A stretch of DNA of 64,000 nt from Marispirochaeta aestuarii (GTDB lineage: Bacteria; Spirochaetota; Spirochaetia; JC444; Marispirochaetaceae). The notes beneath the pieces were generated by a model that saw nothing but the letters and a program-made list of their open reading frames with translations, was not told the origin of the DNA and made no database searches. Numbering within the stretch: position 1 is the first letter of the stretch; every line of letters begins with the position of its first letter. Positions 1-64,000 of this stretch are shown here, piece after piece. The stretch is from positions 62,001-126,000 of the forward strand of contig NZ_MWQY01000011.1 of assembly GCF_002087085.1 (NCBI RefSeq), written 5' to 3'. The translations under genes were made by a program, and so were the position numbers.

Positions 1-1308
1 CAGGCACGGCGTATTGTGCACGGGAAAACCGAGGAGATTGATAACGACGGCAAGGGGGTATTCAGAAACCTCCCTTCCCGCCCGCTTTTTACCCGCTATC
101 ATTCCCTTGCGGTGGAGGAGGACTCCCTCCCCGAACAGCTTGAAGTGAGCGCCCGCTCCGATGACGGAGAAATTATGGGACTTCGTCACCGGGAATATGA
201 AATCGAGGGTGTGCAGTTTCATCCCGAGTCAATCGCATCGGAGGACGGGAAAAAGCTCCTGGCCAACTTTATCGAGTACCGGCGGGAACCCTATCCCCTT
301 CAGCGGAACCTGCAGCGGATAATTTCCGGAGAGGATCTGAGCAGGGAGGAGGCTGCGGGATTCATGCGGGAGGTCACCGAAGGAAGCGTCCTCCCCGCGA
401 AACTGGCGGCCTGTCTTACCGCCTTCAACGCCAAGGGGATCACCCCGGAAGAGGTAGCGGGCTGTGCCCAGGTGCTGCAGGAAAAACGGGTCACCGTCCG
501 GGCGGAGAAACCGGTTCTCGATACCTGCGGTACCGGCGGCGACGGCCAGGGGACCTTCAATATCTCCTCCATGGCGGCCCTGATTGCCTCCGCCTGCGGT
601 GCGGAGGTGGCCAAGCACGGAAACCGGGCCATAAGCTCCCTCTGCGGCAGCGCGGATTTTTACCGTGCCCTGGGAATCAACATCGATCTTGGACCGGAGG
701 ATGCTGAGAGGATGATCCGGGAGGAGGGCTTTGCCTTCCTTTTTGCTCCCCGTTATCACGGTGCCATGCGCCATGCCGCACAGGTCCGCAGGGAGCTGGG
801 GTTCAAGACGATCATGAATATGCTCGGTCCCCTGGCGAATCCCGCGGGGGCGGAGTATCAGCTTATCGGTGTGTTCGACGGGGAAAAGAGCGAGCTGATG
901 GCCAGGGCGGCGATGCTGCTGGGCATCAAGCGGGGAATGGTTGTCCACGGATCAGACGGACTGGATGAACTGACGGTTACCGGTCCTTCAAAAATAGTCC
1001 GTTTCGCCCAGGGAGAAGAGCTGGTGGAGGAGGAGTTCTTTCCCCAGGATCTGGGTATAAAGCCCTGCACTCTTAAAGATCTGCAGGGAGGAGAAGCGGA
1101 GGATAACGCCGCCATGGCCAGGGACCTTATAGACGGAGGCGGGAAGCCCGCACTGCGGGACGCCGCCTGCCTCAACGCCGGAGCGGCCCTGCTTGTCTAC
1201 GGACTGGCGGAGAGTATAGGGGAAGGCTATACCATGGCTCTGAAATCCCTGAGCTCGGGACAGGTCCGGGAAAAACTGCAGGCTGTTATCGAGGCTTCAC
1301 AACGATGA
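1..1308 (+). CDS. trpGD: Anthranilate synthase glutaminase / anthranilate phosphoribosyltransferase fusion (partial)
   Basis: The 5' end lies outside the window: the frame is open from base 1 and the visible N-terminus is already inside a TrpG-type class I glutamine amidotransferase. The GVQFHPES motif supplies the catalytic His (codon 220-222) and Glu (226-228); the nucleophile Cys must lie upstream. After a short linker near base 300 a complete TrpD follows, with the phosphoribosyl pyrophosphate motif DTCGTGGDG (bases 520-546), KHGNRA and the NMLGPLANP segment. TrpG supplies ammonia to TrpE for anthranilate; TrpD attaches phosphoribose. The fusion is known from other bacteria. The ATG of trpCF overlaps the stop by 4 nt, so the two are translationally coupled. 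TrpE is presumably upstream, outside the window. Confidence 0.95.
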   Translation, partial: QARRIVHGKTEEIDNDGKGVFRNLPSRPLFTRYHSLAVEEDSLPEQLEVSARSDDGEIMGLRHREYEIEGVQFHPESIASEDGKKLLANFIEYRREPYPLQRNLQRIISGEDLSREEAAGFMREVTEGSVLPAKLAACLTAFNAKGITPEEVAGCAQVLQEKRVTVRAEKPVLDTCGTGGDGQGTFNISSMAALIASACGAEVAKHGNRAISSLCGSADFYRALGINIDLGPEDAERMIREEGFAFLFAPRYHGAMRHAAQVRRELGFKTIMNMLGPLANPAGAEYQLIGVFDGEKSELMARAAMLLGIKRGMVVHGSDGLDELTVTGPSKIVRFAQGEELVEEEFFPQDLGIKPCTLKDLQGGEAEDNAAMARDLIDGGGKPALRDAACLNAGAALLVYGLAESIGEGYTMALKSLSSGQVREKLQAVIEASQR

Positions 1309-2753
1309 GCAGGGGAATTCTCGAAGGCATTGTGGAAAAACGGCGCCGGCGTATCCTCAGGGAAGGTCATTCCCTGGGAGTACAGATCCCGGCAGAACGC
1401 CGTGTACCCCTGGTCAGCTTTGGCCGGGAACCCTGTATTATCTGCGAGATTAAACGTGCGTCCCCCTCCAGGGGGGGAATTAATCCTTCCCTGGACCCGG
1501 TTCATCAGGCCGGGCTCTATTCCGATGCCGGAGTCCTTTCGGTTTCGGTTCTTACGGAGGAGGACCATTTCTCCGGGTCCCTTCTTGATCTCATGGCTGT
1601 CAAGGAGACTTTCCCCCAGCTGTCGGTTCTCAGAAAGGAGTTTATCCTCGACGAAGAAGATCTGGAAATCTCCTTTCGTGCCGGGGCAGATGCAGTCCTG
1701 CTCATAGCATCCCTGCTGGAGGCCGATACCCTGGCGCAGCTGTATACAAAGACATACGCTCTCGGCATGGATGCCTTGGTGGAGGTCCATTCGGTCGAGG
1801 ATGTTGCTAAAGTGCGCCGTCTCCGGCCCCGCTTTACGGGTATCAACAGCAGAGACCTGCGCAGTTTCCGCACGGACCTGCTCCTGCCTCTCCAGCTTGC
1901 CGAGTCGATTGACTGGGATACGAAGCTGATTTTCGAGTCCGGTATCGGCCGGGGAGAGGATGTCCGGATCGCCAGGAACGCCGGGTTCTCCGGTGTACTG
2001 ATCGGGGAGACCGCTGTACGCCACCCCGAGCGCCTTGGTGAGCTTGCAGCGGCGGCGGGGGCAGGTCCCGAAAATTCGGTCTTCTGGAAGCACCTGGCCC
2101 GGCGCAGGGCTGATCATCCTCAACGGCCGCTGGTAAAGGTCTGCGGCATCACCGGCCGGGAGGACGCTCTTTTGGCAGATTCTCTGGGGGCGGACCTCCT
2201 GGGATTTGTTTTTGCCGATTCTCCCCGACGGGCTGATGCAGACTCTGTACGCAACCTGGGTGCAACCTGGGCCCTGAAAGTGGGGGTCGTGGTCAGTGAA
2301 TCCGGACCGGACGGCCGGAGACGCCTCCCCGGGGAGGTAAAGGAGCTGCTGGATGGGGGGTACCTGGATGCTGTGCAGTTTCACGGTGATGAAGAGCCGG
2401 AGGAATGCGCAGGTCTTGCCTTTCCCTATTATAAGGCCGTCAGGGTGGGGTCACAGAAGGATCTTGAGGCGGCGAGGAACTTTTGGTCTCCCCGGGTCCT
2501 CATGGATGCCCGGGCAGAGGGGATACGGGGAGGATCGGGTGTCAGGATAAGCTCCCACCTTGTACGCAGGGCGGCGGAGACCGGGCCCCTGTGGATCGCC
2601 GGCGGAATCAACTGTGAGAATGTCGTTGAGATCGTAAGGGACTTTAATCCTGAGCTCATCGACCTGTCCAGCGGAGTTGAAGCCGAGGCGGGGAAAAAGG
2701 ATCCGGAGAAACTGAAACGGCTCTTTGAGCTTCTTGACGGCAGAATGGAGTGA
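1305..2753 (+). CDS. trpCF: Indole-3-glycerol phosphate synthase / phosphoribosylanthranilate isomerase fusion
   Basis: Bifunctional enzyme for the third and fourth steps after anthranilate. Residues about 1-265 form the TrpC (IGPS) barrel with the EIKRASPSRGGI signature, the LRKEFILDE strand and the FESGIGRGEDV and GVLIGETAVR phosphate-binding loops. Residues about 276-482 form the TrpF (PRAI) barrel, starting PLVKVCGITGREDA (catalytic Cys) and ending with IAGGINCENV and DLSSGVE. The order TrpC-TrpF is the same as in enterobacterial TrpC, but here it sits next to a TrpGD fusion, so four activities come from two polypeptides. The start overlaps the trpGD stop as ATGA. Confidence 0.95.
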   Translation: MSRGILEGIVEKRRRRILREGHSLGVQIPAERRVPLVSFGREPCIICEIKRASPSRGGINPSLDPVHQAGLYSDAGVLSVSVLTEEDHFSGSLLDLMAVKETFPQLSVLRKEFILDEEDLEISFRAGADAVLLIASLLEADTLAQLYTKTYALGMDALVEVHSVEDVAKVRRLRPRFTGINSRDLRSFRTDLLLPLQLAESIDWDTKLIFESGIGRGEDVRIARNAGFSGVLIGETAVRHPERLGELAAAAGAGPENSVFWKHLARRRADHPQRPLVKVCGITGREDALLADSLGADLLGFVFADSPRRADADSVRNLGATWALKVGVVVSESGPDGRRRLPGEVKELLDGGYLDAVQFHGDEEPEECAGLAFPYYKAVRVGSQKDLEAARNFWSPRVLMDARAEGIRGGSGVRISSHLVRRAAETGPLWIAGGINCENVVEIVRDFNPELIDLSSGVEAEAGKKDPEKLKRLFELLDGRME

Positions 2754-2760
2754 TTTACAG

Positions 2761-3993
2761 ATGAGTACAAAGGGACTATACGGAAATTTCGGCGGCCGTT
2801 ATGTGGCGGAGATCCTGCGAAAGCCTGTTCTTGAACTGGAAGAGGCCTTCGAAGGCTGGAAGGATGACTCAGACTTTAAAGCCGAGTTCGATCGTTATGC
2901 CAACGAGTTTATCGGCCGGCCGACACCGCTGATGTATGCCGACAATTTAAGCCGACAGATCGGCGGGGCCCAGATATACGTAAAGATGGAAGGCCTTGCA
3001 CATACGGGGGCTCACAAAATCAATAATGCCCTGGGACAGGCCCTGCTTGCCCGGCGCATGGGAAAAACGCGGATAATCGCGGAGACCGGGGCAGGACAGC
3101 ACGGGGTGGCAACCGCTGCTGTCTGTGCCAAGCTTGGCTTTGACTGCACGGTTTACATGGGAACCGTGGATATCCGTCGGCAGAGGCCCAACGTTTTCTG
3201 GATGGAGCTCTTCGGAGCCAGGGTGGTTCCCGTCGCCTCGGGAGCCCGGACCCTGAAGGACGCCGTAAATGAAGCCCTGCGGGACTGGTCGGCCAACTTT
3301 ACCGACACCCATTATCTGATCGGCAGTGCCCTGGGGCCTCATCCCTATCCTGCAATGGTAAAGGAGTATCAGTCGGTTATCGGCAGGGAGACGGCACTCC
3401 AAATGTCCGAACGGGATCTGAATGTGGAAGCCCTGATAGCCTGTGTGGGGGGCGGGTCCAACTCCATCGGTTTTTTCGCCCCTTTTATCGAGTCCTCCGA
3501 ACCCCGACTTATCGGGGTGGAGGCGGCCGGGTTGGGTCTTGAAACCGGGGCCCATGCTGCCCGGATGACCGGTTCCGGGGGCAGAGAAGGGATTATTCAG
3601 GGCTACAAGAGTCTTTTTCTTACCGACAACAACGGCCAGGTCCTTTCGACCCATTCCATCTCCGCAGGCCTTGATTATCCGGGAATCGGACCGGAACTTG
3701 CCCACCTTGGAAAGGCCGGACGAATCGAATTCGCCAGTGCGACGGATACCGAAGCCCTGGAAGCGGTGAAAGCCTTTGCCCGGTACGAGGGGGTAATCTT
3801 TGCCCTGGAGTCGGCTCATGCGGGTGCCGAAGCCATAAAGCTCGCGACGAAGCTGCCGAAGGATAAAGCGCTTATCGTGAATATGTCCGGCCGGGGAGAC
3901 AAGGACCTCTTTATCTCCGCCGGTGCCCTTGCAGGGCCCTCCTGGAAGGAGTTCCTTGCCCGGGAGGCTGAAGGAGAAGCAGGAGATGAGTAA
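2761..3993 (+). CDS. trpB: Tryptophan synthase beta chain
   Basis: PLP enzyme that condenses indole with serine. It has the TrpB signature HTGAHKINNALGQ with the Schiff-base Lys, the AETGAGQHGVATA segment and the glycine-rich phosphate-binding GGGSNSIG. The start at 2761 (MSTKGLYGNFGGRYV) matches the family N-terminus and has a GGAG 11 nt upstream in the end of trpCF; a longer in-frame start at 2725 would add residues that family members lack. At 410 residues it is full length. It overlaps trpA by 8 nt. Confidence 0.96.
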   Translation: MSTKGLYGNFGGRYVAEILRKPVLELEEAFEGWKDDSDFKAEFDRYANEFIGRPTPLMYADNLSRQIGGAQIYVKMEGLAHTGAHKINNALGQALLARRMGKTRIIAETGAGQHGVATAAVCAKLGFDCTVYMGTVDIRRQRPNVFWMELFGARVVPVASGARTLKDAVNEALRDWSANFTDTHYLIGSALGPHPYPAMVKEYQSVIGRETALQMSERDLNVEALIACVGGGSNSIGFFAPFIESSEPRLIGVEAAGLGLETGAHAARMTGSGGREGIIQGYKSLFLTDNNGQVLSTHSISAGLDYPGIGPELAHLGKAGRIEFASATDTEALEAVKAFARYEGVIFALESAHAGAEAIKLATKLPKDKALIVNMSGRGDKDLFISAGALAGPSWKEFLAREAEGEAGDE

Positions 3994-4747
3994 TTCAGAA
4001 AAGCACCGGATCATGACCCATATGGTTGCCTTTTATCCGGACAGGGAACAGAGCCTTCAGGTTGCCGGAGCACTGATCGACGGAGGGGCCTCATATATCG
4101 AGCTGCAGTTTCCCTTCTCCGATCCCACCGCCGACGGTCCGGTAATTCAGGCCGCCTGCGGCAGGGCCCTGGAGGCGGGTTTCTCTCTCCATGAAGGCTT
4201 CGAGCTCGCAGAGAGTATCGCCTCCATGGGGGATGTACCGGTTTTCATCATGACCTACGCGAATCCTGTTATCGCCATGGGTATGGAGGCCTTTATCCGC
4301 AGGGCCCTGAAAGCCGGAGTCGAGGGGCTTATTGTTCCCGATCTTGTTCCTGGAGCCGATGAAGGTCTCTACGCGGCGGGCATGACCGCCGGAATGCCCA
4401 TTGTGCCGGTTGTGGTTCCCACCATATCCGGGGATCGCCTCGATGAGATAGCTTCTCTGAAAGAGAAATACCTCTATGTGGCATTGAGAAGCGGCATTAC
4501 CGGGAGGGAGACCCGGATTTCTCCGGAGATCATAAGCTTCCTGGATGCCTGTTCCGGAACGGGAATGTTGAGTTTCGGCGGTTTCGGGATCCGCAATGCC
4601 GAACAGATTGCCGCCCTGCAGCCCCACGTACATGCACCGGTGGTAGGCTCCGCCCTGGTGGAGGTAATTACTCAACACAGCGGGGAGAATGCCGATAGTA
4701 TCTATACGGCGGTCCGCGATTTTACCCGCCGCTTGTGTGGAGAATGA
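3986..4747 (+). CDS. trpA: Tryptophan synthase alpha chain
   Basis: Cleaves indole-3-glycerol phosphate to indole, which is channelled to TrpB. The catalytic Glu and Asp are present in IELQFPFSDPTADGP, followed by a shortened barrel with VALRSGITGRE and a FGGFGIRNAEQI phosphate site. I chose the ATG at 3986, inside the end of trpB with AAGGAG 12 nt upstream. At 253 residues it is slightly short: the N-terminus goes almost directly into MVAFYPDREQ and lacks the usual N-terminal helix, so it belongs to a compact TrpA type. Last biosynthetic gene of the operon. Confidence 0.93.
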   Translation: MSNSEKHRIMTHMVAFYPDREQSLQVAGALIDGGASYIELQFPFSDPTADGPVIQAACGRALEAGFSLHEGFELAESIASMGDVPVFIMTYANPVIAMGMEAFIRRALKAGVEGLIVPDLVPGADEGLYAAGMTAGMPIVPVVVPTISGDRLDEIASLKEKYLYVALRSGITGRETRISPEIISFLDACSGTGMLSFGGFGIRNAEQIAALQPHVHAPVVGSALVEVITQHSGENADSIYTAVRDFTRRLCGE

Positions 4748-5523
4748 AAAGAAACAAGTTAAGCTTTGAAGAGATAGAACGGGCCAGGCAACGCATACTC
4801 CAGGAGTATGACCATTATATTGTCCGCTTCATGAAATCCAGGAAACTTCGGAACGACTTCGAGGACCGGTATCTCAGTGCCATGAAATCCAGAATGGACA
4901 TGTCCCTCTTTCTGCATGCCGAGTTGACCACTGTCCGTGAACTCCAGCGCAGGGAAGAGGAGCGTATCGGGAAGGAGCACAATAGAGCTGCAGATATTGC
5001 CGGTAAGAAGAAGCAGAAAAAGACCGGCAGCTTTGCGGACAGGATAATCGCGGAAAACCGCGAAAAGATCAAAAAGTATCCCGATAAAAAGGTTCATCCC
5101 GAGGCATCTTTTGAGATTCGTAAACTCTTTGGTGCCATGAGTGAGTTTGAACACAAATCCTGGCCGGATATCGAGCGCTGTATGAGAAAAATTGCGCCCT
5201 CCGTATTTTCCGGCCCCCGGGTCATTCTGGAACGCAGGATTTTTGATCTCTGGAGTGATACAAAGGAAGGGGTTTCTCCCCGTCTCGCCGCTTACGTGTC
5301 ACTGTTCAGCCGTTTTCCCCGCAATGTGAGGGATATTGAACGGGAAGAGCAGCGCTTTATCGTGGATTCGGGATTCCTTCTGAACGATCTGTACCGGGAG
5401 ATCGGACTCATCAGAACAAATGATATTCTGAGGGTGGATGAGCGGAATTTTCTGGAAAAAATGTACGAATATGTGCATACTGTTATCGATGATTTTCGCT
5501 TAAACGATTTTAAATCCCAATAG
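4744..5523 (+). CDS. Unknown helical, charged protein coupled to trpA
   Basis: I do not recognise this protein of 259 residues. The ATG at 4744 overlaps the trpA stop as ATGA, so it belongs to the trp transcript, although no tryptophan-related function is visible. It has no signal peptide or membrane segment. It is rich in Arg, Lys, Glu and Asp, with long predicted helices (for example LQRREEERIGKEHNRAADI) and a Lys-rich stretch near residue 85-110, suggesting a cytoplasmic, possibly nucleic-acid- or complex-binding protein. A GTG at 4735 would be an alternative start, but ATG fits the overlap pattern of the operon better. Confidence 0.7.
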   Translation: MKRNKLSFEEIERARQRILQEYDHYIVRFMKSRKLRNDFEDRYLSAMKSRMDMSLFLHAELTTVRELQRREEERIGKEHNRAADIAGKKKQKKTGSFADRIIAENREKIKKYPDKKVHPEASFEIRKLFGAMSEFEHKSWPDIERCMRKIAPSVFSGPRVILERRIFDLWSDTKEGVSPRLAAYVSLFSRFPRNVRDIEREEQRFIVDSGFLLNDLYREIGLIRTNDILRVDERNFLEKMYEYVHTVIDDFRLNDFKSQ

Positions 5524-5543
5524 GCATTTTTTCCGGAGGAAAT

Positions 5544-5867
5544 ATGGGCAACGAAGTTACTATCACTGCAGATAACTTTGAATCCGAGGTTCTCAAGTCA
5601 AATGTTCCCGTTATTGTAGATTTCTGGGCAGAGTGGTGTGTTCCCTGCCGTATGGTCGAACCGGTATTGAAAGAGATTGCCGCCGAGTATGACGGCAGGC
5701 TCAAGGTGGCCAAGGTAAATGTGGACGATCAGGGACAGCTCGCTGCGGAGTATAATATAATCAGTATTCCCACCCTGATGGTTGTAAAGAACGGTGAGGT
5801 TGTAAACCAGCAGGTAGGTGCAGGTTCAAAACAGGCCATACTTGACCTGGTCTCTTCCTATCTCTAG
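5544..5867 (+). CDS. trxA: Thioredoxin
   Basis: Cytoplasmic dithiol reductant of 107 residues, the normal thioredoxin length. The active site is WCVPC (Cys32 and Cys35), with Val in place of the usual Gly. The cis-Pro loop ISIPTLMVVKNGE and the Asp of VIVDFWAEW are present. The start is preceded by GGAGGAA. The TAG stop shares the palindromic tetranucleotide CTAG with the stop of the convergent lipoprotein gene. Confidence 0.96.
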   Translation: MGNEVTITADNFESEVLKSNVPVIVDFWAEWCVPCRMVEPVLKEIAAEYDGRLKVAKVNVDDQGQLAAEYNIISIPTLMVVKNGEVVNQQVGAGSKQAILDLVSSYL

Positions 5868-6901
5868 GGCTCGTACAGTTCATCACTGTTAATTGCACCG
5901 AAACTGTAAGCCCCGGTGGGAACCGTATGCCAGTCCTGTCTGCTGTTGCTGTCCTGCGAAACGGAACTGCGGCAGAGGGATCGCGTAGCGGTGGACTCCT
6001 CCGGATTTACAGCATCTTCCGGGCAGAGTGGAAGACTCTCGCCCGTCCAGGCTCCCAGATCGGACAGGTAATCTGCCCTCAGCATCACCGTTGTCGACCC
6101 GAATCCCCGGTAATCCTCATCGGAAGCGGAGGTACGGTTTGAATAGAGAACCGCGTCCATAATCTCGCCGAAGGGATCCCGGTACAGGCTTATAACCCCG
6201 TTATTTCCGGAGAGCCCGCTTCCCTGGTCGACCCAGAAATCCCTTGCATCGGGAGAGGCGTCCAGGCCTCCGGACAGGCCGGTATCCTCCGTCTCATTCT
6301 GTTCCTCCGGTAATCCCTGGGGTTTAAAGTGGATCAGCAGGAACTCTCCGGAACGGACTTCGCAGGCGGGAAAGACTATTCGCTGCTCCCAGTCTTCCGA
6401 TGTTCCTTCGTAGAGGCAGGCGCCGGCCAGATTGCCCTCTTCCAGCACCATGAGTTCAACCATGTCCGGGTGGGTGCTGCTTCCCCGGGTTGTGAACTCG
6501 TTGATCAGCATACCCGGCACCCGGGGATTATGTCCGTAACATCGTACAAGAAGCTGCTGGGAGTTCCCGGCCCGATCTTTTACACGCAGATCAAGGGCAT
6601 ACTCCTTTCCGGGTAACTGGAACTCCCCGGTATGAATGGTAAGAAAGGCTGAAACGATCTCCACTGATGCTTCGCCCAGGGGAGGGACTATGCCTTCCAG
6701 GGATGCCTCGTAAACTTCCTCCGAGAACTCCAGGGCGAAGGAGTTCTCATCCAGGGCCCCGGCGGCGCACAGCACCGGAGGAGCAAGATCGGCACCGGTA
6801 AGTCCGAAGACTTCCCCCGTTTCGTCAATATCGATAAAGGGTGTACAGCAGGTCCAGGAAAGAGAGACCAGGACCGTCAGTAAAAGCAGGTGCTTGTCCA
6901 T
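5864..6901 (-). CDS. Lipoprotein with Ig-like and lamin-tail-like domains
   Basis: Predicted surface lipoprotein of 345 residues. The N-terminus MDKHLLLLTVLVSLSWTCC is a short signal peptide with a relaxed, spirochaete-like lipobox. Residues about 35-115 resemble an SbsA-type Ig-like domain (FSEEVYEASL, VKDRAGNSQ). The following part starts MLINEFTTRG and continues DMVELMVLEEGNLAG, the pattern of a lamin-tail (LTD) domain. The start at 6901 has GGAGG 7 nt upstream. Function unknown; LTD domains in bacterial surface proteins often accompany nucleases, but no catalytic domain is visible. The gene is alone on its strand here and converges on trxA. Confidence 0.72.
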   Translation of the reverse strand: MDKHLLLLTVLVSLSWTCCTPFIDIDETGEVFGLTGADLAPPVLCAAGALDENSFALEFSEEVYEASLEGIVPPLGEASVEIVSAFLTIHTGEFQLPGKEYALDLRVKDRAGNSQQLLVRCYGHNPRVPGMLINEFTTRGSSTHPDMVELMVLEEGNLAGACLYEGTSEDWEQRIVFPACEVRSGEFLLIHFKPQGLPEEQNETEDTGLSGGLDASPDARDFWVDQGSGLSGNNGVISLYRDPFGEIMDAVLYSNRTSASDEDYRGFGSTTVMLRADYLSDLGAWTGESLPLCPEDAVNPEESTATRSLCRSSVSQDSNSRQDWHTVPTGAYSFGAINSDELYEP

Positions 6902-6992
6902 TGAAACCTCCTTCACTTTTATGTACTGTAATACCGCGTACATGCTGGAATTGCTTCACCATATGCCGAAAATTTAGAGACGGGAGAACGCA

Positions 6993-7619
6993 ATGGAAGA
7001 TAATAAACTCTTTGAGAAATACGGTCTGACCGTTGATTCCGGAAAGATTCTTTTTCAGGAAGGAGACGGGGGAGACAAAATGTACATCATTCAGGAAGGA
7101 AATATCCGGATCAGCAAGCAGATCGGCGGTAAGGAGCATATCCTGGCGGTCCTCGGGAAGGGTGATTTCTTCGGGGAGATGGCGATTGTGAACCAGGTCA
7201 AGCGCAGCGCCACGGCGACTGCCATCGGGACTGTAAAACTTCTGGCATTCAACCGTGAAGGCTTCCTGGGAATGATCGAAAAGAATGCCAGGATTGCCCT
7301 GAATGTCATCGACAAGCTCTGCCGCAGGCTGCAGCATACCAATAACCAGATTCAGCACCTGGTCAAACGCAACACCAAGGGACTTATTGCCCTGAATCTC
7401 TACTATGCTTTCGCTGAAAACGGTTTTGAACAGGCCCGGCTGGAGTATCATAAGCTTTCCCGGGAAATCTCCCTTAATCTCGAGATTCCCCAGGACGCGG
7501 TCCTGGATTTTATTGAGAATCTCGCTTCCACCAGGGTGGTAAAGACCGAAGACAACCTCATGTTTCTGCTGGACCGGGATAAGCTTCATTCCCTGGCGGA
7601 GAGCGCCTCCGGTAACTGA
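6993..7619 (+). CDS. Crp/Fnr-like cyclic-nucleotide-binding regulator
   Basis: Protein of 208 residues with an N-terminal cNMP-binding barrel (about 10-120): GDGGDKMYIIQEGNIRIS, then GDFFGEMAIVNQVKRSATATA, which includes the phosphate-binding cassette with Glu and Arg. A long dimerisation helix follows and then a C-terminal region (REISLNLEIPQDAVLDFI) placed like the HTH of Crp but only weakly similar to it. It may bind DNA or act only as an effector-binding subunit. A GGGAG lies upstream of the ATG. Confidence 0.8.
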   Translation: MEDNKLFEKYGLTVDSGKILFQEGDGGDKMYIIQEGNIRISKQIGGKEHILAVLGKGDFFGEMAIVNQVKRSATATAIGTVKLLAFNREGFLGMIEKNARIALNVIDKLCRRLQHTNNQIQHLVKRNTKGLIALNLYYAFAENGFEQARLEYHKLSREISLNLEIPQDAVLDFIENLASTRVVKTEDNLMFLLDRDKLHSLAESASGN

Positions 7620-7688
7620 TCAACGTGGTGCATATTCAGCGTACGTGATATAGTCTAGAGATACCATTGTCATAGAAGGAAGAAACAA

Positions 7689-9512
7689 ATGTGTGGAATA
7701 GTGGGTTATACAGGACGCCGGGTCTCCTCGGAAGTCCTTCTCCAGGGGCTGCGCCGCCTGGAATATAGAGGTTACGATTCCGCCGGAATCGCAATCGGCA
7801 ACGGCGACAGCCTTTCGGTGGTAAAGCGTCCGGGCAAGATCAAGGATCTCACCGAAGCGGTTCCCGATACTCTGAAGGGAAATTACGGGATCGGGCATAC
7901 CCGCTGGGCCACCCACGGGGTTGTCAATGAGATCAACGCCCATCCCCACACCGATGTCTCGGGAAAAATCGCCATATGTCATAACGGTATCATCGAGAAC
8001 TACATGGCTCTCAAGGAGATGCTCATCTCTGAAGGCTACAGCTTCGTCTCCGAAACCGACTCCGAGGTTATTGCTCATTTAATCGCCTACAACTACCAGG
8101 GCGATATAGCGGCGGCTGTACAGACCTCTCTGCCGCTTCTGAAGGGTACCTACGGAATCGTCTGCATTCACGCTGATGAACCCGGACGGATTATCGGCGC
8201 CAGAAACGGCTCTCCCCTGGTTATCGGTGTGGGAGAGGACGAAATGTTTCTGGCCTCGGACACCACCGCGGTACTTGCCTACACAAAACAGGCGGTCTAC
8301 CTGGAAGACGGCGAGATAGTTCTTATCGACCCTGAGGGATTCAAAATCGTCGATGCCGCCAATCGGGAAATCCAGAAGAGAATAGATACCATCTCCTGGG
8401 AGCTGGACCAGATAGAGAAGGACGGTTTTCAGTACTACATGGAGAAGGAGATCCGGGAACAGCCGGAATCGATCCTCCGTGCCTTTCAGGGGCGTTTGAA
8501 CCGCGACGCCGGAACAGCCCATCTTGGGGGACTGAACATGGGTCCCCAGGAGCTGATAAACCTGGAACGGGTAAGTATCATAGCCGCGGGTACCTCCTAC
8601 TATGCCGGTCTCGTGGGGGCCTATCTCCTCGAGGGCGTGGCGCGCCTTCCCGCCACGGCGGATCTTTCTTCCGAGATCCGCTACAGGAACCCGGTGGTGG
8701 AAAAGAACTCACTCCATTTTGCCGTTTCCCAGTCCGGGGAGACCATCGACACCCTCTTTGCCCTGCGGGAGCTGCAGCGTAAGGGGGCCAAGGTTCTGGG
8801 CATCTGTAATGTGGTCGGATCAACTATCGCCCGGGAATCCGACGGCGGCACCTACATTCACTCGGGACCGGAAATCGCCGTGGCCTCCACCAAGGCCTTT
8901 ACCAGCCAGATAACGGTGTTCTACCTTTTTACCCTGCTGATGGCCCGGATGCGCCACATGTCATGGGATCAGGGCCTCGAGTTTATCAACGCCCTGGAAT
9001 CGGTACCCGACAAAGTGGCGAAAGTCCTTGAAGGGACGGAGCACATTCGCTCTCTGGCGGAGAAATACTCCGATGCAAAAAATTTCCTTTTTCTGGGGCG
9101 TGGAATCAACTATCCCGTTGCCCTGGAGGGGGCTCTCAAACTGAAAGAGATCTCCTATATTCATGCCGAGGGCTTCAGCTCAGCGGAAATCAAGCACGGT
9201 CCCATCGCTCTGATCAACGAGGAAACCCCTTCTGTTTTTATCGTGCCCGATGATCACCTGCGGGACAAGGTAGTTTCCAACATGAAAGAGGTTAAAGCCC
9301 GGGACGGCAAGGTGATTGCCCTGGCCGTAGAAGGAGACGCCGAGGTTGCCGCAATAGCCGACGACACCATATTCGTCCCCAAGACCCATGAGCTTTTTTA
9401 CCCCTATGTGATGGTTGTTCCGCTTCAGATGTTTGCCTATTACATGGCTCTGAAGCTGGGGAGGGATGTTGATCAGCCGAGAAATCTGGCGAAAAGTGTC
9501 ACCGTGGAGTAG
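7689..9512 (+). CDS. glmS: Glutamine-fructose-6-phosphate aminotransferase
   Basis: Makes glucosamine-6-phosphate for peptidoglycan and other amino sugars. The protein begins MCGIVGYTGRR, so Cys2 is the glutaminase nucleophile; RRLEYRGYDSAGI and GHTRWATHG follow. Two SIS domains bind fructose-6-phosphate (AAGTSYYAGL, AVSQSGETIDT, LGRGINYPVA), and the conserved C-terminus LAKSVTVE is intact. Length 607 is normal. AGAAGGAAG precedes the ATG. The upstream gap of 69 nt is too short for a glmS ribozyme. Confidence 0.97.
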   Translation: MCGIVGYTGRRVSSEVLLQGLRRLEYRGYDSAGIAIGNGDSLSVVKRPGKIKDLTEAVPDTLKGNYGIGHTRWATHGVVNEINAHPHTDVSGKIAICHNGIIENYMALKEMLISEGYSFVSETDSEVIAHLIAYNYQGDIAAAVQTSLPLLKGTYGIVCIHADEPGRIIGARNGSPLVIGVGEDEMFLASDTTAVLAYTKQAVYLEDGEIVLIDPEGFKIVDAANREIQKRIDTISWELDQIEKDGFQYYMEKEIREQPESILRAFQGRLNRDAGTAHLGGLNMGPQELINLERVSIIAAGTSYYAGLVGAYLLEGVARLPATADLSSEIRYRNPVVEKNSLHFAVSQSGETIDTLFALRELQRKGAKVLGICNVVGSTIARESDGGTYIHSGPEIAVASTKAFTSQITVFYLFTLLMARMRHMSWDQGLEFINALESVPDKVAKVLEGTEHIRSLAEKYSDAKNFLFLGRGINYPVALEGALKLKEISYIHAEGFSSAEIKHGPIALINEETPSVFIVPDDHLRDKVVSNMKEVKARDGKVIALAVEGDAEVAAIADDTIFVPKTHELFYPYVMVVPLQMFAYYMALKLGRDVDQPRNLAKSVTVE

Positions 9513-9525
9513 TTCAGGAGCTGCC

Positions 9526-10041
9526 GTGCCTCCGTGCGAAACTCTTCCGGCGGTTTTTTCTTCCCGCTGGAAGCGGAGGCTCCTTGGTCTTGTTGTTCTC
9601 TTTCTGATTCCCTGTGCGCTTTTTTCCCAGGAGTCGCCGGATATCATGGTGCTTTTGAAAGGGCCGTACCAGGAACAGGGGCTGCCTTTTCTGCCCCGGG
9701 ACATATCGCTTCATTTTCGTGGAGAGTATCTGTACCGGGAAACGCGGATCAGCATTTTCTATCTTCAGCGTTCCCTTGCCGCCGAGTCGGACTGGCAGGA
9801 CGGAGGCTGTGCATTTGAGACAGGGCTACTGTACAATCCGCGTCTGGGCAAAATCATGTATCTGCCCTTCCGGAACGGGGAGAGCATTGTCGCCCTTGTT
9901 CCGGAAAAGGCAGATCTGGATATGTGCGCCGTCCTGAGTTCCTTTCAGCGTCGCTTTCTGTATTTTCTGAATACGTCCCGCCAGTGGATACTGCCCCCTT
10001 TTCCGGGGGTCGTGGAGATCAGCGGTTCTCAAGCCCCATGA
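9526..10041 (+). CDS. Small exported protein of unknown function
   Basis: Protein of 171 residues, not recognised. I chose GTG 9526 because AGGAG stands 5 nt upstream; it gives an N-terminus ending in the hydrophobic run LLGLVVLFLIPCALFSQ, a plausible signal peptide with cleavage after FSQ. The mature part contains LHFRGEYLYRETRISIFYLQ and no known motif. It follows glmS by 13 nt and may be cotranscribed. Its last 23 nt overlap the 3' end of the convergent rpiB. Confidence 0.6.
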   Translation: MPPCETLPAVFSSRWKRRLLGLVVLFLIPCALFSQESPDIMVLLKGPYQEQGLPFLPRDISLHFRGEYLYRETRISIFYLQRSLAAESDWQDGGCAFETGLLYNPRLGKIMYLPFRNGESIVALVPEKADLDMCAVLSSFQRRFLYFLNTSRQWILPPFPGVVEISGSQAP

Positions 10042-10465
10042 TCTTGTCGACCCTGCGGGCGTGGCGGTCTCCGGCAAAATCGCCGTCGATAAAGGCGTCC
10101 AGCATCTTTTCCACCGGTTCCCAGTAGTCGATGCGGCCACCGAAGGCTATGAAGTTGGCGTTGTTATGCTCCCTGCCCATTCGTGCGGCGAAAATGTTCT
10201 GGGGCAGCGCACAGCGGATACCCTTAACCTTGTTGGCCGCTATGGATATGCCGATTCCGGTTCCGCAGCAGACGACTCCGAACTCATAGTCGCCGTCGGA
10301 CAGGAAGCGTTCGCAGGCCTCCTTTGCCATATCGGGATAATCCACCGACTCCTCGGAGTCCACACCAAGGTTATCAACCCTGTATCCCCTGCTCTCAAGA
10401 TGTTTTACCAGCTTCTGTTTGATCTCTATTGCGCCGTGATCATTGGCGATAATTACTCTCTTCAT
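10019..10465 (-). CDS. rpiB: Ribose-5-phosphate isomerase B
   Basis: Interconverts ribose-5-phosphate and ribulose-5-phosphate. RpiB features are the N-terminal IIANDHGAIEIK, the catalytic Cys in VVCCGTGIGISIAANKV (Cys66-67) and REHNNANFIAFGGR with the ring-opening His. Length 148 is typical. No Shine-Dalgarno sequence precedes the ATG. Instead the box TACAAT ends 8 nt before it with TTGGCT 17 nt further up, so the mRNA is probably leaderless. Confidence 0.96.
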   Translation of the reverse strand: MKRVIIANDHGAIEIKQKLVKHLESRGYRVDNLGVDSEESVDYPDMAKEACERFLSDGDYEFGVVCCGTGIGISIAANKVKGIRCALPQNIFAARMGREHNNANFIAFGGRIDYWEPVEKMLDAFIDGDFAGDRHARRVDKIMGLENR

Positions 10466-10473
10466 ACAACCCG

Positions 10474-10502
10474 ATTGTAGTGGAAAAACAGCCCGGAGCC
10501 AA
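10474..10502 (-). promoter_or_regulatory. Promoter of rpiB, leaderless type
   Basis: Read on the minus strand: -35 TTGGCT (10497-10502), 17-nt spacer, -10 TACAAT (10474-10479), then 8 nt to the ATG at 10465. Confidence 0.6.
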
Positions 10503-10552
10503 GACTAAAGCCAGGGCTAAGAATAGCTGTATCCATGGCCGATAATGGATGT

Positions 10553-11665
10553 ATGGGAGTATGGAAAGTATATCTGGCCATGGTGCTTGGTTTCGGGATC
10601 TCACTTTTGTGGGCCGATCCTCTGGAAATAGCCCCGGAGCAGCTTGTAATTACCCAGAGCCTTGACGGCGGTTATGACCTGTATGTTCAGGCGGTACCCG
10701 GGCGCGGTTCTGTTCTTTTAACGGAATCGACTGAAGATCCCGAACGGGAGACTGCGAGTTACGCCTACCGCAATCCGGAATATCACCGGGCCAATGGGGA
10801 TGAAAAACGCCTTCTGAACGGTGTGTTTCTCGAAGAAACCCGTGGTCACTCCCTTGTTGATTCCACCCCGGAAGAGCATCCTGAACTGGGGCAGGCTTTT
10901 CACATATTCATTCCCTATCTTGTGCTGTACGGGTACCCCTGGACCAGGTCCGGGGAGGTACAGGTGCTGGACGGAACCTACCTGAGTATCCGGGCATTTG
11001 AAAAACCCTTTGCCGACTATACCGCTGGGTTCCGGGACAACCCCTTTGTCCTGAAGGTGATCCAGAAACCCTTTGAGGGTCCACCGGAGGGTAATTATAT
11101 GGATGCCACCGTGGAGGCCTACCGGGAGATCAGTGATGCAGGCAGGGGAAAGCTTATATATTCACGGGGAGAAGATGACATTCTGGAAAAGATTGCCGGA
11201 ATTATCGATGAGGCTCCGGGACGCAGCATGGACCTGGTGCTGGCCCTTGATACGACCCAGAGCATGACCAACGATATGCCTCATCTTCGAAAGAGTCTGG
11301 TCCCGCTGTTGCGGGAAAAGTCCAAAGGCTTTGATTCCCTGCGTGTGGGGGTTGTCCTGTACAAGGATTACGACGAGGAGTATGTTACCGATGTCTATCC
11401 TTTTCAGGCCGGCGGGGTGGAAACAGTACAGCGGATTCTGGATCGCATTCGGGTGTACGGCGGCCGAGATATTCCCGAGGCAGTCTATGAAGCCCTGTAT
11501 GCGGGCATCCATTCCTATCCATGGAGTGCCGAACGGAGGCTGATTGTGCTGGTGGGAGATGCTCCCCCTCATCCGCGACCCCGGGGAAAGGTGACCAAGG
11601 AAATGGTCTACGAGGATGCGGAAAGCCGGGATGTTGAGCTGTATACGATTATTCTACCCCAATAG
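10553..11665 (+). CDS. Exported VWA-domain protein
   Basis: Starting at 10553, the protein has a signal peptide (MGVWKVYLAMVLGFGISLLWA) and a C-terminal von Willebrand A domain from about residue 220. The MIDAS motif is visible as LVLALDTTQSMTND (DxTxS), with a later Asp in VLVGDAPPH. The middle region (FIPYLVLYGYPWTRSGEVQV) is unrecognised. VWA domains bind partner proteins through a metal ion, so an envelope scaffold role is inferred. ATG 10535 is an alternative start, but GATAAT at 10541-10546 ends 6 nt before 10553. The 3' end overlaps the opposite TPR lipoprotein gene by 17 nt. Confidence 0.75.
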   Translation: MGVWKVYLAMVLGFGISLLWADPLEIAPEQLVITQSLDGGYDLYVQAVPGRGSVLLTESTEDPERETASYAYRNPEYHRANGDEKRLLNGVFLEETRGHSLVDSTPEEHPELGQAFHIFIPYLVLYGYPWTRSGEVQVLDGTYLSIRAFEKPFADYTAGFRDNPFVLKVIQKPFEGPPEGNYMDATVEAYREISDAGRGKLIYSRGEDDILEKIAGIIDEAPGRSMDLVLALDTTQSMTNDMPHLRKSLVPLLREKSKGFDSLRVGVVLYKDYDEEYVTDVYPFQAGGVETVQRILDRIRVYGGRDIPEAVYEALYAGIHSYPWSAERRLIVLVGDAPPHPRPRGKVTKEMVYEDAESRDVELYTIILPQ

Positions 11666-12062
11666 ATATTTCAGCGGCCTCGATCTTTGCCAGCACCTTG
11701 CGGGAAAGGATCAGGGGCCACTCCTTGAGTCGTGAAGCCTGTTCGGTTTCGTAGCGGGCGATTATTTCATTGAACATGGCTTTGGACGCCGCGTATTCTC
11801 CCTTCTTGTAATGAAGAAAGGCGATCTCGTAATCCGCTTCCACATTTCCCTGCAGATCCTCAGGGTGACGTTCCTTGAAGGTCTGGTAGTATACCAGGGC
11901 AGTTTCGTAGTCGTTTCGCTGGGCTACCGCTTCCTGGGCCCGCTGAAAATATTCCATGGGAGACAGGTCCTCAGGGATATCTTCCGGTGCCGGAACACTG
12001 ATACAGGACGAGATGAATACCATTATAAGCAGGGCAGAGAGTACCGCGATTCCGTGTTTCAT
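11649..12062 (-). CDS. TPR-like lipoprotein
   Basis: Protein of 137 residues. The N-terminus MKHGIAVLSALLIMVFISSC is a lipoprotein signal with lipobox ISSC. The rest is two or three tetratricopeptide-like helical pairs (MEYFQRAQEAVAQRNDYETALVYYQ and ADYEIAFLHYKKGEYAASKAMF, each abbreviated by reading on from these positions). It resembles small periplasmic TPR lipoproteins that assist envelope complexes. It lies 18 nt downstream of the Cys-rich gene on the same strand, probably one operon, and opposite the VWA gene. Confidence 0.72.
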   Translation of the reverse strand: MKHGIAVLSALLIMVFISSCISVPAPEDIPEDLSPMEYFQRAQEAVAQRNDYETALVYYQTFKERHPEDLQGNVEADYEIAFLHYKKGEYAASKAMFNEIIARYETEQASRLKEWPLILSRKVLAKIEAAEISIGVE

Positions 12063-12080
12063 GGAAAAAAGTTAAGCATA

Positions 12081-12392
12081 TTAATCGCGGCTTGTATAGA
12101 TTTCATCCTTGATGGGAAGGTTCTTTTTCAGGTCTTTAATAAACTCTTTGGGATCTCCCATGGGTTCATAGGCATCACAGGAGTCGAGACTGCGCCGGGC
12201 AACGGTGAAATATTTGTAGATCTTTTCTTCACCGAGCTTTTTGCGCCATTTTCCCGCATCACAGCGTACGCGAAGAGAATAGCGCACCCCCCCCAGGGGC
12301 TCCCTGACCAGCTTGCAGTGGACGCAGTTTGCGCAGTAGATCTTTCCGGACGTGGCGGCTTCTTCGTTCAAAGCTTCATCTTTTGCCGACAT
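12081..12392 (-). CDS. Small cysteine-rich, probably zinc-binding protein
   Basis: Protein of 103 residues with no signal peptide. Five cysteines are arranged as CANCVHC, then RCDAGKW and SCDAYEP, a Zn-ribbon-like or knuckle pattern in a basic protein. I recognise the pattern as a conserved spirochaete-type hypothetical but cannot name a function. The start has GGAGG about 4 nt upstream, which is close but usable. It is followed by the TPR lipoprotein gene. Confidence 0.65.
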   Translation of the reverse strand: MSAKDEALNEEAATSGKIYCANCVHCKLVREPLGGVRYSLRVRCDAGKWRKKLGEEKIYKYFTVARRSLDSCDAYEPMGDPKEFIKDLKKNLPIKDEIYTSRD

Positions 12393-12473
12393 AGGTCCTC
12401 CATTTTTTCTTGCATAACGTTAACATCATCGACATGCAGCGGTCAATAGTTGAGTCTCCGGGGGGTATTCCGG

Positions 12474-14981
12474 TTATTTCCGCGCCTCCTCCAGAGTATT
12501 GATGGGGTCGTGCTCGGTGTCCACCGGACAGGGCTGTACGTTCCATATATCCTCGGCATATTGTCGGATGGTCCGGTCTGAGGAAAAATTCCCCGAATGG
12601 GCAATATTGAGTATCGCTTTCCGGTTCCAGTCGTCCCGGTTACGGTAGAGTTCCTGGACCTGCTTCTGGGCGTCCGCGTAGGACCTGAGATCCGCAAGGT
12701 GCATGTAGAAATCCCCCTGATCGAAGAGGGCCCGGCGCAGAGGCTCGAATATTCCCGGCTCGGAAAAGTTGAAATTTCCTGAAAACAGCAGGTCCACCGC
12801 CGCTTTTATTTCCTTGTCCCCGTTGTACAGGTCAAAGGGGGAGTAGCGGGGACGCAGGTCGGCCACCTCTTCCGCGGTCAGCCCGAAGATAAAGGCGTTT
12901 TCCCTGCCCACCTCGTCGATAATCTCGATATTCGCACCGTCCAGGGTACCCAGGGTAAGGGCACCGTTGCACATGAACTTCATGTTTCCGGTACCGGAGG
13001 CCTCGGTTCCTGCAGTGGATATCTGTTCTGAAACCTCGGCGGCGGGAAAGATCTTTTCCGCCAGGGAGACCCGGTAGTTGGGAATAAAGTAGACCCGCAG
13101 ATACCTGCTGGCCACAGGGTCTCCGTTGACCACCACGCTGATGTTATTGATCAGCTTGATTATGAGCTTTGCCAGCTGATAACCCGGTGCCGCCTTACCG
13201 GCAAAAAGGAAGGTCCGGGGAATCAGGTTTTTGGTTTCCCCCTTCCTGATGCGGTTATAGAGCATGACAATGTGCAGGGCATTCAGAAGCTGCCTCTTGT
13301 ATTCGTGAATACGTTTTATCTGCACATCGTAGATTGATCCGGGATTGATGACGAATCCGTGATCAGCGGCGAGTACCTCCGCCAGACGCTCTTTTGCCTC
13401 CTGCTTTACCTCTTCAAAGCGTTTTCGGAAAGCCGCATCCTCCGCCAGGGGAGCGAGTTTCTTCAGCCGGGTCATGTCGGTAATCCAGTCTTCACCGATG
13501 TGCTCAGTGATCAGTGAGGAAAGTGCTGGATTCGATTTCAGGAGCCATCGTCGCTGGGTAATTCCGTTGGTCTTGTTGTTGAAGCGTTCCGGATACAACT
13601 CCGCAAACTCCGGCACCACCCGGCTGCGCAGCAGGTCGGTATGAAGGGCCGCAACCCCGTTGGTGGAGTGGGTTCCCACGATGGAGAGGTGGGCCATTCT
13701 GATCTGCTTGGTGTCTCCCTCTTCCACAATACTCATCCGGTTCAGGCGCTGCATGTCTCCCGGGAAGGCGATGGATACCCGCTGGAGAAAATGGTGGTTG
13801 ATGTCGTAGATGATCTGCAGATGCCGGGGCAGGAGTTTCTCCAGCATCGGAACCGGCCACTTTTCAAGGGCCTCCGGCATCAGGGTGTGGTTGGTGTAGC
13901 CCAGGGATTTGATGGTGATGTCCCATGCCGTATCCCAGTCAAGCTGGTTTTCATCGATCAGAATGCGCATCAGTTCAGGCACTGCCAGGGAGGGATGGGT
14001 GTCGTTCAGCTGAATCGCCGCGTAGTCGGGGAACTCTCTCCAGGAATGTCCTCCCTTCTTGAAACGCCGTACGATATCGGCCAGGGAACAGGCGACGAAG
14101 AGGTACTGCTGTTTGAGCCGCAGCTCCTTGCCGAGATAGAGCTTGTCATTGGGGTAAAGCACCTTGGTAAGGTTTTCCGCACTGACCTTTGCGGCCACAG
14201 CTTCGACGTAGTCGCCTTCATTGAACTCGCTGAAATCGAACTCCTCGGCAGCCCTGGCGCTCCAGAGCCGCAGGGTATTGACGGTTTCTCCTCCGAAACC
14301 GACGATGGGTGTGTCGAAGGCTATGCCCAGAACCGGTGTGGTGTCCACCCAGTGGTATTTTCGCCGGCCCCGTTCAACGATGGTATCCACCCGTCCGCCG
14401 AAGTGTACCGGGACCACTATGTCCGGTCGTTCTATTTCCCAGGGGTTCCCCCGGCGAAGCCAGTCGTCCGGCTGTTCCACCTGCCAGCCGTTCTCTATCT
14501 GCTGTCGGAATATCCCGAAATCGTAGCGCAGGCCGTATCCGAAGGAGGGGAGGTTCAGGGTCGCCAGGGAATCGAGGAAACAGGCGGCCAGACGGCCGAG
14601 GCCTCCGTTTCCGAGACCCGCATCGATCTCCTCCTCCCGCAGCTCTTCCCAGCTGTAGCCCAGCTCGCTCAGGGCCTCTTCAACCGCCGGTTGAAGGTGC
14701 ATGTTGATTACATTGTTGCCCATGGAACGACCGATAAGGAACTCAAGAGAGAGATAGTAGACCCGCTTTACCTTTTGCTTGTAATGGGTCTGCTGGGTCT
14801 TCATCCACTGGTTCATGAGTCTGTCCCTGACCGTCAGGGCCAGGGCCATATATCTGTCGTAATTTGACGATGAGTAACGGTCCACGCCAAGGGTAAACTT
14901 GAGGTGTTCGGCGTAGCCCCAGGCAATGGATTCCGTGTCATGTCCCTGACGGGTAGGAATGGAAGGACGATTGTTTTCCAC
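12474..14981 (-). CDS. glgP: Glycogen/starch phosphorylase
   Basis: Releases glucose-1-phosphate from alpha-1,4-glucans. It has full family length (835 residues) and the hallmarks YYLSLEFLIGRSMGNN, LGNGGLGRLAACFLDS, NGITQRRWL, and the PLP-lysine segment EASGTGNMKF followed by NGALTLGTLDGANIEI. The start codon is GTG (MENNRPS) with GGAGG upstream. No other glycogen gene is adjacent; its upstream neighbour is hom, 44 nt away. Confidence 0.97.
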   Translation of the reverse strand: MENNRPSIPTRQGHDTESIAWGYAEHLKFTLGVDRYSSSNYDRYMALALTVRDRLMNQWMKTQQTHYKQKVKRVYYLSLEFLIGRSMGNNVINMHLQPAVEEALSELGYSWEELREEEIDAGLGNGGLGRLAACFLDSLATLNLPSFGYGLRYDFGIFRQQIENGWQVEQPDDWLRRGNPWEIERPDIVVPVHFGGRVDTIVERGRRKYHWVDTTPVLGIAFDTPIVGFGGETVNTLRLWSARAAEEFDFSEFNEGDYVEAVAAKVSAENLTKVLYPNDKLYLGKELRLKQQYLFVACSLADIVRRFKKGGHSWREFPDYAAIQLNDTHPSLAVPELMRILIDENQLDWDTAWDITIKSLGYTNHTLMPEALEKWPVPMLEKLLPRHLQIIYDINHHFLQRVSIAFPGDMQRLNRMSIVEEGDTKQIRMAHLSIVGTHSTNGVAALHTDLLRSRVVPEFAELYPERFNNKTNGITQRRWLLKSNPALSSLITEHIGEDWITDMTRLKKLAPLAEDAAFRKRFEEVKQEAKERLAEVLAADHGFVINPGSIYDVQIKRIHEYKRQLLNALHIVMLYNRIRKGETKNLIPRTFLFAGKAAPGYQLAKLIIKLINNISVVVNGDPVASRYLRVYFIPNYRVSLAEKIFPAAEVSEQISTAGTEASGTGNMKFMCNGALTLGTLDGANIEIIDEVGRENAFIFGLTAEEVADLRPRYSPFDLYNGDKEIKAAVDLLFSGNFNFSEPGIFEPLRRALFDQGDFYMHLADLRSYADAQKQVQELYRNRDDWNRKAILNIAHSGNFSSDRTIRQYAEDIWNVQPCPVDTEHDPINTLEEARK

Positions 14982-15025
14982 AGGGCACCTCCGTAATGTT
15001 CCCTATAATAGTGTATACCGCGGCT

Positions 15026-16348
15026 TTACGCGAATATTTCCTCGTGTTCATCGAGTATTTCAATGCAGATGCTCGGTTCGCGGACGACGGGCAGCTTGTC
15101 CAGGGCGGCCAGGGCCGTTCGCAGGTTTCCTTCCCGTACACTGTGGGTGGTTATTACCACGGGAACGGCATCGGCTTTGTCGTTGTAGGGCTCTTTCTGG
15201 AGCACCGAAGAAAGGCTTATCTGGTTTTCTCCGAGAATCCCGGCTATCTGGGCAAACACTCCCGGCTGGTCTTCCACCATCAGACGCACGTAGTATCGGC
15301 CCTGGATGTCCTCCTGTGGCAGGAGGACGGCCTTCTTTGTCCTGTCGGGCCAGATGTTCAGGGTCGAGAAGACCGTGTCCGCGGTTCCCATACAGCTGGA
15401 GATGATATCCGCCGTAACAGCGCTTGCCGTCGGGCTGCCGCCTGCTCCGCGTCCGTAGTACATGGTGTGTCCCACCGCATGGCCGTATACGCTGACTGCG
15501 TTAAAGGGTCCGGAAACCCAGGCCAGGGGGTGTTCGGTGGATATGAACGCAGGCCGGACCCGCAGGGCGAGGCCATCTTCTTCGCTCTGGGCAATTGCGA
15601 GCAGCTTGACTACATAGCCGAGTTCCCGGCCGAAATTCAGGTCGATAAGCTTGAGGGAATCAATCCCCTGTACCGGGACAGATTCCAGGTCCACCCGCTG
15701 GGCGAATGCCAGGGACGACATGATGGCCAGCTTGTGGGCAGAGTCTCCCCCGGTAACGTCCAGGGTGGGATCGGCCTCCGCCAGGCCTGCCTCCTGGGCC
15801 TCCTTGAGGGCCTCCTGGTAACTGTTTCCCTTCTGCATCATCTCGGTAAGGATATAGTTGCAGGTTCCGTTGACTATACCGTAGAAGGCGTCGATCCGGT
15901 TGGGGAGAATCCCGTCGTATAGTGCCCGCAGAATCGGTATTCCCCCGCCGCAGGAGGCCTCAAAGGAGATGGAAACGCCGGCTTCTCTGGCAACGGCCAT
16001 GAGTTCGGCGCCGTGTTTTGCCAGAAGCGCCTTGTTTGCTGTAACAACCCGTTTTCCGGCTCTCAGGATCTTTTCGGTAAGGGTCCGGGCAATCCCGGTT
16101 CCTCCTATCAATTCCACTACAGCAAGCACATCCGGATCCGCAAGGACCTTGTCCAGTTCGGTCTCAAAGAGACCGGGATCCAGGTTCAGGGATTCAGCGT
16201 GGGAAAAATCCTTGTCCACAATGTAGCGCAGTTCAATATCAAGACCGGTCTTGGCGGCGAGCATTGAACGCTGGCTCAGAAGCAGGGCGGCGGTTGCGCC
16301 GCCGACAGTGCCGCAGCCAAGAATGGCGACAGCGGAGGGGCGTTTCAT
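15026..16348 (-). CDS. hom: Homoserine dehydrogenase
   Basis: Reduces aspartate semialdehyde to homoserine, on the route to threonine and methionine. NAD(P)-binding motif VAILGCGTVGG (residues 7-17), substrate region VVTANKALLAKHG, SFEASCGGGIP and GIVNGTCNYILTEM, and a C-terminal ACT domain (RLMVEDQPGVFAQIAGIL) for allosteric feedback. Length 440 is typical of the ACT-containing type. ATG 16348 has AAGGAG 8 nt upstream. The metY gene at 48.4 kb uses a downstream product of this pathway. Confidence 0.96.
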   Translation of the reverse strand: MKRPSAVAILGCGTVGGATAALLLSQRSMLAAKTGLDIELRYIVDKDFSHAESLNLDPGLFETELDKVLADPDVLAVVELIGGTGIARTLTEKILRAGKRVVTANKALLAKHGAELMAVAREAGVSISFEASCGGGIPILRALYDGILPNRIDAFYGIVNGTCNYILTEMMQKGNSYQEALKEAQEAGLAEADPTLDVTGGDSAHKLAIMSSLAFAQRVDLESVPVQGIDSLKLIDLNFGRELGYVVKLLAIAQSEEDGLALRVRPAFISTEHPLAWVSGPFNAVSVYGHAVGHTMYYGRGAGGSPTASAVTADIISSCMGTADTVFSTLNIWPDRTKKAVLLPQEDIQGRYYVRLMVEDQPGVFAQIAGILGENQISLSSVLQKEPYNDKADAVPVVITTHSVREGNLRTALAALDKLPVVREPSICIEILDEHEEIFA

Positions 16349-16380
16349 AGAGTCTCCTTGATTCAGACAGTACTGGGTCA

Positions 16381-16410
16381 ATCCTAGGCGGGAGGCTTAC
16401 AGCTTGTCAA
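16381..16410 (-). promoter_or_regulatory. Promoter of hom
   Basis: Minus strand: -35 TTGACA (16405-16410), 18-nt spacer, -10 TAGGAT (16381-16386). It gives a leader of about 26 nt containing the AAGGAG of hom. It begins right after the upstream MCP-like gene, so hom has its own promoter. Confidence 0.6.
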
Positions 16411-16415
16411 GCTCT

Positions 16416-18209
16416 CTAGAAAAACGTTACTGCACCTTCCTGGGTTCCGGTTTCCACCGAGAAGCCGCCGATCTCTCCGGCCCGTGCCTTGTGGGCGTAG
16501 ATGGTAAACTGGTTGACGATCTCCTGCAGCCGTTGCTCCCGGATTTCCCATTTTTCCTGTCCCCGCTCATTGAGGATCTGGGCTTTGCGGGAGGCGGCGG
16601 AATGGGCGGTGCGTTCGAAGATTTCCATGATGGATCTGGCCTGCTGACTGAGTCCGGCCAGTCGTTCTCTGTCTGCGTCGGTGGAACCGAAGAGTTCCCG
16701 GAATTTGAGGTTGAAAAGGGTGAACCCCTGCATGGTACGGACAATCTCGTCGTTGGTATCCTTCAGTTTTCCGTAGAGGCGCTGAATCTCCAGGGTGAAA
16801 GAGGATACAAGGTCGGTTTCCTGGCGATAGGAGTCGCGAAAGCCTTCCTCCGCTTCCTGGGCAGTCTCTATGAACTCCTTGGTTGTCTCCAGGGCGCTCT
16901 CCACGTCGGAAAAAATGCGGTCCGTAAGGTTCCTCATCTCCTGGACCGTAGACTGCATTCCCTTGAGTATCTGCCGCTTGGCGACCTCTATGCGTGCCGC
17001 AACATGAATGTTCCTGAAACGTCCGACAAGGGTGGTGAACTTCTGAAAGCCCTCTTCCAGTCCCTGGATGCGGCCGAGAAACGCGGAGTTGGTGGTGCGC
17101 ATGTTCTGTTTCAGCTTCGGGACCTTGCGGGTGTTCTTTAACATGGCCCCCAGCTCGTTTTCCGACTGGTGAAACAGGTCGTAGATGCCGTCGTCCCTGG
17201 ATTCGCCCTCGATCTGCCGGGAAATGAAGATGTCCCGTTCGTGTTCTATGGTCTCGACGGCCTTTTTTACCTCTTCAATGCTGGAAACAAAGGTCTCGGA
17301 ATTCTCGGTGATCGCCGCGGCGATATTCTCAAGAAGGTATGAGCCGAGATTGGCCACCTGTTCGAGAAAGGTCAGTTCGTCCAGCAGCCAGTCCTCCCGG
17401 CCGTTGCCGTTATGAGAGTCATCGATGCTCTGGATCTTGTCCAGGGTTATGCTGATCTGGTCCACCGTCTGCCGGATAATGTCCTGGGTCTGAACAGCTT
17501 CCATCATCCGGATAAGGGGCTGCCGGATATCGTCCGCCCGGGTGCGCAGGGTCTTGAAGAAATTCACGATCCTGGTAAGGCGTTCTTCGATGGTGGAGAA
17601 GTAACTGAAGAGCTTGTCGCCGAAACTGTAGAATATTCTATCCTGTTCCTGGGTTATCATATCGGCGGTTCTCTGGACTTCCTCAAAATAGGATTGTATC
17701 TGTTTTCCCTCGGTGGTCAGGTTTTTCGCCTCTGATATGGTTTTAGCGGAGATCCGCCTCAGCTCATCGGTAACATGGGAAAACCCGCCGCCTTCCTGTC
17801 CCGCCTTCAGGGCGACTACCATGGCGTTGAGGGAGATGAGCTCCATCTCCTCGGTATTGAAGGTGATGGCGGCGATGAGCTCCTCCAGGGTATCAAGACG
17901 TTTGATACTCTGTTTCAGCATATCGAGCAGGCTGTTGTCGGAACTGCTCAGAGAAGAAAAGGAGCTGTGGGTCTGCTGAATACAGCCCTTCGTATTGTCC
18001 ATAATCATGTGCAGAGCGTCGAGTCCGTTGCCGCCTTCCGCCGCTATGAGGCTGATCTGTCTGTCCGCGTCGGTAAATCCGCTGTCGAACTCCTGCAGCA
18101 TCTTCGGATACTCTTCCGCTATGTGGGTATAGACAGCCTCGGTAGTTTCGATGAGGTCGTTCAGCTTGCCGGCAAGTTCTTGTCTGGTAGATTCCTGAAG
18201 TACATTCAC
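16416..18209 (-). CDS. Soluble methyl-accepting-chemotaxis-like coiled-coil protein
   Basis: Protein of 597 residues, almost wholly helical, with no membrane segment or sensor domain. Residues about 120-152 (EEMELISLNAMVVALKAGQEG, then GFSHVTDELRRIS) match the MCP hairpin tip but are diverged: the canonical LLALNAAIEAARAGE is not kept. Shortly after, MEAVQTQDIIRQTVDQI (D243, Q247) resembles the DxxxQ phosphatase helix of CheZ. It could be a cytosolic chemotaxis adaptor or a CheY-P phosphatase; both are inference. The start is GTG, without a Shine-Dalgarno sequence, 7 nt after a perfect TATAAT. Confidence 0.72.
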   Translation of the reverse strand: MNVLQESTRQELAGKLNDLIETTEAVYTHIAEEYPKMLQEFDSGFTDADRQISLIAAEGGNGLDALHMIMDNTKGCIQQTHSSFSSLSSSDNSLLDMLKQSIKRLDTLEELIAAITFNTEEMELISLNAMVVALKAGQEGGGFSHVTDELRRISAKTISEAKNLTTEGKQIQSYFEEVQRTADMITQEQDRIFYSFGDKLFSYFSTIEERLTRIVNFFKTLRTRADDIRQPLIRMMEAVQTQDIIRQTVDQISITLDKIQSIDDSHNGNGREDWLLDELTFLEQVANLGSYLLENIAAAITENSETFVSSIEEVKKAVETIEHERDIFISRQIEGESRDDGIYDLFHQSENELGAMLKNTRKVPKLKQNMRTTNSAFLGRIQGLEEGFQKFTTLVGRFRNIHVAARIEVAKRQILKGMQSTVQEMRNLTDRIFSDVESALETTKEFIETAQEAEEGFRDSYRQETDLVSSFTLEIQRLYGKLKDTNDEIVRTMQGFTLFNLKFRELFGSTDADRERLAGLSQQARSIMEIFERTAHSAASRKAQILNERGQEKWEIREQRLQEIVNQFTIYAHKARAGEIGGFSVETGTQEGAVTFF

Positions 18210-18216
18210 GCTGTCA

Positions 18217-18245
18217 ATTATAGGTCAGGATTATGCTGAAATCAA
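18217..18245 (-). promoter_or_regulatory. Promoter of the MCP-like gene, leaderless type
   Basis: Minus strand: -35 TTGATT (18240-18245), 17-nt spacer, -10 TATAAT (18217-18222), 7 nt to the GTG at 18209. This is the best -10 match of the leaderless group. Confidence 0.7.
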
Positions 18246-18287
18246 TCGAAAAGCGATCCTCTCCAGGGCTGTTTCCCCGGTGGGGAC

Positions 18288-18314
18288 AAAAAAAGACCGG
18301 CCCCGAAGGGCCGG
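18288..18314 (-). terminator. Rho-independent terminator of the sugar ABC ATPase gene
   Basis: Minus strand: seven-base-pair stem CCGGCCC / GGGCCGG (18297-18314) closed by the stable tetraloop TTCG and followed by a run of seven T (18288-18294), 20 nt after the stop of the ATPase gene. Confidence 0.9.
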
Positions 18315-18334
18315 CAGGGACTAAAGGTCGGTTT

Positions 18335-19432
18335 TTATTTATACGGAATTGTTTTTTCGCTCTCCTGTTCGAAGAAGAGTACCTTGTTCATGTCGGGTTT
18401 CAGATAGATTGCGTCTCCCACCGAAGGCTGAACGCTCGGGGCGACCTTGGCAATCATGGTGTGTTTCTTTGTCTTTACATAGAGATGGGTCTCTGCTCCC
18501 AGGGGCTCGATGACTTCGACAGTGGCTTTGATAACCTTGTCGTCGGCGGTTTTGGTCTCGTAGAGGTCTTCCGGACGTACGCCGAAGGTTACCTCTTTGC
18601 CGACGTAACTCCTGATACTTTCCGCGTAGCGTCCTTCGATCTCGATGGAGAAATCCCCTTCGTCGGCAAACAGCTTGCCTCCCTCCTCCTTGATGGTGAC
18701 GTTGGCAAAGTTCATGGGGGGAGACCCGATAAAGCCGGCAACGAAGCGGTTGTTCGGTTCGTTGTAGAGATTGAGGGGGGTGCCGATCTGCTGGATAAGC
18801 CCGCCCTTCATTACGACGATCTTGTCCGCCATGGTCATGGCTTCCACCTGGTCGTGGGTTACATAGACCATTGTCGCCTGGAGCCGGTTGTGCAGGGCTG
18901 AAATCTCCGCCCGCATCTGGACCCTGAGTTTTGCGTCCAGGTTGGACAGGGGTTCGTCGAAGAGGAACACCTTGGGTTTACGTACGATGGCACGGCCTAC
19001 GGCGACGCGCTGGCGCTGACCGCCGGAAAGAGCCTTGGGCTTTCTGTCCAGCAGCTCCTCGATATCGAGGATCTGGGCGGCTTCCTTGACCCGGGCGTCG
19101 ATCTCGTTCTTTGGAAATTTCCTGATCTTGAGCCCGAAGGCCATATTGTCGTAGACCGACATGTGGGGATACAGGGCATAGTTCTGAAAAACCATGGCAA
19201 TGTCCCGATCCTTGGGGGGGACATCGTTGACGATTTTGCCGTCGATGGTGAGTTCACCCTCGGTAATGTCCTCGAGACCGGCGATCATGCGCAATGTCGT
19301 GGTTTTTCCACATCCGGAAGGGCCGACCAGTACTACGAATTCCCGGTCCTCTACAGTGATGTTCGCGTTGTCGACAGCGCGAACGTTCCCATCGTAAACC
19401 TTTACGATGTTCTTGAGTTCTACGTTAGCCAT
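18335..19432 (-). CDS. Sugar ABC transporter ATP-binding protein, MsmK/UgpC/MalK type
   Basis: ATPase subunit of a CUT1 carbohydrate importer, 365 residues. Walker [17 protein letters not shown], signature [14 protein letters not shown], Walker [18 protein letters not shown]-loop [14 protein letters not shown], then a C-terminal OB-type regulatory domain (from about 240). No permease genes are adjacent, so it probably energises several sugar importers encoded elsewhere, as MsmK-type ATPases can; this is inference. GGAGG precedes the ATG. It has its own promoter and terminator. Confidence 0.95.
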
Positions 19433-19461
19433 TAATGACCTCCAATTATCTTATAAAAACC

Positions 19462-19490
19462 ATGGTACAGTGGAAAATTTCAGCTGTCAA
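19462..19490 (-). promoter_or_regulatory. Promoter of the sugar ABC ATPase gene
   Basis: Minus strand: consensus -35 TTGACA (19485-19490), 17-nt spacer, -10 TACCAT (19462-19467), with a leader of about 24 nt carrying GGAGG. Confidence 0.7.
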
Positions 19491-19504
19491 TGAAAAATGG
19501 CTGT

Positions 19505-20515
19505 CTATTTGCCGCTTACAGAGCTGTAATCGGCCCTGAGGGCCAGGCTTTTCCGGACCGGTTCCGCCTCCGGGTTATCCATCAGGTGCAGAAGAATCTG
19601 TGCAGAGCTGATCCCCAGTTCATAGTGGGGTTGAATCAGGCTGGCCATGCCGCTTGAAAATCCTTCCGGATCTCCTCCAAAGCGGATGACCGCGTAATCC
19701 CTGTTCAGAACCAGTCCTTTGCCGGTCAGGATTTCTTTTACCCGGAGGGACAGGCTGTAGGTTGTACAGAAAAAACCCAGTTTTTTTCCTCTGTGGGCTC
19801 GTACCGTATCCGCTAATGCCTTTTCAAGGTCACCTGCGTTTCGGTCCTGCCGGCCAAGAAGCAGGCGTCTGCATTCCGGTATCTGCCGGGTGAATCCGTC
19901 TATCCGCTCCCGCAGGGATGATGCACTTATATTCAGGGAAACCACGGTACAGACTTCGCAGCCCTGAGCGATCAGATACTCCGCTGCTGCGGTGCCCCCC
20001 TCCCTGTCTTCCTGCAGAACCCGGCTTCCTGTGTAGCCTTCGGGAATCCTGTCGATCATTACCAGGGGAAGCTTTTTTCCGGCGATCAGTTCCAGGTGAG
20101 GTCGCGGAGGAGATTCTGTTTCGTAGCCGCAGGTGGGTGCCATCAAAAGGCCGTCGATTCCCCGGCGCAGGAGTTCTTCCGTGTTACGGGCTTCCGTTTC
20201 ATGCCTGAAACGGCTGGTCATGAGAATCATCATATAGTTTTGCGCCGAAAGGACATCCTCGATTCCCCGCAGCATGTGAACCATGAAGCTTTCAAAAATA
20301 TCGGGAAAAATAATGCCGATGGTTCTGGAGCTGCCGGCATTCAGCGTCTGGGCAAAGTAATTGGGCGTATAGTTCTCTTTTTTTACGGTTTCGAGAATGC
20401 GGTTCTGGGTTTCCCGACTTATTCGATACTGATCTCCCTTGCCCTGGAGTACCAGGGAAACAGTGGTGCGGGAGACTCCCAGCTCCTGGGCAATGCTTTT
20501 CATGGTTTTTTTCAT
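19505..20515 (-). CDS. LacI-family transcriptional regulator
   Basis: Repressor-type regulator of 336 residues. N-terminal HTH and hinge: MKSIAQELGVSRTTVSLVLQ, then ETVKKENYTPNYFAQ. From about residue 62 (RTIGIIFPDIFESF) a periplasmic-binding-like effector domain follows. A GAGGGG precedes the ATG. It is transcribed away from the lyxose isomerase operon; a LacI-type palindrome between them overlaps that operon's -10. The effector is presumably a sugar or sugar phosphate of the pathway. Confidence 0.93.
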   Translation of the reverse strand: MKKTMKSIAQELGVSRTTVSLVLQGKGDQYRISRETQNRILETVKKENYTPNYFAQTLNAGSSRTIGIIFPDIFESFMVHMLRGIEDVLSAQNYMMILMTSRFRHETEARNTEELLRRGIDGLLMAPTCGYETESPPRPHLELIAGKKLPLVMIDRIPEGYTGSRVLQEDREGGTAAAEYLIAQGCEVCTVVSLNISASSLRERIDGFTRQIPECRRLLLGRQDRNAGDLEKALADTVRAHRGKKLGFFCTTYSLSLRVKEILTGKGLVLNRDYAVIRFGGDPEGFSSGMASLIQPHYELGISSAQILLHLMDNPEAEPVRKSLALRADYSSVSGK

Positions 20516-20533
20516 GTCCCCTCACTTTATAAC

Positions 20534-20562
20534 TTGCGGGAATCTCTGACAAGATTTAGAAT
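20534..20562 (+). promoter_or_regulatory. Promoter of the lyxose isomerase operon
   Basis: -35 TTGCGG (20534-20539), 17-nt spacer, -10 TAGAAT (20557-20562). The operator at 20559-20582 covers the -10 and the start site. Confidence 0.6.
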
Positions 20563-20582
20563 GCTTACCTAGGTTAGCATTC
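20559..20582. promoter_or_regulatory. LacI-type operator
   Basis: 24-nt palindrome with arms GAATGCT and AGCATTC around central ACCTAGGT; only one symmetric pair breaks the symmetry. A central odd-even CG/CTAG-type palindrome is usual for LacI-family sites. It lies between the divergent regulator and operon, overlapping the operon's -10, as expected for repression by the adjacent regulator. Confidence 0.75.
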
Positions 20583-20609
20583 AGGAATTCCGGAAAAGGA
20601 GATCTTTCC

Positions 20610-21293
20610 ATGAAACGAAGCGAAATCAATGCAATTCTCCGGGAGGGAGATGAGTTTTTTAAATCCAGCATGTGGCATCTTCCCGAGTGGGCATACTGGT
20701 CACTGGATGAGTGGAAACAGTACAGCCATCAATGCTCAGCAGTTTTTGCCCATTCCCTGGGCTGGGACATTACCGATTTCGGAAGTGGAGACTATCTTAA
20801 AAGAGGGCTTTTTCTCTTTACGCTCCGGAACGGCGTGAATGGCCAGCCGGGAAAACTGTATGCCGAAAAGATCATGATAGTCAGAGAGGAGCAGGAAACC
20901 CCTTTTCATTACCATAAACTGAAACAGGAAGACATCATCAACCGGAGCGGGGGGAATCTCCTGTTCAAGCTCCGTCATACCAGTGACGGTACGGCAATGG
21001 ATGAAGAGCGGCCTGTGGAGATCCTGATTGATGACAGAAGCCGTACTGTTCAGCCGGGAGAGACGCTGTGCCTGAAACCGGGACAGAGCATCTGTCTGGA
21101 GCCCGGGGTGTACCACAGGTTTTATGGGGAAACGGGAGAGGGAACGGTCCTGGTCGGCGAGGTGAGCCTGGTCAATGACGATGCAGCGGATAATTATTTT
21201 TACGAGTCCCTCGGCCGATTTCCGGAAATTGAGGAGGACGAGGAACCGCTTTACCTGCTCTCCAGCGACTACTCAAGGTTTCTGGGGGTATAA
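20610..21293 (+). CDS. D-lyxose ketol-isomerase-like cupin
   Basis: Protein of 227 residues matching the D-lyxose isomerase family (EC 5.3.1.15), which interconverts D-lyxose and D-xylulose and often D-mannose and D-fructose. The single cupin barrel carries the metal ligands in PFHYHKLKQEDI (His100, His102, Glu107), and a later His in EPGVYHRFYGE. AAAAGGAGA lies upstream. It is the first gene of an operon with a PfkB kinase and an MtlD-like dehydrogenase, controlled by the divergent LacI regulator. The in vivo substrate is not fixed by sequence. Confidence 0.85.
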   Translation: MKRSEINAILREGDEFFKSSMWHLPEWAYWSLDEWKQYSHQCSAVFAHSLGWDITDFGSGDYLKRGLFLFTLRNGVNGQPGKLYAEKIMIVREEQETPFHYHKLKQEDIINRSGGNLLFKLRHTSDGTAMDEERPVEILIDDRSRTVQPGETLCLKPGQSICLEPGVYHRFYGETGEGTVLVGEVSLVNDDAADNYFYESLGRFPEIEEDEEPLYLLSSDYSRFLGV

Positions 21294-21295
21294 AC

Positions 21296-22477
21296 GTGAC
21301 AATCTCCGGTACCGGATGCTGTCTGTATGATTATCTGTACAGGGATGTCTCCTTGGAGTCCCCGAATTTCCGGAAATTCCTCTCCAGTTTGCCTGGAGAC
21401 GGCGGTCTTACGCCGGGAGGCCTTGTATTTGCGGAAAGTCTTTCCCGATTTGCAGGACTTCCTGCGGAAGAGTGTATCGCAGCTCTCACACAGGGCCGAA
21501 AACCAGACAAGGTCAATCTGGGAGGACCGGCTGTGGTGTCCATGATTCACGCTGCCCAGGTTCTGCCGAAGGAGTGGAATATTCAGTTTTACACCTGCCT
21601 GGGGGACGACCCTGAATCGGAGAGGCTGATGGAAGACCTGAAGCGCTTTCCCATGGCCCTGTACACCGACCGGGCTCCCGGCTGTTCGGTGCCTTCAACG
21701 GTGGTGCTCTCGGACCCGTCCTGGCATGACGGAGCGGGGGAGCGCAGTTTTGTGAACACCCCGGGAAGTGCCCTGGCCTTCTCTCCGGATATGCTGGATG
21801 AGGGGTTCTTTCGAAGTGACATATGCCTCTGGGGCGGCAGTGCCCTTGTCCCGCCGCTTCATGACAATCTGGCTTTCCTGACAAAAAAGGCGAGGGAGCG
21901 GGGCAGTCTCAATGTTGCGGGGACCGTGTATGATTTTCGACATCAGGCGGCTGACCCTGTACATGCCTGGCCTCTGGGGACCCATGAAAATCCGGCGTAT
22001 CCCTGGATCGATATCCTCATTACAGACAGGGAGGAGGCCCGGCGTCTCTCCCTGCAGGAGGATGTCGAGGATGCCGCGGAGTTCCTGCTGGCGCAGGGTT
22101 GCGGTGCCTGCATCATTACCCGGGGAAAGGACGATGTTTATGTAAAAACCCGCTCGGATCTCTTTCGATCTGTCCCGGGGAAATTTTTCCCGGTGAGCGA
22201 ATTAATAGTGTTCGACCTGGCGGAAAACCCGGAAAAGAGGGGCGACACTACCGGCTGCGGAGATAATTTTATGGGCGGGGTTCTGGCCTCCGTTGCCCGG
22301 CAGATGGATGCGGATCCAGCCGGTCCTGTGGATCTTGAGGAAGCTGTTGTCGAAGGGATCTGTGCCGGCGGGCTGGCACTCTATCATGTCGGAGGTGTCT
22401 ATGCTGAAAAGTATCCCGGGGAAAAACAGAAGAAAATCGAGGAAATAAAGAGCAGCTACACGGGTCAGTCTGCATGA
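21296..22477 (+). CDS. PfkB-family sugar kinase
   Basis: Ribokinase-fold kinase of 393 residues, longer than the usual 310-330. It has the family GG motif (KVNLGGPAVVSMIHA) and the signature GDTTGCGDNFMGGVLAS with the catalytic Asp and anion hole. The N-terminal 60 residues (DYLYRDVSLESPNFRKFLSS) are unlike ordinary ribokinases. GTG start 2 nt after the isomerase stop. It presumably phosphorylates the ketose formed by the upstream isomerase or a related polyol; the exact substrate is not visible. Confidence 0.85.
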   Translation: MTISGTGCCLYDYLYRDVSLESPNFRKFLSSLPGDGGLTPGGLVFAESLSRFAGLPAEECIAALTQGRKPDKVNLGGPAVVSMIHAAQVLPKEWNIQFYTCLGDDPESERLMEDLKRFPMALYTDRAPGCSVPSTVVLSDPSWHDGAGERSFVNTPGSALAFSPDMLDEGFFRSDICLWGGSALVPPLHDNLAFLTKKARERGSLNVAGTVYDFRHQAADPVHAWPLGTHENPAYPWIDILITDREEARRLSLQEDVEDAAEFLLAQGCGACIITRGKDDVYVKTRSDLFRSVPGKFFPVSELIVFDLAENPEKRGDTTGCGDNFMGGVLASVARQMDADPAGPVDLEEAVVEGICAGGLALYHVGGVYAEKYPGEKQKKIEEIKSSYTGQSA

Positions 22478-23661
22478 AAGGTGAGGTCCTGGTTTTCGGA
22501 GCGGGAAATATCGGCCGTTCGTTTATAACCCCCCTCTTTCTGGATGCCGGCTATACCGTCCATCTGGCGGATATCAACACAGAGCTGATTGCGGCGCTGA
22601 AACAGGCCGGCTCCTACACCATCCGGATATGTGCAGGGGAAAAGGAGTCTGTTCGAAGGGTGGAAGGTTTTTTTCCCCTGGCTCTTACAGATCACCAAAC
22701 CCTTGATCCACTGTTGCGGCGAGTGCCTCTTATGGTGACCTGCGTGGGTCGGGCCGGACTGGAGGCGGTGGCCTCCCTGATCGGTGAGATGCTTCCCGGG
22801 CGAAGAGGAGAAAACGGGGAGTTCCTTCCTCTGGATATTATTCTGGCGGAGAATCTCAGGGATGCCTCGGAAGTCTTTCGCCGGAAGATTCTGCAGCCCC
22901 TGAAGGGAGATTTTCCGGTGGAAAGCCACCTGGGGCTGGTGGAGACAAGTATCGGCAAGATGGTCCCTCTTCTGACTGAAGAAGAACGGCGGCGGAATCC
23001 CCTGAGCCTGAAGGCCGAAGCCTATAATACATTGATTCTCGATCGGGACGGCTTTGTCGGCCATCCTCCCGAATCACCGTCGATCAGACTGGTATCTCCC
23101 ATTCGGGCCTGGGTCGATCGAAAGCTTTTTCTGCACAACATGGGTCATGCCGCCGCTGCCTATCTGGGACGGCTCTATTTTCCCGGAGAAGCCTCTCTGG
23201 CTCCCCTGATGCAGTATGCGTGGTTTTTCTCTGAAATCCGGAATGTGATGATGGAGGGGGCTGAAATATTGCTCAAAGCTTACCCGGAGGTCTTTAGCCT
23301 CTCTGAACTGAAGGATCATGTTGATGACCTGCTTGAGCGTTTTGCCAATCCTTCCCTGGGGGACTCGGTCCAGAGGATCGGGCGGGACCTGTCCCGAAAA
23401 CTTGGGCGAAACGATCGGATAACAGGAGCCCTGCGGGAAGCCGTCACGCACAGGCTTCCGATGGAGGGCCTTGGACGGGTCTATCTGGCCGCCCTGGTAT
23501 TTGAGGAGGCAAACCCGCAGAGTCCGGACCATGATATTGCGCGAATGTTCAGGGAAGAGGGGCTGGAAGCGGTTTATTCCAGGATATCCTGCGGAGGGGA
23601 AGTTCCGGATGAAATCGATCACAGAATCATTACGGAACTTAAGCGTCTCCACGCCGGCTGA
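22474..23661 (+). CDS. Mannitol-1-phosphate 5-dehydrogenase-like polyol dehydrogenase
   Basis: Long-chain polyol-specific dehydrogenase of 395 residues. The N-terminus VLVFGAGNIGRSF is the NAD-binding site of MtlD; GLVETSIGKMVP and KLFLHNMGHA hold the catalytic Lys-Asn-His set in MtlD spacing. Similarity is closer to MtlD (phosphorylated substrate) than to UxuB/mannitol 2-dehydrogenase. It overlaps the kinase gene as ATGA. With kinase and isomerase it could feed fructose-6-phosphate or a pentulose phosphate into central metabolism. Confidence 0.82.
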   Translation: MKGEVLVFGAGNIGRSFITPLFLDAGYTVHLADINTELIAALKQAGSYTIRICAGEKESVRRVEGFFPLALTDHQTLDPLLRRVPLMVTCVGRAGLEAVASLIGEMLPGRRGENGEFLPLDIILAENLRDASEVFRRKILQPLKGDFPVESHLGLVETSIGKMVPLLTEEERRRNPLSLKAEAYNTLILDRDGFVGHPPESPSIRLVSPIRAWVDRKLFLHNMGHAAAAYLGRLYFPGEASLAPLMQYAWFFSEIRNVMMEGAEILLKAYPEVFSLSELKDHVDDLLERFANPSLGDSVQRIGRDLSRKLGRNDRITGALREAVTHRLPMEGLGRVYLAALVFEEANPQSPDHDIARMFREEGLEAVYSRISCGGEVPDEIDHRIITELKRLHAG

Positions 23662-23676
23662 TACGCGGAGGTCGGT

Positions 23677-24942
23677 TTACCTCTGGGGCTGCTGATTGAT
23701 CCATCGTTCGATACTGCGGCTGAGATTCTGAGATGCGGGGACCTCATTCAGCTGGGACTGCAGCCAGGGGAGAATGCTCTCACTTTTCAGGTCGTTCCAT
23801 ATATCCGGCAGGGCAGGGGGGAACTCGATAAAAGATGCCGGAGGTACATGCCCAACCAGCTCGGGAAAAAACCGGGGCAGTTCAATCTCGTTTACTCCCT
23901 GCAGGGAAGAGAAGCCCCCGGCAATGCCGAAATGCCGCATCCGCTTGTACTGGCTGGTTTCAAGCAGCAGCGCCTGGTTTTCGGGACGAAAAAACCACTC
24001 GAGAAAAGCCCTGGCAGCAGTGCTTCTTCCCGCTGTCCTGGGGATTCCTGCAAAAACCATATCTTCCCGAACCGGTACCTGGTTCTCATGGGAAATCCAG
24101 CGGAAATCAAGGTGTTCCCGGTCGGCGGGGGGAATAAAAAAATAGGTGTCTATATGGGAAAAAGCAAAGAGTATTCTTCCTGAGTTAACCAGCTTGTAGG
24201 GGGGTTCATACATGTACTTTTCGATAAACTCAATGTCCGCCTCCCATCCTCCGTTAACCTCTTCGATCCACTCCCGCATGTCGGATATACCCCGGTCGAG
24301 GCTTTCCTGGTTCCATACAAGGGTGCCTTCCATGGTTTCCCGGAAGTCCACATTGAGAAGCCTCAGCCAGGTGAAGGCTGCTTCGGGGTTCCATCTGGGG
24401 GAATAGCCGAGGACTGTACGGGAGGGGTGCAGTTCAGGGAATCCTGCAGCGTGTTCCCTGATCTGTCCAAGGCTCAGATCAAAGCTCTCGATTTCTCTGT
24501 AACTGTCCAGAAAGAACATCAGGGGTAAGGAAAAGGATATCGGCAGCAGGGTCTGTTTTTCTTCGAAGACCCCGAGATCCAGGATACCGGGGTAAAATTC
24601 CTCAGTCTCGAGCTGTCCGTCCTCTATCATTCGGTCCAGGGACTGGAAGAGGGGGATGGTGCGCCGGTCGTTAAGGAAGGATCCGATGACGATATCCGGC
24701 TGGACCTCTGCCTGTCTGACCGCCAGGGCCGGAGAGGGCTTGTAGACAACGGATACCATGTACTCGTTCTGGGAGGTATTGAAGATTTCGGCATACGCGG
24801 CAATCTCTGCCTGGTCGGTCCAGAGCAGGGCGGGGTCGTTGTTGAAGCGCTGGCAGCCTGTGAAGGGAGTGATTAGAGCCGCCAGTAGTACGAAACCGGT
24901 AAGAAAAATTATATGCCGTCGGATAGAGCTCGCTTTGTTCAC
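23677..24942 (-). CDS. Sugar ABC transporter substrate-binding lipoprotein
   Basis: Extracellular solute-binding protein of 421 residues (MalE-like, SBP family 1). From GTG 24942 it has a signal IIFLTGFVLLAALITPFTGC with lipid-anchored Cys30. The body shows family features such as AEIAAYAEIFNTSQNEYMV and, near the C-terminus, RTAGRSTAARAFLEWFFRPE. No permeases are adjacent. Longer in-frame starts exist, but a TTGACA/TACTGT promoter lies just upstream of 24942, ending 6 nt before it, so the shorter form is preferred. It converges on the MtlD-like gene. Confidence 0.82.
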   Translation of the reverse strand: MNKASSIRRHIIFLTGFVLLAALITPFTGCQRFNNDPALLWTDQAEIAAYAEIFNTSQNEYMVSVVYKPSPALAVRQAEVQPDIVIGSFLNDRRTIPLFQSLDRMIEDGQLETEEFYPGILDLGVFEEKQTLLPISFSLPLMFFLDSYREIESFDLSLGQIREHAAGFPELHPSRTVLGYSPRWNPEAAFTWLRLLNVDFRETMEGTLVWNQESLDRGISDMREWIEEVNGGWEADIEFIEKYMYEPPYKLVNSGRILFAFSHIDTYFFIPPADREHLDFRWISHENQVPVREDMVFAGIPRTAGRSTAARAFLEWFFRPENQALLLETSQYKRMRHFGIAGGFSSLQGVNEIELPRFFPELVGHVPPASFIEFPPALPDIWNDLKSESILPWLQSQLNEVPASQNLSRSIERWINQQPQR

Positions 24943-24948
24943 GTCCAA

Positions 24949-24978
24949 ACAGTACGGATTTCTGCGGCTCCTTGTCAA
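24949..24978 (-). promoter_or_regulatory. Promoter of the binding-protein gene, leaderless type
   Basis: Minus strand: -35 TTGACA (24973-24978), 18-nt spacer, -10 TACTGT (24949-24954), 6 nt to GTG 24942; no Shine-Dalgarno sequence between. Confidence 0.6.
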
Positions 24979-25045
24979 CGCCGCTGTTTTGCCCGTCATC
25001 TTCCGGGGGATTGCGGAAAGACCGGGAGCGGGATATCCTTTTTTC

Positions 25046-25978
25046 GTGTCCATACTGCCTTATCGAAGTTACTCAGCTTACCTGAAAGAACGCTACGGGG
25101 TGCCGGCCTACCGGGTTGCAGTCGATGCGGGTTTCTCCTGTCCGAACCGGGCGGGGGGACGTTCCCGGGAAGGCTGCAGTTACTGTGAAATCTCCGGTGC
25201 CCGGGCGGTCTATCTGGACCGGACCGGACCGGAGAACCTCAGGATGCAGGTTGCGCGGGGAGTGGAATTCCTCAGCAAACGCTACGGAGCCCGGGTACTG
25301 CTTCTCTACTTTCAGGCCTACACGAATACCCTCGGCTCTGTCGGGGAGCTGCGGCGTCTCTACGATGACTGTCTGGAGATGGCCCCGTTCCGGGAGCTGA
25401 TTGTCTCCACCAGGCCTGACGAAATCGACGGTCCCAGGGCCGACCTCCTTGCTTCCTACCGCGGTGAGGATTTTGATGTATGGGTAGAACTGGGCCTTCA
25501 GAGTGTTCATGACGCCACCCTGAAGCGGATAAACCGCGGACATGACAGCGCCGCCTTTTTCAGAGCCTATGATATGCTCAAGGAGCGGGGAATTAAAACA
25601 GCGGTGCATCTGATCTTCGGGCTCCCCGGTGAGGGGCGAAGGGAGATAATGGAGAGCGTCCGCCGGGTGGCCGCCCTGCGCCCTGAGGGAATCAAACTCC
25701 ACAATCTTCACATCCCGGTTTCTTCACCCCTTTACCGGGAGTATCTGAAAGGAACACTGACAGTTCCTTCCCCGGCGCGGCATGCGGAATACGTGGCGGA
25801 AGCCCTTGCACTGCTGCCGCCGGAGACCCTTATCATGCGCATGACCTGCGATACCCCCTCGGCACGGCGGGGGGCTCCCCTCTGGGTTCCCGGAAAGAGC
25901 GCCTTCAGTAATGAGGTTGTCCGATTGATGGGTATAAAAAAAGAGCGGCAGGGTGACCGTTTCCCCGCCGCTGGATAG
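25046..25978 (+). CDS. Radical SAM protein, TIGR01212 / YhcC type
   Basis: About 310 residues. The 4Fe-4S ligand pattern CPNRAGG..GCSYC (Cys-x11-Cys-x2-Cys) is the long-spaced motif of the YhcC group, followed by LLYFQAYTNT, VSTRPDEI, ELGLQSVHD and HLIFGLPGEG. The reaction of this group is unsettled, and I assign none. The start is uncertain: GTG 25046 gives the expected N-terminus (LPYRSYSAYLKERYG), but no good Shine-Dalgarno sequence is visible. The last 40 nt contain the terminator of the convergent aminotransferase gene. Confidence 0.9.
   Translation: MSILPYRSYSAYLKERYGVPAYRVAVDAGFSCPNRAGGRSREGCSYCEISGARAVYLDRTGPENLRMQVARGVEFLSKRYGARVLLLYFQAYTNTLGSVGELRRLYDDCLEMAPFRELIVSTRPDEIDGPRADLLASYRGEDFDVWVELGLQSVHDATLKRINRGHDSAAFFRAYDMLKERGIKTAVHLIFGLPGEGRREIMESVRRVAALRPEGIKLHNLHIPVSSPLYREYLKGTLTVPSPARHAEYVAEALALLPPETLIMRMTCDTPSARRGAPLWVPGKSAFSNEVVRLMGIKKERQGDRFPAAG
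25935..25972 (-). terminator. Terminator of the aminotransferase gene, inside the radical SAM gene
   Basis: Minus strand: 10-bp stem AGCGGCGGGG / CCCTGCCGCT (25944-25972, one G-U pair) with a 9-nt loop, followed by TCTTTTTTT (25935-25943). It lies in the 3' coding part of the opposite gene. Confidence 0.85.
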
Positions 25979-25989
25979 TCAATCCGGTA

Positions 25990-27285
25990 TTATCCCGCCA
26001 GCCTGTCGGCGGCGGCAAATATCGCATCAAAGAGAGGCTGCAGGTCCTTCGTGTCGATGGAACTAAAGGCAACCCGAAGGCAGTCGCTGCCGATGGAGAT
26101 GGTTCCGATGCCTTCCTTATGCAGCAGTTCCAGACGCAGTTTTTCCGCATCCACCGATCCGCAGTTGAAGCTCATAAAATAGCCCGAGTTGAAGGGCATG
26201 GGGGTGAGCTCCCTGCCGGTACTCCGGGTTTCGAGAATTTCCTTTACCTTCAGGTAGCGTTCCTTCAGGACTTCCATCCATTTCTTCTTTTCCTCGTCAT
26301 GGTCGAGTTTTTCCAGGGTTTTGAGGAGGATACTCTGACCGGGACGCGAAGAGTTGGAGATCGACCCCCGCAGGGCGCCTCCTACCTTCTTGTTCAGGGC
26401 ATCATACTGCTCCATTGTCATGGAGGGGGAGGCAAAGGTAAGGAAGCCTACGCGGAAGCCCCAGCAGAAGTCTTCCTTCGTGGGACCGTCCACCTTGGCG
26501 GCCAGGACGTTCTCGTGGCAGTTCGCTGCCAGAGCAAAGAAGGACTCCTTGAAGGTATCCTCTTCGTAGAAGAGACCGAAGTAGGCATCATCGGTTACAA
26601 CGAGAATTTTATATCCCTCTTCGGCCACCTCGCGGACCGCCGAAGCAAGGGTATGGGCTTCTTCGTTGGTGGGGGAATAGCCGCTGGGATTGTTCGGGAA
26701 GTTCACCAGCAGAATGATTTTTCCATTCTTCGCGGAAGAACGCATGGCGTTTACAAAAGCCTGGATGTTCAGTTTTCCTTCGTCGGTAAAGAAGGGGAAG
26801 GTCTTGATTACAGAACCGTTTCTGACCTCGAAGATGAGCCGGTAGTTGCCCCAGAACATGTCTGGGACCAGCACGGTGTCTCCCTCGCCGGCAAAGAGGT
26901 CGGCAATCTGGGTAATACCGCTGGTAAGCCCCGGAACAACAACGGGCAGGGAAATCTCCCGCTTGTTCAGGGAGGGGTTCTTGCGGTAGATCTCTTCCCG
27001 CCAGAGTTTTCGCAGGGCTGGAAGTCCCGGAGATGGTGCATAGGCGACCGCCTCAGCGGGGCTGAGCAGGGGCATGTGCTCCCTGATGGTTTCCAGCTCG
27101 ATGGGGTGTCCTTCGCTGTAGGCCATTCCTACTGTGGCGTTGAAGCGGTGGGCATGCTCAGAGGCTTCAACTGACTGGAGAGCTATTCCCCTGGGGAAAT
27201 AGAAACGCTTACCGAAATCGGACAGCAGGTCCAGGCAGACCGAGCCGTCGAGTATCCTGTTTAGTTCCTGGGCTAATGGGTTCAT
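25990..27285 (-). CDS. Class I/II PLP aminotransferase
   Basis: Fold-type I aminotransferase of 431 residues. Landmarks: PGLTSGITQIADLF (cofactor phosphate region), NFPNNPSGYSP, VVTDDAYFGLFY (Asp and Tyr for the cofactor), the Schiff-base Lys in KVDGPTKEDF and the substrate Arg in WGFRVGF, with a C-terminal Arg in CLRVAFSSI. The substrate cannot be told from sequence; the form with TKEDF is not one of the well-known AspC or HisC types. It has no Shine-Dalgarno sequence and a TTGACA/TATCCT promoter 8 nt from the ATG. Confidence 0.88.
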   Translation of the reverse strand: MNPLAQELNRILDGSVCLDLLSDFGKRFYFPRGIALQSVEASEHAHRFNATVGMAYSEGHPIELETIREHMPLLSPAEAVAYAPSPGLPALRKLWREEIYRKNPSLNKREISLPVVVPGLTSGITQIADLFAGEGDTVLVPDMFWGNYRLIFEVRNGSVIKTFPFFTDEGKLNIQAFVNAMRSSAKNGKIILLVNFPNNPSGYSPTNEEAHTLASAVREVAEEGYKILVVTDDAYFGLFYEEDTFKESFFALAANCHENVLAAKVDGPTKEDFCWGFRVGFLTFASPSMTMEQYDALNKKVGGALRGSISNSSRPGQSILLKTLEKLDHDEEKKKWMEVLKERYLKVKEILETRSTGRELTPMPFNSGYFMSFNCGSVDAEKLRLELLHKEGIGTISIGSDCLRVAFSSIDTKDLQPLFDAIFAAADRLAG

Positions 27286-27293
27286 CGCCAGAA

Positions 27294-27323
27294 AGGATAG
27301 CCAGAAACGGAAGGTTTTGTCAA
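27294..27323 (-). promoter_or_regulatory. Promoter of the aminotransferase gene, leaderless type
   Basis: Minus strand: -35 TTGACA (27318-27323), 18-nt spacer, -10 TATCCT (27294-27299), 8 nt to the ATG at 27285. Confidence 0.6.
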
Positions 27324-27355
27324 TAAATATACAGAAACAGGCGTATATTTATCCA

Positions 27356-28357
27356 CTATTTTGAAAATATCCGGTCCAGGGCACGGGCTGCAGCGGTTTT
27401 CACCACGGGATGTTTCTCTTCCAGGAAGGGCCGGATCAGCTGTTCCAGAGACGGGTCTCCGCTGTTGCCTGCGGCGGTCAGCAGGTTCCGGAGAATCGCC
27501 TCCCGGGGAATCCAGCTGGCCTCCAGGGCGGTATCGGGGAAGATCTTCTTCAGTCCTTTTTCCGCAGGTGAGGCGAACTTAGGGAGGAGATCCCTGATGG
27601 GATATTCCTCCCTGCCCAGGCTGTCTCCGTCGGCGTGAACACTCCTGCGCCGGTTTACCGGGCAGCTGTTCTGACAGTCCATACAGCCGTACAGTCGTCG
27701 GCCCCAGACCTTCCGGGCAAAATCGGGAAGGTCCTCCCTGGTGGTTGCCAGGTACTGGAGGCAGCGTTCAAGCCTGACTCCGCCCGATTCCGCAATGGCC
27801 CCTGTCGGGCAGGCCGAGACACAGGCCCGGCAGGAGCCGCATTCCCCGTGAGGATCCGCCGGGGCTTCCAGGCTGCTGATCCTTGCGAGATCTTCATTTC
27901 CGCGGAGCCGGGAGATCTCCCCTTCGTCCAGGGAAGCCAGAATCCCTGCAAGCACGAAGGAGGAACCGTACTCCCTGTTCATCAAAAGGCCGTTGCGGCC
28001 GACCCAGCCGATTCCCAGGGCTGCAGCGATTGAGCGTTCGGGCAGCCGGGAGTTGCTGAAAAGCCTTACATGCTGTTTGCTGACTCCCGTTCCCCTCTGC
28101 AGTTCAGAAACCAGGGCCTTCAGCCTTTTTACGCAGTCCCGGTAGTAATGGGCCGCTGCGAAGGGTGCGACAAGGACCTTCCCGGGATCAGCTGAGGGGG
28201 CCGGATCGGGTATGGGGAAGATTCCCATGATAACCAGGTATGTCCGGTCTCCGGGAGTCTCACCGACAAGACCGGGCGCGATCCAGGCGATTCCCGGGCT
28301 GCGAAAACCATTCTCGAGAAATTTGCCGAGCAGTATATCCGTACGTGTCATGATCAT
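27356..28357 (-). CDS. queG: Epoxyqueuosine reductase
   Basis: Cobalamin- and Fe-S-dependent enzyme of the last step of queuosine tRNA modification. N-terminal DUF1730 region (APFAAAHYYRDCVKRLKAL), then ALGIGWVGRNGLLMN, and two 4Fe-4S sites: CGSCRACVSACPTGAI with RCLQYL, and YGCMDCQNSCPVNRR. The C-terminal helical part (residues about 270-333) is a HEAT-like repeat, as in QueG. Length 333 is near normal. The start is ATG 28357 or the ATG two codons later; a GGGA lies just upstream. Confidence 0.93.
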   Translation of the reverse strand: MIMTRTDILLGKFLENGFRSPGIAWIAPGLVGETPGDRTYLVIMGIFPIPDPAPSADPGKVLVAPFAAAHYYRDCVKRLKALVSELQRGTGVSKQHVRLFSNSRLPERSIAAALGIGWVGRNGLLMNREYGSSFVLAGILASLDEGEISRLRGNEDLARISSLEAPADPHGECGSCRACVSACPTGAIAESGGVRLERCLQYLATTREDLPDFARKVWGRRLYGCMDCQNSCPVNRRRSVHADGDSLGREEYPIRDLLPKFASPAEKGLKKIFPDTALEASWIPREAILRNLLTAAGNSGDPSLEQLIRPFLEEKHPVVKTAAARALDRIFSK

Positions 28358-28431
28358 TCCCTGTACAACAGAGTTTAAACTAATTATCTGCTCATTGGCA
28401 ATTTACCGGAGAAACCCGGAGATTCCTTCGA

Positions 28432-28460
28432 TTGACAGCTAGTCGCTTTTCCCATACCAT
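28432..28460 (+). promoter_or_regulatory. Promoter of the unknown 521-residue protein, leaderless type
   Basis: -35 TTGACA (28432-28437), 17-nt spacer, -10 TACCAT (28455-28460), 7 nt to the ATG at 28468; no Shine-Dalgarno sequence. Confidence 0.7.
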
Positions 28461-28467
28461 ACATGCT

Positions 28468-30033
28468 ATGAAGGAAAACGATCTGCTTCCGGCGGAGGAG
28501 CAGAAGGAAGAAGAGCAGCAGAATATTTTTCAGCGAATTTTCTCTTTTATTTTTTCCGGAAACGATCCCGAAAAAGAGAAGCGGCGCCTGTTGAAGGATA
28601 TCGCCAAAGAGCTGAAAAAGCAGAAATTCAAATTCTACAAGCCGAAGACGGAAGAGGCCCTTCCCGGACTGGCAAAGTTCTTTCATGATATCTATACCAC
28701 CATCGGACCTGCCCAGGTCCTGCTGGACCATGCAGCCAGTTCCAATGTTCTGAAGCAGCTGATCATAGAGGAATCCCTGGCCGAGGGTCAGATCACCATA
28801 AAAGACGATCTCTCCGAAGAGGCAATCCGAAAGCTCGCGGAGACCATGGACCACAAATCCCTGGTTCAGAAGCTCAAGAACCGGCTGGTTTCCCTGTATG
28901 CCGCCTTTGACGCTGAGAAGGTGAAACAGATAAACGCCCGGTACAACCTGCTGATGGTTTTTCTCGGCTTTGTTCATTTTGACTACTATTTTTTACTCAA
29001 GAAGTTCGATTCCGGCCTGCCGGAACGGGATTTTGTCTATAACCCGCGTTTTGAACCGATCAACGGGGAGTATATCTCCGACGACCTTAAGGATTTTCTT
29101 GAAGTCGCCGGAGCCATCGACCGCAGCCAGCCCTGGCAGGAACTGCTGGATGTGCTTCAGCTCTACCGTGAAATGCCCGTCGTGGATGCCGGTCAATGGA
29201 AGAAGATTCTCCGCAATGTGGCGGAAGTCAGAAAAAGCATGGTCCTGGAGCTTGTTATCCGCTACGTTGACAAGGATCCCTATTACAAGGTCAAGGCTGC
29301 CAGGCCCAATGAGCATATTGTTGAGGAGTATCTCTCCAAGATCAAGACCAACACTGAGCTCACGGTACAGAAGATCATCAAGGAACGACGCACCGGAAAG
29401 ATCGAAAAGCTCCTCCAGCAGGTTTTCGGCAGCGTTGCCATCTCCCGGATGAAAAACTATACCGACAAGAACAACGTCATGTTCTCCAAGAAGATGATGG
29501 CCGGCTACATGCACGTAGCTCCCATGAACTACCTGAAGGCCTTTCTGCTGGACTATTTCAAGAAGGACATCCGAGAGGTGGTGGACCAGCTCCTCATCCG
29601 GGGAAAATGGTCAACAAATCTTATGTCCCAGCAACTGTCCGACGCGTTCCATGCGGTGATGAGTATCTCCGACCAGCTGATCCAGTTTGATGAATCCCTG
29701 GGAGACGAGGGAGAGCGGGGAATCGCCCTTCGTAATGCCATGAAGCGGGCCGACAGGGACAAGAATGCTGTAAATGCCCTGCGGGAACAGCTCAAGAAGG
29801 TCAACGAGGAGGCCTTCAAGATGATCCACGGAGCAGCCTCCAATTTAATAACCGTGGGAAAAACCCTTAAGGTGGTGATTGAGGATTACGACCACAAACC
29901 CCGGGAGCTTATTCTGAACTGGAAGGAGATCGATATCTCCACGGACAACCAGATCAGATCCAAGCTGGCGGAGGTTTACAAGAAGATCTACTACTTTATC
30001 CAGCTTCTTCAGTTCTACGCCAAACCGGAGTAG
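28468..30033 (+). CDS. Unknown helical cytoplasmic protein
   Basis: Protein of 521 residues that I do not recognise by name; it may be a conserved spirochaete protein. It opens with an acidic segment (LLPAEEQKEEEQQ), then a basic one (DPEKEKRRLLKDIAKELKKQ), and continues as largely alpha-helical sequence without signal peptide or transmembrane segments. Repeated features include MKRADRDKNAVNALREQLKK and a C-terminal WKEIDISTDNQIRSKLAEVY. It looks structural or scaffold-like. The ATG at 28468 is placed exactly where a TTGACA/TACCAT promoter would start transcription. Confidence 0.72.
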   Translation: MKENDLLPAEEQKEEEQQNIFQRIFSFIFSGNDPEKEKRRLLKDIAKELKKQKFKFYKPKTEEALPGLAKFFHDIYTTIGPAQVLLDHAASSNVLKQLIIEESLAEGQITIKDDLSEEAIRKLAETMDHKSLVQKLKNRLVSLYAAFDAEKVKQINARYNLLMVFLGFVHFDYYFLLKKFDSGLPERDFVYNPRFEPINGEYISDDLKDFLEVAGAIDRSQPWQELLDVLQLYREMPVVDAGQWKKILRNVAEVRKSMVLELVIRYVDKDPYYKVKAARPNEHIVEEYLSKIKTNTELTVQKIIKERRTGKIEKLLQQVFGSVAISRMKNYTDKNNVMFSKKMMAGYMHVAPMNYLKAFLLDYFKKDIREVVDQLLIRGKWSTNLMSQQLSDAFHAVMSISDQLIQFDESLGDEGERGIALRNAMKRADRDKNAVNALREQLKKVNEEAFKMIHGAASNLITVGKTLKVVIEDYDHKPRELILNWKEIDISTDNQIRSKLAEVYKKIYYFIQLLQFYAKPE

Positions 30034-30058
30034 GCTCTTTTCCCGAAAACCCGGGCGA

Positions 30059-31156
30059 TCAGAACACAAATGCACAGCCGGCACTGACAAACCAGGCAGG
30101 CGGGGAACCCTCGTCTCTGCCGTTCTGAAGGGAGAAGAGATCTCCCTTTTCTCCGCTGGCGATGCCGGTGTACGCAAGAAGGGTAAAACCCTGATAGATA
30201 TTCCAGCTGCTGCCGACTACGTGAAGGGCGCTGATATCCACCGGGGAGACTACAGCCCGATAGAAGAAATTCCTCCTGTCGTCCGGGGTCAGGCTGATTT
30301 CCGGATATAGATAGAGCCCGTACTCCCGGGGATCTTCTCCGGCGCGCCAGCTGCCCCGGGGACGGAGGAGCCCTTCGAGGCGGAGATTAAGGGTAGACGA
30401 GTAACCAAGCCTGAAGAGTTGAAACAGCCCGAAACTCAGGCGCAGGCGCTCATCAAGCTGTTTCTCCGCGCCGGCGACGGGCTCGATTGCGCTGGCCGCG
30501 GAAAGGTGCCAGTTGATCAGTCCGCCGCCCTGGAAGGATACATAGGGCCGGTGTTCCCCGGCGTCTCCGGCGTATATGTAGCCTGCTTCAGTTTTTATTC
30601 CCCCGGGACGCAAAACCAGACGGCCGCCGCCGGATGGGTAGTCCTCCGGGTTCTCTTCCGGGGTCAAAAGAACGGTTTCGGCAAAGCTGAAACGACCCAG
30701 GGGACAGTAGACTGAGGCGAGCCAGGTCCCGGTGGTTCGGATCTCCTCTCCGGTAAAATCAACACTGGTGGACAGGGAGTCGAAAAGAACGTCCCCGGCG
30801 TTGAACATGAAACCCTCCCCCCAGGAGAGTCGGGTCTTTCCCATGGTGAGCCGGAACCAGGGGAGCCGTGCCCTGATAAATGCCCGGTAGACATCGAATT
30901 CCGTTGTCTCTTCCCTCGCATTTGTCACATCTGCGGTCAGGGACACCTGGGCTTTCACGTCCCGGTTTGCCTCGGAACGGAAGCTGAGTTCCGCCTCGCT
31001 GCCGCCGCTGACTCCCGCAACGGAGTCCTTGCCCTGAAAGACACCGGCCAGATTCTCGATCTCTATGCTGAGACTGTTCTCGGCGGCCAGGTCAGGTGTA
31101 TACAGGAAGAGCATGAGCATACAGGCTGCCGTGGCGGATCGACAGATCCTTACCAT
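30059..31156 (-). CDS. Outer-membrane beta-barrel-like protein
   Basis: Protein of 365 residues with a signal peptide (ATAACMLMLFLYTPDLAAE) and then alternating hydrophobic/polar strands with many aromatic residues, ending in CAFVF; a terminal Phe is the usual outer-membrane insertion signal. Recognisable strands include RLTMGKTRLSWGEGFMFN, which resembles porin-like barrels. It is the last gene of the GntR-SPFH-ABC-FtsX-LolA series, and its ATG overlaps the stop of the LolA-like gene with GGAGGAG upstream. An outer-membrane exit or partner for the exported lipid is inferred. Confidence 0.75.
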   Translation of the reverse strand: MVRICRSATAACMLMLFLYTPDLAAENSLSIEIENLAGVFQGKDSVAGVSGGSEAELSFRSEANRDVKAQVSLTADVTNAREETTEFDVYRAFIRARLPWFRLTMGKTRLSWGEGFMFNAGDVLFDSLSTSVDFTGEEIRTTGTWLASVYCPLGRFSFAETVLLTPEENPEDYPSGGGRLVLRPGGIKTEAGYIYAGDAGEHRPYVSFQGGGLINWHLSAASAIEPVAGAEKQLDERLRLSFGLFQLFRLGYSSTLNLRLEGLLRPRGSWRAGEDPREYGLYLYPEISLTPDDRRNFFYRAVVSPVDISALHVVGSSWNIYQGFTLLAYTGIASGEKGDLFSLQNGRDEGSPPAWFVSAGCAFVF

Positions 31157-31878
31157 GTAAGCTCCTCCAGGCTGAAGGTTCCCGGATCGATGGATATACC
31201 GAGTTTCAGGGTGTCGAGGATCAGTTCGGTGGAGGAGTCCTTTTTCATTTTATCCTCCATGCGGATCCGGGTGGGAATGAATTTCCCTTGTATTTCTTTT
31301 ATTTCATCGGCTTTCATCTCCTTGAGCAGGGACCCGGAACGGGAGAACTTGTGTCCTTTCAGCCAGGTAAACCTGCTGCTGTCGATCCAGAGGAGCTGGG
31401 AATGGTAGGGGACGGAGCGCCGCTTTGCCGTCAGCCGGATTTTGTAGCACTCATTGCCGTCAATCGTCTCGGTTCCTTCCATCCCGGCGCTGTAATCATC
31501 CAGCAGGCTCTTGCCCCCCGTCATGTCCTCGTAGGAAAAGTCGGAATCCATAACCGAATCCCGCATGGCGCTTCCCTGGATGCGCAGTACATCCTCGGCG
31601 TCGGGAAAATAGAGGTAGATCTCGTCTTCGGTACGCAGGATCTTTTGCCCTTCCTCTCCCCTGCTGGTGAACTCGATCAGGGCATCCTCCTCTCCCCGGG
31701 CCCAGGACCGGAAGGTACGGGTAATGCTGCCGTATTTATCGGTGGTTATCATTCTCCCTTCCGAGTAGGCGGTCTCATGGATCTGGTTCTCCTCCAGGCG
31801 TCGAATAATCTCGTCGGGACCCAGGGCGTTCAGCAGGGTCGCCGAAAACATCAGTAACAATGCCAGTATATTTCTCAT
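31150..31878 (-). CDS. Outer-membrane lipoprotein-sorting (LolA-like) protein
   Basis: Periplasmic carrier of the LolA/COG2834 type, 242 residues. A signal peptide (MRNILALLLMFSATLLNAL) is followed by MITTDKYGSITRTFRSWARG, ALIEFTSRGEEGQKILRTED, LYFPDAEDVLRIQGSA and a DSSRFTWLKG strand: the family's half-barrel that binds acyl chains. It is of the group found next to FtsX-type exporters. The start is 8 nt after GAGGAG, which itself adjoins the last 78-bp repeat unit. A longer in-frame reading would start inside the repeat. Confidence 0.87.
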   Translation of the reverse strand: MRNILALLLMFSATLLNALGPDEIIRRLEENQIHETAYSEGRMITTDKYGSITRTFRSWARGEEDALIEFTSRGEEGQKILRTEDEIYLYFPDAEDVLRIQGSAMRDSVMDSDFSYEDMTGGKSLLDDYSAGMEGTETIDGNECYKIRLTAKRRSVPYHSQLLWIDSSRFTWLKGHKFSRSGSLLKEMKADEIKEIQGKFIPTRIRMEDKMKKDSSTELILDTLKLGISIDPGTFSLEELTW

Positions 31879-31894
31879 TACGTGAACTCCTCTT

Positions 31895-32048
31895 TGTACG
31901 GTCGCCATCGGACTGATGTCCTCCGGCTCCGCTCAGCCTCGTTCGGGGCGGCAGAGCCGCCCCTTCACTCTTTACACGGTCGCCATCGGACTGATGTCCT
32001 CCGGCTCCGCTTGGCCTCGTTCGGGGACGGTAAAGCCGCCCCGCTGTC
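31895..32048. repeat. 78-bp tandem repeat array A, 2 copies
   Basis: Two units start at 31900 and 31978. The first 32 bases are almost invariant (starting GGTCGCCATCGGACTGATGT). Each unit holds a small hairpin GGAC-loop-GTCC and a larger inverted repeat GGCTCCGC with GGCAGAGCC (copy 1) or a decayed GGTAAAGCC (copy 2). The array fills the gap between the FtsX gene and the LolA-like gene; on the coding strand its last unit runs into AAAGAGGAG, the ribosome site of the LolA-like gene. Confidence 0.93.
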
Positions 32049-32055
32049 TACAACA

Positions 32056-33300
32056 TTATACGTGACGCAGGGCCTCCACCGGCTCGATCCTCGCGGCCCG
32101 GCGGGTTGGGATCAGGCTGGAGAGGGAGGCTACTGCCAGGGAATAGAAAAAGACGAATACCGTGGACTTTACATTGAGCCGGGGATAGATAAGGCTGCTT
32201 ATATCGAAGTCCACACCCTGCATGCCGGAGGAGAAATCGATACCCGTGGTACCGAACACCGTGGTAATTCCCGCACCCAGAACGACTCCTGCGGCGGTGC
32301 CGATGAGGGACATAAAAAAGGCCTCGAGGAAGAAGAGGCGGACGATCTCCCCGCCTTCCATGCCCAGGGCGCCGATGGTTCCGATTTCCCGCATGCGTTC
32401 GTAAATGATCATCATAACCGAGTTGGCGATCACGGTACTGGCGAGAACAAAAAAGATCAGGGCCATGAAGTTGTATGAGATGTCGGCAATATCAATCCAC
32501 CGGACCATCAGGTTCAGCTCCCGCCAGTCCCTGGCAACCGCTCTGTCTTCCGGGGTGATAATGCCTGCCACCAGGGTCCCGGCCTCCCGGTCCGACAGCT
32601 CTCCGCCGGACTTGACCAGTATTTCCACCACCGAATCTCCCATTTTGAGGACGTGCTGGGCCCTGTCCAGGGGTATGTAAAAGTAGCTCTGGTTCATGGC
32701 GGCCACATTAAAGACGGCAATTCCGGTTACGGTAAAGGTTGCTGCGTTGGGGCCCCGGCGCATGGTTGTGGTCATCAGGGTTACCTTGTCGCCCACGCCT
32801 TTTTCGATTTTCCTTGCCAGACCCGCGCCCAGGAGAATTTCGAACCTGCCTTTCTCGGGAAGCCTTCCTGTGGCGAGGTATTTGTCAAGATGCTGAAAAT
32901 CCTTCTCCTTCTCAAAGTCCAGGCCCACTCCCATGGCGCTCGCGTTTACGGCGTCGGGGTTGCTCACCGTCGGCGGTTCCAGGAAAGCCGGAAAGGGAAT
33001 GCGGGGTACTGCCTGGAGGGAGAGATCACGAGACTCGATATCCCGTATCATGCGCTCCCAGTTTTCGAGGCGCAGGTGCAGGGGATTCAGCATTTCCTTT
33101 TCGTCGTAGCCCTCGTGGCGCACGCGGATCTGGCCGGTAAAGAAGGACTGAACGTTCCACTTGAGGTCCGCTTTCATGCCGGCCAGCAGGCTGAAAAGAA
33201 AAACAATAGTCATGGCCGCCAGGGCAATGGCGAGAATACAGAGGAGACTTCGCCGGCGGTTGCGGCTTATGTTTCTGAAGGCGATGCTTGAAAGCTTCAT
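32056..33300 (-). CDS. FtsX-like ABC permease (second of two)
   Basis: MacB/LolCE-type permease of 414 residues. TM1 lies at about residues 20-42 (ILAIALAAMTIVFLFSLLAG), then a large extracytoplasmic domain, then three TM segments in the C-terminal part (FMALIFFVLASTVIANSVMMI and others). The coupling region MREIGTIGALGMEGGEI is the FtsX family motif. It ends TRRAARIEPVEALRHV, as is typical. It pairs with the next upstream permease to form a heterodimer, 11 nt apart. Confidence 0.92.
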   Translation of the reverse strand: MKLSSIAFRNISRNRRRSLLCILAIALAAMTIVFLFSLLAGMKADLKWNVQSFFTGQIRVRHEGYDEKEMLNPLHLRLENWERMIRDIESRDLSLQAVPRIPFPAFLEPPTVSNPDAVNASAMGVGLDFEKEKDFQHLDKYLATGRLPEKGRFEILLGAGLARKIEKGVGDKVTLMTTTMRRGPNAATFTVTGIAVFNVAAMNQSYFYIPLDRAQHVLKMGDSVVEILVKSGGELSDREAGTLVAGIITPEDRAVARDWRELNLMVRWIDIADISYNFMALIFFVLASTVIANSVMMIIYERMREIGTIGALGMEGGEIVRLFFLEAFFMSLIGTAAGVVLGAGITTVFGTTGIDFSSGMQGVDFDISSLIYPRLNVKSTVFVFFYSLAVASLSSLIPTRRAARIEPVEALRHV

Positions 33301-33311
33301 ACTGTTCCTCC

Positions 33312-34577
33312 TTATTCATCCCGCAGACAGTCGGTAATCTGCATCTTCAGCGCCCTGCGGATGGGAAACAGGGCCACGAGCATGGCAATAACAATCCCGG
33401 CGAAGAAGGCCCTGAACATGGTGGGGATGTTCCACATGCTGCGGAATACCCCCGAAATCCGGTAGCCGATATCCATCTGCTTCAGCATGGGTGTAAAATC
33501 CCATCCCCATTCAACGAGAGGCCAGTTTACCAGGGCACCGAAGATGAGTCCCCCCAGGGCACCGATCAGACCGATTCCACCGGCCTCGAGAAGAAAGGAA
33601 AGCCGGATCTGCCGGTCCGTCATTCCCATGGCCCGCATCATTCCGAGCTCCCTGATACGTTCAAAGACGGCCATCAGCATGGTGTTGGTTATTCCCACTG
33701 CGGCGATAACGAAGACCAGGAAGAGGATAATCCGTGATCCCGTGGATTTCATGGCAGCCATGGCGACATAGTCCGGGGCGAGCTTTTTCCAGCTGTGGAC
33801 CTGCAGATCATATCCATTGGTATGCAGAAGTTTTTCGATTTGTCCGGCCATTTTGTCAGGATCGCGGGATCGGTCAAAAGTCAGGCCGGGGCTGAGGGCA
33901 AGCTCGGTGACTGCGCCGTCCATATCAAGAAAATAATCCGCCGTCGAAAGGGGCAGGAACACGGTGCTTTTGTTGATCTGGGGGTTTGGGGAGTTGATAA
34001 GTCCGACGATCTCCATGTCCATGGTTTCATAGGCACCGTAGCGGGTCCGGACCCGCAGGGTTAGGGGGTATCCAACCCGGGCTCCCAGGTCAGAGGCCAT
34101 CCATTCCCCGATGAGCACCCCGTTTTCGTCCTCTTCGAGGTAACGGCCCTTTTTAACTGTCTCCCTTAGCCGGAAAACTTCGTCGTCCCGGGAGGGATCG
34201 AGGGCGATACCTTTGACGTAGACCGAACCGGATTCGGGGTAGGGGTCTTCCCGGACGAAGAGTTCAGCCTTGAAAACGACCCTCGGTGTGGCGGCAATGG
34301 AATTCCCGTCCAGAATATCAATGATTTTTTCGGGCTCCTCTATCACGTACTTAAGGGGAAGATTATCCCGCTCACCAAGATAGGCAGGATGCATTACCTT
34401 GGCGGATGCGGTTTCGTAGTTGATCAGGTTTATCTCCGACTCCATCTCGGCACCTTTCAGGAAACTGTCCAGAACGATAAACAACCCGAGTCCGAAGGCG
34501 ATGGCCGAGGCGGTTATTACCGTACGTTTGGTATAGCGGGTCAGATTCCTGAATGCCAGGGCCAGCAGAAACTTCAT
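33312..34577 (-). CDS. FtsX-like ABC permease (first of two)
   Basis: Permease of 421 residues with the same layout: TM1 near the N-terminus (ASAIAFGLGLFIVLDSFLKG), an extracytoplasmic domain of about 220 residues, three C-terminal TM segments, the motif IRELGMMRAMGMTDRQIR and the end IRRALKMQITDCLRDE. It overlaps the ATPase gene by 4 nt (ATGA). Two different FtsX proteins with one ATPase and a LolA-like carrier form a LolCDE-like arrangement. Confidence 0.92.
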   Translation of the reverse strand: MKFLLALAFRNLTRYTKRTVITASAIAFGLGLFIVLDSFLKGAEMESEINLINYETASAKVMHPAYLGERDNLPLKYVIEEPEKIIDILDGNSIAATPRVVFKAELFVREDPYPESGSVYVKGIALDPSRDDEVFRLRETVKKGRYLEEDENGVLIGEWMASDLGARVGYPLTLRVRTRYGAYETMDMEIVGLINSPNPQINKSTVFLPLSTADYFLDMDGAVTELALSPGLTFDRSRDPDKMAGQIEKLLHTNGYDLQVHSWKKLAPDYVAMAAMKSTGSRIILFLVFVIAAVGITNTMLMAVFERIRELGMMRAMGMTDRQIRLSFLLEAGGIGLIGALGGLIFGALVNWPLVEWGWDFTPMLKQMDIGYRISGVFRSMWNIPTMFRAFFAGIVIAMLVALFPIRRALKMQITDCLRDE

Positions 34578-35257
34578 GATCTGCCTCCGCTGTCTTCGAT
34601 GATCCGGCCGTCCTGCAGCCGTACAAGACGGCGGGCGAAGTCCATGACCATTTTGTCGTGGGTAGAGAAGATGAAGGTGGTTCCGTGTTTTCGGTTCATC
34701 TCTTCCATCAGTTCCAGTACCGAGCGACCCGTCTCGGAGTCGAGGTTTGCCGTAGGTTCGTCGGCCAGGATAATGGCCGGGTTCTTGACCAGGGCCCGGG
34801 CTACGGCAACCCTCTGCTGCTGTCCTCCGGAAAGCTGGGAGGGCCGCCGGTCCTCCATACCTTCGAGCCCGACTTCCCTGAGAATCTGCATGCTCCGTTC
34901 CCTCACCTCACCGTTATCGAGCTTGAGCAGGTTAAGCGCAAAGGCGACGTTCTCGTAGGCAGTGAGCACGGGGATCAGGTTGAAGGTCTGAAAGATAAAG
35001 CCCAGGTTATCCCGACGGAAAGCCGCCAGCTCCTTCTTGTTCATTCGGGACACCTTCTCCTTGTTGATGAGGATTTCTCCCCCGTCGGCGCTGTCGATAC
35101 AACCGATAAGGTTCAGCAGGGTGGTTTTTCCTGAACCCGAGGGGCCGGCGATGGATGTGAACTCACCTTTTCCTATGTCGATGCTCAGGCTTCTCAGGGC
35201 ATGGACCAGGGTTTCCCCGCTGCGGTAGTCCTTGACGATATCCCGTACCTCAATCAT
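34574..35257 (-). CDS. LolD/MacB-type ABC ATPase
   Basis: ATPase of 227 residues. Walker A GPSGSGKTTLLNLIG, Q-loop FIFQTFNLIPVLTAYENV, signature LSGGQQQRVAVARALVK, Walker B AIILADEPTANLDSETG and H-loop FIFSTHDKMVMDFA. Sequence and neighbours place it with mechanotransmission exporters (LolD, MacB, FtsE). It overlaps the SPFH gene by 8 nt. Confidence 0.94.
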   Translation of the reverse strand: MIEVRDIVKDYRSGETLVHALRSLSIDIGKGEFTSIAGPSGSGKTTLLNLIGCIDSADGGEILINKEKVSRMNKKELAAFRRDNLGFIFQTFNLIPVLTAYENVAFALNLLKLDNGEVRERSMQILREVGLEGMEDRRPSQLSGGQQQRVAVARALVKNPAIILADEPTANLDSETGRSVLELMEEMNRKHGTTFIFSTHDKMVMDFARRLVRLQDGRIIEDSGGRS

Positions 35258-36353
35258 CCGTGTTCTCCTTCCCGGATTTTTCCGGGTCGTTCTGTTTCTG
35301 GAAAGCCGCCGCTCCCAGCAGGGTACCCATATTCATGCTCTCCAGGGCGGAGGAGGGCAGGAGCATCAGGGAGTTCTTGTTGTACTTCATCCCTTCATAG
35401 ACCATGTTCATTGCCCTGAGCTGGAGAGCTGCAGGATTGTCCACGTAGGCACGGGAGGCTTCTTCGAATTTCGATGCAACCTCCGCCTCGGCAGTCCCGA
35501 GGATTATGCGGGCCTGCCTCTCACGTTCCGCCTGGGCCTTGCGGCTCATGGCGTCTTCGAGCTCCTTGGGAATAAGGATATCCGTAAACTCGACGCTCAG
35601 AATGCTTATACCCCAGGGGCTGGTTTTGGCATCCAGGATCTGCTGGATGTCCCGGCCAACGTCCTCCCGCTCGGAAAGCAGCTTGGCCAGGTCGTTCTTG
35701 CCGATGGCATCCCGCAGGGCCGTCTGGGCTGACAAAGTGACCGCTTCAATATAGTTCTCCACCTCAAGAATGGCTTTCCCGGCATCCCAGATCATCCAGA
35801 AACAGAGGGCGTCTATGTGTACCGGAACATTGTCCCTGGTAAGGGTTCGTTCGGCGCTGAAGTCGGTAACCCGGATGCGGGTATCCACGAAGTCGGCGAT
35901 ACGGTCGATTATGGGAAGAAGGATGAAAATCCCTGCGTCCCGAACCCGGCGGAAGCGCCCGAAACGCAGTACCACCACCTTGTCCCAGTGAAAGACGAGC
36001 TGTACCGATGCGGACAGCAGAACCCCCAGTCCGGCAAGCATATAGGCCGGGGGATACTGAATTCGCCCGTAGCCTCCCATAAGTCCCAGAACCAGGAAGA
36101 GGGCTACTACCTGTATCGTCCACAGGGGAAAGAGAGCCATCAGAACACCTGCCCCCAGGAGTCCGCCGAAGATGGTGGCCAGGGCCTCCGGCGCAACAAG
36201 TGGATCAAACCAGTAGAGAAGTCCCCCTGCTCCCCCGCCGAAGATCAGCAGCATAAGGAAGGAGTAGGTGGAGTAGTGAAAATCCTTCTCCAGCTTTCTG
36301 CGGGGCTGGTTTTTTATGCGGGAGTATCTTTCCTTTACTATCCCAATATTCAT
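35250..36353 (-). CDS. SPFH/Band-7 (slipin-like) membrane protein
   Basis: Protein of 367 residues. Two or three membrane segments near the N-terminus (YSFLMLLIFGGGAGGLLYWF; ALFPLWTIQVVALFLVLGLMGG; MLAGLGVLLSASVQLVFHW), then an SPFH domain from VVLRFGRFRRVRDAGIFILLP through RDNVPVHIDALCFWMI and QTALRDAIGK, and a charged helix KAQAERERQARIILG. Slipins and stomatins scaffold lipid microdomains. Placed first in the transporter operon, it may organise the exporter in the inner membrane (inference). The ATG is preceded by AAAGAGGAG at the edge of repeat array B. Confidence 0.9.
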   Translation of the reverse strand: MNIGIVKERYSRIKNQPRRKLEKDFHYSTYSFLMLLIFGGGAGGLLYWFDPLVAPEALATIFGGLLGAGVLMALFPLWTIQVVALFLVLGLMGGYGRIQYPPAYMLAGLGVLLSASVQLVFHWDKVVVLRFGRFRRVRDAGIFILLPIIDRIADFVDTRIRVTDFSAERTLTRDNVPVHIDALCFWMIWDAGKAILEVENYIEAVTLSAQTALRDAIGKNDLAKLLSEREDVGRDIQQILDAKTSPWGISILSVEFTDILIPKELEDAMSRKAQAERERQARIILGTAEAEVASKFEEASRAYVDNPAALQLRAMNMVYEGMKYNKNSLMLLPSSALESMNMGTLLGAAAFQKQNDPEKSGKENTDD

Positions 36354-36367
36354 GCTTCTCTCCTCTT

Positions 36368-36606
36368 TGCACGGTCGCCATCGGACTTGCGTCCTCCGGC
36401 TCCACTCAGCTTCGTTCAGGGCCGGCGGAGCCGCCCCTTCGCTCTTACTCGGTCGCCATCGGACTTGCGTCCTCCGGCTCCGCTCAGCTTCGTTCAGGGC
36501 CGGCGGAGCCGTCCCTTCGCTCTTACTCGGTCGCCATCGGACTGATGTCCTCCGGCTCCGCTCAGCTCCGTTCAGGGCCGGCGGAGCCGCCCCTTCGCTC
36601 TTCTTC
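36368..36606. repeat. 78-bp tandem repeat array B, 3 copies
   Basis: Units start at 36373, 36451 and 36529, exactly 78 bp apart, nearly identical to each other and to array A. The inverted repeat GGCTCCGC / GCGGAGCC is intact in copies 2 and 3 (copy 1 has GGCTCCAC). The small hairpin keeps its GGAC/GTCC stem while the loop alternates TTGC (copies 1, 2) and TGAT (copy 3). The array fills the gap between gntR and the SPFH gene. Confidence 0.95.
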
Positions 36607-36621
36607 TTCGAGGCCTGCTTT

Positions 36622-37020
36622 TCATCGGTTCAGCTCCTGCAGATAGCTTATGACATCCTCCATGCTGAATCCGTAGGAGCTGGCTTTCGTTACGAAGCCC
36701 CGGGTAATCTCTGCCAGGATCCGCTCCCGCTCTATTTCGTCCAGCTGAATCTCCTTGTCGGCGATAAAGGTGCCCGTGCCCTGCTGGGTATGTACAATCC
36801 CGCGTATTTCCAGCTCGCTGTATGCCCGGGCCACGGTATTGGGATTTATCTGCAGCTCCACCGCCAGGCTGCGGACCGTCGGCAGCTGGTCTCCGGTACT
36901 CAGGCGGCTGTCGGCTATGGCCATTTCTATCTGCAGAATGATCTGCTTGTAGTAGGGAACCCCGCTTTTCGGGTCCAGGCTGAACTGAAGTAAGCGGGTA
37001 TTTTTCCGTGATGCCGCCAT
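36622..37020 (-). CDS. GntR-family regulator, YtrA type
   Basis: Regulator of 132 residues: N-terminal winged helix (PYYKQIILQIEMAIADSRL, then LPTVRSLAVELQINPNTVAR) and a short C-terminal dimerisation helix pair (about 80-132) instead of a large effector domain, which is the YtrA subfamily layout. In Bacillus YtrA controls an ABC transporter operon; here it also leads one. AGGAGGTG precedes the ATG. Its promoter carries an inverted repeat at the transcription start, so autoregulation of the whole series is likely. Confidence 0.9.
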   Translation of the reverse strand: MAASRKNTRLLQFSLDPKSGVPYYKQIILQIEMAIADSRLSTGDQLPTVRSLAVELQINPNTVARAYSELEIRGIVHTQQGTGTFIADKEIQLDEIERERILAEITRGFVTKASSYGFSMEDVISYLQELNR

Positions 37021-37050
37021 GGCACCTCCTGCCGTGGATGTACTGAACAC

Positions 37051-37078
37051 TTATTGTACTAATGCATTGATACAATAA
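37051..37078. promoter_or_regulatory. Putative GntR operator
   Basis: Inverted repeat with perfect 8-nt arms TTATTGTA (37051-37058) and TACAATAA (37071-37078) and a central ATGCAT on the same axis. It begins right downstream of the gntR -10 and would cover the transcription start. Confidence 0.75.
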
Positions 37079-37079
37079 T

Positions 37080-37108
37080 AATGTATACCCCTTTTTTTAC
37101 TGAGTCAA
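37080..37108 (-). promoter_or_regulatory. Promoter of the gntR operon
   Basis: Minus strand: -35 TTGACT (37103-37108), 17-nt spacer, -10 TACATT (37080-37085); the predicted start lies inside the operator. The leader carries AGGAGGTG before the ATG at 37020. Confidence 0.7.
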
Positions 37109-37119
37109 GAAGATCGGTA

Positions 37120-38517
37120 TTAAAGTTTACGCTTTACGTAGAGGTTTACGCTGCTGATAATGTCGTTTGTATCTGCAGCAGCGTCATAGAATCCCTGCTT
37201 GTGGTAGGATGTGGCGGAGACACCGGTGTACCAGTCTCCGAGGAATCGCCGTTCAAAGGCCATGTCGAGGATTCCGATTATGGAATAGCCTGTGGAACCG
37301 TACTCCGGAACCGATTCGGGGATGGTGTGGATGCCGTAGTAGGAGTAATTTACGAGGATACTGCCGATGGTTCCGTGGGAGACCTCAAAGTAGAATTTTA
37401 CTCCTTCCCCGGTACCCAGGTCGTAGTTTCTGCGTTCGGTGCCGTTCTCCGGCGGAGCGTCGTACCAGAGGTGGAGGTATTCGCTGGCGCCGAGGAGTAT
37501 CCAGTTGAGGTGCAGCTTGGAGGACAGGTACCAGGACCTGCCGAAATGGTGCTGGGTCTTGAAGCTGAGGCCCAGAGAATTGGCCGCAAGATTGATCAGG
37601 GAACTGAAGATGAAATCGTAGTGAAGGCTGATAAAAGCGCTCCCCTGGGAATGCCGGGTGTCATACAGGGGCCAGGCGCAGAGTGCCCCGTCGGAAAAAA
37701 AGGATGCGGAGTAGAAAGTATCAGAAAGATTAATGCTGAAGCGCTGTTCAAAGTGCTCAAAGGGTGTTATGGATTTCAGGATGAAGGGGTCGCCGTAAAT
37801 AATCTGCCCGCTGACATAGGCTGAGAAGTCGTTTTCCGCCGCTTCGTAATTCCGGCTTCCGTCAAGTTCGTTATCCGCAAGGACGATACCTCCTGCAAGC
37901 TGTACGTCTCTAAGGGAGGATCGGCCCCGGGCAGGTTTGGTATCCTCCCTGAACAGCAGGCTGTTCATACTGTCCATGGGGCTTATCAACCAGCGGGCGT
38001 GCAGGTCGCTGGCGTCGGCTTCCAGGTAGAGACGGTGGAACATTTCACCAACTGCGATTCCCCCGAGGCTCGTTACGATCAGATCGTTTTTGCTGGGCAG
38101 TTCGGTCTCCATGAGGAGCTCCCAGGTGACGCTTCCCCCCAGGGTCAGCAGGGAGGATTCCCAGAAATTGAGATTGTTCGATCTTCCGGAGATAAAATAG
38201 AAGGAGCCCTGGTAGGGATGACCGATCTGGTTGACGGAGAACTCATCCTGGTCCCATACCCAGCTGCTCGTGAGGTTGGTGTGAATGGACTCGGGGCTTA
38301 TCATGGCGTATTCGGCCTGGCGAATATAGCGATTTACCCCCAGAAGAAAGAGGTTGCTCCCCATTGCCTCCAGGGCGGCCATTCCGTAGCGGGGAGAGGT
38401 CTCTGCAGGCTCCGTTTCGATCCCGGTTTCAGCCGACAGGGGGAGCTGAATCACAGACAGGAAGAGGAGGAAGAAAAGCGCTGAATAGAGTACCCTCTGG
38501 GAAGAGGAGAGTCGCAT
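37120..38517 (-). CDS. DUF3943-like outer-membrane protein
   Basis: Protein of about 465 residues with a signal peptide (ALFFLLFLSVIQLPLSAE). The segment NQIGHPYQGSFYFISGRSNN, then SVTWELLMETELPSKNDLIV and GGIAVGEMFHRLYLE match the DUF3943 pattern. The rest is beta-strand-rich and ends NLYVKRKL. An outer-membrane location is inferred. Start 38517 has GGGTGG upstream; an ATG at 38538 is the alternative. It precedes the gntR operon on the same strand but is separated from it by the gntR promoter. Confidence 0.75.
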   Translation of the reverse strand: MRLSSSQRVLYSALFFLLFLSVIQLPLSAETGIETEPAETSPRYGMAALEAMGSNLFLLGVNRYIRQAEYAMISPESIHTNLTSSWVWDQDEFSVNQIGHPYQGSFYFISGRSNNLNFWESSLLTLGGSVTWELLMETELPSKNDLIVTSLGGIAVGEMFHRLYLEADASDLHARWLISPMDSMNSLLFREDTKPARGRSSLRDVQLAGGIVLADNELDGSRNYEAAENDFSAYVSGQIIYGDPFILKSITPFEHFEQRFSINLSDTFYSASFFSDGALCAWPLYDTRHSQGSAFISLHYDFIFSSLINLAANSLGLSFKTQHHFGRSWYLSSKLHLNWILLGASEYLHLWYDAPPENGTERRNYDLGTGEGVKFYFEVSHGTIGSILVNYSYYGIHTIPESVPEYGSTGYSIIGILDMAFERRFLGDWYTGVSATSYHKQGFYDAAADTNDIISSVNLYVKRKL

Positions 38518-38603
38518 AGTATGGTGGCCACCCGGCATTCAAGATGGAATGCAGGGTACCACCGAATAAGGTTTTTTTACTACCCTCAAAGAAGGCGGCG
38601 AGC

Positions 38604-39359
38604 CTATTTGAATGCCGCGCTCAGTTCCCGCCGGCTGTACTCGAGTACATCCATCAGGGTCCTGGTACCGTCTTTTCCGGGAAAGTTGATCAGGGTGGCG
38701 ATTTTTGCCTCGGGCATGATCTCGAGCAGGGGGGCACCCACGTCGGTGTGCCAGTTGTCAATTATCACCATTGCGCCGCTTTCGGAGAGCTCTTTCAGCT
38801 GTTTTGCCTCCAGGGGAGCGGGTCCGTATGTCCCTGCGACGCTAAGGCCGAGGTTTTTTGCAAGTCCTGCAAGGAACTGATGGACAATGACGGGGGTCCT
38901 GCTGTAGGGAGCGAGTTCAGCCCGCCAGTCGTCGAAGAACTCTTTAATCGCCGTAAGGTTCGCCTCCGCTGTCTCTTCGGTGCCCGCGGCCTTAGCGATG
39001 ATCCGTACGGATTCACTTATAACCGGCCAGGTGTTTACCGTGGTAATCTGTACCAGCCGGGCATCCGCGGAGGCTGCTTCCTTGAGGCGTTCCATCATGA
39101 CTTCGTAACCGGCGTAGATAATCATATCGGCCCCGGCTATGTCCCTGATATCTCCCGGGGTCATTTCGTACTCCGGAGGGTGCTGCAGTTCGTAGGGGGC
39201 GAGGATTCGGATATCCTCAAGGCCTGCGACCTCTGCGAAGGAGGCGGTCCAGGAGGTCGTGGCAATGACCTCAGGGGAGGATTGTGCCTCCTGAACCCCT
39301 TCGGCATAAAGGGCGAGGGACAGGACGAGACAGAACAACAGAAATAACAGTCTTTTCAT
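38604..39359 (-). CDS. ZnuA-like metal ABC transporter substrate-binding protein
   Basis: Periplasmic binding protein of 251 residues, short for the cluster A-I family because it lacks the His-rich loop. It has a signal peptide (LFLLFCLVLSLALYAEG), the first ligand region LQHPPEYEMTPGDI, the second His in VIVHQFLAGLAKNLG and a C-terminal INFPGKDGTRTLMD. Metal ligands differ from E. coli ZnuA in context, so zinc, manganese or another divalent metal is possible. It overlaps the permease gene by 4 nt as the last gene of the operon. Confidence 0.85.
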   Translation of the reverse strand: MKRLLFLLFCLVLSLALYAEGVQEAQSSPEVIATTSWTASFAEVAGLEDIRILAPYELQHPPEYEMTPGDIRDIAGADMIIYAGYEVMMERLKEAASADARLVQITTVNTWPVISESVRIIAKAAGTEETAEANLTAIKEFFDDWRAELAPYSRTPVIVHQFLAGLAKNLGLSVAGTYGPAPLEAKQLKELSESGAMVIIDNWHTDVGAPLLEIMPEAKIATLINFPGKDGTRTLMDVLEYSRRELSAAFK

Positions 39360-40165
39360 AAAGAACTCCTGAAATGTTTAATAAGTATCATAATTCCGAA
39401 TACCAGTGCCGAGGTCAGGGTAACCCCTGCACTGACGGGAATATCGAACCAGAGGGATAGAATAAAGCCGGCAAGGGCGGAGAAGAGTCCCACCAGGGAT
39501 GAGACAAGAAACATTGCACCGGTACTGCCCGCCACCAGAAGAGATGAGACCGCCGGCAGCAGAACCAGGGAGTCCAGCAGAAGGGCCCCTACAAGGCGCA
39601 TGGATATGGCGATGGTGATTCCGGTACCGATCAGAATGATCCGGCGATAGGTCTCCGCGGGGATACCGGAGGTGGCGGCCACGTCGTAATTGAACAGGAC
39701 CGCCGTCAGTCGGCGCCGGAGGATAAGAATAAAGAGAATAATCGCGGCGCCGACTCCGCTGTTTATCGCCAGCTCGGTACCTCTGACGGCGTAGATGTTT
39801 CCCCAGAGAATGCTCAGGGCATCCTTGGCGGGAACTCCGGCCTTGTAGATGACAATAACAGCCAGGGCTATACTGACCACCATCAAAAAAGTTGTGGCGT
39901 AACCGGTGGGGATGTCCCCGCGGCGGGTAACGGCGATGAGTATGAAAATAAGCAGAAGATTGACTACCAGACTGCCCAGAAGCGGAGATATCTGAAGTCC
40001 CATGGCCAGGGCGCTTCCCAGAAGGGCCCCGTGCATCAGCATGAAGCGCAGGGTTATGAGGTTCAGCCTGATTACAAAAACCCCAATCAGTGGAAAGGCG
40101 ATTCCCGCAGTCAGGAGGGCCAGGAATCCCCGCTGGATCGGCGGCAGAGCGAGGTATTCCAGCAT
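39356..40165 (-). CDS. ABC-3 family metal permease (ZnuB-like)
   Basis: Integral membrane protein of 269 residues with eight or so hydrophobic segments. Family features include the N-terminal IQRGFLALLTAGIAFPLIGV, ALLGSALAMGL, and the C-terminal LLDSLVLLPAVSSLLVAGS. It forms the channel of the metal importer with the adjacent ATPase and binding protein, and overlaps both neighbours by 1-4 nt. Confidence 0.92.
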   Translation of the reverse strand: MLEYLALPPIQRGFLALLTAGIAFPLIGVFVIRLNLITLRFMLMHGALLGSALAMGLQISPLLGSLVVNLLLIFILIAVTRRGDIPTGYATTFLMVVSIALAVIVIYKAGVPAKDALSILWGNIYAVRGTELAINSGVGAAIILFILILRRRLTAVLFNYDVAATSGIPAETYRRIILIGTGITIAISMRLVGALLLDSLVLLPAVSSLLVAGSTGAMFLVSSLVGLFSALAGFILSLWFDIPVSAGVTLTSALVFGIMILIKHFRSSL

Positions 40166-40815
40166 CAGCCAACCTCCCGCACACGGGTGGTATCCAGCTC
40201 CTGCTCGAGACGCAGTCGACGCCAGCCTTCCTCGGGGATTCCCTTGAGGTCGTGGGTCACCAGCAGCACCGCGGCTCCATGTCCTGCAGCCATCTCCAGA
40301 AGGAGGGGATAGAAACGGGACCGGATCTCCGGATCCAGCCCGGCGGTGGGTTCATCCAGGATGAGCATTTCCGGGGCCTGGGCAAGACAGCGTGCCAGGG
40401 AGACCCGCTGTTTCTCTCCCCCCGAGAGGGTGGCAAAGGAGCGCCCGGCCAGGGATGCGCATCCCAGAGCTTCCAGGAGGTCGTGGATCCTCCTGCGTCG
40501 TTCGGTCCTGCCCATTCTGCGGGCACTGAAACCGATATCAACCACCTCCTGCACCGATATGGGCAGGTCGCCGCTGAGGGACTCCTGGGGCAGATATGCC
40601 AGGCTTCCGGGACCCCGGAGTTTTCGAATCAGGCTGCCCTTCTCGGGAAGAATAAATCCCAGGGCTGTTTTTAACAGGGTTGTTTTTCCTATGCCGTTTT
40701 CTCCCTGCAGGATAAGGTGTTCCCCCGCGCTGATGTCGAAGGAGAGGTCTCGAAGAACAAGACGCTTACCCCTGCGGACATTGACAGCGCGGAAGGATAT
40801 AAGAGAATCCGTCAT
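40165..40815 (-). CDS. Metal ABC transporter ATP-binding protein (ZnuC-like)
   Basis: ATPase of 216 residues. Walker A GENGIGKTTLLKTALG, signature LSGGEKQRVSLARCLAQ, Walker B EMLILDEPTAGLDPE and H-loop VLLVTHDLKG. ATG 40815 overlaps the DUF1893 stop by 4 nt (ATGA); the in-frame upstream GTG at 40896 would extend into that gene and is rejected. Confidence 0.92.
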   Translation of the reverse strand: MTDSLISFRAVNVRRGKRLVLRDLSFDISAGEHLILQGENGIGKTTLLKTALGFILPEKGSLIRKLRGPGSLAYLPQESLSGDLPISVQEVVDIGFSARRMGRTERRRRIHDLLEALGCASLAGRSFATLSGGEKQRVSLARCLAQAPEMLILDEPTAGLDPEIRSRFYPLLLEMAAGHGAAVLLVTHDLKGIPEEGWRRLRLEQELDTTRVREVG

Positions 40816-41198
40816 TTCCGCCCGGCCCGGCGGCTCAGCTCGGTGTAGGCTTCCTCGGGATCGTCTACCGCGGCCAGAAGTTCCTCGGTTTTGCACTGGA
40901 TTCTGGGAACCAGGGTTTCCCAGGAGAATTCCGCGTTTCGGGAGCGCAGATACTCCGCTGCAGGCTCGCTCATGAGTCTGCCATGGATCCGGCGTATTCC
41001 CAGGCGGTATATAAGGAGGGCTGCGGCCTTTCCGATAATACTGTCTTTCAGGTAGAGATCGGCGGCTGTATACTCATTTTCTGAGAGAAAGTCCTCCAGG
41101 GCAAAAAGGGGATGAAGCCACTTTCCGTTGTTAATGAATATGGGATCATCCTTCAGGAAGACCTGAAGTGAAGGTGATATCTGGTGATTTGTGTCCAT
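40812..41198 (-). CDS. DUF1893 protein leading the metal importer operon
   Basis: Protein of 128 residues. LKDSIIGKAAALLIYRLGIRR, followed by GRLMSEPAAEYLRSRNAEFSW, matches the DUF1893 pattern (VGKAAALL, SEPA). The family's later CPME-type segment is replaced by IQCKTEEL. Function unknown; coupling to znuCBA by ATGA suggests a role in metal homeostasis. ATG 41198 has no Shine-Dalgarno sequence and lies 8 nt from a TATTAT box, so a leaderless start is likely; GTG 41219 is the alternative. Confidence 0.78.
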   Translation of the reverse strand: MDTNHQISPSLQVFLKDDPIFINNGKWLHPLFALEDFLSENEYTAADLYLKDSIIGKAAALLIYRLGIRRIHGRLMSEPAAEYLRSRNAEFSWETLVPRIQCKTEELLAAVDDPEEAYTELSRRAGRK

Positions 41199-41201
41199 AC
41201 A

Positions 41202-41218
41202 TGGTGATAATAACACCA
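41202..41218. promoter_or_regulatory. Putative metal-regulator operator of the znu operon
   Basis: 17-nt near-palindrome with arms TGGTG and CACCA around ATAATAA, lying over the -10 of the DUF1893-znuCBA promoter. AT-rich centre and position fit a Fur/Zur-type repressor; the cognate regulator is not in the window. Confidence 0.5.
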
Positions 41219-41236
41219 AAGTATGAGACGCGGCAA
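41207..41236 (-). promoter_or_regulatory. Promoter of the DUF1893-znuCBA operon, leaderless type
   Basis: Minus strand: -35 TTGCCG (41231-41236), 18-nt spacer, -10 TATTAT (41207-41212), 8 nt to ATG 41198. Confidence 0.5.
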
Positions 41237-41250
41237 GCAGCTTCGGAGAA

Positions 41251-41817
41251 TCAGTCCAGCTTCTTGGATATCAGCTGCAGGAACTCCAGGCGCGTGGCCT
41301 CGTCGTTGTGAAAGCTGCCCAGTACCGAGGAGGTGGTCATAACAGAGTTCTGCTTCTCAACCCCCCGCATCATCATGCAGAGGTGCTTCGCTTCCATAAC
41401 AACCCCCACACCCTCGGCGTTGGTGGAATCCATTATCTCCCGGGCAATCTGCCGAGTCAGGCGTTCCTGTATCTGCAGTCGCCGGGCGAAGACGTCGGCA
41501 ATGCGGGCAAGTTTGCTGACCCCCAGGACCTTGTCCCGGGCTATGTAACCTATATGGACCTTGCCGTAGAAGGGAAGCATATGATGTTCACAGAGACTGT
41601 AGACTTCAATGTCCCGCACGATAATCATATTGTTGGCCTCGGACTCGAATACCGCTCCATTGATAACCTCGTCAATATTGCGGCTGTAACCGGAACTCAG
41701 GTACTCCCAGGCTTTGGCGGCCCGTTCCGGGGTACGCTGAAGACCTTCCCGTTCGGGATCCTCGCCCAGTTCAATTAATAATTCACGAATAAGCCCGGCT
41801 ACACGTTCGCGGTTCAT
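41251..41817 (-). CDS. folE: GTP cyclohydrolase I, type IA
   Basis: Makes dihydroneopterin triphosphate from GTP. It has 188 residues with the signature [19 protein letters not shown] (Zn ligands Cys and His), QERLTRQIA, and [16 protein letters not shown] with the second Zn Cys. This is the zinc-dependent FolE form. ATG 41817 has AGGAGG upstream, 20 nt after the folK stop; the gene is the last of the phn-fol series. Confidence 0.96.
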
Positions 41818-41837
41818 GGTTTGAAGCCTCCTCTGTT

Positions 41838-42347
41838 TCAAAGGCCGGAATCGAGCAGATTACGCAGGATTTCGGTTATTGGAGAATAGTACAGCTCCAT
41901 GTCGGGATTGACCAGTCCCGCCAGGATACTTTTATCCCCGGGCAGGCGGATGTCCGGTTCCAGTTCCAGAAGGGGAATATAGACAAAGGCCCTTTCCCGT
42001 ATCTGCGGATCCGGCAGTACAAGCTCCGGGCCTGTAAGCAGAAGATCATCATAGAGAATCAGGTCCAGGTCCAGGGTACGGGAGGCGTAGGAATCCCCGG
42101 TTCGTATGCGGCCGCATTCTGCTTCGATGCGTCGTAATGTCTCTTTCAGCTTCAGGGGTTTCATTTCGGTCTGCCCGTGCCAGATCCCGTTAACGTATTC
42201 CGGCTGTCGCCTGTCGCCCAGGGGGGCTGTTCGATAGTGGGTGGAGATCCTGAGCAGTTTTACCCGGGCAGCAAGCAGCGTGAGCCCCTTCGTGAGACTG
42301 GTCTCGGCTTCGATGTTGGATCCTGTTGCAATGAAAAAGTCAGCCAT
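41838..42347 (-). CDS. folK: 2-amino-4-hydroxy-6-hydroxymethyldihydropteridine pyrophosphokinase
   Basis: HPPK of 169 residues, starting [15 protein letters not shown] (family MxxAxxxLGSNxG region). It has [15 protein letters not shown], the metal-binding [12 protein letters not shown] and [17 protein letters not shown]. It activates the pterin for joining with p-aminobenzoate. ATG 42347 lies within the end of folB (8-nt overlap). Confidence 0.93.
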
Positions 42348-42732
42348 CAAAGCCCCGATCGGGATAGTCCTCCCGTGTACGGAAGATTTCCACGGCCACG
42401 CTTTTTGCGAAACGCAGGGCCCCGGGCTTGTCGACGGTAACACCCACCCGCTGGACCTCCGGTACATCGAGGCAAAGAGCGGCTATCTCGTGGGCCAGGG
42501 CCTCGATAAGGAAAAAGGAGCTTGCCTCGGTGAAGCGTATTACACGGTCCTTGATCTCCTTGTAGTTGATGGTATCACCGATATCGTCGCTTTCTCCGGG
42601 AAGCCTCAGGTCGCCCTCCAGGCAGAGCGAGATTATTACATCCTGCTTTTTTTCCCGCTCATCGGGATTTATTCCGACGATACAGCGGACGAGGATATCC
42701 CGTATGTGGATTCGGTCCGGTTTATACTCCAT
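42340..42732 (-). CDS. folB: Dihydroneopterin aldolase/epimerase
   Basis: Protein of 130 residues of the FolB/FolX tunnelling fold. IHIRDILVRCIVGINPDERE is the family start (with the conserved GxxxxER segment), followed by INYKEIKDRVIRFTEAS, LIEALAHEIA and VTVDKPGALRFAKSVAVEI. FolB (aldolase) and FolX (epimerase) are hard to tell apart here; position beside folK favours FolB. AAGGAAG precedes ATG 42732, which lies inside the end of the reductase gene. Confidence 0.9.
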   Translation of the reverse strand: MEYKPDRIHIRDILVRCIVGINPDEREKKQDVIISLCLEGDLRLPGESDDIGDTINYKEIKDRVIRFTEASSFFLIEALAHEIAALCLDVPEVQRVGVTVDKPGALRFAKSVAVEIFRTREDYPDRGFDG

Positions 42733-43507
42733 ACATGCTTCCTTTAATGCGGCGGCCGCCATCCACGAAGATGACCTGACCGGTGATAAAGCTGTTAGCC
42801 ACAAGAAACAGCAGGGCGCTGCTGATGTCCTCGAGCCTTCCCACGCGGCGCATGGGGTTGGTGTGACGCAGTTTTTCCAGGTATTCCTCGTTTTCCCCGG
42901 GAGGGGGAAGAATCAGCCCCGGTGCAATGGCGTTTACCTTGATTCCCGGAGCGCAGGCGACGCTGAGCATGCGGGTAAGGGTAAAAAGGTTACGTTTGCT
43001 CAAGGCGTAGGCCGCGTGCTTGCTGTCGTTGTCGGTAATCCTGGTATCAAGGAAATTGACGATGTTTCCCAGCTTTGCGGCCTCCGGCGGGTCCTCAGGG
43101 ACGGAAAAGCGCTCCTGGGCTGCAAAGAGCCGGGAGAGGAGCAGGGGCGCCCAGGTGTTTACCCTGAGGTTCTGTTCGAGTTCCGCCCAGGTAAAGCTGT
43201 CCACGGTGCTGTCGGGGAAAATCGATGCGGAATTGACCAGGATATCGAGACCCCCGGTCATATCCAGGGCCTTTTCGAAGAGCCCCCTGGTCTCCTTTTC
43301 CGATTCCAGATCGGCCCTGAGCGGCCAGGCCCTTACCCCACGGCTGCGTATGCTGTCCGCGGTTTTTTCCGCATCTTCTGAAGAGTGGTGATAATGGAGA
43401 ACAATATCGGCTCCGGCTCCCGCCAGGGCCAGGGCACAGGCGGCGCCGATGCGTTTGGCGCCGCCTGTTATCAGAGCAGTCTTGCCCGCCAGATCGGACT
43501 GCATCAT
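42722..43507 (-). CDS. Pteridine reductase-like SDR (FolM type)
   Basis: Short-chain dehydrogenase of 261 residues. The cofactor motif is TGGAKRIG, that is TGxxxRxG with Arg instead of the usual Gly, the mark of pteridine reductases (PTR1, FolM). The catalytic residues are in NFLDTRITDN and YALSK, again as in PTR1/FolM (Asp replaces the SDR Ser). NADPH-dependent reduction of dihydropterin or dihydromonapterin is likely. The gene starts within 2 nt of the phnE stop and overlaps folB, so it joins transporter and pterin genes in one transcript. Confidence 0.87.
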   Translation of the reverse strand: MMQSDLAGKTALITGGAKRIGAACALALAGAGADIVLHYHHSSEDAEKTADSIRSRGVRAWPLRADLESEKETRGLFEKALDMTGGLDILVNSASIFPDSTVDSFTWAELEQNLRVNTWAPLLLSRLFAAQERFSVPEDPPEAAKLGNIVNFLDTRITDNDSKHAAYALSKRNLFTLTRMLSVACAPGIKVNAIAPGLILPPPGENEEYLEKLRHTNPMRRVGRLEDISSALLFLVANSFITGQVIFVDGGRRIKGSMYGV

Positions 43508-43508
43508 A

Positions 43509-45023
43509 TCAGACAAAACGGTTTCGTATCTCCGCGCTCACATAATCGAGAATGGAGACCGTCAGGGCGATGAACCATACGGCTATTCCCGCGGAACGGT
43601 ACTCCAGGAGCCGGATGTACTGGACCAGGAGGAAGCCGATTCCGCCGCCTCCCACCATACCGATGACCGTGGACATGCGCACGTTTATGTCCCAGCGGTA
43701 GATGGTAAAGGAGACGAAGGGGGGGATCATCTGGGGAACCACGGCAAACATGATGGTCTGCAGTTTTGTGGCTCCCGTGGCCTGGATGGCCTCGATGGGA
43801 CCGGGATTTATACTCTCGATGGATTCGGAATAGAGCTTCCCTAAGGCCGCTACGGAGTGGATAGTCAGGGCCACGATACCGGCAAAGGGACCGAGCCCCA
43901 CCCAAACCACGGCAATGAGGGCCCAGATAAGGGGTTCGATGGCTCGTACGATGTTCAGAATGGTTCTGGTAATATAGTAGATGGTCATGGTTACCCAGCT
44001 TCCGGACATCAGGTTGCGGGCTGCGAGAAAGCTTACCGGTACCGACAGGATAATACCGAATATCGTGGCCATCATGCCCATGAAGATGGTTTCGATTATC
44101 AGCTCTATGGTCAGAAGCAGGGGTTCGCTGGGGAGCAGGGGCCCGACCTCGCTGACCTGGCGGGCAATCACCTCGTGATATTGAGGTCCCCTGGCGCTTG
44201 GAGGCACAAGCCGGTAGGGCATAACCATCTTCAGCTCAAAGGATCCGGTATCATCGGTGGTAACTGAAAGATAACGTCCCTCATGACGGGGCTGAAACTC
44301 ATTGCCGATGGCGTCGCTCCACCATATTTCGGTGTGGGTATTCGGCTCGAAATTCTCTCCCCTGATAGTGAGCTCCGTTCCGGGTACCACTTTGTTGTTC
44401 TCGTCCAGTTTTGAGAGGTTCCCCGATCGCGGTTCAACCAGTATGTAGGGCTCTCCGGGGCGCTTTTCGGGTACCGGCGGAATCTCCCCTTCGGAGTCCA
44501 CCAGAAGCTCTGCGCCGGCTTCCAGACTCTCGGTGTCCCGGGTGACCGCCGCATCCCAGGGCCACAGGATTTTTGAGAGAGGGGTCCAGGCTTCGTTGGC
44601 GTCCCTGGTAAGTCGTACGAGATCGATCTGACTGATCTGCCATCCTACAGCAAAGAACACCAGAAGAATCAGGGCGAAAATGGCGTTGCCGTACTGCTTT
44701 TTTTTATCCGTCTGTCGGGCCGCATCGATGACGATCCATATCCAGATTCCGATTAAAGCCAGCAGGCTGAAGCCTACAAAAAGGGGATTCCGGGAAAGCG
44801 CCTTTGCAAGGGTTCCCCAGAAGCCCTCTTCAAGGCGCCCGATAATGCGAATTCGCCAGACCATGAGTCCTGCCAGGCTGATCATCGAACCGGCAAGAAG
44901 GAGTCCCCGCTGGATCCTGCGGGCCAGGATCTGTCCAAGCCCCGGCAGGAACAGGGAGAGCAGGGCTGCGACGGGGGCGCTGACCAGGGAATTTTTCGCC
45001 TCTTTATAGACCCGTTGATTCAT
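43509..45023 (-). CDS. PhnE-like ABC permease with extra N-terminal extracytoplasmic domain
   Basis: Protein of 504 residues, nearly twice the normal PhnE length. The C-terminal half (about 290-504) is a PhnE-type permease (FLAARNLMSGSWV, then AIEPLIWALIAVVWVGLGPFAG). The N-terminal half has TM segments (LLSLFLPGLGQILARRIQRG, TM2-like; LLALIGIWIWIVIDAAR; AIFALILLVFFAVGW) and a soluble, IPT/TIG-like stretch (GTELTIRGENFEPNTHTEI, then SVTTDDTGSFELKMVMPY). The extra domain is inferred to sit outside the membrane and may contact the binding protein. ATGA overlap with phnC. Confidence 0.87.
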   Translation of the reverse strand: MNQRVYKEAKNSLVSAPVAALLSLFLPGLGQILARRIQRGLLLAGSMISLAGLMVWRIRIIGRLEEGFWGTLAKALSRNPLFVGFSLLALIGIWIWIVIDAARQTDKKKQYGNAIFALILLVFFAVGWQISQIDLVRLTRDANEAWTPLSKILWPWDAAVTRDTESLEAGAELLVDSEGEIPPVPEKRPGEPYILVEPRSGNLSKLDENNKVVPGTELTIRGENFEPNTHTEIWWSDAIGNEFQPRHEGRYLSVTTDDTGSFELKMVMPYRLVPPSARGPQYHEVIARQVSEVGPLLPSEPLLLTIELIIETIFMGMMATIFGIILSVPVSFLAARNLMSGSWVTMTIYYITRTILNIVRAIEPLIWALIAVVWVGLGPFAGIVALTIHSVAALGKLYSESIESINPGPIEAIQATGATKLQTIMFAVVPQMIPPFVSFTIYRWDINVRMSTVIGMVGGGGIGFLLVQYIRLLEYRSAGIAVWFIALTVSILDYVSAEIRNRFV

Positions 45024-45829
45024 GGTGCCACCTCCCCGCTGATGTTGTCCTGATGGCTCAGGGTGCCCGCACTTACCCGTTCGGCCTCTTCTCCATAGAT
45101 CTCCTTGAACTGCTGGTCGGTCATGCTGCGGATATCGTCGCGGGTACCGCGGTAGACGATCTCGCCGTCCTTCAGGCCGATAACCTTGGTGGCATAGCGC
45201 TGCACAAGGTCGAGGTAGTGGAGGCTGCAGAGTACAGATATGCTGCTTTCCCGGTTCAGTTTTTCCAGATATCCGAGGATCGTATGAGCCAGAACGGGAT
45301 CCAGGCTGGCCACCGGTTCGTCCGCCAGGATCATGCCGGGGTCCTGCATCAGGGCCCGGGCAATTCCAACCCGCTGACGCTGTCCGCCGGAGAGTTCATC
45401 CGCCCGCTTGTGGGCCTGATCTTCAATTCCTACCTTCCGCAGGGCCTGTATGGCCTCTTTGCGTGTACTGCCGGGAAACTTGTGCAGAACACTGCGCCAG
45501 GGATTCAGGTAACCGAGTCTTCCGGAGAGTACGTTGGTCAGTACACTGGAGCGGTCCACCAGGTTGAAGTGCTGGAAGATCATTCCTATTTTTCGCCTGA
45601 TAAAACGGAGTTCCCTGCTGTCCGCGGCGGTAACGTCCCGGCCGTCAAGGATGATAGTTCCTTCCGTAGGATCGATCAGTCGGTTTATACACCTGAGGAG
45701 GGTCGATTTTCCCGATCCGCTCAGACCGATAATGACCAGGAACTCACCGTCCTCCACGGTGAAACTGACATTATTCAGGGCCCGTGTTCCGTCGGGGTAG
45801 ACCTTGGTGAGATTTTTGACTTCGAGCAT
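45020..45829 (-). CDS. PhnC-like ABC transporter ATP-binding protein
   Basis: ATPase of 269 residues. Walker A GLSGSGKSTLLRCINRL, the PhnC-type FQHFNLVDRSSVLTNVLSGR and signature [19 protein letters not shown], Walker B MILADEPVASLDPV, H-loop LCSLHYLDLV. In PhnC this subunit serves phosphonate or phosphite import; here the substrate is open because of the pterin genes that follow. Preceded by GAGGA next to an attenuator-like hairpin. Confidence 0.92.
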   Translation of the reverse strand: MLEVKNLTKVYPDGTRALNNVSFTVEDGEFLVIIGLSGSGKSTLLRCINRLIDPTEGTIILDGRDVTAADSRELRFIRRKIGMIFQHFNLVDRSSVLTNVLSGRLGYLNPWRSVLHKFPGSTRKEAIQALRKVGIEDQAHKRADELSGGQRQRVGIARALMQDPGMILADEPVASLDPVLAHTILGYLEKLNRESSISVLCSLHYLDLVQRYATKVIGLKDGEIVYRGTRDDIRSMTDQQFKEIYGEEAERVSAGTLSHQDNISGEVAP

Positions 45830-45838
45830 GATTTCCTC

Positions 45839-45873
45839 AAAAAAGTTAGAGGGGGGACCGGATATCCCCCCTC
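45839..45873 (-). terminator. Attenuator-like hairpin between phnD and phnC
   Basis: Minus strand: 8-bp stem GAGGGGGG / CCCCCCTC (45849-45873) with a 9-nt loop, then TAAC and six T (45839-45844) directly before the GAGGA of phnC. It would partly terminate after phnD, giving more binding protein than ATPase, permease and Fol enzymes. Confidence 0.85.
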
Positions 45874-45905
45874 CGGGATTTGTCTCGTTACCCTGAAAGG
45901 GCAGA

Positions 45906-46805
45906 CTATTCCATGAGCTCCTGTGCTTTCAGTCCCGCGGCCTGGAGTACCTGCCGGAAGGGATCGTAGAACTCGTCCCCGTGGGCTGCAAGATCGTCCC
46001 ACTGGTAGGCGGTATTCAGGGCCTCTTTGCCCCTTTCGGTTTTAACGATCTTAAGAAGGGCATCCACGATCTTATCGCGCATCTCCGCTGGAACGGCGGG
46101 ATGGAACTGGACTCCGTCGTTGGGGATATCTGTGGTTACGCCGATTACGACGACCTTGTCCATAACATCGGGATAGGTCTTTTCCAGTCGGGTTCGGGCG
46201 TCCACGTAGGTTGCTCCCACGTCGGCTTCACGGTTGTAGACAGCGGATACCACGGTGTCGTGGCTGCCTGCATCCACAACGCTTTTCAGGTCCCGTTCAG
46301 GATCGATACCGACGGCGCGCATCTCGATCATCGGAATAATCCAGCCGCTGGTGGAAAGGGGATCCACCCGGGCAAAGGTTTTTCCTGCGAAATCCTTGAT
46401 GCTGCGGATACCGCTGTCCCGCTGGGTTATGAACTGACCGTTATAGGTGGGCGAACCGTAGCGCACTGAAACCAGGGCGGCATCGGCAACTCCACGGTCG
46501 GCAGCCATTATGTAGGCAAAGGTTGCCAGGGAGGCCATGTGTGCCTTGGGAGGTTTGCTGCTCATGGCTTCGATTACTCCCACGTACTCGGTTGCGACGT
46601 TGGTGCTGAAGTAGTAACCCGTTTCCGCGTGCAGGAGATCGGCAACCTCCTGGGCTCCCGCAGAGACCCTCTCCATTTCTCCGGAGGGTACGAAGGACCA
46701 GACGATGGGGTTCTCCTCGGAACCGAGGGCTGCCTCTTTGGCTCCGCCGGCAAAAAGGGCACATGAGGCTGCGAGGATCAGGAACACAAGTAATCCTTTT
46801 TTCAT
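45906..46805 (-). CDS. PhnD-like substrate-binding protein
   Basis: Periplasmic binding protein of 299 residues, phosphonate-binding PhnD family. The signal peptide is LLVFLILAASCALFAGG, possibly lipid-attached at Cys15. Body motifs are IVWSFVPSGEMERV, MASLATFAYIMAADRG, FAGKTFARVDPLSTSGWIIP and GATYVDARTRLEKTYP. The ligand may be a phosphonate, a phosphorylated compound or another anion. GGAG precedes the ATG. It is divergent from the Rrf2 gene across a 188-nt regulatory region. Confidence 0.88.
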   Translation of the reverse strand: MKKGLLVFLILAASCALFAGGAKEAALGSEENPIVWSFVPSGEMERVSAGAQEVADLLHAETGYYFSTNVATEYVGVIEAMSSKPPKAHMASLATFAYIMAADRGVADAALVSVRYGSPTYNGQFITQRDSGIRSIKDFAGKTFARVDPLSTSGWIIPMIEMRAVGIDPERDLKSVVDAGSHDTVVSAVYNREADVGATYVDARTRLEKTYPDVMDKVVVIGVTTDIPNDGVQFHPAVPAEMRDKIVDALLKIVKTERGKEALNTAYQWDDLAAHGDEFYDPFRQVLQAAGLKAQELME

Positions 46806-46832
46806 CTTACATCTCCTTGTGACTTGGCGTTC

Positions 46833-46852
46833 TATAGTAACAGCATACCATA
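46833..46852. promoter_or_regulatory. Inverted repeat in the phnD promoter region
   Basis: TATAGTA (46833-46839) and TACCATA (46846-46852) form an imperfect inverted repeat with a 6-nt spacer. The half-site TATAGTA occurs again at the rrf2 promoter 118 nt away, suggesting one regulator for both. Confidence 0.4.
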
Positions 46853-46929
46853 GGATAGAAAAAAGCTACTAACAGTTTGTACGGTTTTTGTTAAAAATTG
46901 CAGCTTTCCTGTAAACATGACAAAAATAG

Positions 46930-46967
46930 TTGACTATTGAGATGAGGGGGTATAGTATATTCCTATA
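46930..46967 (+). promoter_or_regulatory. Promoter and putative operator of the rrf2-cysK-metY operon
   Basis: -35 TTGACT (46930-46935), 17-nt spacer, -10 TAGTAT (46953-46958). The inverted repeat TATAG-N7-CTATA (46951-46967) covers the -10 and the start site, a position suited to autorepression. Confidence 0.6.
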
Positions 46968-46993
46968 ATGAAGATTGTTTTGGTAGGGAATGT

Positions 46994-47425
46994 ATGAAAC
47001 TGTCCACACGGAGCCGTTACGGACTGCGTCTGATGATCGCCCTGGCCATGAGTTACGGCGGCGGGCCCCGGCTTTTAAAGGAGATAGCCGATACCGAGGA
47101 GCTGTCGGAGAAGTATCTGGGTCAGCTTGTGATTCCCTTGAAAAGTGCAGGGTTTATCTCTGCTGTGAGGGGAGCGAAGGGGGGCTATGAATTGACCCGG
47201 GACCCGGAAGAGATATCCCCCCTGGAAATCGTAAATGTGCTCGAGGGTGACCTTTTTACCCGGGAAGAACATACCCCTGCCAGTCCCGGGACGCTGCGGG
47301 CAGCTTCGGAGTTGTGGGAAGCCCTGCGGCGGTCCATGACGGAGGTACTCTCCTCCATGACCCTGGGAGATCTGGCCAGAAACGCCGGCAAAAAGAACAA
47401 CGATTCCCTGATGTATTCTATCTGA
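46994..47425 (+). CDS. Rrf2-family regulator, CymR-like
   Basis: Protein of 143 residues: [18 protein letters not shown] is the Rrf2 start, then [20 protein letters not shown] and [19 protein letters not shown] (wing). It has no cysteine, so it cannot hold an Fe-S cluster as IscR or NsrR do. The next gene is cysK, and in Bacillus CymR works with CysK to sense cysteine supply, so a CymR-like role is a good inference. TAGGGA lies before the ATG. Confidence 0.92.
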
Positions 47426-47441
47426 GACAAGGAGACAGACG

Positions 47442-48365
47442 ATGGCAATAGCGCGGAATATCACCGAACTGGTGGGCAACACCCCTATGGTAGTCCTGGC
47501 AGGTTTTGCCCCGGAAGGCGGGGAGATCCTGGCAAAGCTGGAATCCTTTAATCCCTGCGGAAGCGTAAAGGACCGCATTGCCCTGGCAATGATCGAGGAT
47601 GCAGAAAAAAAGGGAATGGTGGGCCTGGGAAGTCTGATTGTAGAGGCTACTTCAGGCAACACCGGCATAGGCCTGGCTTTTGTCTGCGCCCAGCGGGGGT
47701 ACCAGCTTGTATTGACCATGCCGGCCAGCATGTCCGTGGAACGGCGCAACCTGCTGAAACTCCTGGGAGCCCGGCTTGAACTGACCCAGCCTGAGAAGGG
47801 TATGAAGGGTGCCATTGCCCGGGCGGAGGAGATTCTCAAGGAGAATAAAAATGCCTTTATGCCGTGGCAGTTCGATAATCCCGCCAATCCCGAGGTCCAT
47901 CGCCGGACTACCGCCGAGGAGATCTGGAGGGACACCGAAGGCCGGGTCGATATACTGGTCGCCGGGGTCGGCACCGGCGGAACCCTCACCGGAACCGGCA
48001 GTCGTCTCAAGGAGCTGAACCCGAAGCTCCAGGTGGTGGCAGTGGAACCCCAGGCCTCCCCGGTTCTCTCCGGAGGAGAGCCGGGGCCCCACAGAATCCA
48101 GGGGATCGGGGCCGGGTTTATTCCCGGGGTGCTCGATACAGAGGTCATTGACCAGATTGTACAGGTGGGCAATACCGAAGCCATGGAGGCCGCCCTGGAA
48201 CTGGGACGCAGGGAAGGAATCCTGGCAGGTATCTCCAGTGGAGCAGCAGCCCACGCCGCCCGTATTGTGGCCTCCAGAAAGGAGAACCTGAATAAACGAA
48301 TCGTAGTCATTCTTCCCGATACCGGGGAGAGATATCTTTCTGTATGGTCTTCCCTCGAGAGCTGA
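47442..48365 (+). CDS. cysK: Cysteine synthase (O-acetylserine sulfhydrylase)
   Basis: PLP beta-replacement enzyme of 307 residues. The Schiff-base Lys is in [14 protein letters not shown], the substrate loop is [13 protein letters not shown], the phosphate cradle [12 protein letters not shown], and the C-terminal motif PDTGERYLS. It starts 16 nt after the Rrf2 stop with AAGGAG upstream. Besides making cysteine it may bind the adjacent regulator, as CysK does CymR. Confidence 0.95.
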
Positions 48366-48408
48366 CAGGCTGAGAGTTGACCGGAAAAATCAAGTTTCGG
48401 AGGAATCC

Positions 48409-49701
48409 ATGTCGTCAAAATTCCATTTTGAAACCCTGGCGCTGCATGCCGGACAGGTACCCGACAGCGATCAGCACTCCCGGGGTGTCCCGGTTTACAG
48501 GACCAGCGCCTACACCTTTACCAATACCGAACATGCGGCAAACCTGTTCGCCCTGAAGGAGCTGGGTAATATTTATACCCGCATTATGAACCCGACCCAG
48601 GCGGTCCTCGAGGAGCGTATGGCGGCACTGGAAGGCGGTGCGGCCGCCCTGGCCCTGGCATCGGGAACCTCGGCGGTTTTCTATTCGATTATAAACGTTG
48701 CCTCCGCCGGGGAAGAGATCGTCTCGTCCAGCAACCTCTACGGCGGCACCTTTACCATGTTCCACGATATTCTTCCCCAGTTCGGTATTACCGTACGCTT
48801 TGTTGACCCGGAAGATCTGGATGGGCTGGAAAAGGCAATCAACGAAAAGACCCGGGCAGTTTACTTCGAGACCATCGGAAACCCGGGACTGGTGGTGGCG
48901 GATATCGAAAAGATCGCCGCCCTGGCCCACGAAAACTCCCTGCCCCTGATTGTGGATTCCACTTTTACAACACCGTATCTGCTTCGGCCCATCGAATACG
49001 GGGCGGATATCGTGGTTCACTCCCTGACAAAGTGGCTGGGAGGCCATGGTGCGGGAATCGGCGGTGTGGTAATAGACTCCGGCCGCTTCGACTGGACGAA
49101 CCCCAAATTCAGGCTTTTCAACGAGCCGGACCCCTCCTATCATGGTATTCGCTACGCCCACGATCTGGGAGATCTTAACCCGGTGGCCTTTATCATGCGC
49201 ATGAGACTGGTTCCCTTACGAAACCTGGGGGCGGCCCTCTCTCCGGATAACGCCTGGATCTTTCTGCAGGGGCTTGAGACCCTGCCCCTGCGAATGGAAC
49301 GTCACAGCGAGAACGCCTTCAAGGTAGCCGAGTTTCTGGAAAATCATCCCCGGGTGGAGTGGGTCAGTTATCCCGGTCTGCCGTCGAATCCGGCCTACGA
49401 ACGGAACGCCGGTTACCTGAAACGGGGTTTCGGCGGGATGGTGGTCTTTGGCATTAAGGGCGGTGCCGAGGCCGGATCGGCCTTTGTTGAAGGCCTGAAG
49501 CTCTTCTCTCATGTGGCCAATGTGGGGGACGCCAAGAGCCTGGTTATTCACCCTGCAAGCACTACCCACTCCCAGCTCTCTCCGGAGGACCAGATTACCG
49601 CAGGGGTACGGCCGGAACTGATCCGGCTCTCCGTTGGACTGGAACACATCGATGATATTATAGCAGACCTGAAACTTGCTCTGGAGCACGGGGCAGACTG
49701 A
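48409..49701 (+). CDS. metY: O-acetylhomoserine sulfhydrylase
   Basis: Cys/Met metabolism PLP enzyme of 430 residues. Motifs: FETLALHAGQVPD, YTRIMNPTQAVLEERMAAL, ALASGTSAVFYSI, VDSTFTTPYLLRPIEYGADI, and the PLP Lys in VHSLTKWLGGHG. Length and the long insertion mark the MetY type rather than MetB or MetC; it makes homocysteine from O-acetylhomoserine and sulfide. GGAGG precedes the ATG. Its 3' end overlaps the convergent kinase gene by 44 nt, and its terminator lies inside that gene. Confidence 0.95.
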   Translation: MSSKFHFETLALHAGQVPDSDQHSRGVPVYRTSAYTFTNTEHAANLFALKELGNIYTRIMNPTQAVLEERMAALEGGAAALALASGTSAVFYSIINVASAGEEIVSSSNLYGGTFTMFHDILPQFGITVRFVDPEDLDGLEKAINEKTRAVYFETIGNPGLVVADIEKIAALAHENSLPLIVDSTFTTPYLLRPIEYGADIVVHSLTKWLGGHGAGIGGVVIDSGRFDWTNPKFRLFNEPDPSYHGIRYAHDLGDLNPVAFIMRMRLVPLRNLGAALSPDNAWIFLQGLETLPLRMERHSENAFKVAEFLENHPRVEWVSYPGLPSNPAYERNAGYLKRGFGGMVVFGIKGGAEAGSAFVEGLKLFSHVANVGDAKSLVIHPASTTHSQLSPEDQITAGVRPELIRLSVGLEHIDDIIADLKLALEHGAD

Positions 49702-51184
49702 AACCCATACGGGTACCGTTGCCGGGAGCGCTGCTGATTTCCAGGGCGCTCCCGTTTTTTTTCAGGAAATCCCGGGCCAGCTGGAGACCCAGGCCTGTGC
49801 CCTTTTCATCCTCTGTCCCCGGGCGGGAGGGGTTTTTGTCGGGGGAATATAATCCCCTGATCTCTTCTGAACTCATTCCAATGCCCGAATCTGTAATCTC
49901 GATCCTGGCCAGGCTCCTGTTTGCCCTGAGGCTGATTGAAACTGATCCGCCCCGTCGGGTGTACTTGATGGCGTTGTCCACAAGGTTCCGCAAAACCGTA
50001 TAGATCATATTGCTGTCTGCCATAACCTGCAGACGATCCTCGTCGGTTTCGAGGCGCAGATTTATCTCTTTAGCCTTGGCGCTCGTATGGGCATAGGCAT
50101 GGACGCTTCTGCAGAGTTCAATGATATCGACAGGCTCAGTCCGTACTATAAGCCTGCCGGATTCGGCCTGGGACCAGGCCAGGAGATTTTCCAGCAGGTC
50201 ATAGGTCGATTTGGCGGAGACATTTATCATGCCTATAAGCTCGCGGTTTTCCTCATCTGTCGAAGCGCCCCGGTGTGTATTTGACAGCATCAGGTTTGTT
50301 ATCCCGATGGTGGAATTAAAGGCATTCTTGAGGTCGTGGGCGATGATGGTAAAAAGTTTGTTCTTGGTTTTATTGGCCTCGTCCAGATCCCGGGCGGTCT
50401 TTTCCAGTTCGGAATAGAAGAGTTTTATCGGATTCCGGATGCCCTCGCTAACCAGGGAGCGGTAAATCAGGTAAAAGGAAAGGATTTTCAGGTAGTGCCC
50501 CAGCATGTTCAGCAGCCCGTAGTTATCGGTATACAGGGTAAAGGCAAACTCGCTCCCGATGGTGGCGGCTATGGACCAGTAAAAAAACCTGAAAAGGCCG
50601 GGCGGAAAGAGTCCCCGCCGGGAACGGAAGACCAACAGAGTGACAAAGAGGATAGCGACGATCACATATTCGCTGACAATCTTGAAGAGGGTCTGACCGC
50701 TGCCCTCGATAAAGCAGACCGGGAATATATTTGTCGGGAAGATAGAGATCATGATCAGGGTTGTGACGGCAAGGTAACCAATAAAGGTCGGTCTGTAGTT
50801 TCGTTGTTTTGTCGTTATAAAAAGCACGAATCCCAGCAGGCTGAGCGCCTCTGTATAGCGGGCCGCAATCCAGAGCTGATTTGCATGGTAGCTGTAGTCT
50901 GTGAAGATCCCCATCCCTGTATAGGAAAGGGTGTGCATGGTATCGAGGAAAGCGATAAAAAGATACGCAACTCCCAGGTGTACCAGCACCGGGGTCTCCA
51001 TCAGGTCTCTGGCGTTCCAGGCGATCATGAATACCCCGCAGGCAATGATGATGCTGAAAAGCTCCGACAGGGAATGAAACAGAAGGTAATTGTAAAAGCT
51101 GGTAAAATAGAGGGATGTCAACAGAACCAGGGGTAAAATGATTGAAAGAAATTGACCTTTTCGTTCTTTTTGAACAGACCTCAT
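49658..51184 (-). CDS. MASE3-type sensor histidine kinase
   Basis: Protein of about 508 residues. Residues about 10-240 form a multi-pass MASE3-like sensor (ACGVFMIAWNARDL, YLFIAFLDTMHTLSYTGMGI), then a linker helix, the HisKA H-box FTIIAHDLKNAFNST, and an HATPase with the N-box LRNLVDNAIKYTRRGG, ITDSGIGMS and GTGLGLQLARDFLKKNG. No response regulator is adjacent. ATG 51184 has no Shine-Dalgarno sequence and a TTGCGG/TATCAT promoter 6 nt upstream; longer readings into the next gap are rejected. Confidence 0.9.
   Translation of the reverse strand: MRSVQKERKGQFLSIILPLVLLTSLYFTSFYNYLLFHSLSELFSIIIACGVFMIAWNARDLMETPVLVHLGVAYLFIAFLDTMHTLSYTGMGIFTDYSYHANQLWIAARYTEALSLLGFVLFITTKQRNYRPTFIGYLAVTTLIMISIFPTNIFPVCFIEGSGQTLFKIVSEYVIVAILFVTLLVFRSRRGLFPPGLFRFFYWSIAATIGSEFAFTLYTDNYGLLNMLGHYLKILSFYLIYRSLVSEGIRNPIKLFYSELEKTARDLDEANKTKNKLFTIIAHDLKNAFNSTIGITNLMLSNTHRGASTDEENRELIGMINVSAKSTYDLLENLLAWSQAESGRLIVRTEPVDIIELCRSVHAYAHTSAKAKEINLRLETDEDRLQVMADSNMIYTVLRNLVDNAIKYTRRGGSVSISLRANRSLARIEITDSGIGMSSEEIRGLYSPDKNPSRPGTEDEKGTGLGLQLARDFLKKNGSALEISSAPGNGTRMGFSLPRAPEQVSGLL
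49723..49762 (+). terminator. Terminator of metY inside the kinase gene
   Basis: Nine-bp perfect stem CGGGAGCGC / GCGCTCCCG (49723-49754) followed by eight T, 22 nt after the metY stop and within the 3' coding part of the convergent kinase gene. Confidence 0.92.
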
Positions 51185-51190
51185 AGTGTG

Positions 51191-51219
51191 ATGATAAGGG
51201 ACTCTGGACAGAACCGCAA
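51191..51219 (-). promoter_or_regulatory. Promoter of the histidine kinase gene, leaderless type
   Basis: Minus strand: -35 TTGCGG (51214-51219), 17-nt spacer, -10 TATCAT (51191-51196), 6 nt to ATG 51184. Confidence 0.6.
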
Positions 51220-51222
51220 GTC

Positions 51223-52350
51223 TTAAGAAAGTGGAATATGAATCCGCAGGATTCCGCTGGAGGGGTCTACCCGTATGGTGCCTCCAAGCTCTCCGGTCAC
51301 AAGAAACCGGAGCATGGAAAGTTCCTGTCTCTCCAGGTTTTCCAGCGCCTTCGTTGGGGATACGCTGATCAGGAGACCTGCTCTGTCCAGGGATGTCCCG
51401 GCTTCCAGGTTTTCCCACTCCCCCTCCGGCCGCCGGTGAAAAGCGGTGGCCAGTACCTCATACAGCGTGAGGGATATCAGTACCCCCTGGAGCAGGCCGA
51501 TCTTGAGGTTTGAGCCGGTCACAGCCAGTTTCGGAGATTTTTCTTCCAGAGAGAAGGTCGCCGCATAGTGGCGGACAACTGTGTTGATGATCTCCCGCAG
51601 GTTCCTCTCCTCCGGGATTCCCGTCTGTGTAAAGTAGCGGTACGCGGCCCGCAGAACCGTAAGGCGGTTCGCCTTTTCTTCCGGGGATACTGAGGGATCT
51701 GACTTGAGCATGTGGCGGACCAGGCGCAGAATTTCATCGATACCCATACTGAGCTTGTTGAAGAGGATCCGGTTTTTTTCCACCGATCCTGTAAGGGCCA
51801 GGTTGGAGCGGTGAACCATTTCGTACAGGGAGGCGCTTTCCAGGGCATTGGCACAGTGGGACAGTATCAGGGTAAAAAGCAGGAGAGTCAGCCTGTCTCC
51901 GTGGCCCGGACCGTGGCTGAACACCCCGGCGAAGAGTCCACGGCAGCGGCGGGTTGTGCTTATGGAGTGGAGAAGGAGCCTGTTTCTGTCTTCGGCCTCT
52001 ATGTGACGCAGCATGGGGCGCTGGTCTCTAAGGGCTATGTGAATATTCCCCTTCTCCATCTCCTCTGCAATCAGGCCTTTAATATGTTCAGCCTCTGCAG
52101 CAGGACGGCAGGAATAGAGCTCCAGTTCGCCGGTATCATCATTTACCAGGTAAAAGGCGGAGACATCGAAGGGAATGATTGAATTCAGCCGTTCTCCCGT
52201 CAGTTCGAGTACCCGGTCAAGGGGAGAGGCGCTGGTAAGGGTATCGAGAAAATCGGTCATTTCAATGGCAGACTCAATGGTTTCGTAGGCTGAAACGATG
52301 GCGTCCGTCAGGTCCTGGTTTTCCAGCTCCAGGTCTCTGGGGTCAGTCAT
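51223..52350 (-). CDS. GAF-like signalling protein with degenerate kinase-like C-terminus
   Basis: Protein of 375 residues, no membrane segment. Residues about 35-180 look like a GAF domain (DRVLELTGERLNSIIPFDVS, AFYLVNDDTGELELYSC). After a helical linker (KNRILFNKLSMGIDEILRLV) the C-terminus resembles an HATPase end (LGGTIRVDPSSGILRIHIPL), but no phosphorylatable His or clear ATP-binding boxes are visible. It may be a decayed kinase or a scaffold. Its start overlaps the HDOD gene by 8 nt. Confidence 0.65.
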   Translation of the reverse strand: MTDPRDLELENQDLTDAIVSAYETIESAIEMTDFLDTLTSASPLDRVLELTGERLNSIIPFDVSAFYLVNDDTGELELYSCRPAAEAEHIKGLIAEEMEKGNIHIALRDQRPMLRHIEAEDRNRLLLHSISTTRRCRGLFAGVFSHGPGHGDRLTLLLFTLILSHCANALESASLYEMVHRSNLALTGSVEKNRILFNKLSMGIDEILRLVRHMLKSDPSVSPEEKANRLTVLRAAYRYFTQTGIPEERNLREIINTVVRHYAATFSLEEKSPKLAVTGSNLKIGLLQGVLISLTLYEVLATAFHRRPEGEWENLEAGTSLDRAGLLISVSPTKALENLERQELSMLRFLVTGELGGTIRVDPSSGILRIHIPLS

Positions 52351-53554
52351 GGAGCATTATCTCCGTTATTTCTTCAGAATGGGTCTCCACCTGACGGACA
52401 ACGGCGTCTATGGCGGCAGGCTTGAGTGAGAGGTACTCCCGGGCAGCCTCCTGAAGAGGAGGTACATAGAGTTCTCCACTGGAACCTTTTTTTATTCCGT
52501 TGACTATGATGTCGGCAAAATGGATTATCGTGGCTTCAAAGGGTCTCAGGCTTTCCGCCACGCTGTGGTGGTCGGTAATCATGGCCAGAAGGTTTTCCGG
52601 CATATTGAGTTTCAGGCAGAGCTCCCGGCCGATATCGGAATGGGAAAAACCCAGAATGCTGCGCTCTGCGGTGAACTGTGTAAGGGAATGGCTGCGGCAG
52701 ATGGTATCGATATAGTAAACTGCGTCGTGCAGCCGGGTATACAGGAGGAGCTTGCCGATATCGTGAAGCAGACCACCGATAAAATAGCGCTCCGTGTTTT
52801 TCTCTTTCAGAAAGATGGCCAGGGTCCTGGCGGCAATGGCGGTGGCAATGCTGTGACGCCAGAACTCCGTAAGGGATGCATCATTCTCTCCCCTCTTGAA
52901 AAAACTCCTGCTGATGCTGATCCCCAGGGCCAGGGTTCCAAGTTGCCGTGTTCCGATTATGGAGACTGCTTTGCTGACGGTGTCGACGCTGTTTTTCAGG
53001 GCGTAGAAAGAGCTGTTCGCCAGGTTCAGCAGGCGGGAGGTGAAGCTGGGGTCCTTGGTTACCGCGTCGGATATGTCGATGGCTGAACTGCGCTCATCGT
53101 TGATGACGGAGAGGATGTGATTGTACACCTCCGGGAGAGCCGTGAATTCCCCCATTTCAATGATGGCCGCGGGATTTGCCGGGAGACTGTTTCGCTGGGG
53201 CGGTGCTACTTCTTTGGTGTTCTTCAGGAATCTGTCGTAGGGGCGTTTTGAACGGATACTTATGCTTTGCTGCCAGATTTCTCGAATGAGAGGGTCGTTT
53301 CTGTCCACCAGGGAGAAGAGTTCCAGGCTCTCTCCGGATACAGGTTCATTTTTCTTCTCTGTGTGCTGAATTCCCAGGGCTATCTTCGACTCGACGGTAA
53401 CGCATACATCGGATATTCCCCAGGTCTTGAGGATTTCAAGGTTCTTCTCATTTATTACACAGCCGGCGGTGAGTAGACGCCGGCCGTACATGTCATGCAC
53501 ATCCTCCGCAAGGACCATTCCGTTTTGTAAGTCACCTACACGTATCGTTTCCAT
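52343..53554 (-). CDS. HDOD-domain signalling protein
   Basis: Protein of 403 residues. The N-terminal part (METIRVGDLQNGMVLAEDVH, then TAGCVINEKNLEILKTWGIS) is the small domain often found before HD-GYP/HDOD modules; the HDOD core begins LPEVYNHILSVINDERSSAI and includes GGLLHDIGKLLLYTRL and SHSDIGRELCLKLNMPENLL. HDOD proteins act in signalling without proven phosphodiesterase activity. The start is uncertain: ATG 53554 fits the domain edge but has only a weak GGCGG upstream. Confidence 0.85.
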   Translation of the reverse strand: METIRVGDLQNGMVLAEDVHDMYGRRLLTAGCVINEKNLEILKTWGISDVCVTVESKIALGIQHTEKKNEPVSGESLELFSLVDRNDPLIREIWQQSISIRSKRPYDRFLKNTKEVAPPQRNSLPANPAAIIEMGEFTALPEVYNHILSVINDERSSAIDISDAVTKDPSFTSRLLNLANSSFYALKNSVDTVSKAVSIIGTRQLGTLALGISISRSFFKRGENDASLTEFWRHSIATAIAARTLAIFLKEKNTERYFIGGLLHDIGKLLLYTRLHDAVYYIDTICRSHSLTQFTAERSILGFSHSDIGRELCLKLNMPENLLAMITDHHSVAESLRPFEATIIHFADIIVNGIKKGSSGELYVPPLQEAAREYLSLKPAAIDAVVRQVETHSEEITEIMLHD

Positions 53555-53621
53555 ACAGCCGCCGATGAGAAAGTATTCCTTAAATATAGCCGCAAATACG
53601 GCGCCGCTCAAGGTTTAGGGC

Positions 53622-54266
53622 TCAGACCTCCCGTACATCCCGTATCTCTTCGACATAGGGGGACAGACAGGAAATAAGGTCCTCCCTGCTCATATCTTCG
53701 ACCTTCAGGGTCAGCAGGGCATTGGTCATATCTTCTCCCAGAAAGGTTCCGATGGAGATGATGTTTCCACCCTTGTCGCGTATTGCAACAGCTATGTCTG
53801 CCAGTTCTCCGCGCTTCTCCGGAATAAGGATGGTCGCCCGAATACCGGAACGCCGTACGCCGAAGAGCTCCACAAAGAGTTTGAAGAGGTCGGATTCGGT
53901 AATAATGCCCGCCAGGTGTCCCTCTTTCATGATCGGGAGGCCGCCGATGTTATTTTCCGCCATTATACGGGCAGCATCCTCGATAGGGGTTTCCACGTCG
54001 ATGGTGATGGGGTCGACGGTCATTACCGATTCAACCTGGAGTTCCGAAAGGAGTTCGGATATTTCATACACATCCAGCGCGGTAGCCGTGGAGGGCGAGG
54101 CCTTCAGCAGATCCTTTTCTGTTACAATCCCCTTGAGTTTGCCATGCTTATCCACAACGGGGAGTCGATGGATTTTTTCCCGCTGCATTATTTTCCGGGC
54201 TTTGGCTACTGAATCGTGCGGCAATATTGTTATGGGATTCTGAGTCATTCGCTTACCCACAGTCAT
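53622..54266 (-). CDS. CBS-pair plus ACT domain protein (AcuB-like)
   Basis: Protein of 214 residues. Two CBS motifs (MTQNPITILPHDSV...RLPVVDKHGKLKGIVTEKDL, about 7-55, and VMTVDPITIDVETPIEDAAR...GIITESDLF, about 75-130), then an ACT-like part (TILIPEKRGELADIAVAIRD). CBS pairs bind adenine nucleotides; ACT binds amino acids; the combination resembles AcuB. GGAGG precedes ATG 54266. Confidence 0.88.
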   Translation of the reverse strand: MTVGKRMTQNPITILPHDSVAKARKIMQREKIHRLPVVDKHGKLKGIVTEKDLLKASPSTATALDVYEISELLSELQVESVMTVDPITIDVETPIEDAARIMAENNIGGLPIMKEGHLAGIITESDLFKLFVELFGVRRSGIRATILIPEKRGELADIAVAIRDKGGNIISIGTFLGEDMTNALLTLKVEDMSREDLISCLSPYVEEIRDVREV

Positions 54267-54351
54267 GACAACCTCCTCGTGGACACAGACAAAATAGGGG
54301 TGTACCACCCGTAAATATGGTAGCCCGCTTTTCATGCGGTGTCAAATATTG

Positions 54352-55338
54352 CTACCAGTTCGTATGAACCAGGGGTTTTATGTGTGTGTCGTATATTTTA
54401 CGGACTTTATCCATCTGTTCCTGTGTAAGGGGCGGCAGATCCGCTGATCCGACATTGGAGACAACCTGTTCCGGCCGGGAAGCTCCCGGAATTACCGTGG
54501 TAACCTCGGGGAACATGAGTATCCAGCGCAGGGCGATGGACGCCAGGGCGGTATCACCGGAAAAAAGTTCCTTGAGCTCCTCCACCGCCTGCAGACCTGT
54601 TTCAAAGGGCACACCGGAGAAGGTCTCTCCCTTGTCGAAGGCCGAACCGTCCCGGTTGAAACTCCGGTGGTCACGGGTACCGAAGGTCGTTTCCGCGGTG
54701 AACTTTCCACTCAGAAGGCCAGAGGCCAGGGGCACCCGTACAATGATTCCGATCTCCCTTTGCCGGGCAAGGGGAAAAAAATCTTCCGCCGGACGCTGGC
54801 GGAACATATTGAAAATGATCTGAACGGTGGTGACGTTATCGTATTCCGAAGCCTTCAGGGCCTCGTCGATTTTTTCCACCGAGACTCCGAGATGGGCGAT
54901 TTTCCCTTCCCGTTTAAGGTCTTCAAAGAGACCGAATATCTCCGGACGGTAATATACCTCCCCGGGGGGGCAGTGAAGCTGAATCAGATCCAGCCGGTCC
55001 AGACCGGTTCGTTTCAGGCTCCCTTCCACGTAGGATCGGAGTGCTTCAGGTGTATAGCCTTCCGCCACATGGGGCCGGATCTGACGACCGCATTTTGTTG
55101 CCACGTAAATCCGCTCGCTTCTGGATTTGACAACACGGCCGACGGCCTTTTCGCTTTCTCCGTCGGAATAAACATCCGCGGTGTCGATAAAATTGACTCC
55201 CCCGTCGATGGCGGAATTGATTATTTTTTCGGCGTTGGCATTGTCAAAAGCACTGCCCCATTTTCCCCCCACCTGCCAGGTACCCAGGGAAACCTCTGTA
55301 ATGCTGAAACCGGTTTTACCAAGTCTTCTTCTGTTCAT
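54352..55338 (-). CDS. Aldo/keto reductase
   Basis: NADPH-dependent oxidoreductase of 328 residues with the AKR catalytic set: Asp in FIDTADVYSDGESEKAVG, Tyr in the same motif, Lys in YVATKCGRQ and His in LDLIQLHCPPG. The C-terminal cofactor loop VIPGASRPEQVVSN is present. Related to YajO/PdxI-type reductases; substrate unknown. GAGGAG precedes the ATG. Confidence 0.93.
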   Translation of the reverse strand: MNRRRLGKTGFSITEVSLGTWQVGGKWGSAFDNANAEKIINSAIDGGVNFIDTADVYSDGESEKAVGRVVKSRSERIYVATKCGRQIRPHVAEGYTPEALRSYVEGSLKRTGLDRLDLIQLHCPPGEVYYRPEIFGLFEDLKREGKIAHLGVSVEKIDEALKASEYDNVTTVQIIFNMFRQRPAEDFFPLARQREIGIIVRVPLASGLLSGKFTAETTFGTRDHRSFNRDGSAFDKGETFSGVPFETGLQAVEELKELFSGDTALASIALRWILMFPEVTTVIPGASRPEQVVSNVGSADLPPLTQEQMDKVRKIYDTHIKPLVHTNW

Positions 55339-55375
55339 TTTTTTCTCCTCTTTTAATTTTCTGTCCGTCGATACA

Positions 55376-55975
55376 CTATATCATACCCAGGCTGGAGAGG
55401 TATTCGGCAATTCCGCTTAAGAGCATCTGTACCGCCACGGTGGTCAGGATCATCCCCATGAGTCTCTCGATGGCCTTGAGTATCCTCGTGCCCATCAGTG
55501 TCCTGAGTAGGTCCGATAAAAGCAGAATAAGCACCGTGGAGAGCCAGGCGATAAGCAGGGCCAGGAAGGTTTCCGTAATGCGGTCCGGGTGCCGGGTGGC
55601 CAGCAGGGTCAGCATTACTATGGTTGAGGGGCCTGCGATAAGGGGTACGGCCAGGGGGACGATCAAGGGCTCCTCATCGCCGGCAATCCCCTGCCCCCGG
55701 ACGGTTTCGGGAAAGATCATTTTCAGGGCAATCAGAAAGAGGATAAGTCCTCCGGCGATGGAGAGGGCAGGCTCGGAAATATGCATTCCCTTGAGGATAT
55801 AGCCGCCGAATAGCAGGAAGATTATCAGAATCGCCAGGGCAATGATCAGTTCCCGCAGAATTACCCGCCGCCGGCGTCCGGGATCCATGTTGGATAACAG
55901 GGCCAGAAAAGCCGGTATATTTCCGAAGGGATCCATTACCAGCAGAAGGGTTATTGCATTGGATATGATAAACAT
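55376..55975 (-). CDS. MarC-family integral membrane protein
   Basis: Protein of 199 residues with six hydrophobic segments. The family start FIISNAITLLLVMDPFGNIPAF and VPLAVPLIAGPSTIVMLTLL are clear. Function of MarC/UPF0056 proteins is unsettled. Upstream in-frame codons would add a soluble stretch not found in the family. ATG 55975 has no Shine-Dalgarno sequence and stands 6 nt after TACAGT, a possible leaderless start with a weak -35. Confidence 0.92.
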   Translation of the reverse strand: MFIISNAITLLLVMDPFGNIPAFLALLSNMDPGRRRRVILRELIIALAILIIFLLFGGYILKGMHISEPALSIAGGLILFLIALKMIFPETVRGQGIAGDEEPLIVPLAVPLIAGPSTIVMLTLLATRHPDRITETFLALLIAWLSTVLILLLSDLLRTLMGTRILKAIERLMGMILTTVAVQMLLSGIAEYLSSLGMI

Positions 55976-56038
55976 GGATCTACTGTAGCATACGGATGAA
56001 GGAAACGGTAGCGGCCTCTGTTTTGCTCTGTTTTGGCC

Positions 56039-56067
56039 TTGTCCAATCAGAACATCGGGGATATCTT
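56039..56067 (+). promoter_or_regulatory. Promoter of the M15 peptidase gene
   Basis: -35 TTGTCC (56039-56044), 17-nt spacer, -10 TATCTT (56062-56067); leader of about 20 nt with AGGAA before a TTG start at 56094. Confidence 0.45.
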
Positions 56068-56093
56068 CAAGGGTAACATCAGGAACGCTTATT

Positions 56094-57014
56094 TTGAATA
56101 TTCCAGGATTTCTTACAGGGAAACTTGTCGTTTTTTTATACCTGTTCTCATTTTCTCCGGGCCTTTTTGCCGAAGTCCCCATGGAGGTGCAGCCCGAGGG
56201 TGCCCCCCGGGAGGAAGCGCGGAGGAGTTTTTCCGGAGAGGAGGTCGTCAGGGCTTTTTACAGGGCCTATCCCGACAGGATTGAGCGTATCGCCCTCCTG
56301 GCCGGGGACTGGGCCATGCTTGTTGACGGCAGCTGGTTTTTCTGGGCCGAAGGACGGCTTCTTCCGGAAGAACTTAGAATGCAGCACCGGGATTATTCTC
56401 CTTACCCCTTTTACCGGTACCCCCGGACTCTGCCCGCCTTAGGGGAACCTGATCCTCAGGAGGCTGCCAGGCTGCGGGCCAGGGTCAGCTCCCGGGAGGA
56501 GAACCCCCCGCGGCGGCACCCCGGATTCTTCAACGCCCTGTGGCGAATTTACGACCGGGATACCAGCTGGGCGCGGATGAAAACCACCTTTTTTCTGGGC
56601 CACAGGATTGAGCTGCACCGGGAGCTGCTGGAGGACCTGGCGGCGGTGGAGGAGACAATCCAGGAGGTCATGAAGACTGATGCTGATCTGCGCCGTTTCG
56701 TTGCCGGCCTTTCAGGCTTCGACGCTTACAACTGGCGTATAATTGCAGGCACGGCATCCATGAGCTTTCATGCCTACGGTGCCGCGGTAGACCTTCTTCC
56801 GGGGGACTACCGGGGACTCCAGGCCTACTGGCGCTGGGCGGCCCGCTATTATCCTGACTGGTTTACCCTTCCCTACGAACAGCGCTTCATGCCTCCGGAC
56901 TCCTTCGTCCGGGCCTTTGAAGAGCAGGGATTTATCTGGGGAGGGAAATGGTTCTACTTCGATACAATCCATTTTGAATACCGGCCGGAACTTCTGATTC
57001 TGAACGGCTGGTAG
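56094..57014 (+). CDS. M15-family D-alanyl-D-alanine carboxypeptidase-like protein
   Basis: Protein of 306 residues. A signal peptide (KLVVFLYLFSFSPGLFAE) is followed by a linker region and a C-terminal VanY/M15 domain: Zn ligands in SFHAYGAAVDLLPGD (SxHxxGxAxD) and DTIHFEYRPELL (last His). It probably trims peptidoglycan peptides in the periplasm. The TTG start at 56094 has AGGAA 9 nt upstream and gives a sensible signal peptide. Confidence 0.85.
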   Translation: MNIPGFLTGKLVVFLYLFSFSPGLFAEVPMEVQPEGAPREEARRSFSGEEVVRAFYRAYPDRIERIALLAGDWAMLVDGSWFFWAEGRLLPEELRMQHRDYSPYPFYRYPRTLPALGEPDPQEAARLRARVSSREENPPRRHPGFFNALWRIYDRDTSWARMKTTFFLGHRIELHRELLEDLAAVEETIQEVMKTDADLRRFVAGLSGFDAYNWRIIAGTASMSFHAYGAAVDLLPGDYRGLQAYWRWAARYYPDWFTLPYEQRFMPPDSFVRAFEEQGFIWGGKWFYFDTIHFEYRPELLILNGW

Positions 57015-57032
57015 GAAGTTTAAGGAGGTCCT

Positions 57033-57569
57033 ATGCTCTCGTTTATAGCCAAATTCCTCGCCGCCCTGAATGCCAATTCCCGGCCGGGGGAGATCGGGGC
57101 CGCCGCCTCTTTCGGCTTCATGCTGGCCCTGATTCCAGGGGGGAACCTGCTCTGGTTCGCCCTCTTTATTCTGGTGTTTCTGCTCAAGGTTCACCTGGCG
57201 ACGGCGCTGCTGGTGATGGTGCTCGGTAAACTGGTCGTCCCCCTGCTTGACCCCCTTATTGAACTTCTTGGTCTGGCAATTCTGAACCAGGAATCCCTTT
57301 TTCCCCTCTTCACCGCCATGGCCGACATGCCCCTGCTGCCCTACACCAACTATAACCACTCCCTGGTTACAGGGGGGTTCGCTGCAGGTATCATTCTCTG
57401 GATACCCCTCTTTTTTCTCTTCATACTGCTGGTACGGCTGTACCGCAGCTATCTCTGGCCGAAGCTTGCGGAGAACCGGCTGGTTAAGGGCTTTTTACGC
57501 TATCCCCTGGTCAAAAAGATCAGCGGGGCCGTCGGCAAGGTCGGCGGATTCTGGAAGGGAGTACGCTGA
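57033..57569 (+). CDS. TIGR03546-like membrane protein
   Basis: Protein of 178 residues with three or four TM segments (AAASFGFMLALIPGGNLLWF, ALFILVFLLKVHLATALLVM, GGFAAGIILWIPLFFLFILL) and a basic C-terminus. It matches, from memory, the conserved hypothetical family TIGR03546, which is found beside TIGR03545 as here. AAGGAGGT precedes the ATG, and its stop overlaps the next ATG by 1 nt. Function unknown. Confidence 0.75.
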   Translation: MLSFIAKFLAALNANSRPGEIGAAASFGFMLALIPGGNLLWFALFILVFLLKVHLATALLVMVLGKLVVPLLDPLIELLGLAILNQESLFPLFTAMADMPLLPYTNYNHSLVTGGFAAGIILWIPLFFLFILLVRLYRSYLWPKLAENRLVKGFLRYPLVKKISGAVGKVGGFWKGVR

Positions 57570-59638
57570 TGGCAAAGACCAAATCCGTAAAGCTGCCGAA
57601 AATGTTTCGGAAACCCATACCGAAAAAGCGCTTCGAAAAGAAGATACTCCGGCGGATCTACCTTGCGAAGGAGAGGGATTTCCTGCTTTCTCTGGCAAAA
57701 CAGGATGAGCAGGAGAGGTATGTCATATCCGGGGAACTTTCAAAGGCCGAGGCGAAACACCTCGCGACCCTGGCTAAATCCATACGGAAAAACAGAGGGC
57801 TCGTCACCGGCTGGAAGGCCGCAATTCTGGCGGTCATTATCGGTTCTCTGCTTGTCTTTAATTTCCTTTTCAAGGACCGTCTTGCAGAGGCGGGCATGGA
57901 AGCGGCCCTGGAGAATGTATTTCGCGCCAGGGCGGAAGCAGAAGGTGTTCACCTTTCGCTGTTCCGGGGATCCCTCTCTTTTGAATCCCTGTCGGTGGCG
58001 GATCGGGACAAACCCATGGAAAACCTTTTTGAACTCTCCCGTTCCGAGCTGCGGGTAAACATCTGGGAGCTGCTGAAAAAGCGCCTCGTCATCGAACGGG
58101 CGGTATGCTCCGGCATCCGGCTCGGGACCCCCCGGGACTCCTCCGGTGCGCTGCCCGAGGCCGAGACGACTGAGGCAGGTTTCTCTCCCGGGGACAGCAG
58201 GTCCTCCGGTCTCGGGGCACTGCTGGCGGACACAGATCCCGAGGCTCTGCTGCAGGCCCAGTTTGACCGGCTGCGGAGTCCTGCCTACCTGGATGAGGTG
58301 AACGGCCGCTATCGTCAGGCGCTCGACCTCTGGCCGGAGAGGATCGAGGCTGTGCAGAATGATCTGGAGGCCGGAAGAACGGCGGCTTCCCGTATCGCGG
58401 CCCTGAAGATACAGGAGATTGACAGCCTGCAGGAGGCCGCGGACGCGGCGAAGGTGATTCAGGATAATTATCCCCGGGTGGAAGAAGCCGCCTCCACGCT
58501 ACGCCGGACCAATCGGGATTTTCAGCAGGACCGGGAGGCTCTGACGGATCTGCAGAGGGGAGTACGGGATGCCCTGGAGGAGGATTACCGGCTTCTGGAG
58601 TCCGTGGTGGCAGATCCCGGAGGAGAACTCGGCGGGGTGGCTTCCCAGGCGGCGGAGAACCTCCTGAAGGCCCGGATCGGCAGGTACTATGACTATGCCC
58701 TGAAAGCCATTGATGCCTCCAGAAAGATGAAATCGGAGAATGGTAAAAAAGAAGCTGCGGATGTTCGCCGACAGGGCGCTGTTGTAAAATTTCCGGTCCG
58801 GGGATATCCCCGGTTCATGATTGAGGAGCTCTATATCTCCTACGGGAGTTCCGGTTCCGGAGAGTATCTTGAAGCATCCGCGCAGGATATAAGCTCTGAC
58901 CAGGAGATCGTCGGGCGGCCGGTTCGGTTCTCCCTGAATGCCGAGGACGGCGTGCATCGTATCAGCGGAGAAGGTTCTCTGGACACCCGGCAAGGGGCAC
59001 AGGAGTTTCTCTCCCTGGAAGGCGGCCTTGAAGGCGGCGGTTTCGCTCTAGGAAATGCCCTGTCCGGAATCGGACTTGAGGAACTGAAGGGCTCCGCCGA
59101 CGGAAGCATCGTGTTCAGTATCGATCCCGGGATGAAGGGTGCCGGAACCGCAGAGATCCGGCTGGAGGATATGAACCCCATTTTTCAGGATGACGGAAAC
59201 CTGCTGCAGAATGCTGTCCGGGAGGTCCTTGCCTCTACGAACAGCGCGGTTTTTACGGTATCCTTCGAAGCTGACGAGGGCGGTTTTACCCGTTTCCGGG
59301 TGAAAAGCGATCTGGATGCCCTGCTCGCCCGGCGGGTGGGTGCTTTTCTGGATGCCGAGGCATCCAGACTCCGGGAACGCCTTAAGGTTCTGCTTCGGGA
59401 GGAGCTGGCATCTGCCCTTGAGGAAAACGCCGAGCTTGAAAACCTGCTGGGTACCTGGGGTGGAGAGCTTGCTGAGGACCTCCGTGAGGCAGGCAGTCTG
59501 GAGGACCTTGCCCGGTCCCAGGAGGAACGTCTGGATACCAGAATGCGGGAGATCCGGGACGAGGCCGCCGGAGAAGTACAGGACAAGGCGGAGGATCTGA
59601 TAAAGGATGCCGCTAAGGATTTCAAGCTGCCCTTCTAA
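57569..59638 (+). CDS. TIGR03545-like large membrane-anchored protein
   Basis: Protein of 689 residues. A basic cytoplasmic N-terminus (KKRFEKKILRRIYLAKERDF) is followed by one TM segment at about 95-113 (AAILAVIIGSLLVFNFLF), then a large extracytoplasmic part. The region after the TM (VHLSLFRGSLSFESLSVADR) resembles AsmA-like inter-membrane transport proteins; the middle is coiled coil, the end is rich in Glu and Arg. I identify it with TIGR03545 by memory and by its TIGR03546 partner. An inter-membrane lipid-transfer role is speculation. Confidence 0.75.
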   Translation: MAKTKSVKLPKMFRKPIPKKRFEKKILRRIYLAKERDFLLSLAKQDEQERYVISGELSKAEAKHLATLAKSIRKNRGLVTGWKAAILAVIIGSLLVFNFLFKDRLAEAGMEAALENVFRARAEAEGVHLSLFRGSLSFESLSVADRDKPMENLFELSRSELRVNIWELLKKRLVIERAVCSGIRLGTPRDSSGALPEAETTEAGFSPGDSRSSGLGALLADTDPEALLQAQFDRLRSPAYLDEVNGRYRQALDLWPERIEAVQNDLEAGRTAASRIAALKIQEIDSLQEAADAAKVIQDNYPRVEEAASTLRRTNRDFQQDREALTDLQRGVRDALEEDYRLLESVVADPGGELGGVASQAAENLLKARIGRYYDYALKAIDASRKMKSENGKKEAADVRRQGAVVKFPVRGYPRFMIEELYISYGSSGSGEYLEASAQDISSDQEIVGRPVRFSLNAEDGVHRISGEGSLDTRQGAQEFLSLEGGLEGGGFALGNALSGIGLEELKGSADGSIVFSIDPGMKGAGTAEIRLEDMNPIFQDDGNLLQNAVREVLASTNSAVFTVSFEADEGGFTRFRVKSDLDALLARRVGAFLDAEASRLRERLKVLLREELASALEENAELENLLGTWGGELAEDLREAGSLEDLARSQEERLDTRMREIRDEAAGEVQDKAEDLIKDAAKDFKLPF

Positions 59639-59660
59639 GCCGGGTACGAGGAGTTACTGA

Positions 59661-59861
59661 ATGGACGAAGAACTGCTGCAACTGCAGACGAAGCTGAGCT
59701 ACCAGGAATCCGCGCTGGCGGATCTTAACGATACGGTAATATCCCAGCAGCAGGAGATCGACCGGCTCAGGAAAACGGTGGAACTCCTGGTGCAGAGGGT
59801 ACGGGACCTGCAGGACCAGGGGGGGGAGGAGATGCCTCACGTTCCTCCTCCGCACTATTAA
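59661..59861 (+). CDS. slyX: SlyX-like coiled-coil protein
   Basis: Protein of 66 residues: a coiled coil of heptads (LQTKLSYQESALADLNDTVI, QQQEIDRLRKTVELLVQRV) with the hallmark end PPPHY, as in SlyX. Function of SlyX is unknown. The ATG has GAGGAG upstream. It follows the TIGR03545-like gene by 22 nt and probably ends that operon; a MITE-like element begins 3 nt after its stop. Confidence 0.9.
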   Translation: MDEELLQLQTKLSYQESALADLNDTVISQQQEIDRLRKTVELLVQRVRDLQDQGGEEMPHVPPPHY

Positions 59862-59863
59862 AC

Positions 59864-60018
59864 TATGGGCACCACTAAAAACGTAGTATTTTTGTTATAG
59901 GCAAGGCGGAGGGATTTTGTAGCGCCCGCAAACTCTTGTAATAACAAGAGTTGAGGACCGCGGGAAATCCCGACAACGCAGCATAGAGAAAAAAGAGTAG
60001 TTTTTAGAGGTGACCCTA
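59864..60018. mobile_element. MITE-like palindromic element, about 155 bp
   Basis: Long imperfect inverted repeat with no coding capacity. The ends match in inverted orientation at 15 of 18 positions (left: TATGGGCACCACTAAAAAC; right read inward: TAGGGTCACCTCTAAAAAC). The centre is a perfect hairpin AACTCTTGT / ACAAGAGTT at 59931-59952, placed on the symmetry axis of the whole element. Inner arms include GGGATTT / AAATCCC and GCCCGC / GCGGG. TA at both ends suggests a TA-duplicating (IS630/mariner-type) MITE; no transposase is present. Confidence 0.8.
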
Positions 60019-60026
60019 TTATTGAA

Positions 60027-60055
60027 TTGAATCTCTCCGCCGCCTCCATTATGAT
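60027..60055 (+). promoter_or_regulatory. Promoter of the GNAT gene, leaderless type
   Basis: -35 TTGAAT (60027-60032), 17-nt spacer, -10 TATGAT (60050-60055), 7 nt to ATG 60063. It begins 9 nt after the MITE-like element. Confidence 0.6.
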
Positions 60056-60062
60056 TCGGCCC

Positions 60063-61202
60063 ATGGATGTTACGGAGATTCGTGCTGTTCTGTCTCCCCG
60101 CAGCCGGGAGGCCGGGGATTTTATAGCTTTTCCAAAGAGACTCTACCGGGACTGTCCCTGCTATGTTCCCTGGTTTGACCGGGGAATGCGAAGGCTTTTC
60201 TCCCGGAAGAGCCCCTTTTTCCGACACTCCGACGGGGAGTTTTTTGTCGCCTACCACGGGAACACCCCCGTGGGGCGGATCGCTCTTTTTGAAAACCGAA
60301 ATTTCAACAGCTATACGGGGAACAGGGACGCCAGGTTCTATTTTTTCGACGCGGAAAACAGTCAGCCCGCTGCTGATGCGCTGTTTGATCTTGCCGCGAA
60401 CTGGGCCCGCAGCAGGAAGCTTACGCGTCTGATAGGCCCCCAGGGTTTCTCCAGCATGGCCGGCGGGGGAATCCTGGTCCAGGGGTACGACCAGATGCCC
60501 GCCATGACGATGATGGGGTACAACTATCCCTATTATCAGGAGTTACTGGAATCCGCAGGTTTCAGCAAATACAAGGATTTTGTCTCCGCATATCTGGATC
60601 CCAGAACCTACCGCAGCCCTGAAAAGATCTCCCGGGTGGCTGCAATCGCCATGAAACGGGGAGGTTTCGATCTTCCCCGTATCAGAGGCCGCCGGCAGAT
60701 GCGTGCCCTGGCGCTGGAGATCGGGCGCCTCTATAATGAGTCATGGCAGGACCATGCGGAGTTCGCTCCCCTCACCGAGGAGGAGCTTCTGGAACTCACC
60801 AATGATCTGATGCTTGTGACGGACCCGAAACTCCTGCAGGTCATTCGAAAAGGAGATGATCTCGCCGGTTTTGTACTGACGTTTCCGGACCTCACCAATG
60901 CCCTGATCAAGGCGAAGGGAAAGCTGAATCCCGTCAGCCTGTGGTCAATTCTGCGGGAGAAGCGCCGTACCGACAAGGTTATAGTCAACGGGCTGGGGAT
61001 TCATCCGCGCTACCGTAATAACGGTGGAACGGCGATCCTGTACCATGCCCTGGAAAAAAGTGTTCAGGGTCTGGGGCGGGAGTTTGTGGGGGCAGATCTC
61101 ACTCAGGTCGCCGAGACCACTGAATTGATGCTTGCCGATCTTGAAACCCTGGGGGCCAGGGTTTACAAGCGTCACCGGGTTTACCATAAGGGCACCTCAT
61201 AA
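60063..61202 (+). CDS. GNAT-like acyltransferase
   Basis: Protein of 379 residues. The N-terminus ([20 protein letters not shown]) and [16 protein letters not shown] match a GNAT-related family of about 370-390 residues; a second GNAT-like half has [20 protein letters not shown] (acetyl-CoA loop region) and [20 protein letters not shown]. Substrate unknown. I prefer ATG 60063 ([11 protein letters not shown]) because the promoter ends 7 nt before it; ATG 60051 is the alternative. The stop codon lies inside a small palindrome related to the upstream MITE ends. Confidence 0.8.
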
Positions 61203-61225
61203 AAACGATTTTTTAGGTGCCCATA
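61187..61225. repeat. Short palindrome related to the MITE-like element
   Basis: GGGCACCT (61190-61197) and AGGTGCCC (61215-61222) flank CATAAAAACGATTTTTT. The right half read inward, TATGGGCACCTAAAAAAT, is close to the left end of the 155-bp element, so this looks like two element ends joined with the centre lost. It spans the stop codon of the GNAT gene and lies 26 nt before the MCP start. Confidence 0.65.
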
Positions 61226-61248
61226 AAATGATTAAACGGGGAAAGTAT

Positions 61249-63309
61249 ATGAAAAGGATAAGTCTGCGCCTCAGGCTCGTACTCGGTTTTCTGGTTATGA
61301 TTCTTCTGATCACTGCCGTTTCAGTTTTAAGTATTATCCGCTTCAACGATGTGGCTGCCCTCGGACGGGCTGCGGTACGGGAGAACAACAACCGTGCTTA
61401 TGCCCTTGCCCGGGAGATTGACCATCTGAAGTGGGTCAGCGATGTGAGTGATCTCTTTCTGCTGGACGACATCCTGGAGCTGAATGTCGAGACCGACTGG
61501 CACAGATGCAGCCTGGGCGAGTGGATCTACGGCGAGGCCATGGCGGAGGAGACGGCGGGGGATCCCGAACTCGGTCAGCTGATCAGCGCGATAAAACCTC
61601 CCCATGAGAGGATGCATAAAACGGCGATCAGGATCGACGAGATATACGTGGAATTTGATCAGTCTCTTTTGGTGACCCTGGAAAAGGCCTGGATAGATCA
61701 CCTTGAATGGCTCAAGGACCTGAATTATGCCGTCATGATGGGAACGGCATTTACTGGTGAAACCGATCCCCGGCGCTGTGATTTCGGCCGCTGGTACGGT
61801 AATTTCACCGCCGATGATCCTGACCTGAGCCAGCTGCTGGCCCTGTGGGAGGCACCGCATAAAGATCTGCACAATTCCGCGAAGGAGATTGTATCTGCCC
61901 TCGCCAGGGGAGACCTGGCAGGTGCAAGGCGTCTTTACAGCCGGAATGTACTGCCGGCCCTGGATCTGCTTCGGACAATCAAGAATCGGACAATGGCCCA
62001 TCTTCAGGAGCTGGACGCCGGGCAGAAGGCCGCCGTGGAAATTTTCAATACCGAAACGATTCCCGCCCTCCAGGAAACCCAGAGCGCCCTGGCCGGTCTG
62101 GTTGGATATTTTGAAGAGCGTGCGGAGACCGCCCGGCGAGACATGGAGGAACAGATCCGGCAGATCATTATTACCGTTATCGCCATAGCCCTGGCGGCCC
62201 TGCTTGCGGGGCTCTTTCTGGCGGTATTTACCACCTCCGCAATCCTGAAGCAGCTGGGACAGGATCCCATGATCCTGGAACGGATAGCCGAACGGGTAGC
62301 CCGGGGTGACCTGACAGTAGATCTTGCCGGTATCGACAGCTCCGAGGGGGTCTACCGTTCCGTGCTGGAAATGGTCGCGGCCCTGAAGGAAAAATCCGAT
62401 TCCCTGGAGATTCTTTCGGGGGGAGATTTTTCCCGGGAAATTAAAAAAGCCGGCAGTGCCGATATCCTGGGGGCATCGATGATTCGCATGCAGGAGTCCC
62501 TCTCCTCGGTTCTTCGCCAGGTCCAGCAGGCCATCGAGCAGGTCGCCCAGGGAGCGGACCAGGTCAGCACGGCCAGTCAGGACCTCTCCCAGGGGGCTAC
62601 CGAACAGGCGAGTTCCCTGGAGGAGATATCCTCCTCGATAACCGAGATAAACGGTCAGGCCTCCCAGAATGCAGCCAGTGCAGGAGAAGCCAACAGGCTT
62701 GCAAACGAGGCCAGGGACAACGCGGTCTCCGGCAACCGTTACATGGAAGAACTTGTCCGGGCGATGCAGCAGATCAATCTCGGGTCCGGTGAAATCAAGA
62801 AGGTGGTCAAAGTGATTGACGATATCGCCTTCCAGATTAATCTTCTTGCATTGAATGCAAATGTGGAGGCCGCCCGGGCCGGAAAATACGGCCGGGGTTT
62901 TGCCGTGGTGGCCAATGAGGTTCGCAACCTGGCAAATCGCAGTGCCGAGGCGGTCAGGGAGACGGAGACCATCGTTGACGATTCCCTGGAGAGGATCTCT
63001 GCAGGGGACAGGCTGGTAAACGATACGGCGGGACAGCTCATACAGATAGTGGAAGGAGTCGAGAAGGTTGCCTCGTTTCTCGAAGAGATCTCCTCTGCCA
63101 GCAGAGAACAGGCCCAGGGGCTCAAACAGATAAGCAGCGGTGTTGAGCAGATTGATGAAGTAACCCAGGCAAATACCGCCTCCGCAGAGCAGAGCGCTTC
63201 CGCCGCCGAAGAACTGGCGGGGCAGGCTGAGGAGCTGCGAAAACTGATCTCCCGGTTCAAACTTTCCGCAGGGAATATGCTCCTGGAAGGTCCCGGGGAA
63301 GAGGGCTGA
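61249..63309 (+). CDS. Methyl-accepting chemotaxis protein with two extracytoplasmic CZB modules
   Basis: Chemoreceptor of 686 residues. TM1 about 10-30, sensor 31-305, TM2 about 306-327, HAMP about 328-385, MCP domain to the end with the tip [20 protein letters not shown]. The sensor holds two copies of the CZB pattern: H59..W62, C87-S-L-G-E-W, H119..H123; and H151..W154, C177-D-F-G-R-W, H204..H208. CZB domains bind Zn and are usually cytoplasmic. ATG 61249 has GGGAAAG upstream. A zinc- or redox-responsive receptor is inferred. Confidence 0.92.
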
Positions 63310-63322
63310 TCCTGCCGGAATC

Positions 63323-64000
63323 TCAGACCAGGGTGAGAAGCCGTGCCAGAAGCACCCCCAGATAGTTTCCTGCGGCATAGCCGATAATGCCGGTGGTGAT
63401 CCCCGGAAAGATCAGGTTCCGGTTGTTCAGGGAGATCGCCACCGCGGAGACGAAGGGCGGGGAGTAGATTGCCGAAGTGGAGGTTATCATCATTGTGTCG
63501 GCGTCCACACCGAATATGCGGCACAGGAGCAGATGAATCAGAATTGAAATTCCCAGGGCGGCAGTAACATAGCCCAGGACGGAGGGAATCGTCGTCAGCA
63601 GTTTTGTGAAATCCGCCATGGAACCCACCGCAGCACAGAAGACCAGGATTACGTATTCCCCGATCTTGAAACTGTGGGGAAGCTCCCTGATCCGGGGAAT
63701 AAAGGAGGCACCGATGGCAATACTGGTTATTCCCAGAATGGCGGCTACGGTGGAAGCCTCGCCGGGAAAGAAGAGGGAGAAGGCGCCGCCGAGAACAACG
63801 ATGCCAAGGGCGACCCCCAGGGAGGCCATGACGCTCCCTCCGGCCCTGTCGGTAATCATGGTCCGCAGGGCTTTCAGGGAGAGGGGTTCGATCTCCCGTC
63901 CTTCGGTGTAGCTGTCCCGATAGCGGGGCAGGATTTTTCTGATGATCCTGCGGCCCAGGGTAAGCAGAAAAAGCAGATAGACTCCTCCCACAAGAACATC
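63323..64000 (-). CDS. DUF819-family membrane protein (partial)
   Basis: The 3' part of an integral membrane protein; the frame stays open to the window end, so the 5' end lies outside. At least 225 residues are visible with about seven hydrophobic segments (SVMASLGVALGIVVLGGAFS, EASTVAAILGITSIAIGASF, VILVFCAAVGSMADF). ITSTSAIYSPPFVSAVAISL and FPGITTGIIGYAAGNYLGV match DUF819, a putative transporter family of unknown substrate. It converges on the MCP gene with a 13-nt gap. Confidence 0.85.
   Translation of the reverse strand, partial: DVLVGGVYLLFLLTLGRRIIRKILPRYRDSYTEGREIEPLSLKALRTMITDRAGGSVMASLGVALGIVVLGGAFSLFFPGEASTVAAILGITSIAIGASFIPRIRELPHSFKIGEYVILVFCAAVGSMADFTKLLTTIPSVLGYVTAALGISILIHLLLCRIFGVDADTMMITSTSAIYSPPFVSAVAISLNNRNLIFPGITTGIIGYAAGNYLGVLLARLLTLV

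Follow-up and report, generated by a model that had tools for sequence, protein, structure and literature searches.

TIGR03546 and TIGR03545 of Marispirochaeta aestuarii form an obligate pair, inherited together in two phyla and naturally fused into one chain in some genomes. The first periplasmic part of TIGR03545 is homologous to the AsmA clan. As the two proteins are always co-inherited and sometimes fused, the pair is probably one lipid-handling unit; judging from sequence and structure models, there is about an even chance that TIGR03545 transfers lipid as a compact protein of AsmA-like type and has TIGR03546 as its dedicated partner in the inner membrane.

An obligate pair of genes

In the window (the whole stretch of 64,000 nucleotides that was analysed), four open reading frames lie on the + strand in the order M15 peptidase, TIGR03546, TIGR03545 and slyX. 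They are spaced by 18, -1 and 22 nt, as the first-pass annotation had read them:

56094..57014, + strand: M15_4-type peptidase gene (PF13539), a neighbour outside the unit, its adjacency confined to the source genus
57033..57569, + strand: TIGR03546/DUF2062-like inner-membrane protein of 178 aa (partner A), TIGR03546 at 125.5 bits
57569..59638, + strand: TIGR03545 protein of 689 aa (partner B), a distant AsmA-clan homologue, TIGR03545 at 179.4 bits, hhalign 96.3%
59661..59861, + strand: slyX (PF04102), a neighbour that goes with the downstream block

Both central proteins score above the cut-offs of their NCBIfam models, 79.45 bits for TIGR03546 and 173.35 bits for TIGR03545. Promoter and terminator signals at either end of the unit did not clearly exceed the shuffled expectation. 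The TTG start codon of the M15 gene is a mechanical choice and uncertain.

The co-occurrence analysis that the first-pass annotation had proposed returned identical genome sets for the two families. With lower limits of 60 bits for TIGR03546 and 80 bits for TIGR03545, the genomes that carry one family are precisely those that carry the other: 53 of 247 in Spirochaetota and 78 of 144 in a second phylum (that of L195). Among the 391 genomes examined, 131 show this one-to-one inheritance. A search with TIGR03546 alone found 80 loci; TIGR03545 comes next in 79 of them and the 80th stops at a contig end. In three sets of loci that hold both genes and partly share species (64, 79 and 25 loci), partner A precedes partner B on the same strand without exception. 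The earlier impression that a small polytopic partner always comes first is borne out far beyond chance, wherever the locus is complete.

In two genomes the partners are a single protein (L304, 750 aa; L305, 771 aa), in which both NCBIfam models match in order, together with Pfam DUF2062 and DUF748. These fusions do without most of the cytoplasmic N-domain of partner B, the TIGR03545 profile starting at position 69-71. The pair is not undescribed, as had been supposed: it and two gene fusions have been in print as uncharacterised since 2014 (PMC4035852). Neighbour clustering in the two phyla found no conserved third gene beside the pair, recurrent neighbours being lineage-specific.

Architecture of the two partners

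Partner B is modelled as a cytoplasmic domain, a transmembrane (TM) helix, an AsmA-like start, a helical hairpin, a beta domain and a long C-terminal helix, in that order:

57569..57802, + strand: basic cytoplasmic N-domain, residues 1-78 (model; 23 K/R against 8 D/E in residues 1-80)
57809..57868, + strand: single TM helix, residues 81-100 (model)
57872..58123, + strand: AsmA/chorein-N-like periplasmic start, residues 102-185 (DUF748 match, hhalign, model)
58238..58735, + strand: helical hairpin region, residues 224-389 (model; helical periodicity of conserved hydropathy)
58814..59308, + strand: beta domain of nine strands, residues 416-580 (model)
59309..59614, + strand: C-terminal amphipathic helix of about 100 residues, 581-682 (model and hydropathy periodicity)
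59624..59635, + strand: C-terminal tail KLPF (tail sequence)

The single TM helix and the AsmA-like extracytoplasmic start, both suspected earlier, are found again in the model and in a weak DUF748 match at residues 79-191. Two beta parts are predicted in the periplasmic portion. Hydropathy alternation along the strands is mixed (3 of 12 strands at p<0.05), a measure that cannot separate a groove from a sandwich.

With hhalign, TIGR03545 aligns to AsmA-like proteins at 96.3% over 112 columns, against 0.2% for the reversed alignment, 0.2% for TIGR03546 and 0.4% for DedA; one E. coli AsmA sequence on its own reaches only 4.2%, in the same region. The homologous stretch consists of the TM helix, at which it exactly starts, and the next ~110 residues; homology extends over only about 110 of the 689 residues. 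In AsmA-clan proteins this is the region that has been implicated in lipid transfer. Alignment and model together reveal the clan-level AsmA trait, an N-terminal TM helix with a chorein-N-like domain after it; AsmA-clan N-termini bear a chorein-N domain (PMC6791001). DUF748 matches 15 of 35 TIGR03545 members (best 6e-12), and the window protein, at 22.9 bits against DUF748 (PF05359), lies below the gathering cut-off of 50 and is therefore not filed as such. AsmA proper (PF05170) has no match in the source genome at E<=0.001, nor among the Pfam matches of the TIGR03545 protein. All seven proteins scanned among the weak TIGR03545-profile matches elsewhere are AsmA, DUF748 or YhdP proteins, having been picked through being matches of that profile.

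For either model, Foldseek gave no match at E<=0.001, and sequence search of TIGR03545 against solved structures returned helical or coiled-coil matches only. VIA-align superposed TIGR03545 on LPD-3 chain 9cap_A over the TM and both beta parts (Z 7.0, rmsd 11.6, 264 residues), the only match to a bridge-like lipid transfer protein; it stands at rank 20, has a large rmsd, and its Z is tied with unrelated helical and porin chains.

Like the AsmA-clan proteins of diderms (AsmA, YhdP, TamB, YdbH, DUF748), TIGR03545 places a chorein-N-like beta segment after an N-terminal TM helix. What sets it apart is a much shorter beta portion, the cytoplasmic domain at its N-terminus, the inserted helical hairpin, the long helix at its C-terminus and the polytopic partner inherited with it; in overall length it falls far short of YhdP and TamB. 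The eukaryotic bridge-like lipid transfer protein BLTP1/LPD-3, with its spigot and intake, resembles the pair in a TM-anchored chorein-type start and in small donor-end membrane proteins, but differs in being a megaprotein built from many repeats of a beta-groove unit (PMC12066543).

Partner A, whose model has a pLDDT of 91, is a relative of the DUF2062 (PF09835) membrane proteins rather than a filed member, since the window protein scores 20.1 bits, below the gathering cut-off of 27.4, though the Pfam model matches 68 of 70 TIGR03546 family members at E<=0.01, some above that cut-off. In the literature we found, DUF2062 is functionally uncharacterised. Two segments are conserved among 70 sequences:

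57135..57155, + strand: membrane motif PGGNLLW, between helices 18-33 and 39-50 (model); family form P-K-x-N-L-L-W, with P35 invariant and N38 and W41 at 90% or more
57330..57377, + strand: conserved segment, family form P-F-V-x-F-T-K-F-N-N-T-x-V-M-G, with P100, N108, V112 and G114 invariant

Sequence search of TIGR03546 against solved structures found nothing useful. A kinship with DedA/VTT (PF09335) scramblases or flippases was rejected (hhalign 0.3% against 30 DedA sequences). So was a generic DUF2062-AsmA pairing in Spirochaetota: read by eye, the weaker DUF2062-type matches of the TIGR03546 profile are on different contigs from the AsmA matches listed.

Proposed mechanism and alternatives

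Transport of phospholipid has been proposed for YhdP, TamB and YdbH (PMC8593681). TIGR03546 and TIGR03545 would constitute one inner-membrane complex, in which TIGR03545 is anchored by its cytoplasmic N-domain and its single TM helix. The first beta segment after this helix would act as a chorein-N-like scoop that takes a (phospho)lipid from the periplasmic leaflet, and the second beta domain may lengthen the lipid path. The C-terminal helix, about 15 nm long if extended, would cross the periplasm and dock through the short hydrophobic C-terminus. TIGR03546 would sit next to the TM helix and the entrance of the scoop, delivering or orienting the lipid into it; its role may be comparable, not homologous, to that of the small donor-end membrane proteins of LPD-3. 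In favour of this reading, AsmA (PF05170) matches are scarcer in TIGR03545 genomes (6 of 53) than in the others (102 of 194), as raw counts not corrected for phylogeny; of those six matches, at least one belongs to TIGR03545 and another is apparently TamB. Against it, 9 of the 53 TIGR03545 genomes gave no TamB match. In a bolder version, which we think somewhat unlikely, TIGR03546 is the dedicated loading subunit of a bacterial bridge-like lipid transporter, which would make the pair a minimal two-part machine carrying lipid from the inner to the outer membrane and taking the place of YhdP/YdbH in diderm lineages that include spirochaetes and relatives of Bdellovibrio.

It is also conceivable, if unlikely, that the complex is structural or sensory: TIGR03546 would be a channel, transporter or signalling subunit, and TIGR03545 would control it as a ruler or tether in the periplasm. 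Helices are predicted for about half of the periplasmic part, with the hairpin and the long amphipathic helix. The cytoplasmic N-domain (about 78 residues), conserved among Spirochaetota, lacks an equivalent in the AsmA-like architecture as described in PMC8593681. However, the AsmA-clan homology begins precisely with the TM helix, and the fusions that lack most of the cytoplasmic domain argue that it is dispensable.

We find it rather improbable that TIGR03545 is a TAM-like assembly factor that aids the insertion of outer-membrane or secreted proteins, with TIGR03546 as its anchor and a cargo other than lipid. AsmA and TamB were first tied to outer-membrane protein assembly, and the Phe that ends 67 of 122 partner B proteins (and is absent in 55) resembles the C-terminal F/Y of TamB (PMC4494059); the source genome's own TamB, next to a BamA-like gene, ends in F. 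Yet this Phe follows a long helix and not a beta strand, and is therefore not a typical beta-signal. Whereas TamB has an outer-membrane Omp85 protein as partner, that of TIGR03545 is in the inner membrane, and the pair was found to have no conserved third gene next to it, whether for Omp85 or for another protein. A TamB match is moreover already present in 44 of the 53 TIGR03545 genomes.

The unit consists of the two middle genes alone; those flanking it are unrelated neighbours. A peptidoglycan peptidase ahead and SlyX behind were correctly recognized: the former matches M15_4 (PF13539) with 60.8 bits (cut-off 25), the latter PF04102 with 73.9 bits (cut-off 30). The M15 protein carries HxxxxxxD at 226 and DTIH at 290, which we take to be its zinc-ligand motif. 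Its gene precedes the pair in all three source-genus genomes and lies elsewhere in the family's one other genome. In two of the three, slyX follows TIGR03545; in the third it is grouped with the GNAT-like and chemoreceptor genes from downstream, and other genes follow TIGR03545. No M15 or SlyX homologue was found near the pair in 53 loci from Spirochaetota or in 25 + 20 from the second phylum; of the 80 named loci, only that of the congener L149 has an M15 match and none has a SlyX match. Of 40 relatives, 21 have homologues of the M15 protein (P0001), some of them in genomes that lack TIGR03545; SlyX is present in 14, lying apart from TIGR03545 in all but G000 and G248. Of the envelope-assembly module put forward in the first-pass annotation, the TIGR03546-TIGR03545 pair stands, with a plausible envelope role; that all four proteins act together is very improbable despite the tight one-strand spacing in the window and one congener and the M15 adjacency throughout the genus, and was rejected, as conservation of the M15 and slyX neighbours was not found outside the genus.

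The YhdP/YdbH study reported that neither protein had a known partner at the time (PMC8593681). For the entry of lipid into AsmA-like transporters at the inner membrane, TIGR03546 is a concrete candidate partner, because it is inherited one-to-one with TIGR03545 in two phyla and fused to it in two genomes. Searched for PF05170, TamB and TIGR03545, the source genome yielded TamB and TIGR03545 as AsmA-clan members; for spirochaetes like this organism, the pair suggests an answer to how lipid would enter such a transporter.

A conserved gene pair within the four-gene locus

Four plus-strand ORFs make up the locus, with the coordinates and spacing of the first-pass annotation, and all four exceed curated family cut-offs:

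56094–57014 (+), M15_4-type peptidase
57033–57569 (+), TIGR03546 protein, 178 aa
57569–59638 (+), TIGR03545 protein, 689 aa
59661–59861 (+), SlyX

Neighbours were compared at 53 loci from the 247 Spirochaetota genomes, 14 loci of relatives, the best 80 of 234 named loci, and 25 + 20 loci of a second phylum, these sets overlapping partly in species. As first proposed for the small partner, TIGR03546 lies directly 5' of TIGR03545, on the same strand, at every locus holding both (64/64, 79/79 and 25/25, in sets that partly share species). At uniform presence thresholds (≥60 bits for TIGR03546, ≥80 bits for TIGR03545), both families occur in the identical 53 of 247 Spirochaetota genomes and the identical 78 of 144 genomes of the second phylum, that of the Bdellovibrionia MAG L195. 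Outside these phyla, the pair is found in records named KSB1, Endomicrobiales, Ignavibacteriae and Mcinerneyibacteriota. The linkage of the two families is very strong.

Departures from the pairing trace to simple causes or to broken loci. At two loci (L117 and L219) the incomplete pair reaches a contig edge. In genome G003, the TIGR03545 match is broken into two parts that complement each other and lie 1.37 Mb from one another on a single contig (C1:360982 and 1728164; loci L078 and L079), which may reflect a rearrangement, a misassembly or a split gene; with our profile, L078 holds the partner only and L079 neither family. Both pair genes are present in two copies in genome G335 (contigs C62 and C63). 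The pair is retained in the 1.14-Mb genome of locus L043 and thus survives strong genome reduction, in contrast to small f5 genomes, which are without a strong match to it.

In two second-phylum genomes a single ORF encodes both families, and Pfam matches DUF2062, then DUF748, in each:

L304, 2115–4367, 750 aa: TIGR03546 at 9–151, TIGR03545 at 178–720
L305, 4461–6776, 771 aa: TIGR03546 at 24–153, TIGR03545 at 182–725

Plausible fusions of these genes were reported earlier in Nautilia profundicola and Francisella tularensis, in a study terming both families 'functionally uncharacterized' (PMC4035852).

The flanking genes do not share this constancy: the envelope-assembly module first proposed for all four genes reduces to the pair, as M15 and slyX adjacency varies among relatives. 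Proteins like the window's M15 peptidase occur in 21 of 40 relatives, and SlyX in 14 of 40. All three genus members have the M15 gene ahead of the pair; in the sole other family member it lies on a different contig. In the congener G247, TIGR03545 is followed by genes other than slyX, and slyX sits on another contig with relatives of the window's GNAT-like and chemoreceptor genes, so that it belongs to the downstream block. These three genes (window 59661–63309; locus L122), together in G247 and apart from TIGR03545, form a small conserved block; the four genes of the cluster have thus come to lie side by side only recently. Directly after slyX lies a MITE-like element (59864–60018), whose 19-nt terminal inverted repeats are 84% complementary. 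Across 392 kb of this genome, three relatives of nearly full length (72–81% identity, ~150 nt) and a partial one identify it as a dispersed repeat family.

Predicted architecture of the two partners

The TIGR03545 model (mean pLDDT 84.6, pTM 0.56, 69 sequences) predicts the following segments:

to residue ~78, cytoplasmic domain
81–100, TM helix
102–118, helix after the TM
122–185, beta strands
between strands and hairpin, disordered linker
224–389, helical hairpin
416–580, nine strands
581–682, single C-terminal helix

Across the family, the stretch past column 581 spans 88–185 residues (median 111), and its hydropathy shows a significant helical period. Phe ends 67 of 122 proteins, relatives not being independent, versus 1.8% Phe over the last 100 residues. 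Such Phe-ending C-termini (KLPGF and LKKxFGF patterns; window site 59624–59635) recur in both phyla examined. A final F or Y is likewise frequent in TamB (PMC4494059), and the TamB of M. aestuarii also has a final residue of this type. TIGR03545 spans two ORFs in L193 (5489–7695, Treponema berlinense; 501 + 195 aa) and L200 (666 + 109 aa), which may be a frameshift or a true split.

The TIGR03546 model (pLDDT 91) shows two short helices interrupted at a P-x-x-N-L-L-W motif, and two long membrane helices with a conserved P...F-N-N-T segment between them. DUF2062 matches 68 of 70 members at E ≤ 0.01; BspA, a DUF2062 protein, is listed in one paper among translocated Brucella proteins (PMC3738490). 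Since a search of solved structures found none resembling the model, and profile comparison gave no kinship to DedA/VTT, the role of TIGR03546 is deduced from its partner only. In the L304 and L305 fusions, the cytoplasmic N-domain of TIGR03545 is mostly absent and the TIGR03546 C-terminus leads directly into the TM helix, placing that C-terminus in the cytoplasm; the basic C-terminal tail of the window protein (11 K/R versus 1 D/E) agrees with this layout. Two TIGR03546 ORFs (L144:1481–4045 and L192:4296–5513) carry long N-terminal extensions, of ~675 and ~235 aa, which match no Pfam family and may be mis-starts or further fusions.

AsmA-clan homology and a putative lipid-transfer role

The window TIGR03545 weakly matches Pfam DUF748 at residues 79–191; in the family, 15 of 35 members match DUF748 (best E 6e-12). 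Weak TIGR03545-profile matches in other genomes were AsmA, DUF748 or YhdP in all seven scanned proteins, from ten fetched stretches (L227–L229, with long ORFs seeming unrelated, were left out). Profile–profile comparison of TIGR03545 with these seven gave 96.3% over 112 columns, beginning at the TM helix, against 0.2% for a reversed alignment, 0.2% for TIGR03546 and 0.4% for DedA; the seven were picked by the TIGR03545 profile, making the comparison not fully independent, while their Pfam assignments are independent. A chorein-N domain, implicated in lipid transfer, sits at AsmA-clan N-termini (PMC6791001, PMC8593681).

Foldseek returned no significant match with either model. In VIA-align, chain A of the LPD-3 complex ranks 20th (Z 7.0, rmsd 11.6 over 264 residues), its alignment covering the TM and both beta parts of TIGR03545; better-ranked rows are mostly helical bundles. 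What makes this match a suggestive lead is the design of LPD-3 (BLTP1), a TM-anchored lipid bridge in which two membrane proteins, spigot and intake, hold the starting end (PMC12066543).

AsmA (PF05170) has no match in the M. aestuarii genome, and matches 6 of 53 TIGR03545 genomes versus 102 of 194 others; at least two of those six matches fall on other genes, in G091 on TIGR03545 itself and in G194 apparently on TamB. This scarcity fits substitution, and class-level phylogeny could also explain it. TamB matches 44 of the 53, M. aestuarii included, where it adjoins a gene judged by eye to be BamA-like.

Our search of the open-licence literature, also under DUF2062, DUF748 and AsmA-like partners, found no functional study of the pair. 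Its putative lipid role derives from the homology of one domain. The best explanation of these sequence data is that TIGR03546 and TIGR03545 would form a complex in the inner membrane: TIGR03545, compact and AsmA-like, would transfer lipid, and TIGR03546 would be its dedicated loading partner.

Follow-up and report, generated by a model that had tools for sequence, protein, structure and literature searches.

Tandem CZB zinc modules in the predicted periplasmic sensor of a Marispirochaeta aestuarii chemoreceptor and its relatives

A chemoreceptor (MCP) gene of Marispirochaeta aestuarii, located in a stretch of 64,000 nucleotides from contig NZ_MWQY01000011.1 (the window, meaning the whole stretch analysed), encodes two CZB modules between its transmembrane segments. 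The product was interpreted as a periplasmic chemoreceptor for zinc availability or redox state, the sensor of which would consist of two stacked CZB four-helix bundles; the probability of this reading was put at roughly 0.6. Single periplasmic CZBs are already known, so that what appears to be new, judging from sequence, is the existence of receptors with two or three of them stacked, which are little described. The features of the gene were as follows:

61249..63309, + strand: MCP of 686 aa with two CZB modules, predicted to be periplasmic; the ORF was confirmed.
61279..61341, + strand: TM1 (residues ~11-31), after a K/R-rich cytoplasmic N-terminus; hydropathy and charge profile, within AF2 helix 6-71.
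61423..61635, + strand: CZB module 1 (residues 59-129), predicted membrane-proximal; Pfam PF13682, 44.8 bits, and ligand conservation.
61699..61893, + strand: CZB module 2 (residues 151-215), predicted membrane-distal; PF13682, 47.7 bits, with phmmer and structural matches to 3t9o.
61915..62163, + strand: return helix (residues 223-305); part of AF2 helix 223-335, pLDDT mostly >95 before TM2.
62164..62229, + strand: TM2 (residues ~306-327); hydropathy and AF2.
62695..63165, + strand: MCP cytoplasmic signalling domain (residues 483-639); Pfam PF00015, 164.4 bits.

Both modules exceeded the curated PF13682 cut-off of 29.4 bits, and the whole protein scored 83.4 bits over two stretches; the tandem CZB identity proposed in the original prediction was therefore upheld, as was its placement of the pair between TM1 and TM2 of an MCP. 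The motifs named there were recovered in order in both modules and at exactly the residue numbers given, i.e., H59-x2-W62, C87-x-x-G-x-W92 and H119-x3-H123 in the first, and H151-x2-W154, C177-x-x-G-x-W182 and H204-x3-H208 in the second. Chance was rejected as a source of this pattern, since the ordered motif occurred 0 times in 200,000 shuffles of segment 33-305. The predicted zinc ligands are three histidines and one cysteine per module (H59, C87, H119 and H123; H151, C177, H204 and H208), and the LBD has two cysteines in all, exactly the predicted ligands C87 and C177. The motif cysteine is followed by Ser88 in module 1 and by Asp178 in module 2, and not by Arg. A HAMP-like linker follows TM2, where Pfam gives no HAMP match. 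Among 28 MCPsignal matches in the genome this gene had the top score. One other CZB protein exceeded the cut-off, a membrane MCP on contig C4 with a C-terminal cytoplasmic CZB (G000:C4:48357-50534, L042); the genome would thus hold CZB sensors for either side of the membrane, in separate proteins.

The fold was predicted with AF2 from a 43-row alignment, as a monomer with zinc left out (mean pLDDT 89.7). Long helices were placed at 6-71, 106-132, 139-164 and 201-219, followed by a single helix at 223-335, from which two stacked helical bundles were predicted, with one long return helix running into TM2. In this model module 2 would be distal and module 1 proximal, the return helix closing both bundles as their fourth helix. 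Residues 137-221 matched the CZB of DgcZ (PDB 3T9O/4H54) by phmmer (E=2.9e-5), and 3t9o was ranked first by Foldseek, at an E-value of only 0.0074. The alignment of model residues 136-254 with 3t9o (Z 13.5, rmsd 2.5, 116 residues, 22% identity) covers the distal module, the proximal module not being aligned on its own. Homology to the DgcZ domain can be recognised in the sequence, and the predicted fold and ligand positions agree with it; the DgcZ domain differs in being cytoplasmic and single, and in controlling a GGDEF enzyme. The distal-module model was about equally close to 4HB/HBM sensors (MCP2201, Z 14.8; McpS, Z 12.7). The McpS alignment spans one bundle only, and the AF2 helix pattern is compatible with a stacked pair. 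In receptors and sensors of the HBM type (McpS; cf. TorS, PilJ) the periplasmic region between TM1 and TM2 consists of two helical modules, one stacked on the other, an arrangement that the model suggests for the window receptor as well; they differ in binding organic acids or partner proteins and are not CZB by sequence. HBM receptors are not known to have zinc ligands. The HBM family was not among the Pfam matches of the window protein, an absence that is no proof.

A search of genome contigs with the single LBD sequence found no relatives, and tblastn with the LBD against plasmids gave no match; relatives were found with a four-row LBD alignment, with which 84,980 species genomes were scanned. 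This yielded 113 relatives, of which 80 were kept and parsed with a CZB HMM built for this analysis. In the relatives, which come from many phyla, the TM1-TM2 segment carries one, two or three CZBs. All full-length proteins scanned were MCPs (75/75, the window's included), and Pfam HAMP was present in 34/75 family members. Neighbouring modules lie 92 residues apart (89-95 in regular arrays), and TM2 follows the last CZB after ~135 residues with one module, 168 with two and 205 with three; each extra module therefore adds 92 residues and ~35 of return helix. The model of a triple-module receptor, made from six sequences (pLDDT 86.7), repeated the helix set three times, and its return helix was longer (323-427). 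The idea that the tandem modules arose only once found no support: module 1, single modules and the first modules of triples were intermixed and second modules fell into several groups, in a tree that had 78 columns only and was poorly resolved.

Further arrangements were observed among the relatives. In two receptors (L100, 7725-10181; L118, 4839-7298) a pair of periplasmic CZB modules encloses an sCache_2 domain; the second CZB scores weakly (45-47 bits by the HMM of this analysis, with one Pfam stretch in L100). Receptors of Desulfospira joergensenii (L103, 4980-7010) and Desulfosarcina cetonica (L116, 4986-6986) have one periplasmic CZB and one after the MCP domain, and thus CZBs on both membrane sides. 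A Desulfobulbaceae receptor (L123, 4971-7130) combines a single periplasmic CZB with hemerythrin at the C-terminus, a domain suggestive of an oxygen or redox context. A related spirochaete genus has a CheW-like protein with an inserted CZB (L041, G027:C1:1635500-1639000; G047:C4:6330-6524), assigned by sequence appearance and by reference to the published CheW-CZB class.

The ligand set was complete in 27/27 single-module receptors and in all 18 modules of the triples (six proteins). Both sites were intact in 41/43 tandem proteins, and each of the other two had lost one site: the H-C-H-H ligands became H-S-Y-Y in module 2 of L066 and R-S-H-Y in module 1 of L102. Loss of three ligands of one site while the other stays perfect would be expected if metal sites decay as units. 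The cysteine was kept in 46/47 tandem proteins, for each module, and the LBD held just two cysteines in 37/43. Nearly all periplasmic modules collected here keep H-x2-W, the high conservation of which is singled out for diguanylate cyclases in PMC8262984. The residue after the motif cysteine was mostly Gly or Ala in the relatives; the same source gives position 2 of the motif as Ala or variable in periplasmic CZBs.

These patterns bear on an unlikely alternative, in which zinc is structural, holding together two four-helix bundles, and an organic ligand or partner protein is sensed at the bundle interface, as in 4HB/HBM receptors. The closeness of the model to those sensor domains, equal to its closeness to CZB, agrees with such a role, and the sCache_2 domain within the CZB pair of L100 and L118 implies that the stack can accommodate a sensor of small molecules. 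However, conservation peaked at the zinc ligands and neighbouring residues and not at an interface pocket, and the tolerated loss of whole sites in L066 and L102 would be odd for a purely structural metal.

A survey of CZB position in spirochaete receptors had been proposed with the original prediction. Tandem pairs did occur in Spirochaetota, in 3/384 sampled genomes (the window's own counted), but they are no spirochaete peculiarity, being found in many phyla. Five of the 60 nearest-relative genomes had them (G001, G003, G028, G045 and G048); G001, of the same genus, carries an orthologue (L054) that shares the gene order of the window (GNAT - receptor - DUF819), besides a second tandem receptor, the paralogue L055. 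In Thermodesulfobacteriota at least 15/247 genomes were positive, the search-centre genome counted, and five triples were among the matches listed. Among sampled Pseudomonadota, 42/299 genomes matched at E 1e-35 when 6 candidates were scored per genome, a number on which the count depends. All 42 belonged to the class of Magnetococcales bacterium ER1bin7 (G766) except Rhabdochromatium (G424, a search centre), which leaves 1/251 genomes outside that class. Within it, 37/48 genomes matched at E 1e-60, nearly always in single copy, with up to 40 candidates scored per genome, on which this count depends as well. The family is thus concentrated in groups of redox or oxygen and sulfide gradients, a correlation that is suggestive only, because one class is one evolutionary unit; its concentration there may reflect one inherited gain and not adaptation.

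Given this concentration in bacteria living along oxygen and sulfide gradients, the window receptor probably reads zinc availability or redox state outside the cytoplasm. By analogy with DgcZ, TlpD and McpA, each bundle is predicted to bind one Zn2+ through three His and one Cys. The occupancy of both sites would be set by soluble Zn2+ outside the cytoplasm, itself dependent on oxidants, oxygen or sulfide, and might also be altered by direct oxidation of the zinc-bound cysteine. A change in occupancy would alter packing or order around the cysteine loop, and the return helix common to both bundles would relay this through TM2 and the HAMP-like linker to CheA. That zinc release is the signal is inferred from those same cytoplasmic proteins; the soluble chemoreceptors TlpD and McpA are alike in that a CZB controls an MCP signalling domain, and differ in having it C-terminal and cytoplasmic, without a transmembrane sensor. 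Candidate reasons for having two sites are an extended range, cooperativity or a taller sensor. A broader proposal, advanced only tentatively, is that stackable periplasmic CZBs (one, two or three, each module adding one zinc site and a fixed helix increment) form a distinct receptor class, using extracellular zinc availability as a proxy for oxygen/sulfide redox gradients; it would help to position magnetotactic cocci, sulfate reducers, purple sulfur bacteria and some spirochaetes, with site number tuning range or cooperativity.

The original prediction had also named direct sensing of HOCl or other strong oxidants, which would oxidise the zinc-bound cysteine. This possibility is weakly motivated and was considered improbable for the window receptor. 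HOCl is chiefly a cue of host inflammation, and the closest relative with a name, Candidatus Marispirochaeta, belongs to the free-living spirochaetes. Among all relatives with a name, the overwhelming majority are environmental and most come from anaerobic lineages, settings in which HOCl is no obvious cue. The CZB zinc-cysteine centre does react with HOCl (PMC8262984), and the near-invariance of the cysteine in each module fits such chemistry; however, responses to hydroperoxides and O2 are also reported, and are explained by Zn2+ depletion (PMC13370339). A receptor for Cu, Ni, Co or Fe instead of zinc is less probable still. Selectivity for zinc is not strict in 3His-1Cys sites, and reported responses of CZB proteins to Cu, Ni and Fe are listed in PMC8262984; against this, the ligands are conserved as a full set, and descriptions of the solved relative call it a zinc domain.

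The periplasmic siting of residues 31-305, as first suggested, agreed with the distribution of charge. Across 43 tandem receptors the mean K+R / D+E was 3.2/0.4 before TM1 and 1.1/2.0 after it, and 0.8/2.0 before TM2 and 2.1/0.5 after it; this bias fits an N-in, loop-out, C-in topology and therefore an extracytoplasmic TM1-TM2 loop. The positive-inside rule, together with the cytoplasmic position of the MCP domain, predicts a periplasmic CZB pair. That residues 33-305 are instead an ordinary cytoplasmic sensor, like most known CZB domains (PMC8262984), is hardly credible, since it requires the failure or inversion of both TM segments and is contradicted by the charge bias and the MCP domain.

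A physiological link to a zinc importer had been suggested as well. The ZnuABC-type operon (ZnuA/ABC-3/ABC_tran; 38604-40896, - strand) is genuine, but 20 kb lie between it and the receptor gene, which is on the other strand, and 25 of the 37 Pfam families from 36 ORFs flanking the nine closest relatives included no zinc gene, so the link was not sustained; nor was any redox gene found linked to the receptor. The ZnuA-type protein is short (251 aa), its best match covering the first 78 profile positions only, and a GTP cyclohydrolase I gene (41251-41841) adjoins the operon.

The view that CZBs are mostly cytoplasmic is borne out by a survey of 10,140 CZB sequences, in which 384 (3.9%) were periplasmic and N-terminal in receptors, leaving ~96% cytoplasmic (PMC8262984, Perkins et al. 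2021, mBio). Like the modules of the window receptor, the periplasmic CZBs described there, which the description implies to be single, lie N-terminally in a membrane chemoreceptor and have 3His/1Cys ligands and a non-Arg residue after the cysteine. The window receptor differs in having two modules, predicted to be stacked; the main text of that paper makes no mention of stacks of two or three and does not state whether tandems are among its 384 sequences. No description of a tandem or double CZB was found in the open-access literature searched, nor were metal-binding data found for any periplasmic CZB. Those CZB proteins with experimental results in the literature consulted are cytosolic and sense labile zinc there. 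A 2026 preprint argues that soluble Zn2+ serves CZB receptors as a messenger of redox state and that attraction to O2 is mediated by them, and it favours Zn2+ availability as the sensed variable (PMC13370339).

CZB domains have been studied as cytoplasmic sensors of zinc and oxidants, and opinions differ on whether what they detect is the oxidant itself or the availability of zinc. Two or three like sites stacked in the periplasm would separate the extracellular signal from cytoplasmic zinc homeostasis, and so make this debate directly testable. The natural series of one, two and three modules allows the effect of an added sensor site to be asked. The presence of the family in most genomes of the Magnetococcales-holding class makes it a candidate redox or oxygen taxis receptor in those bacteria.
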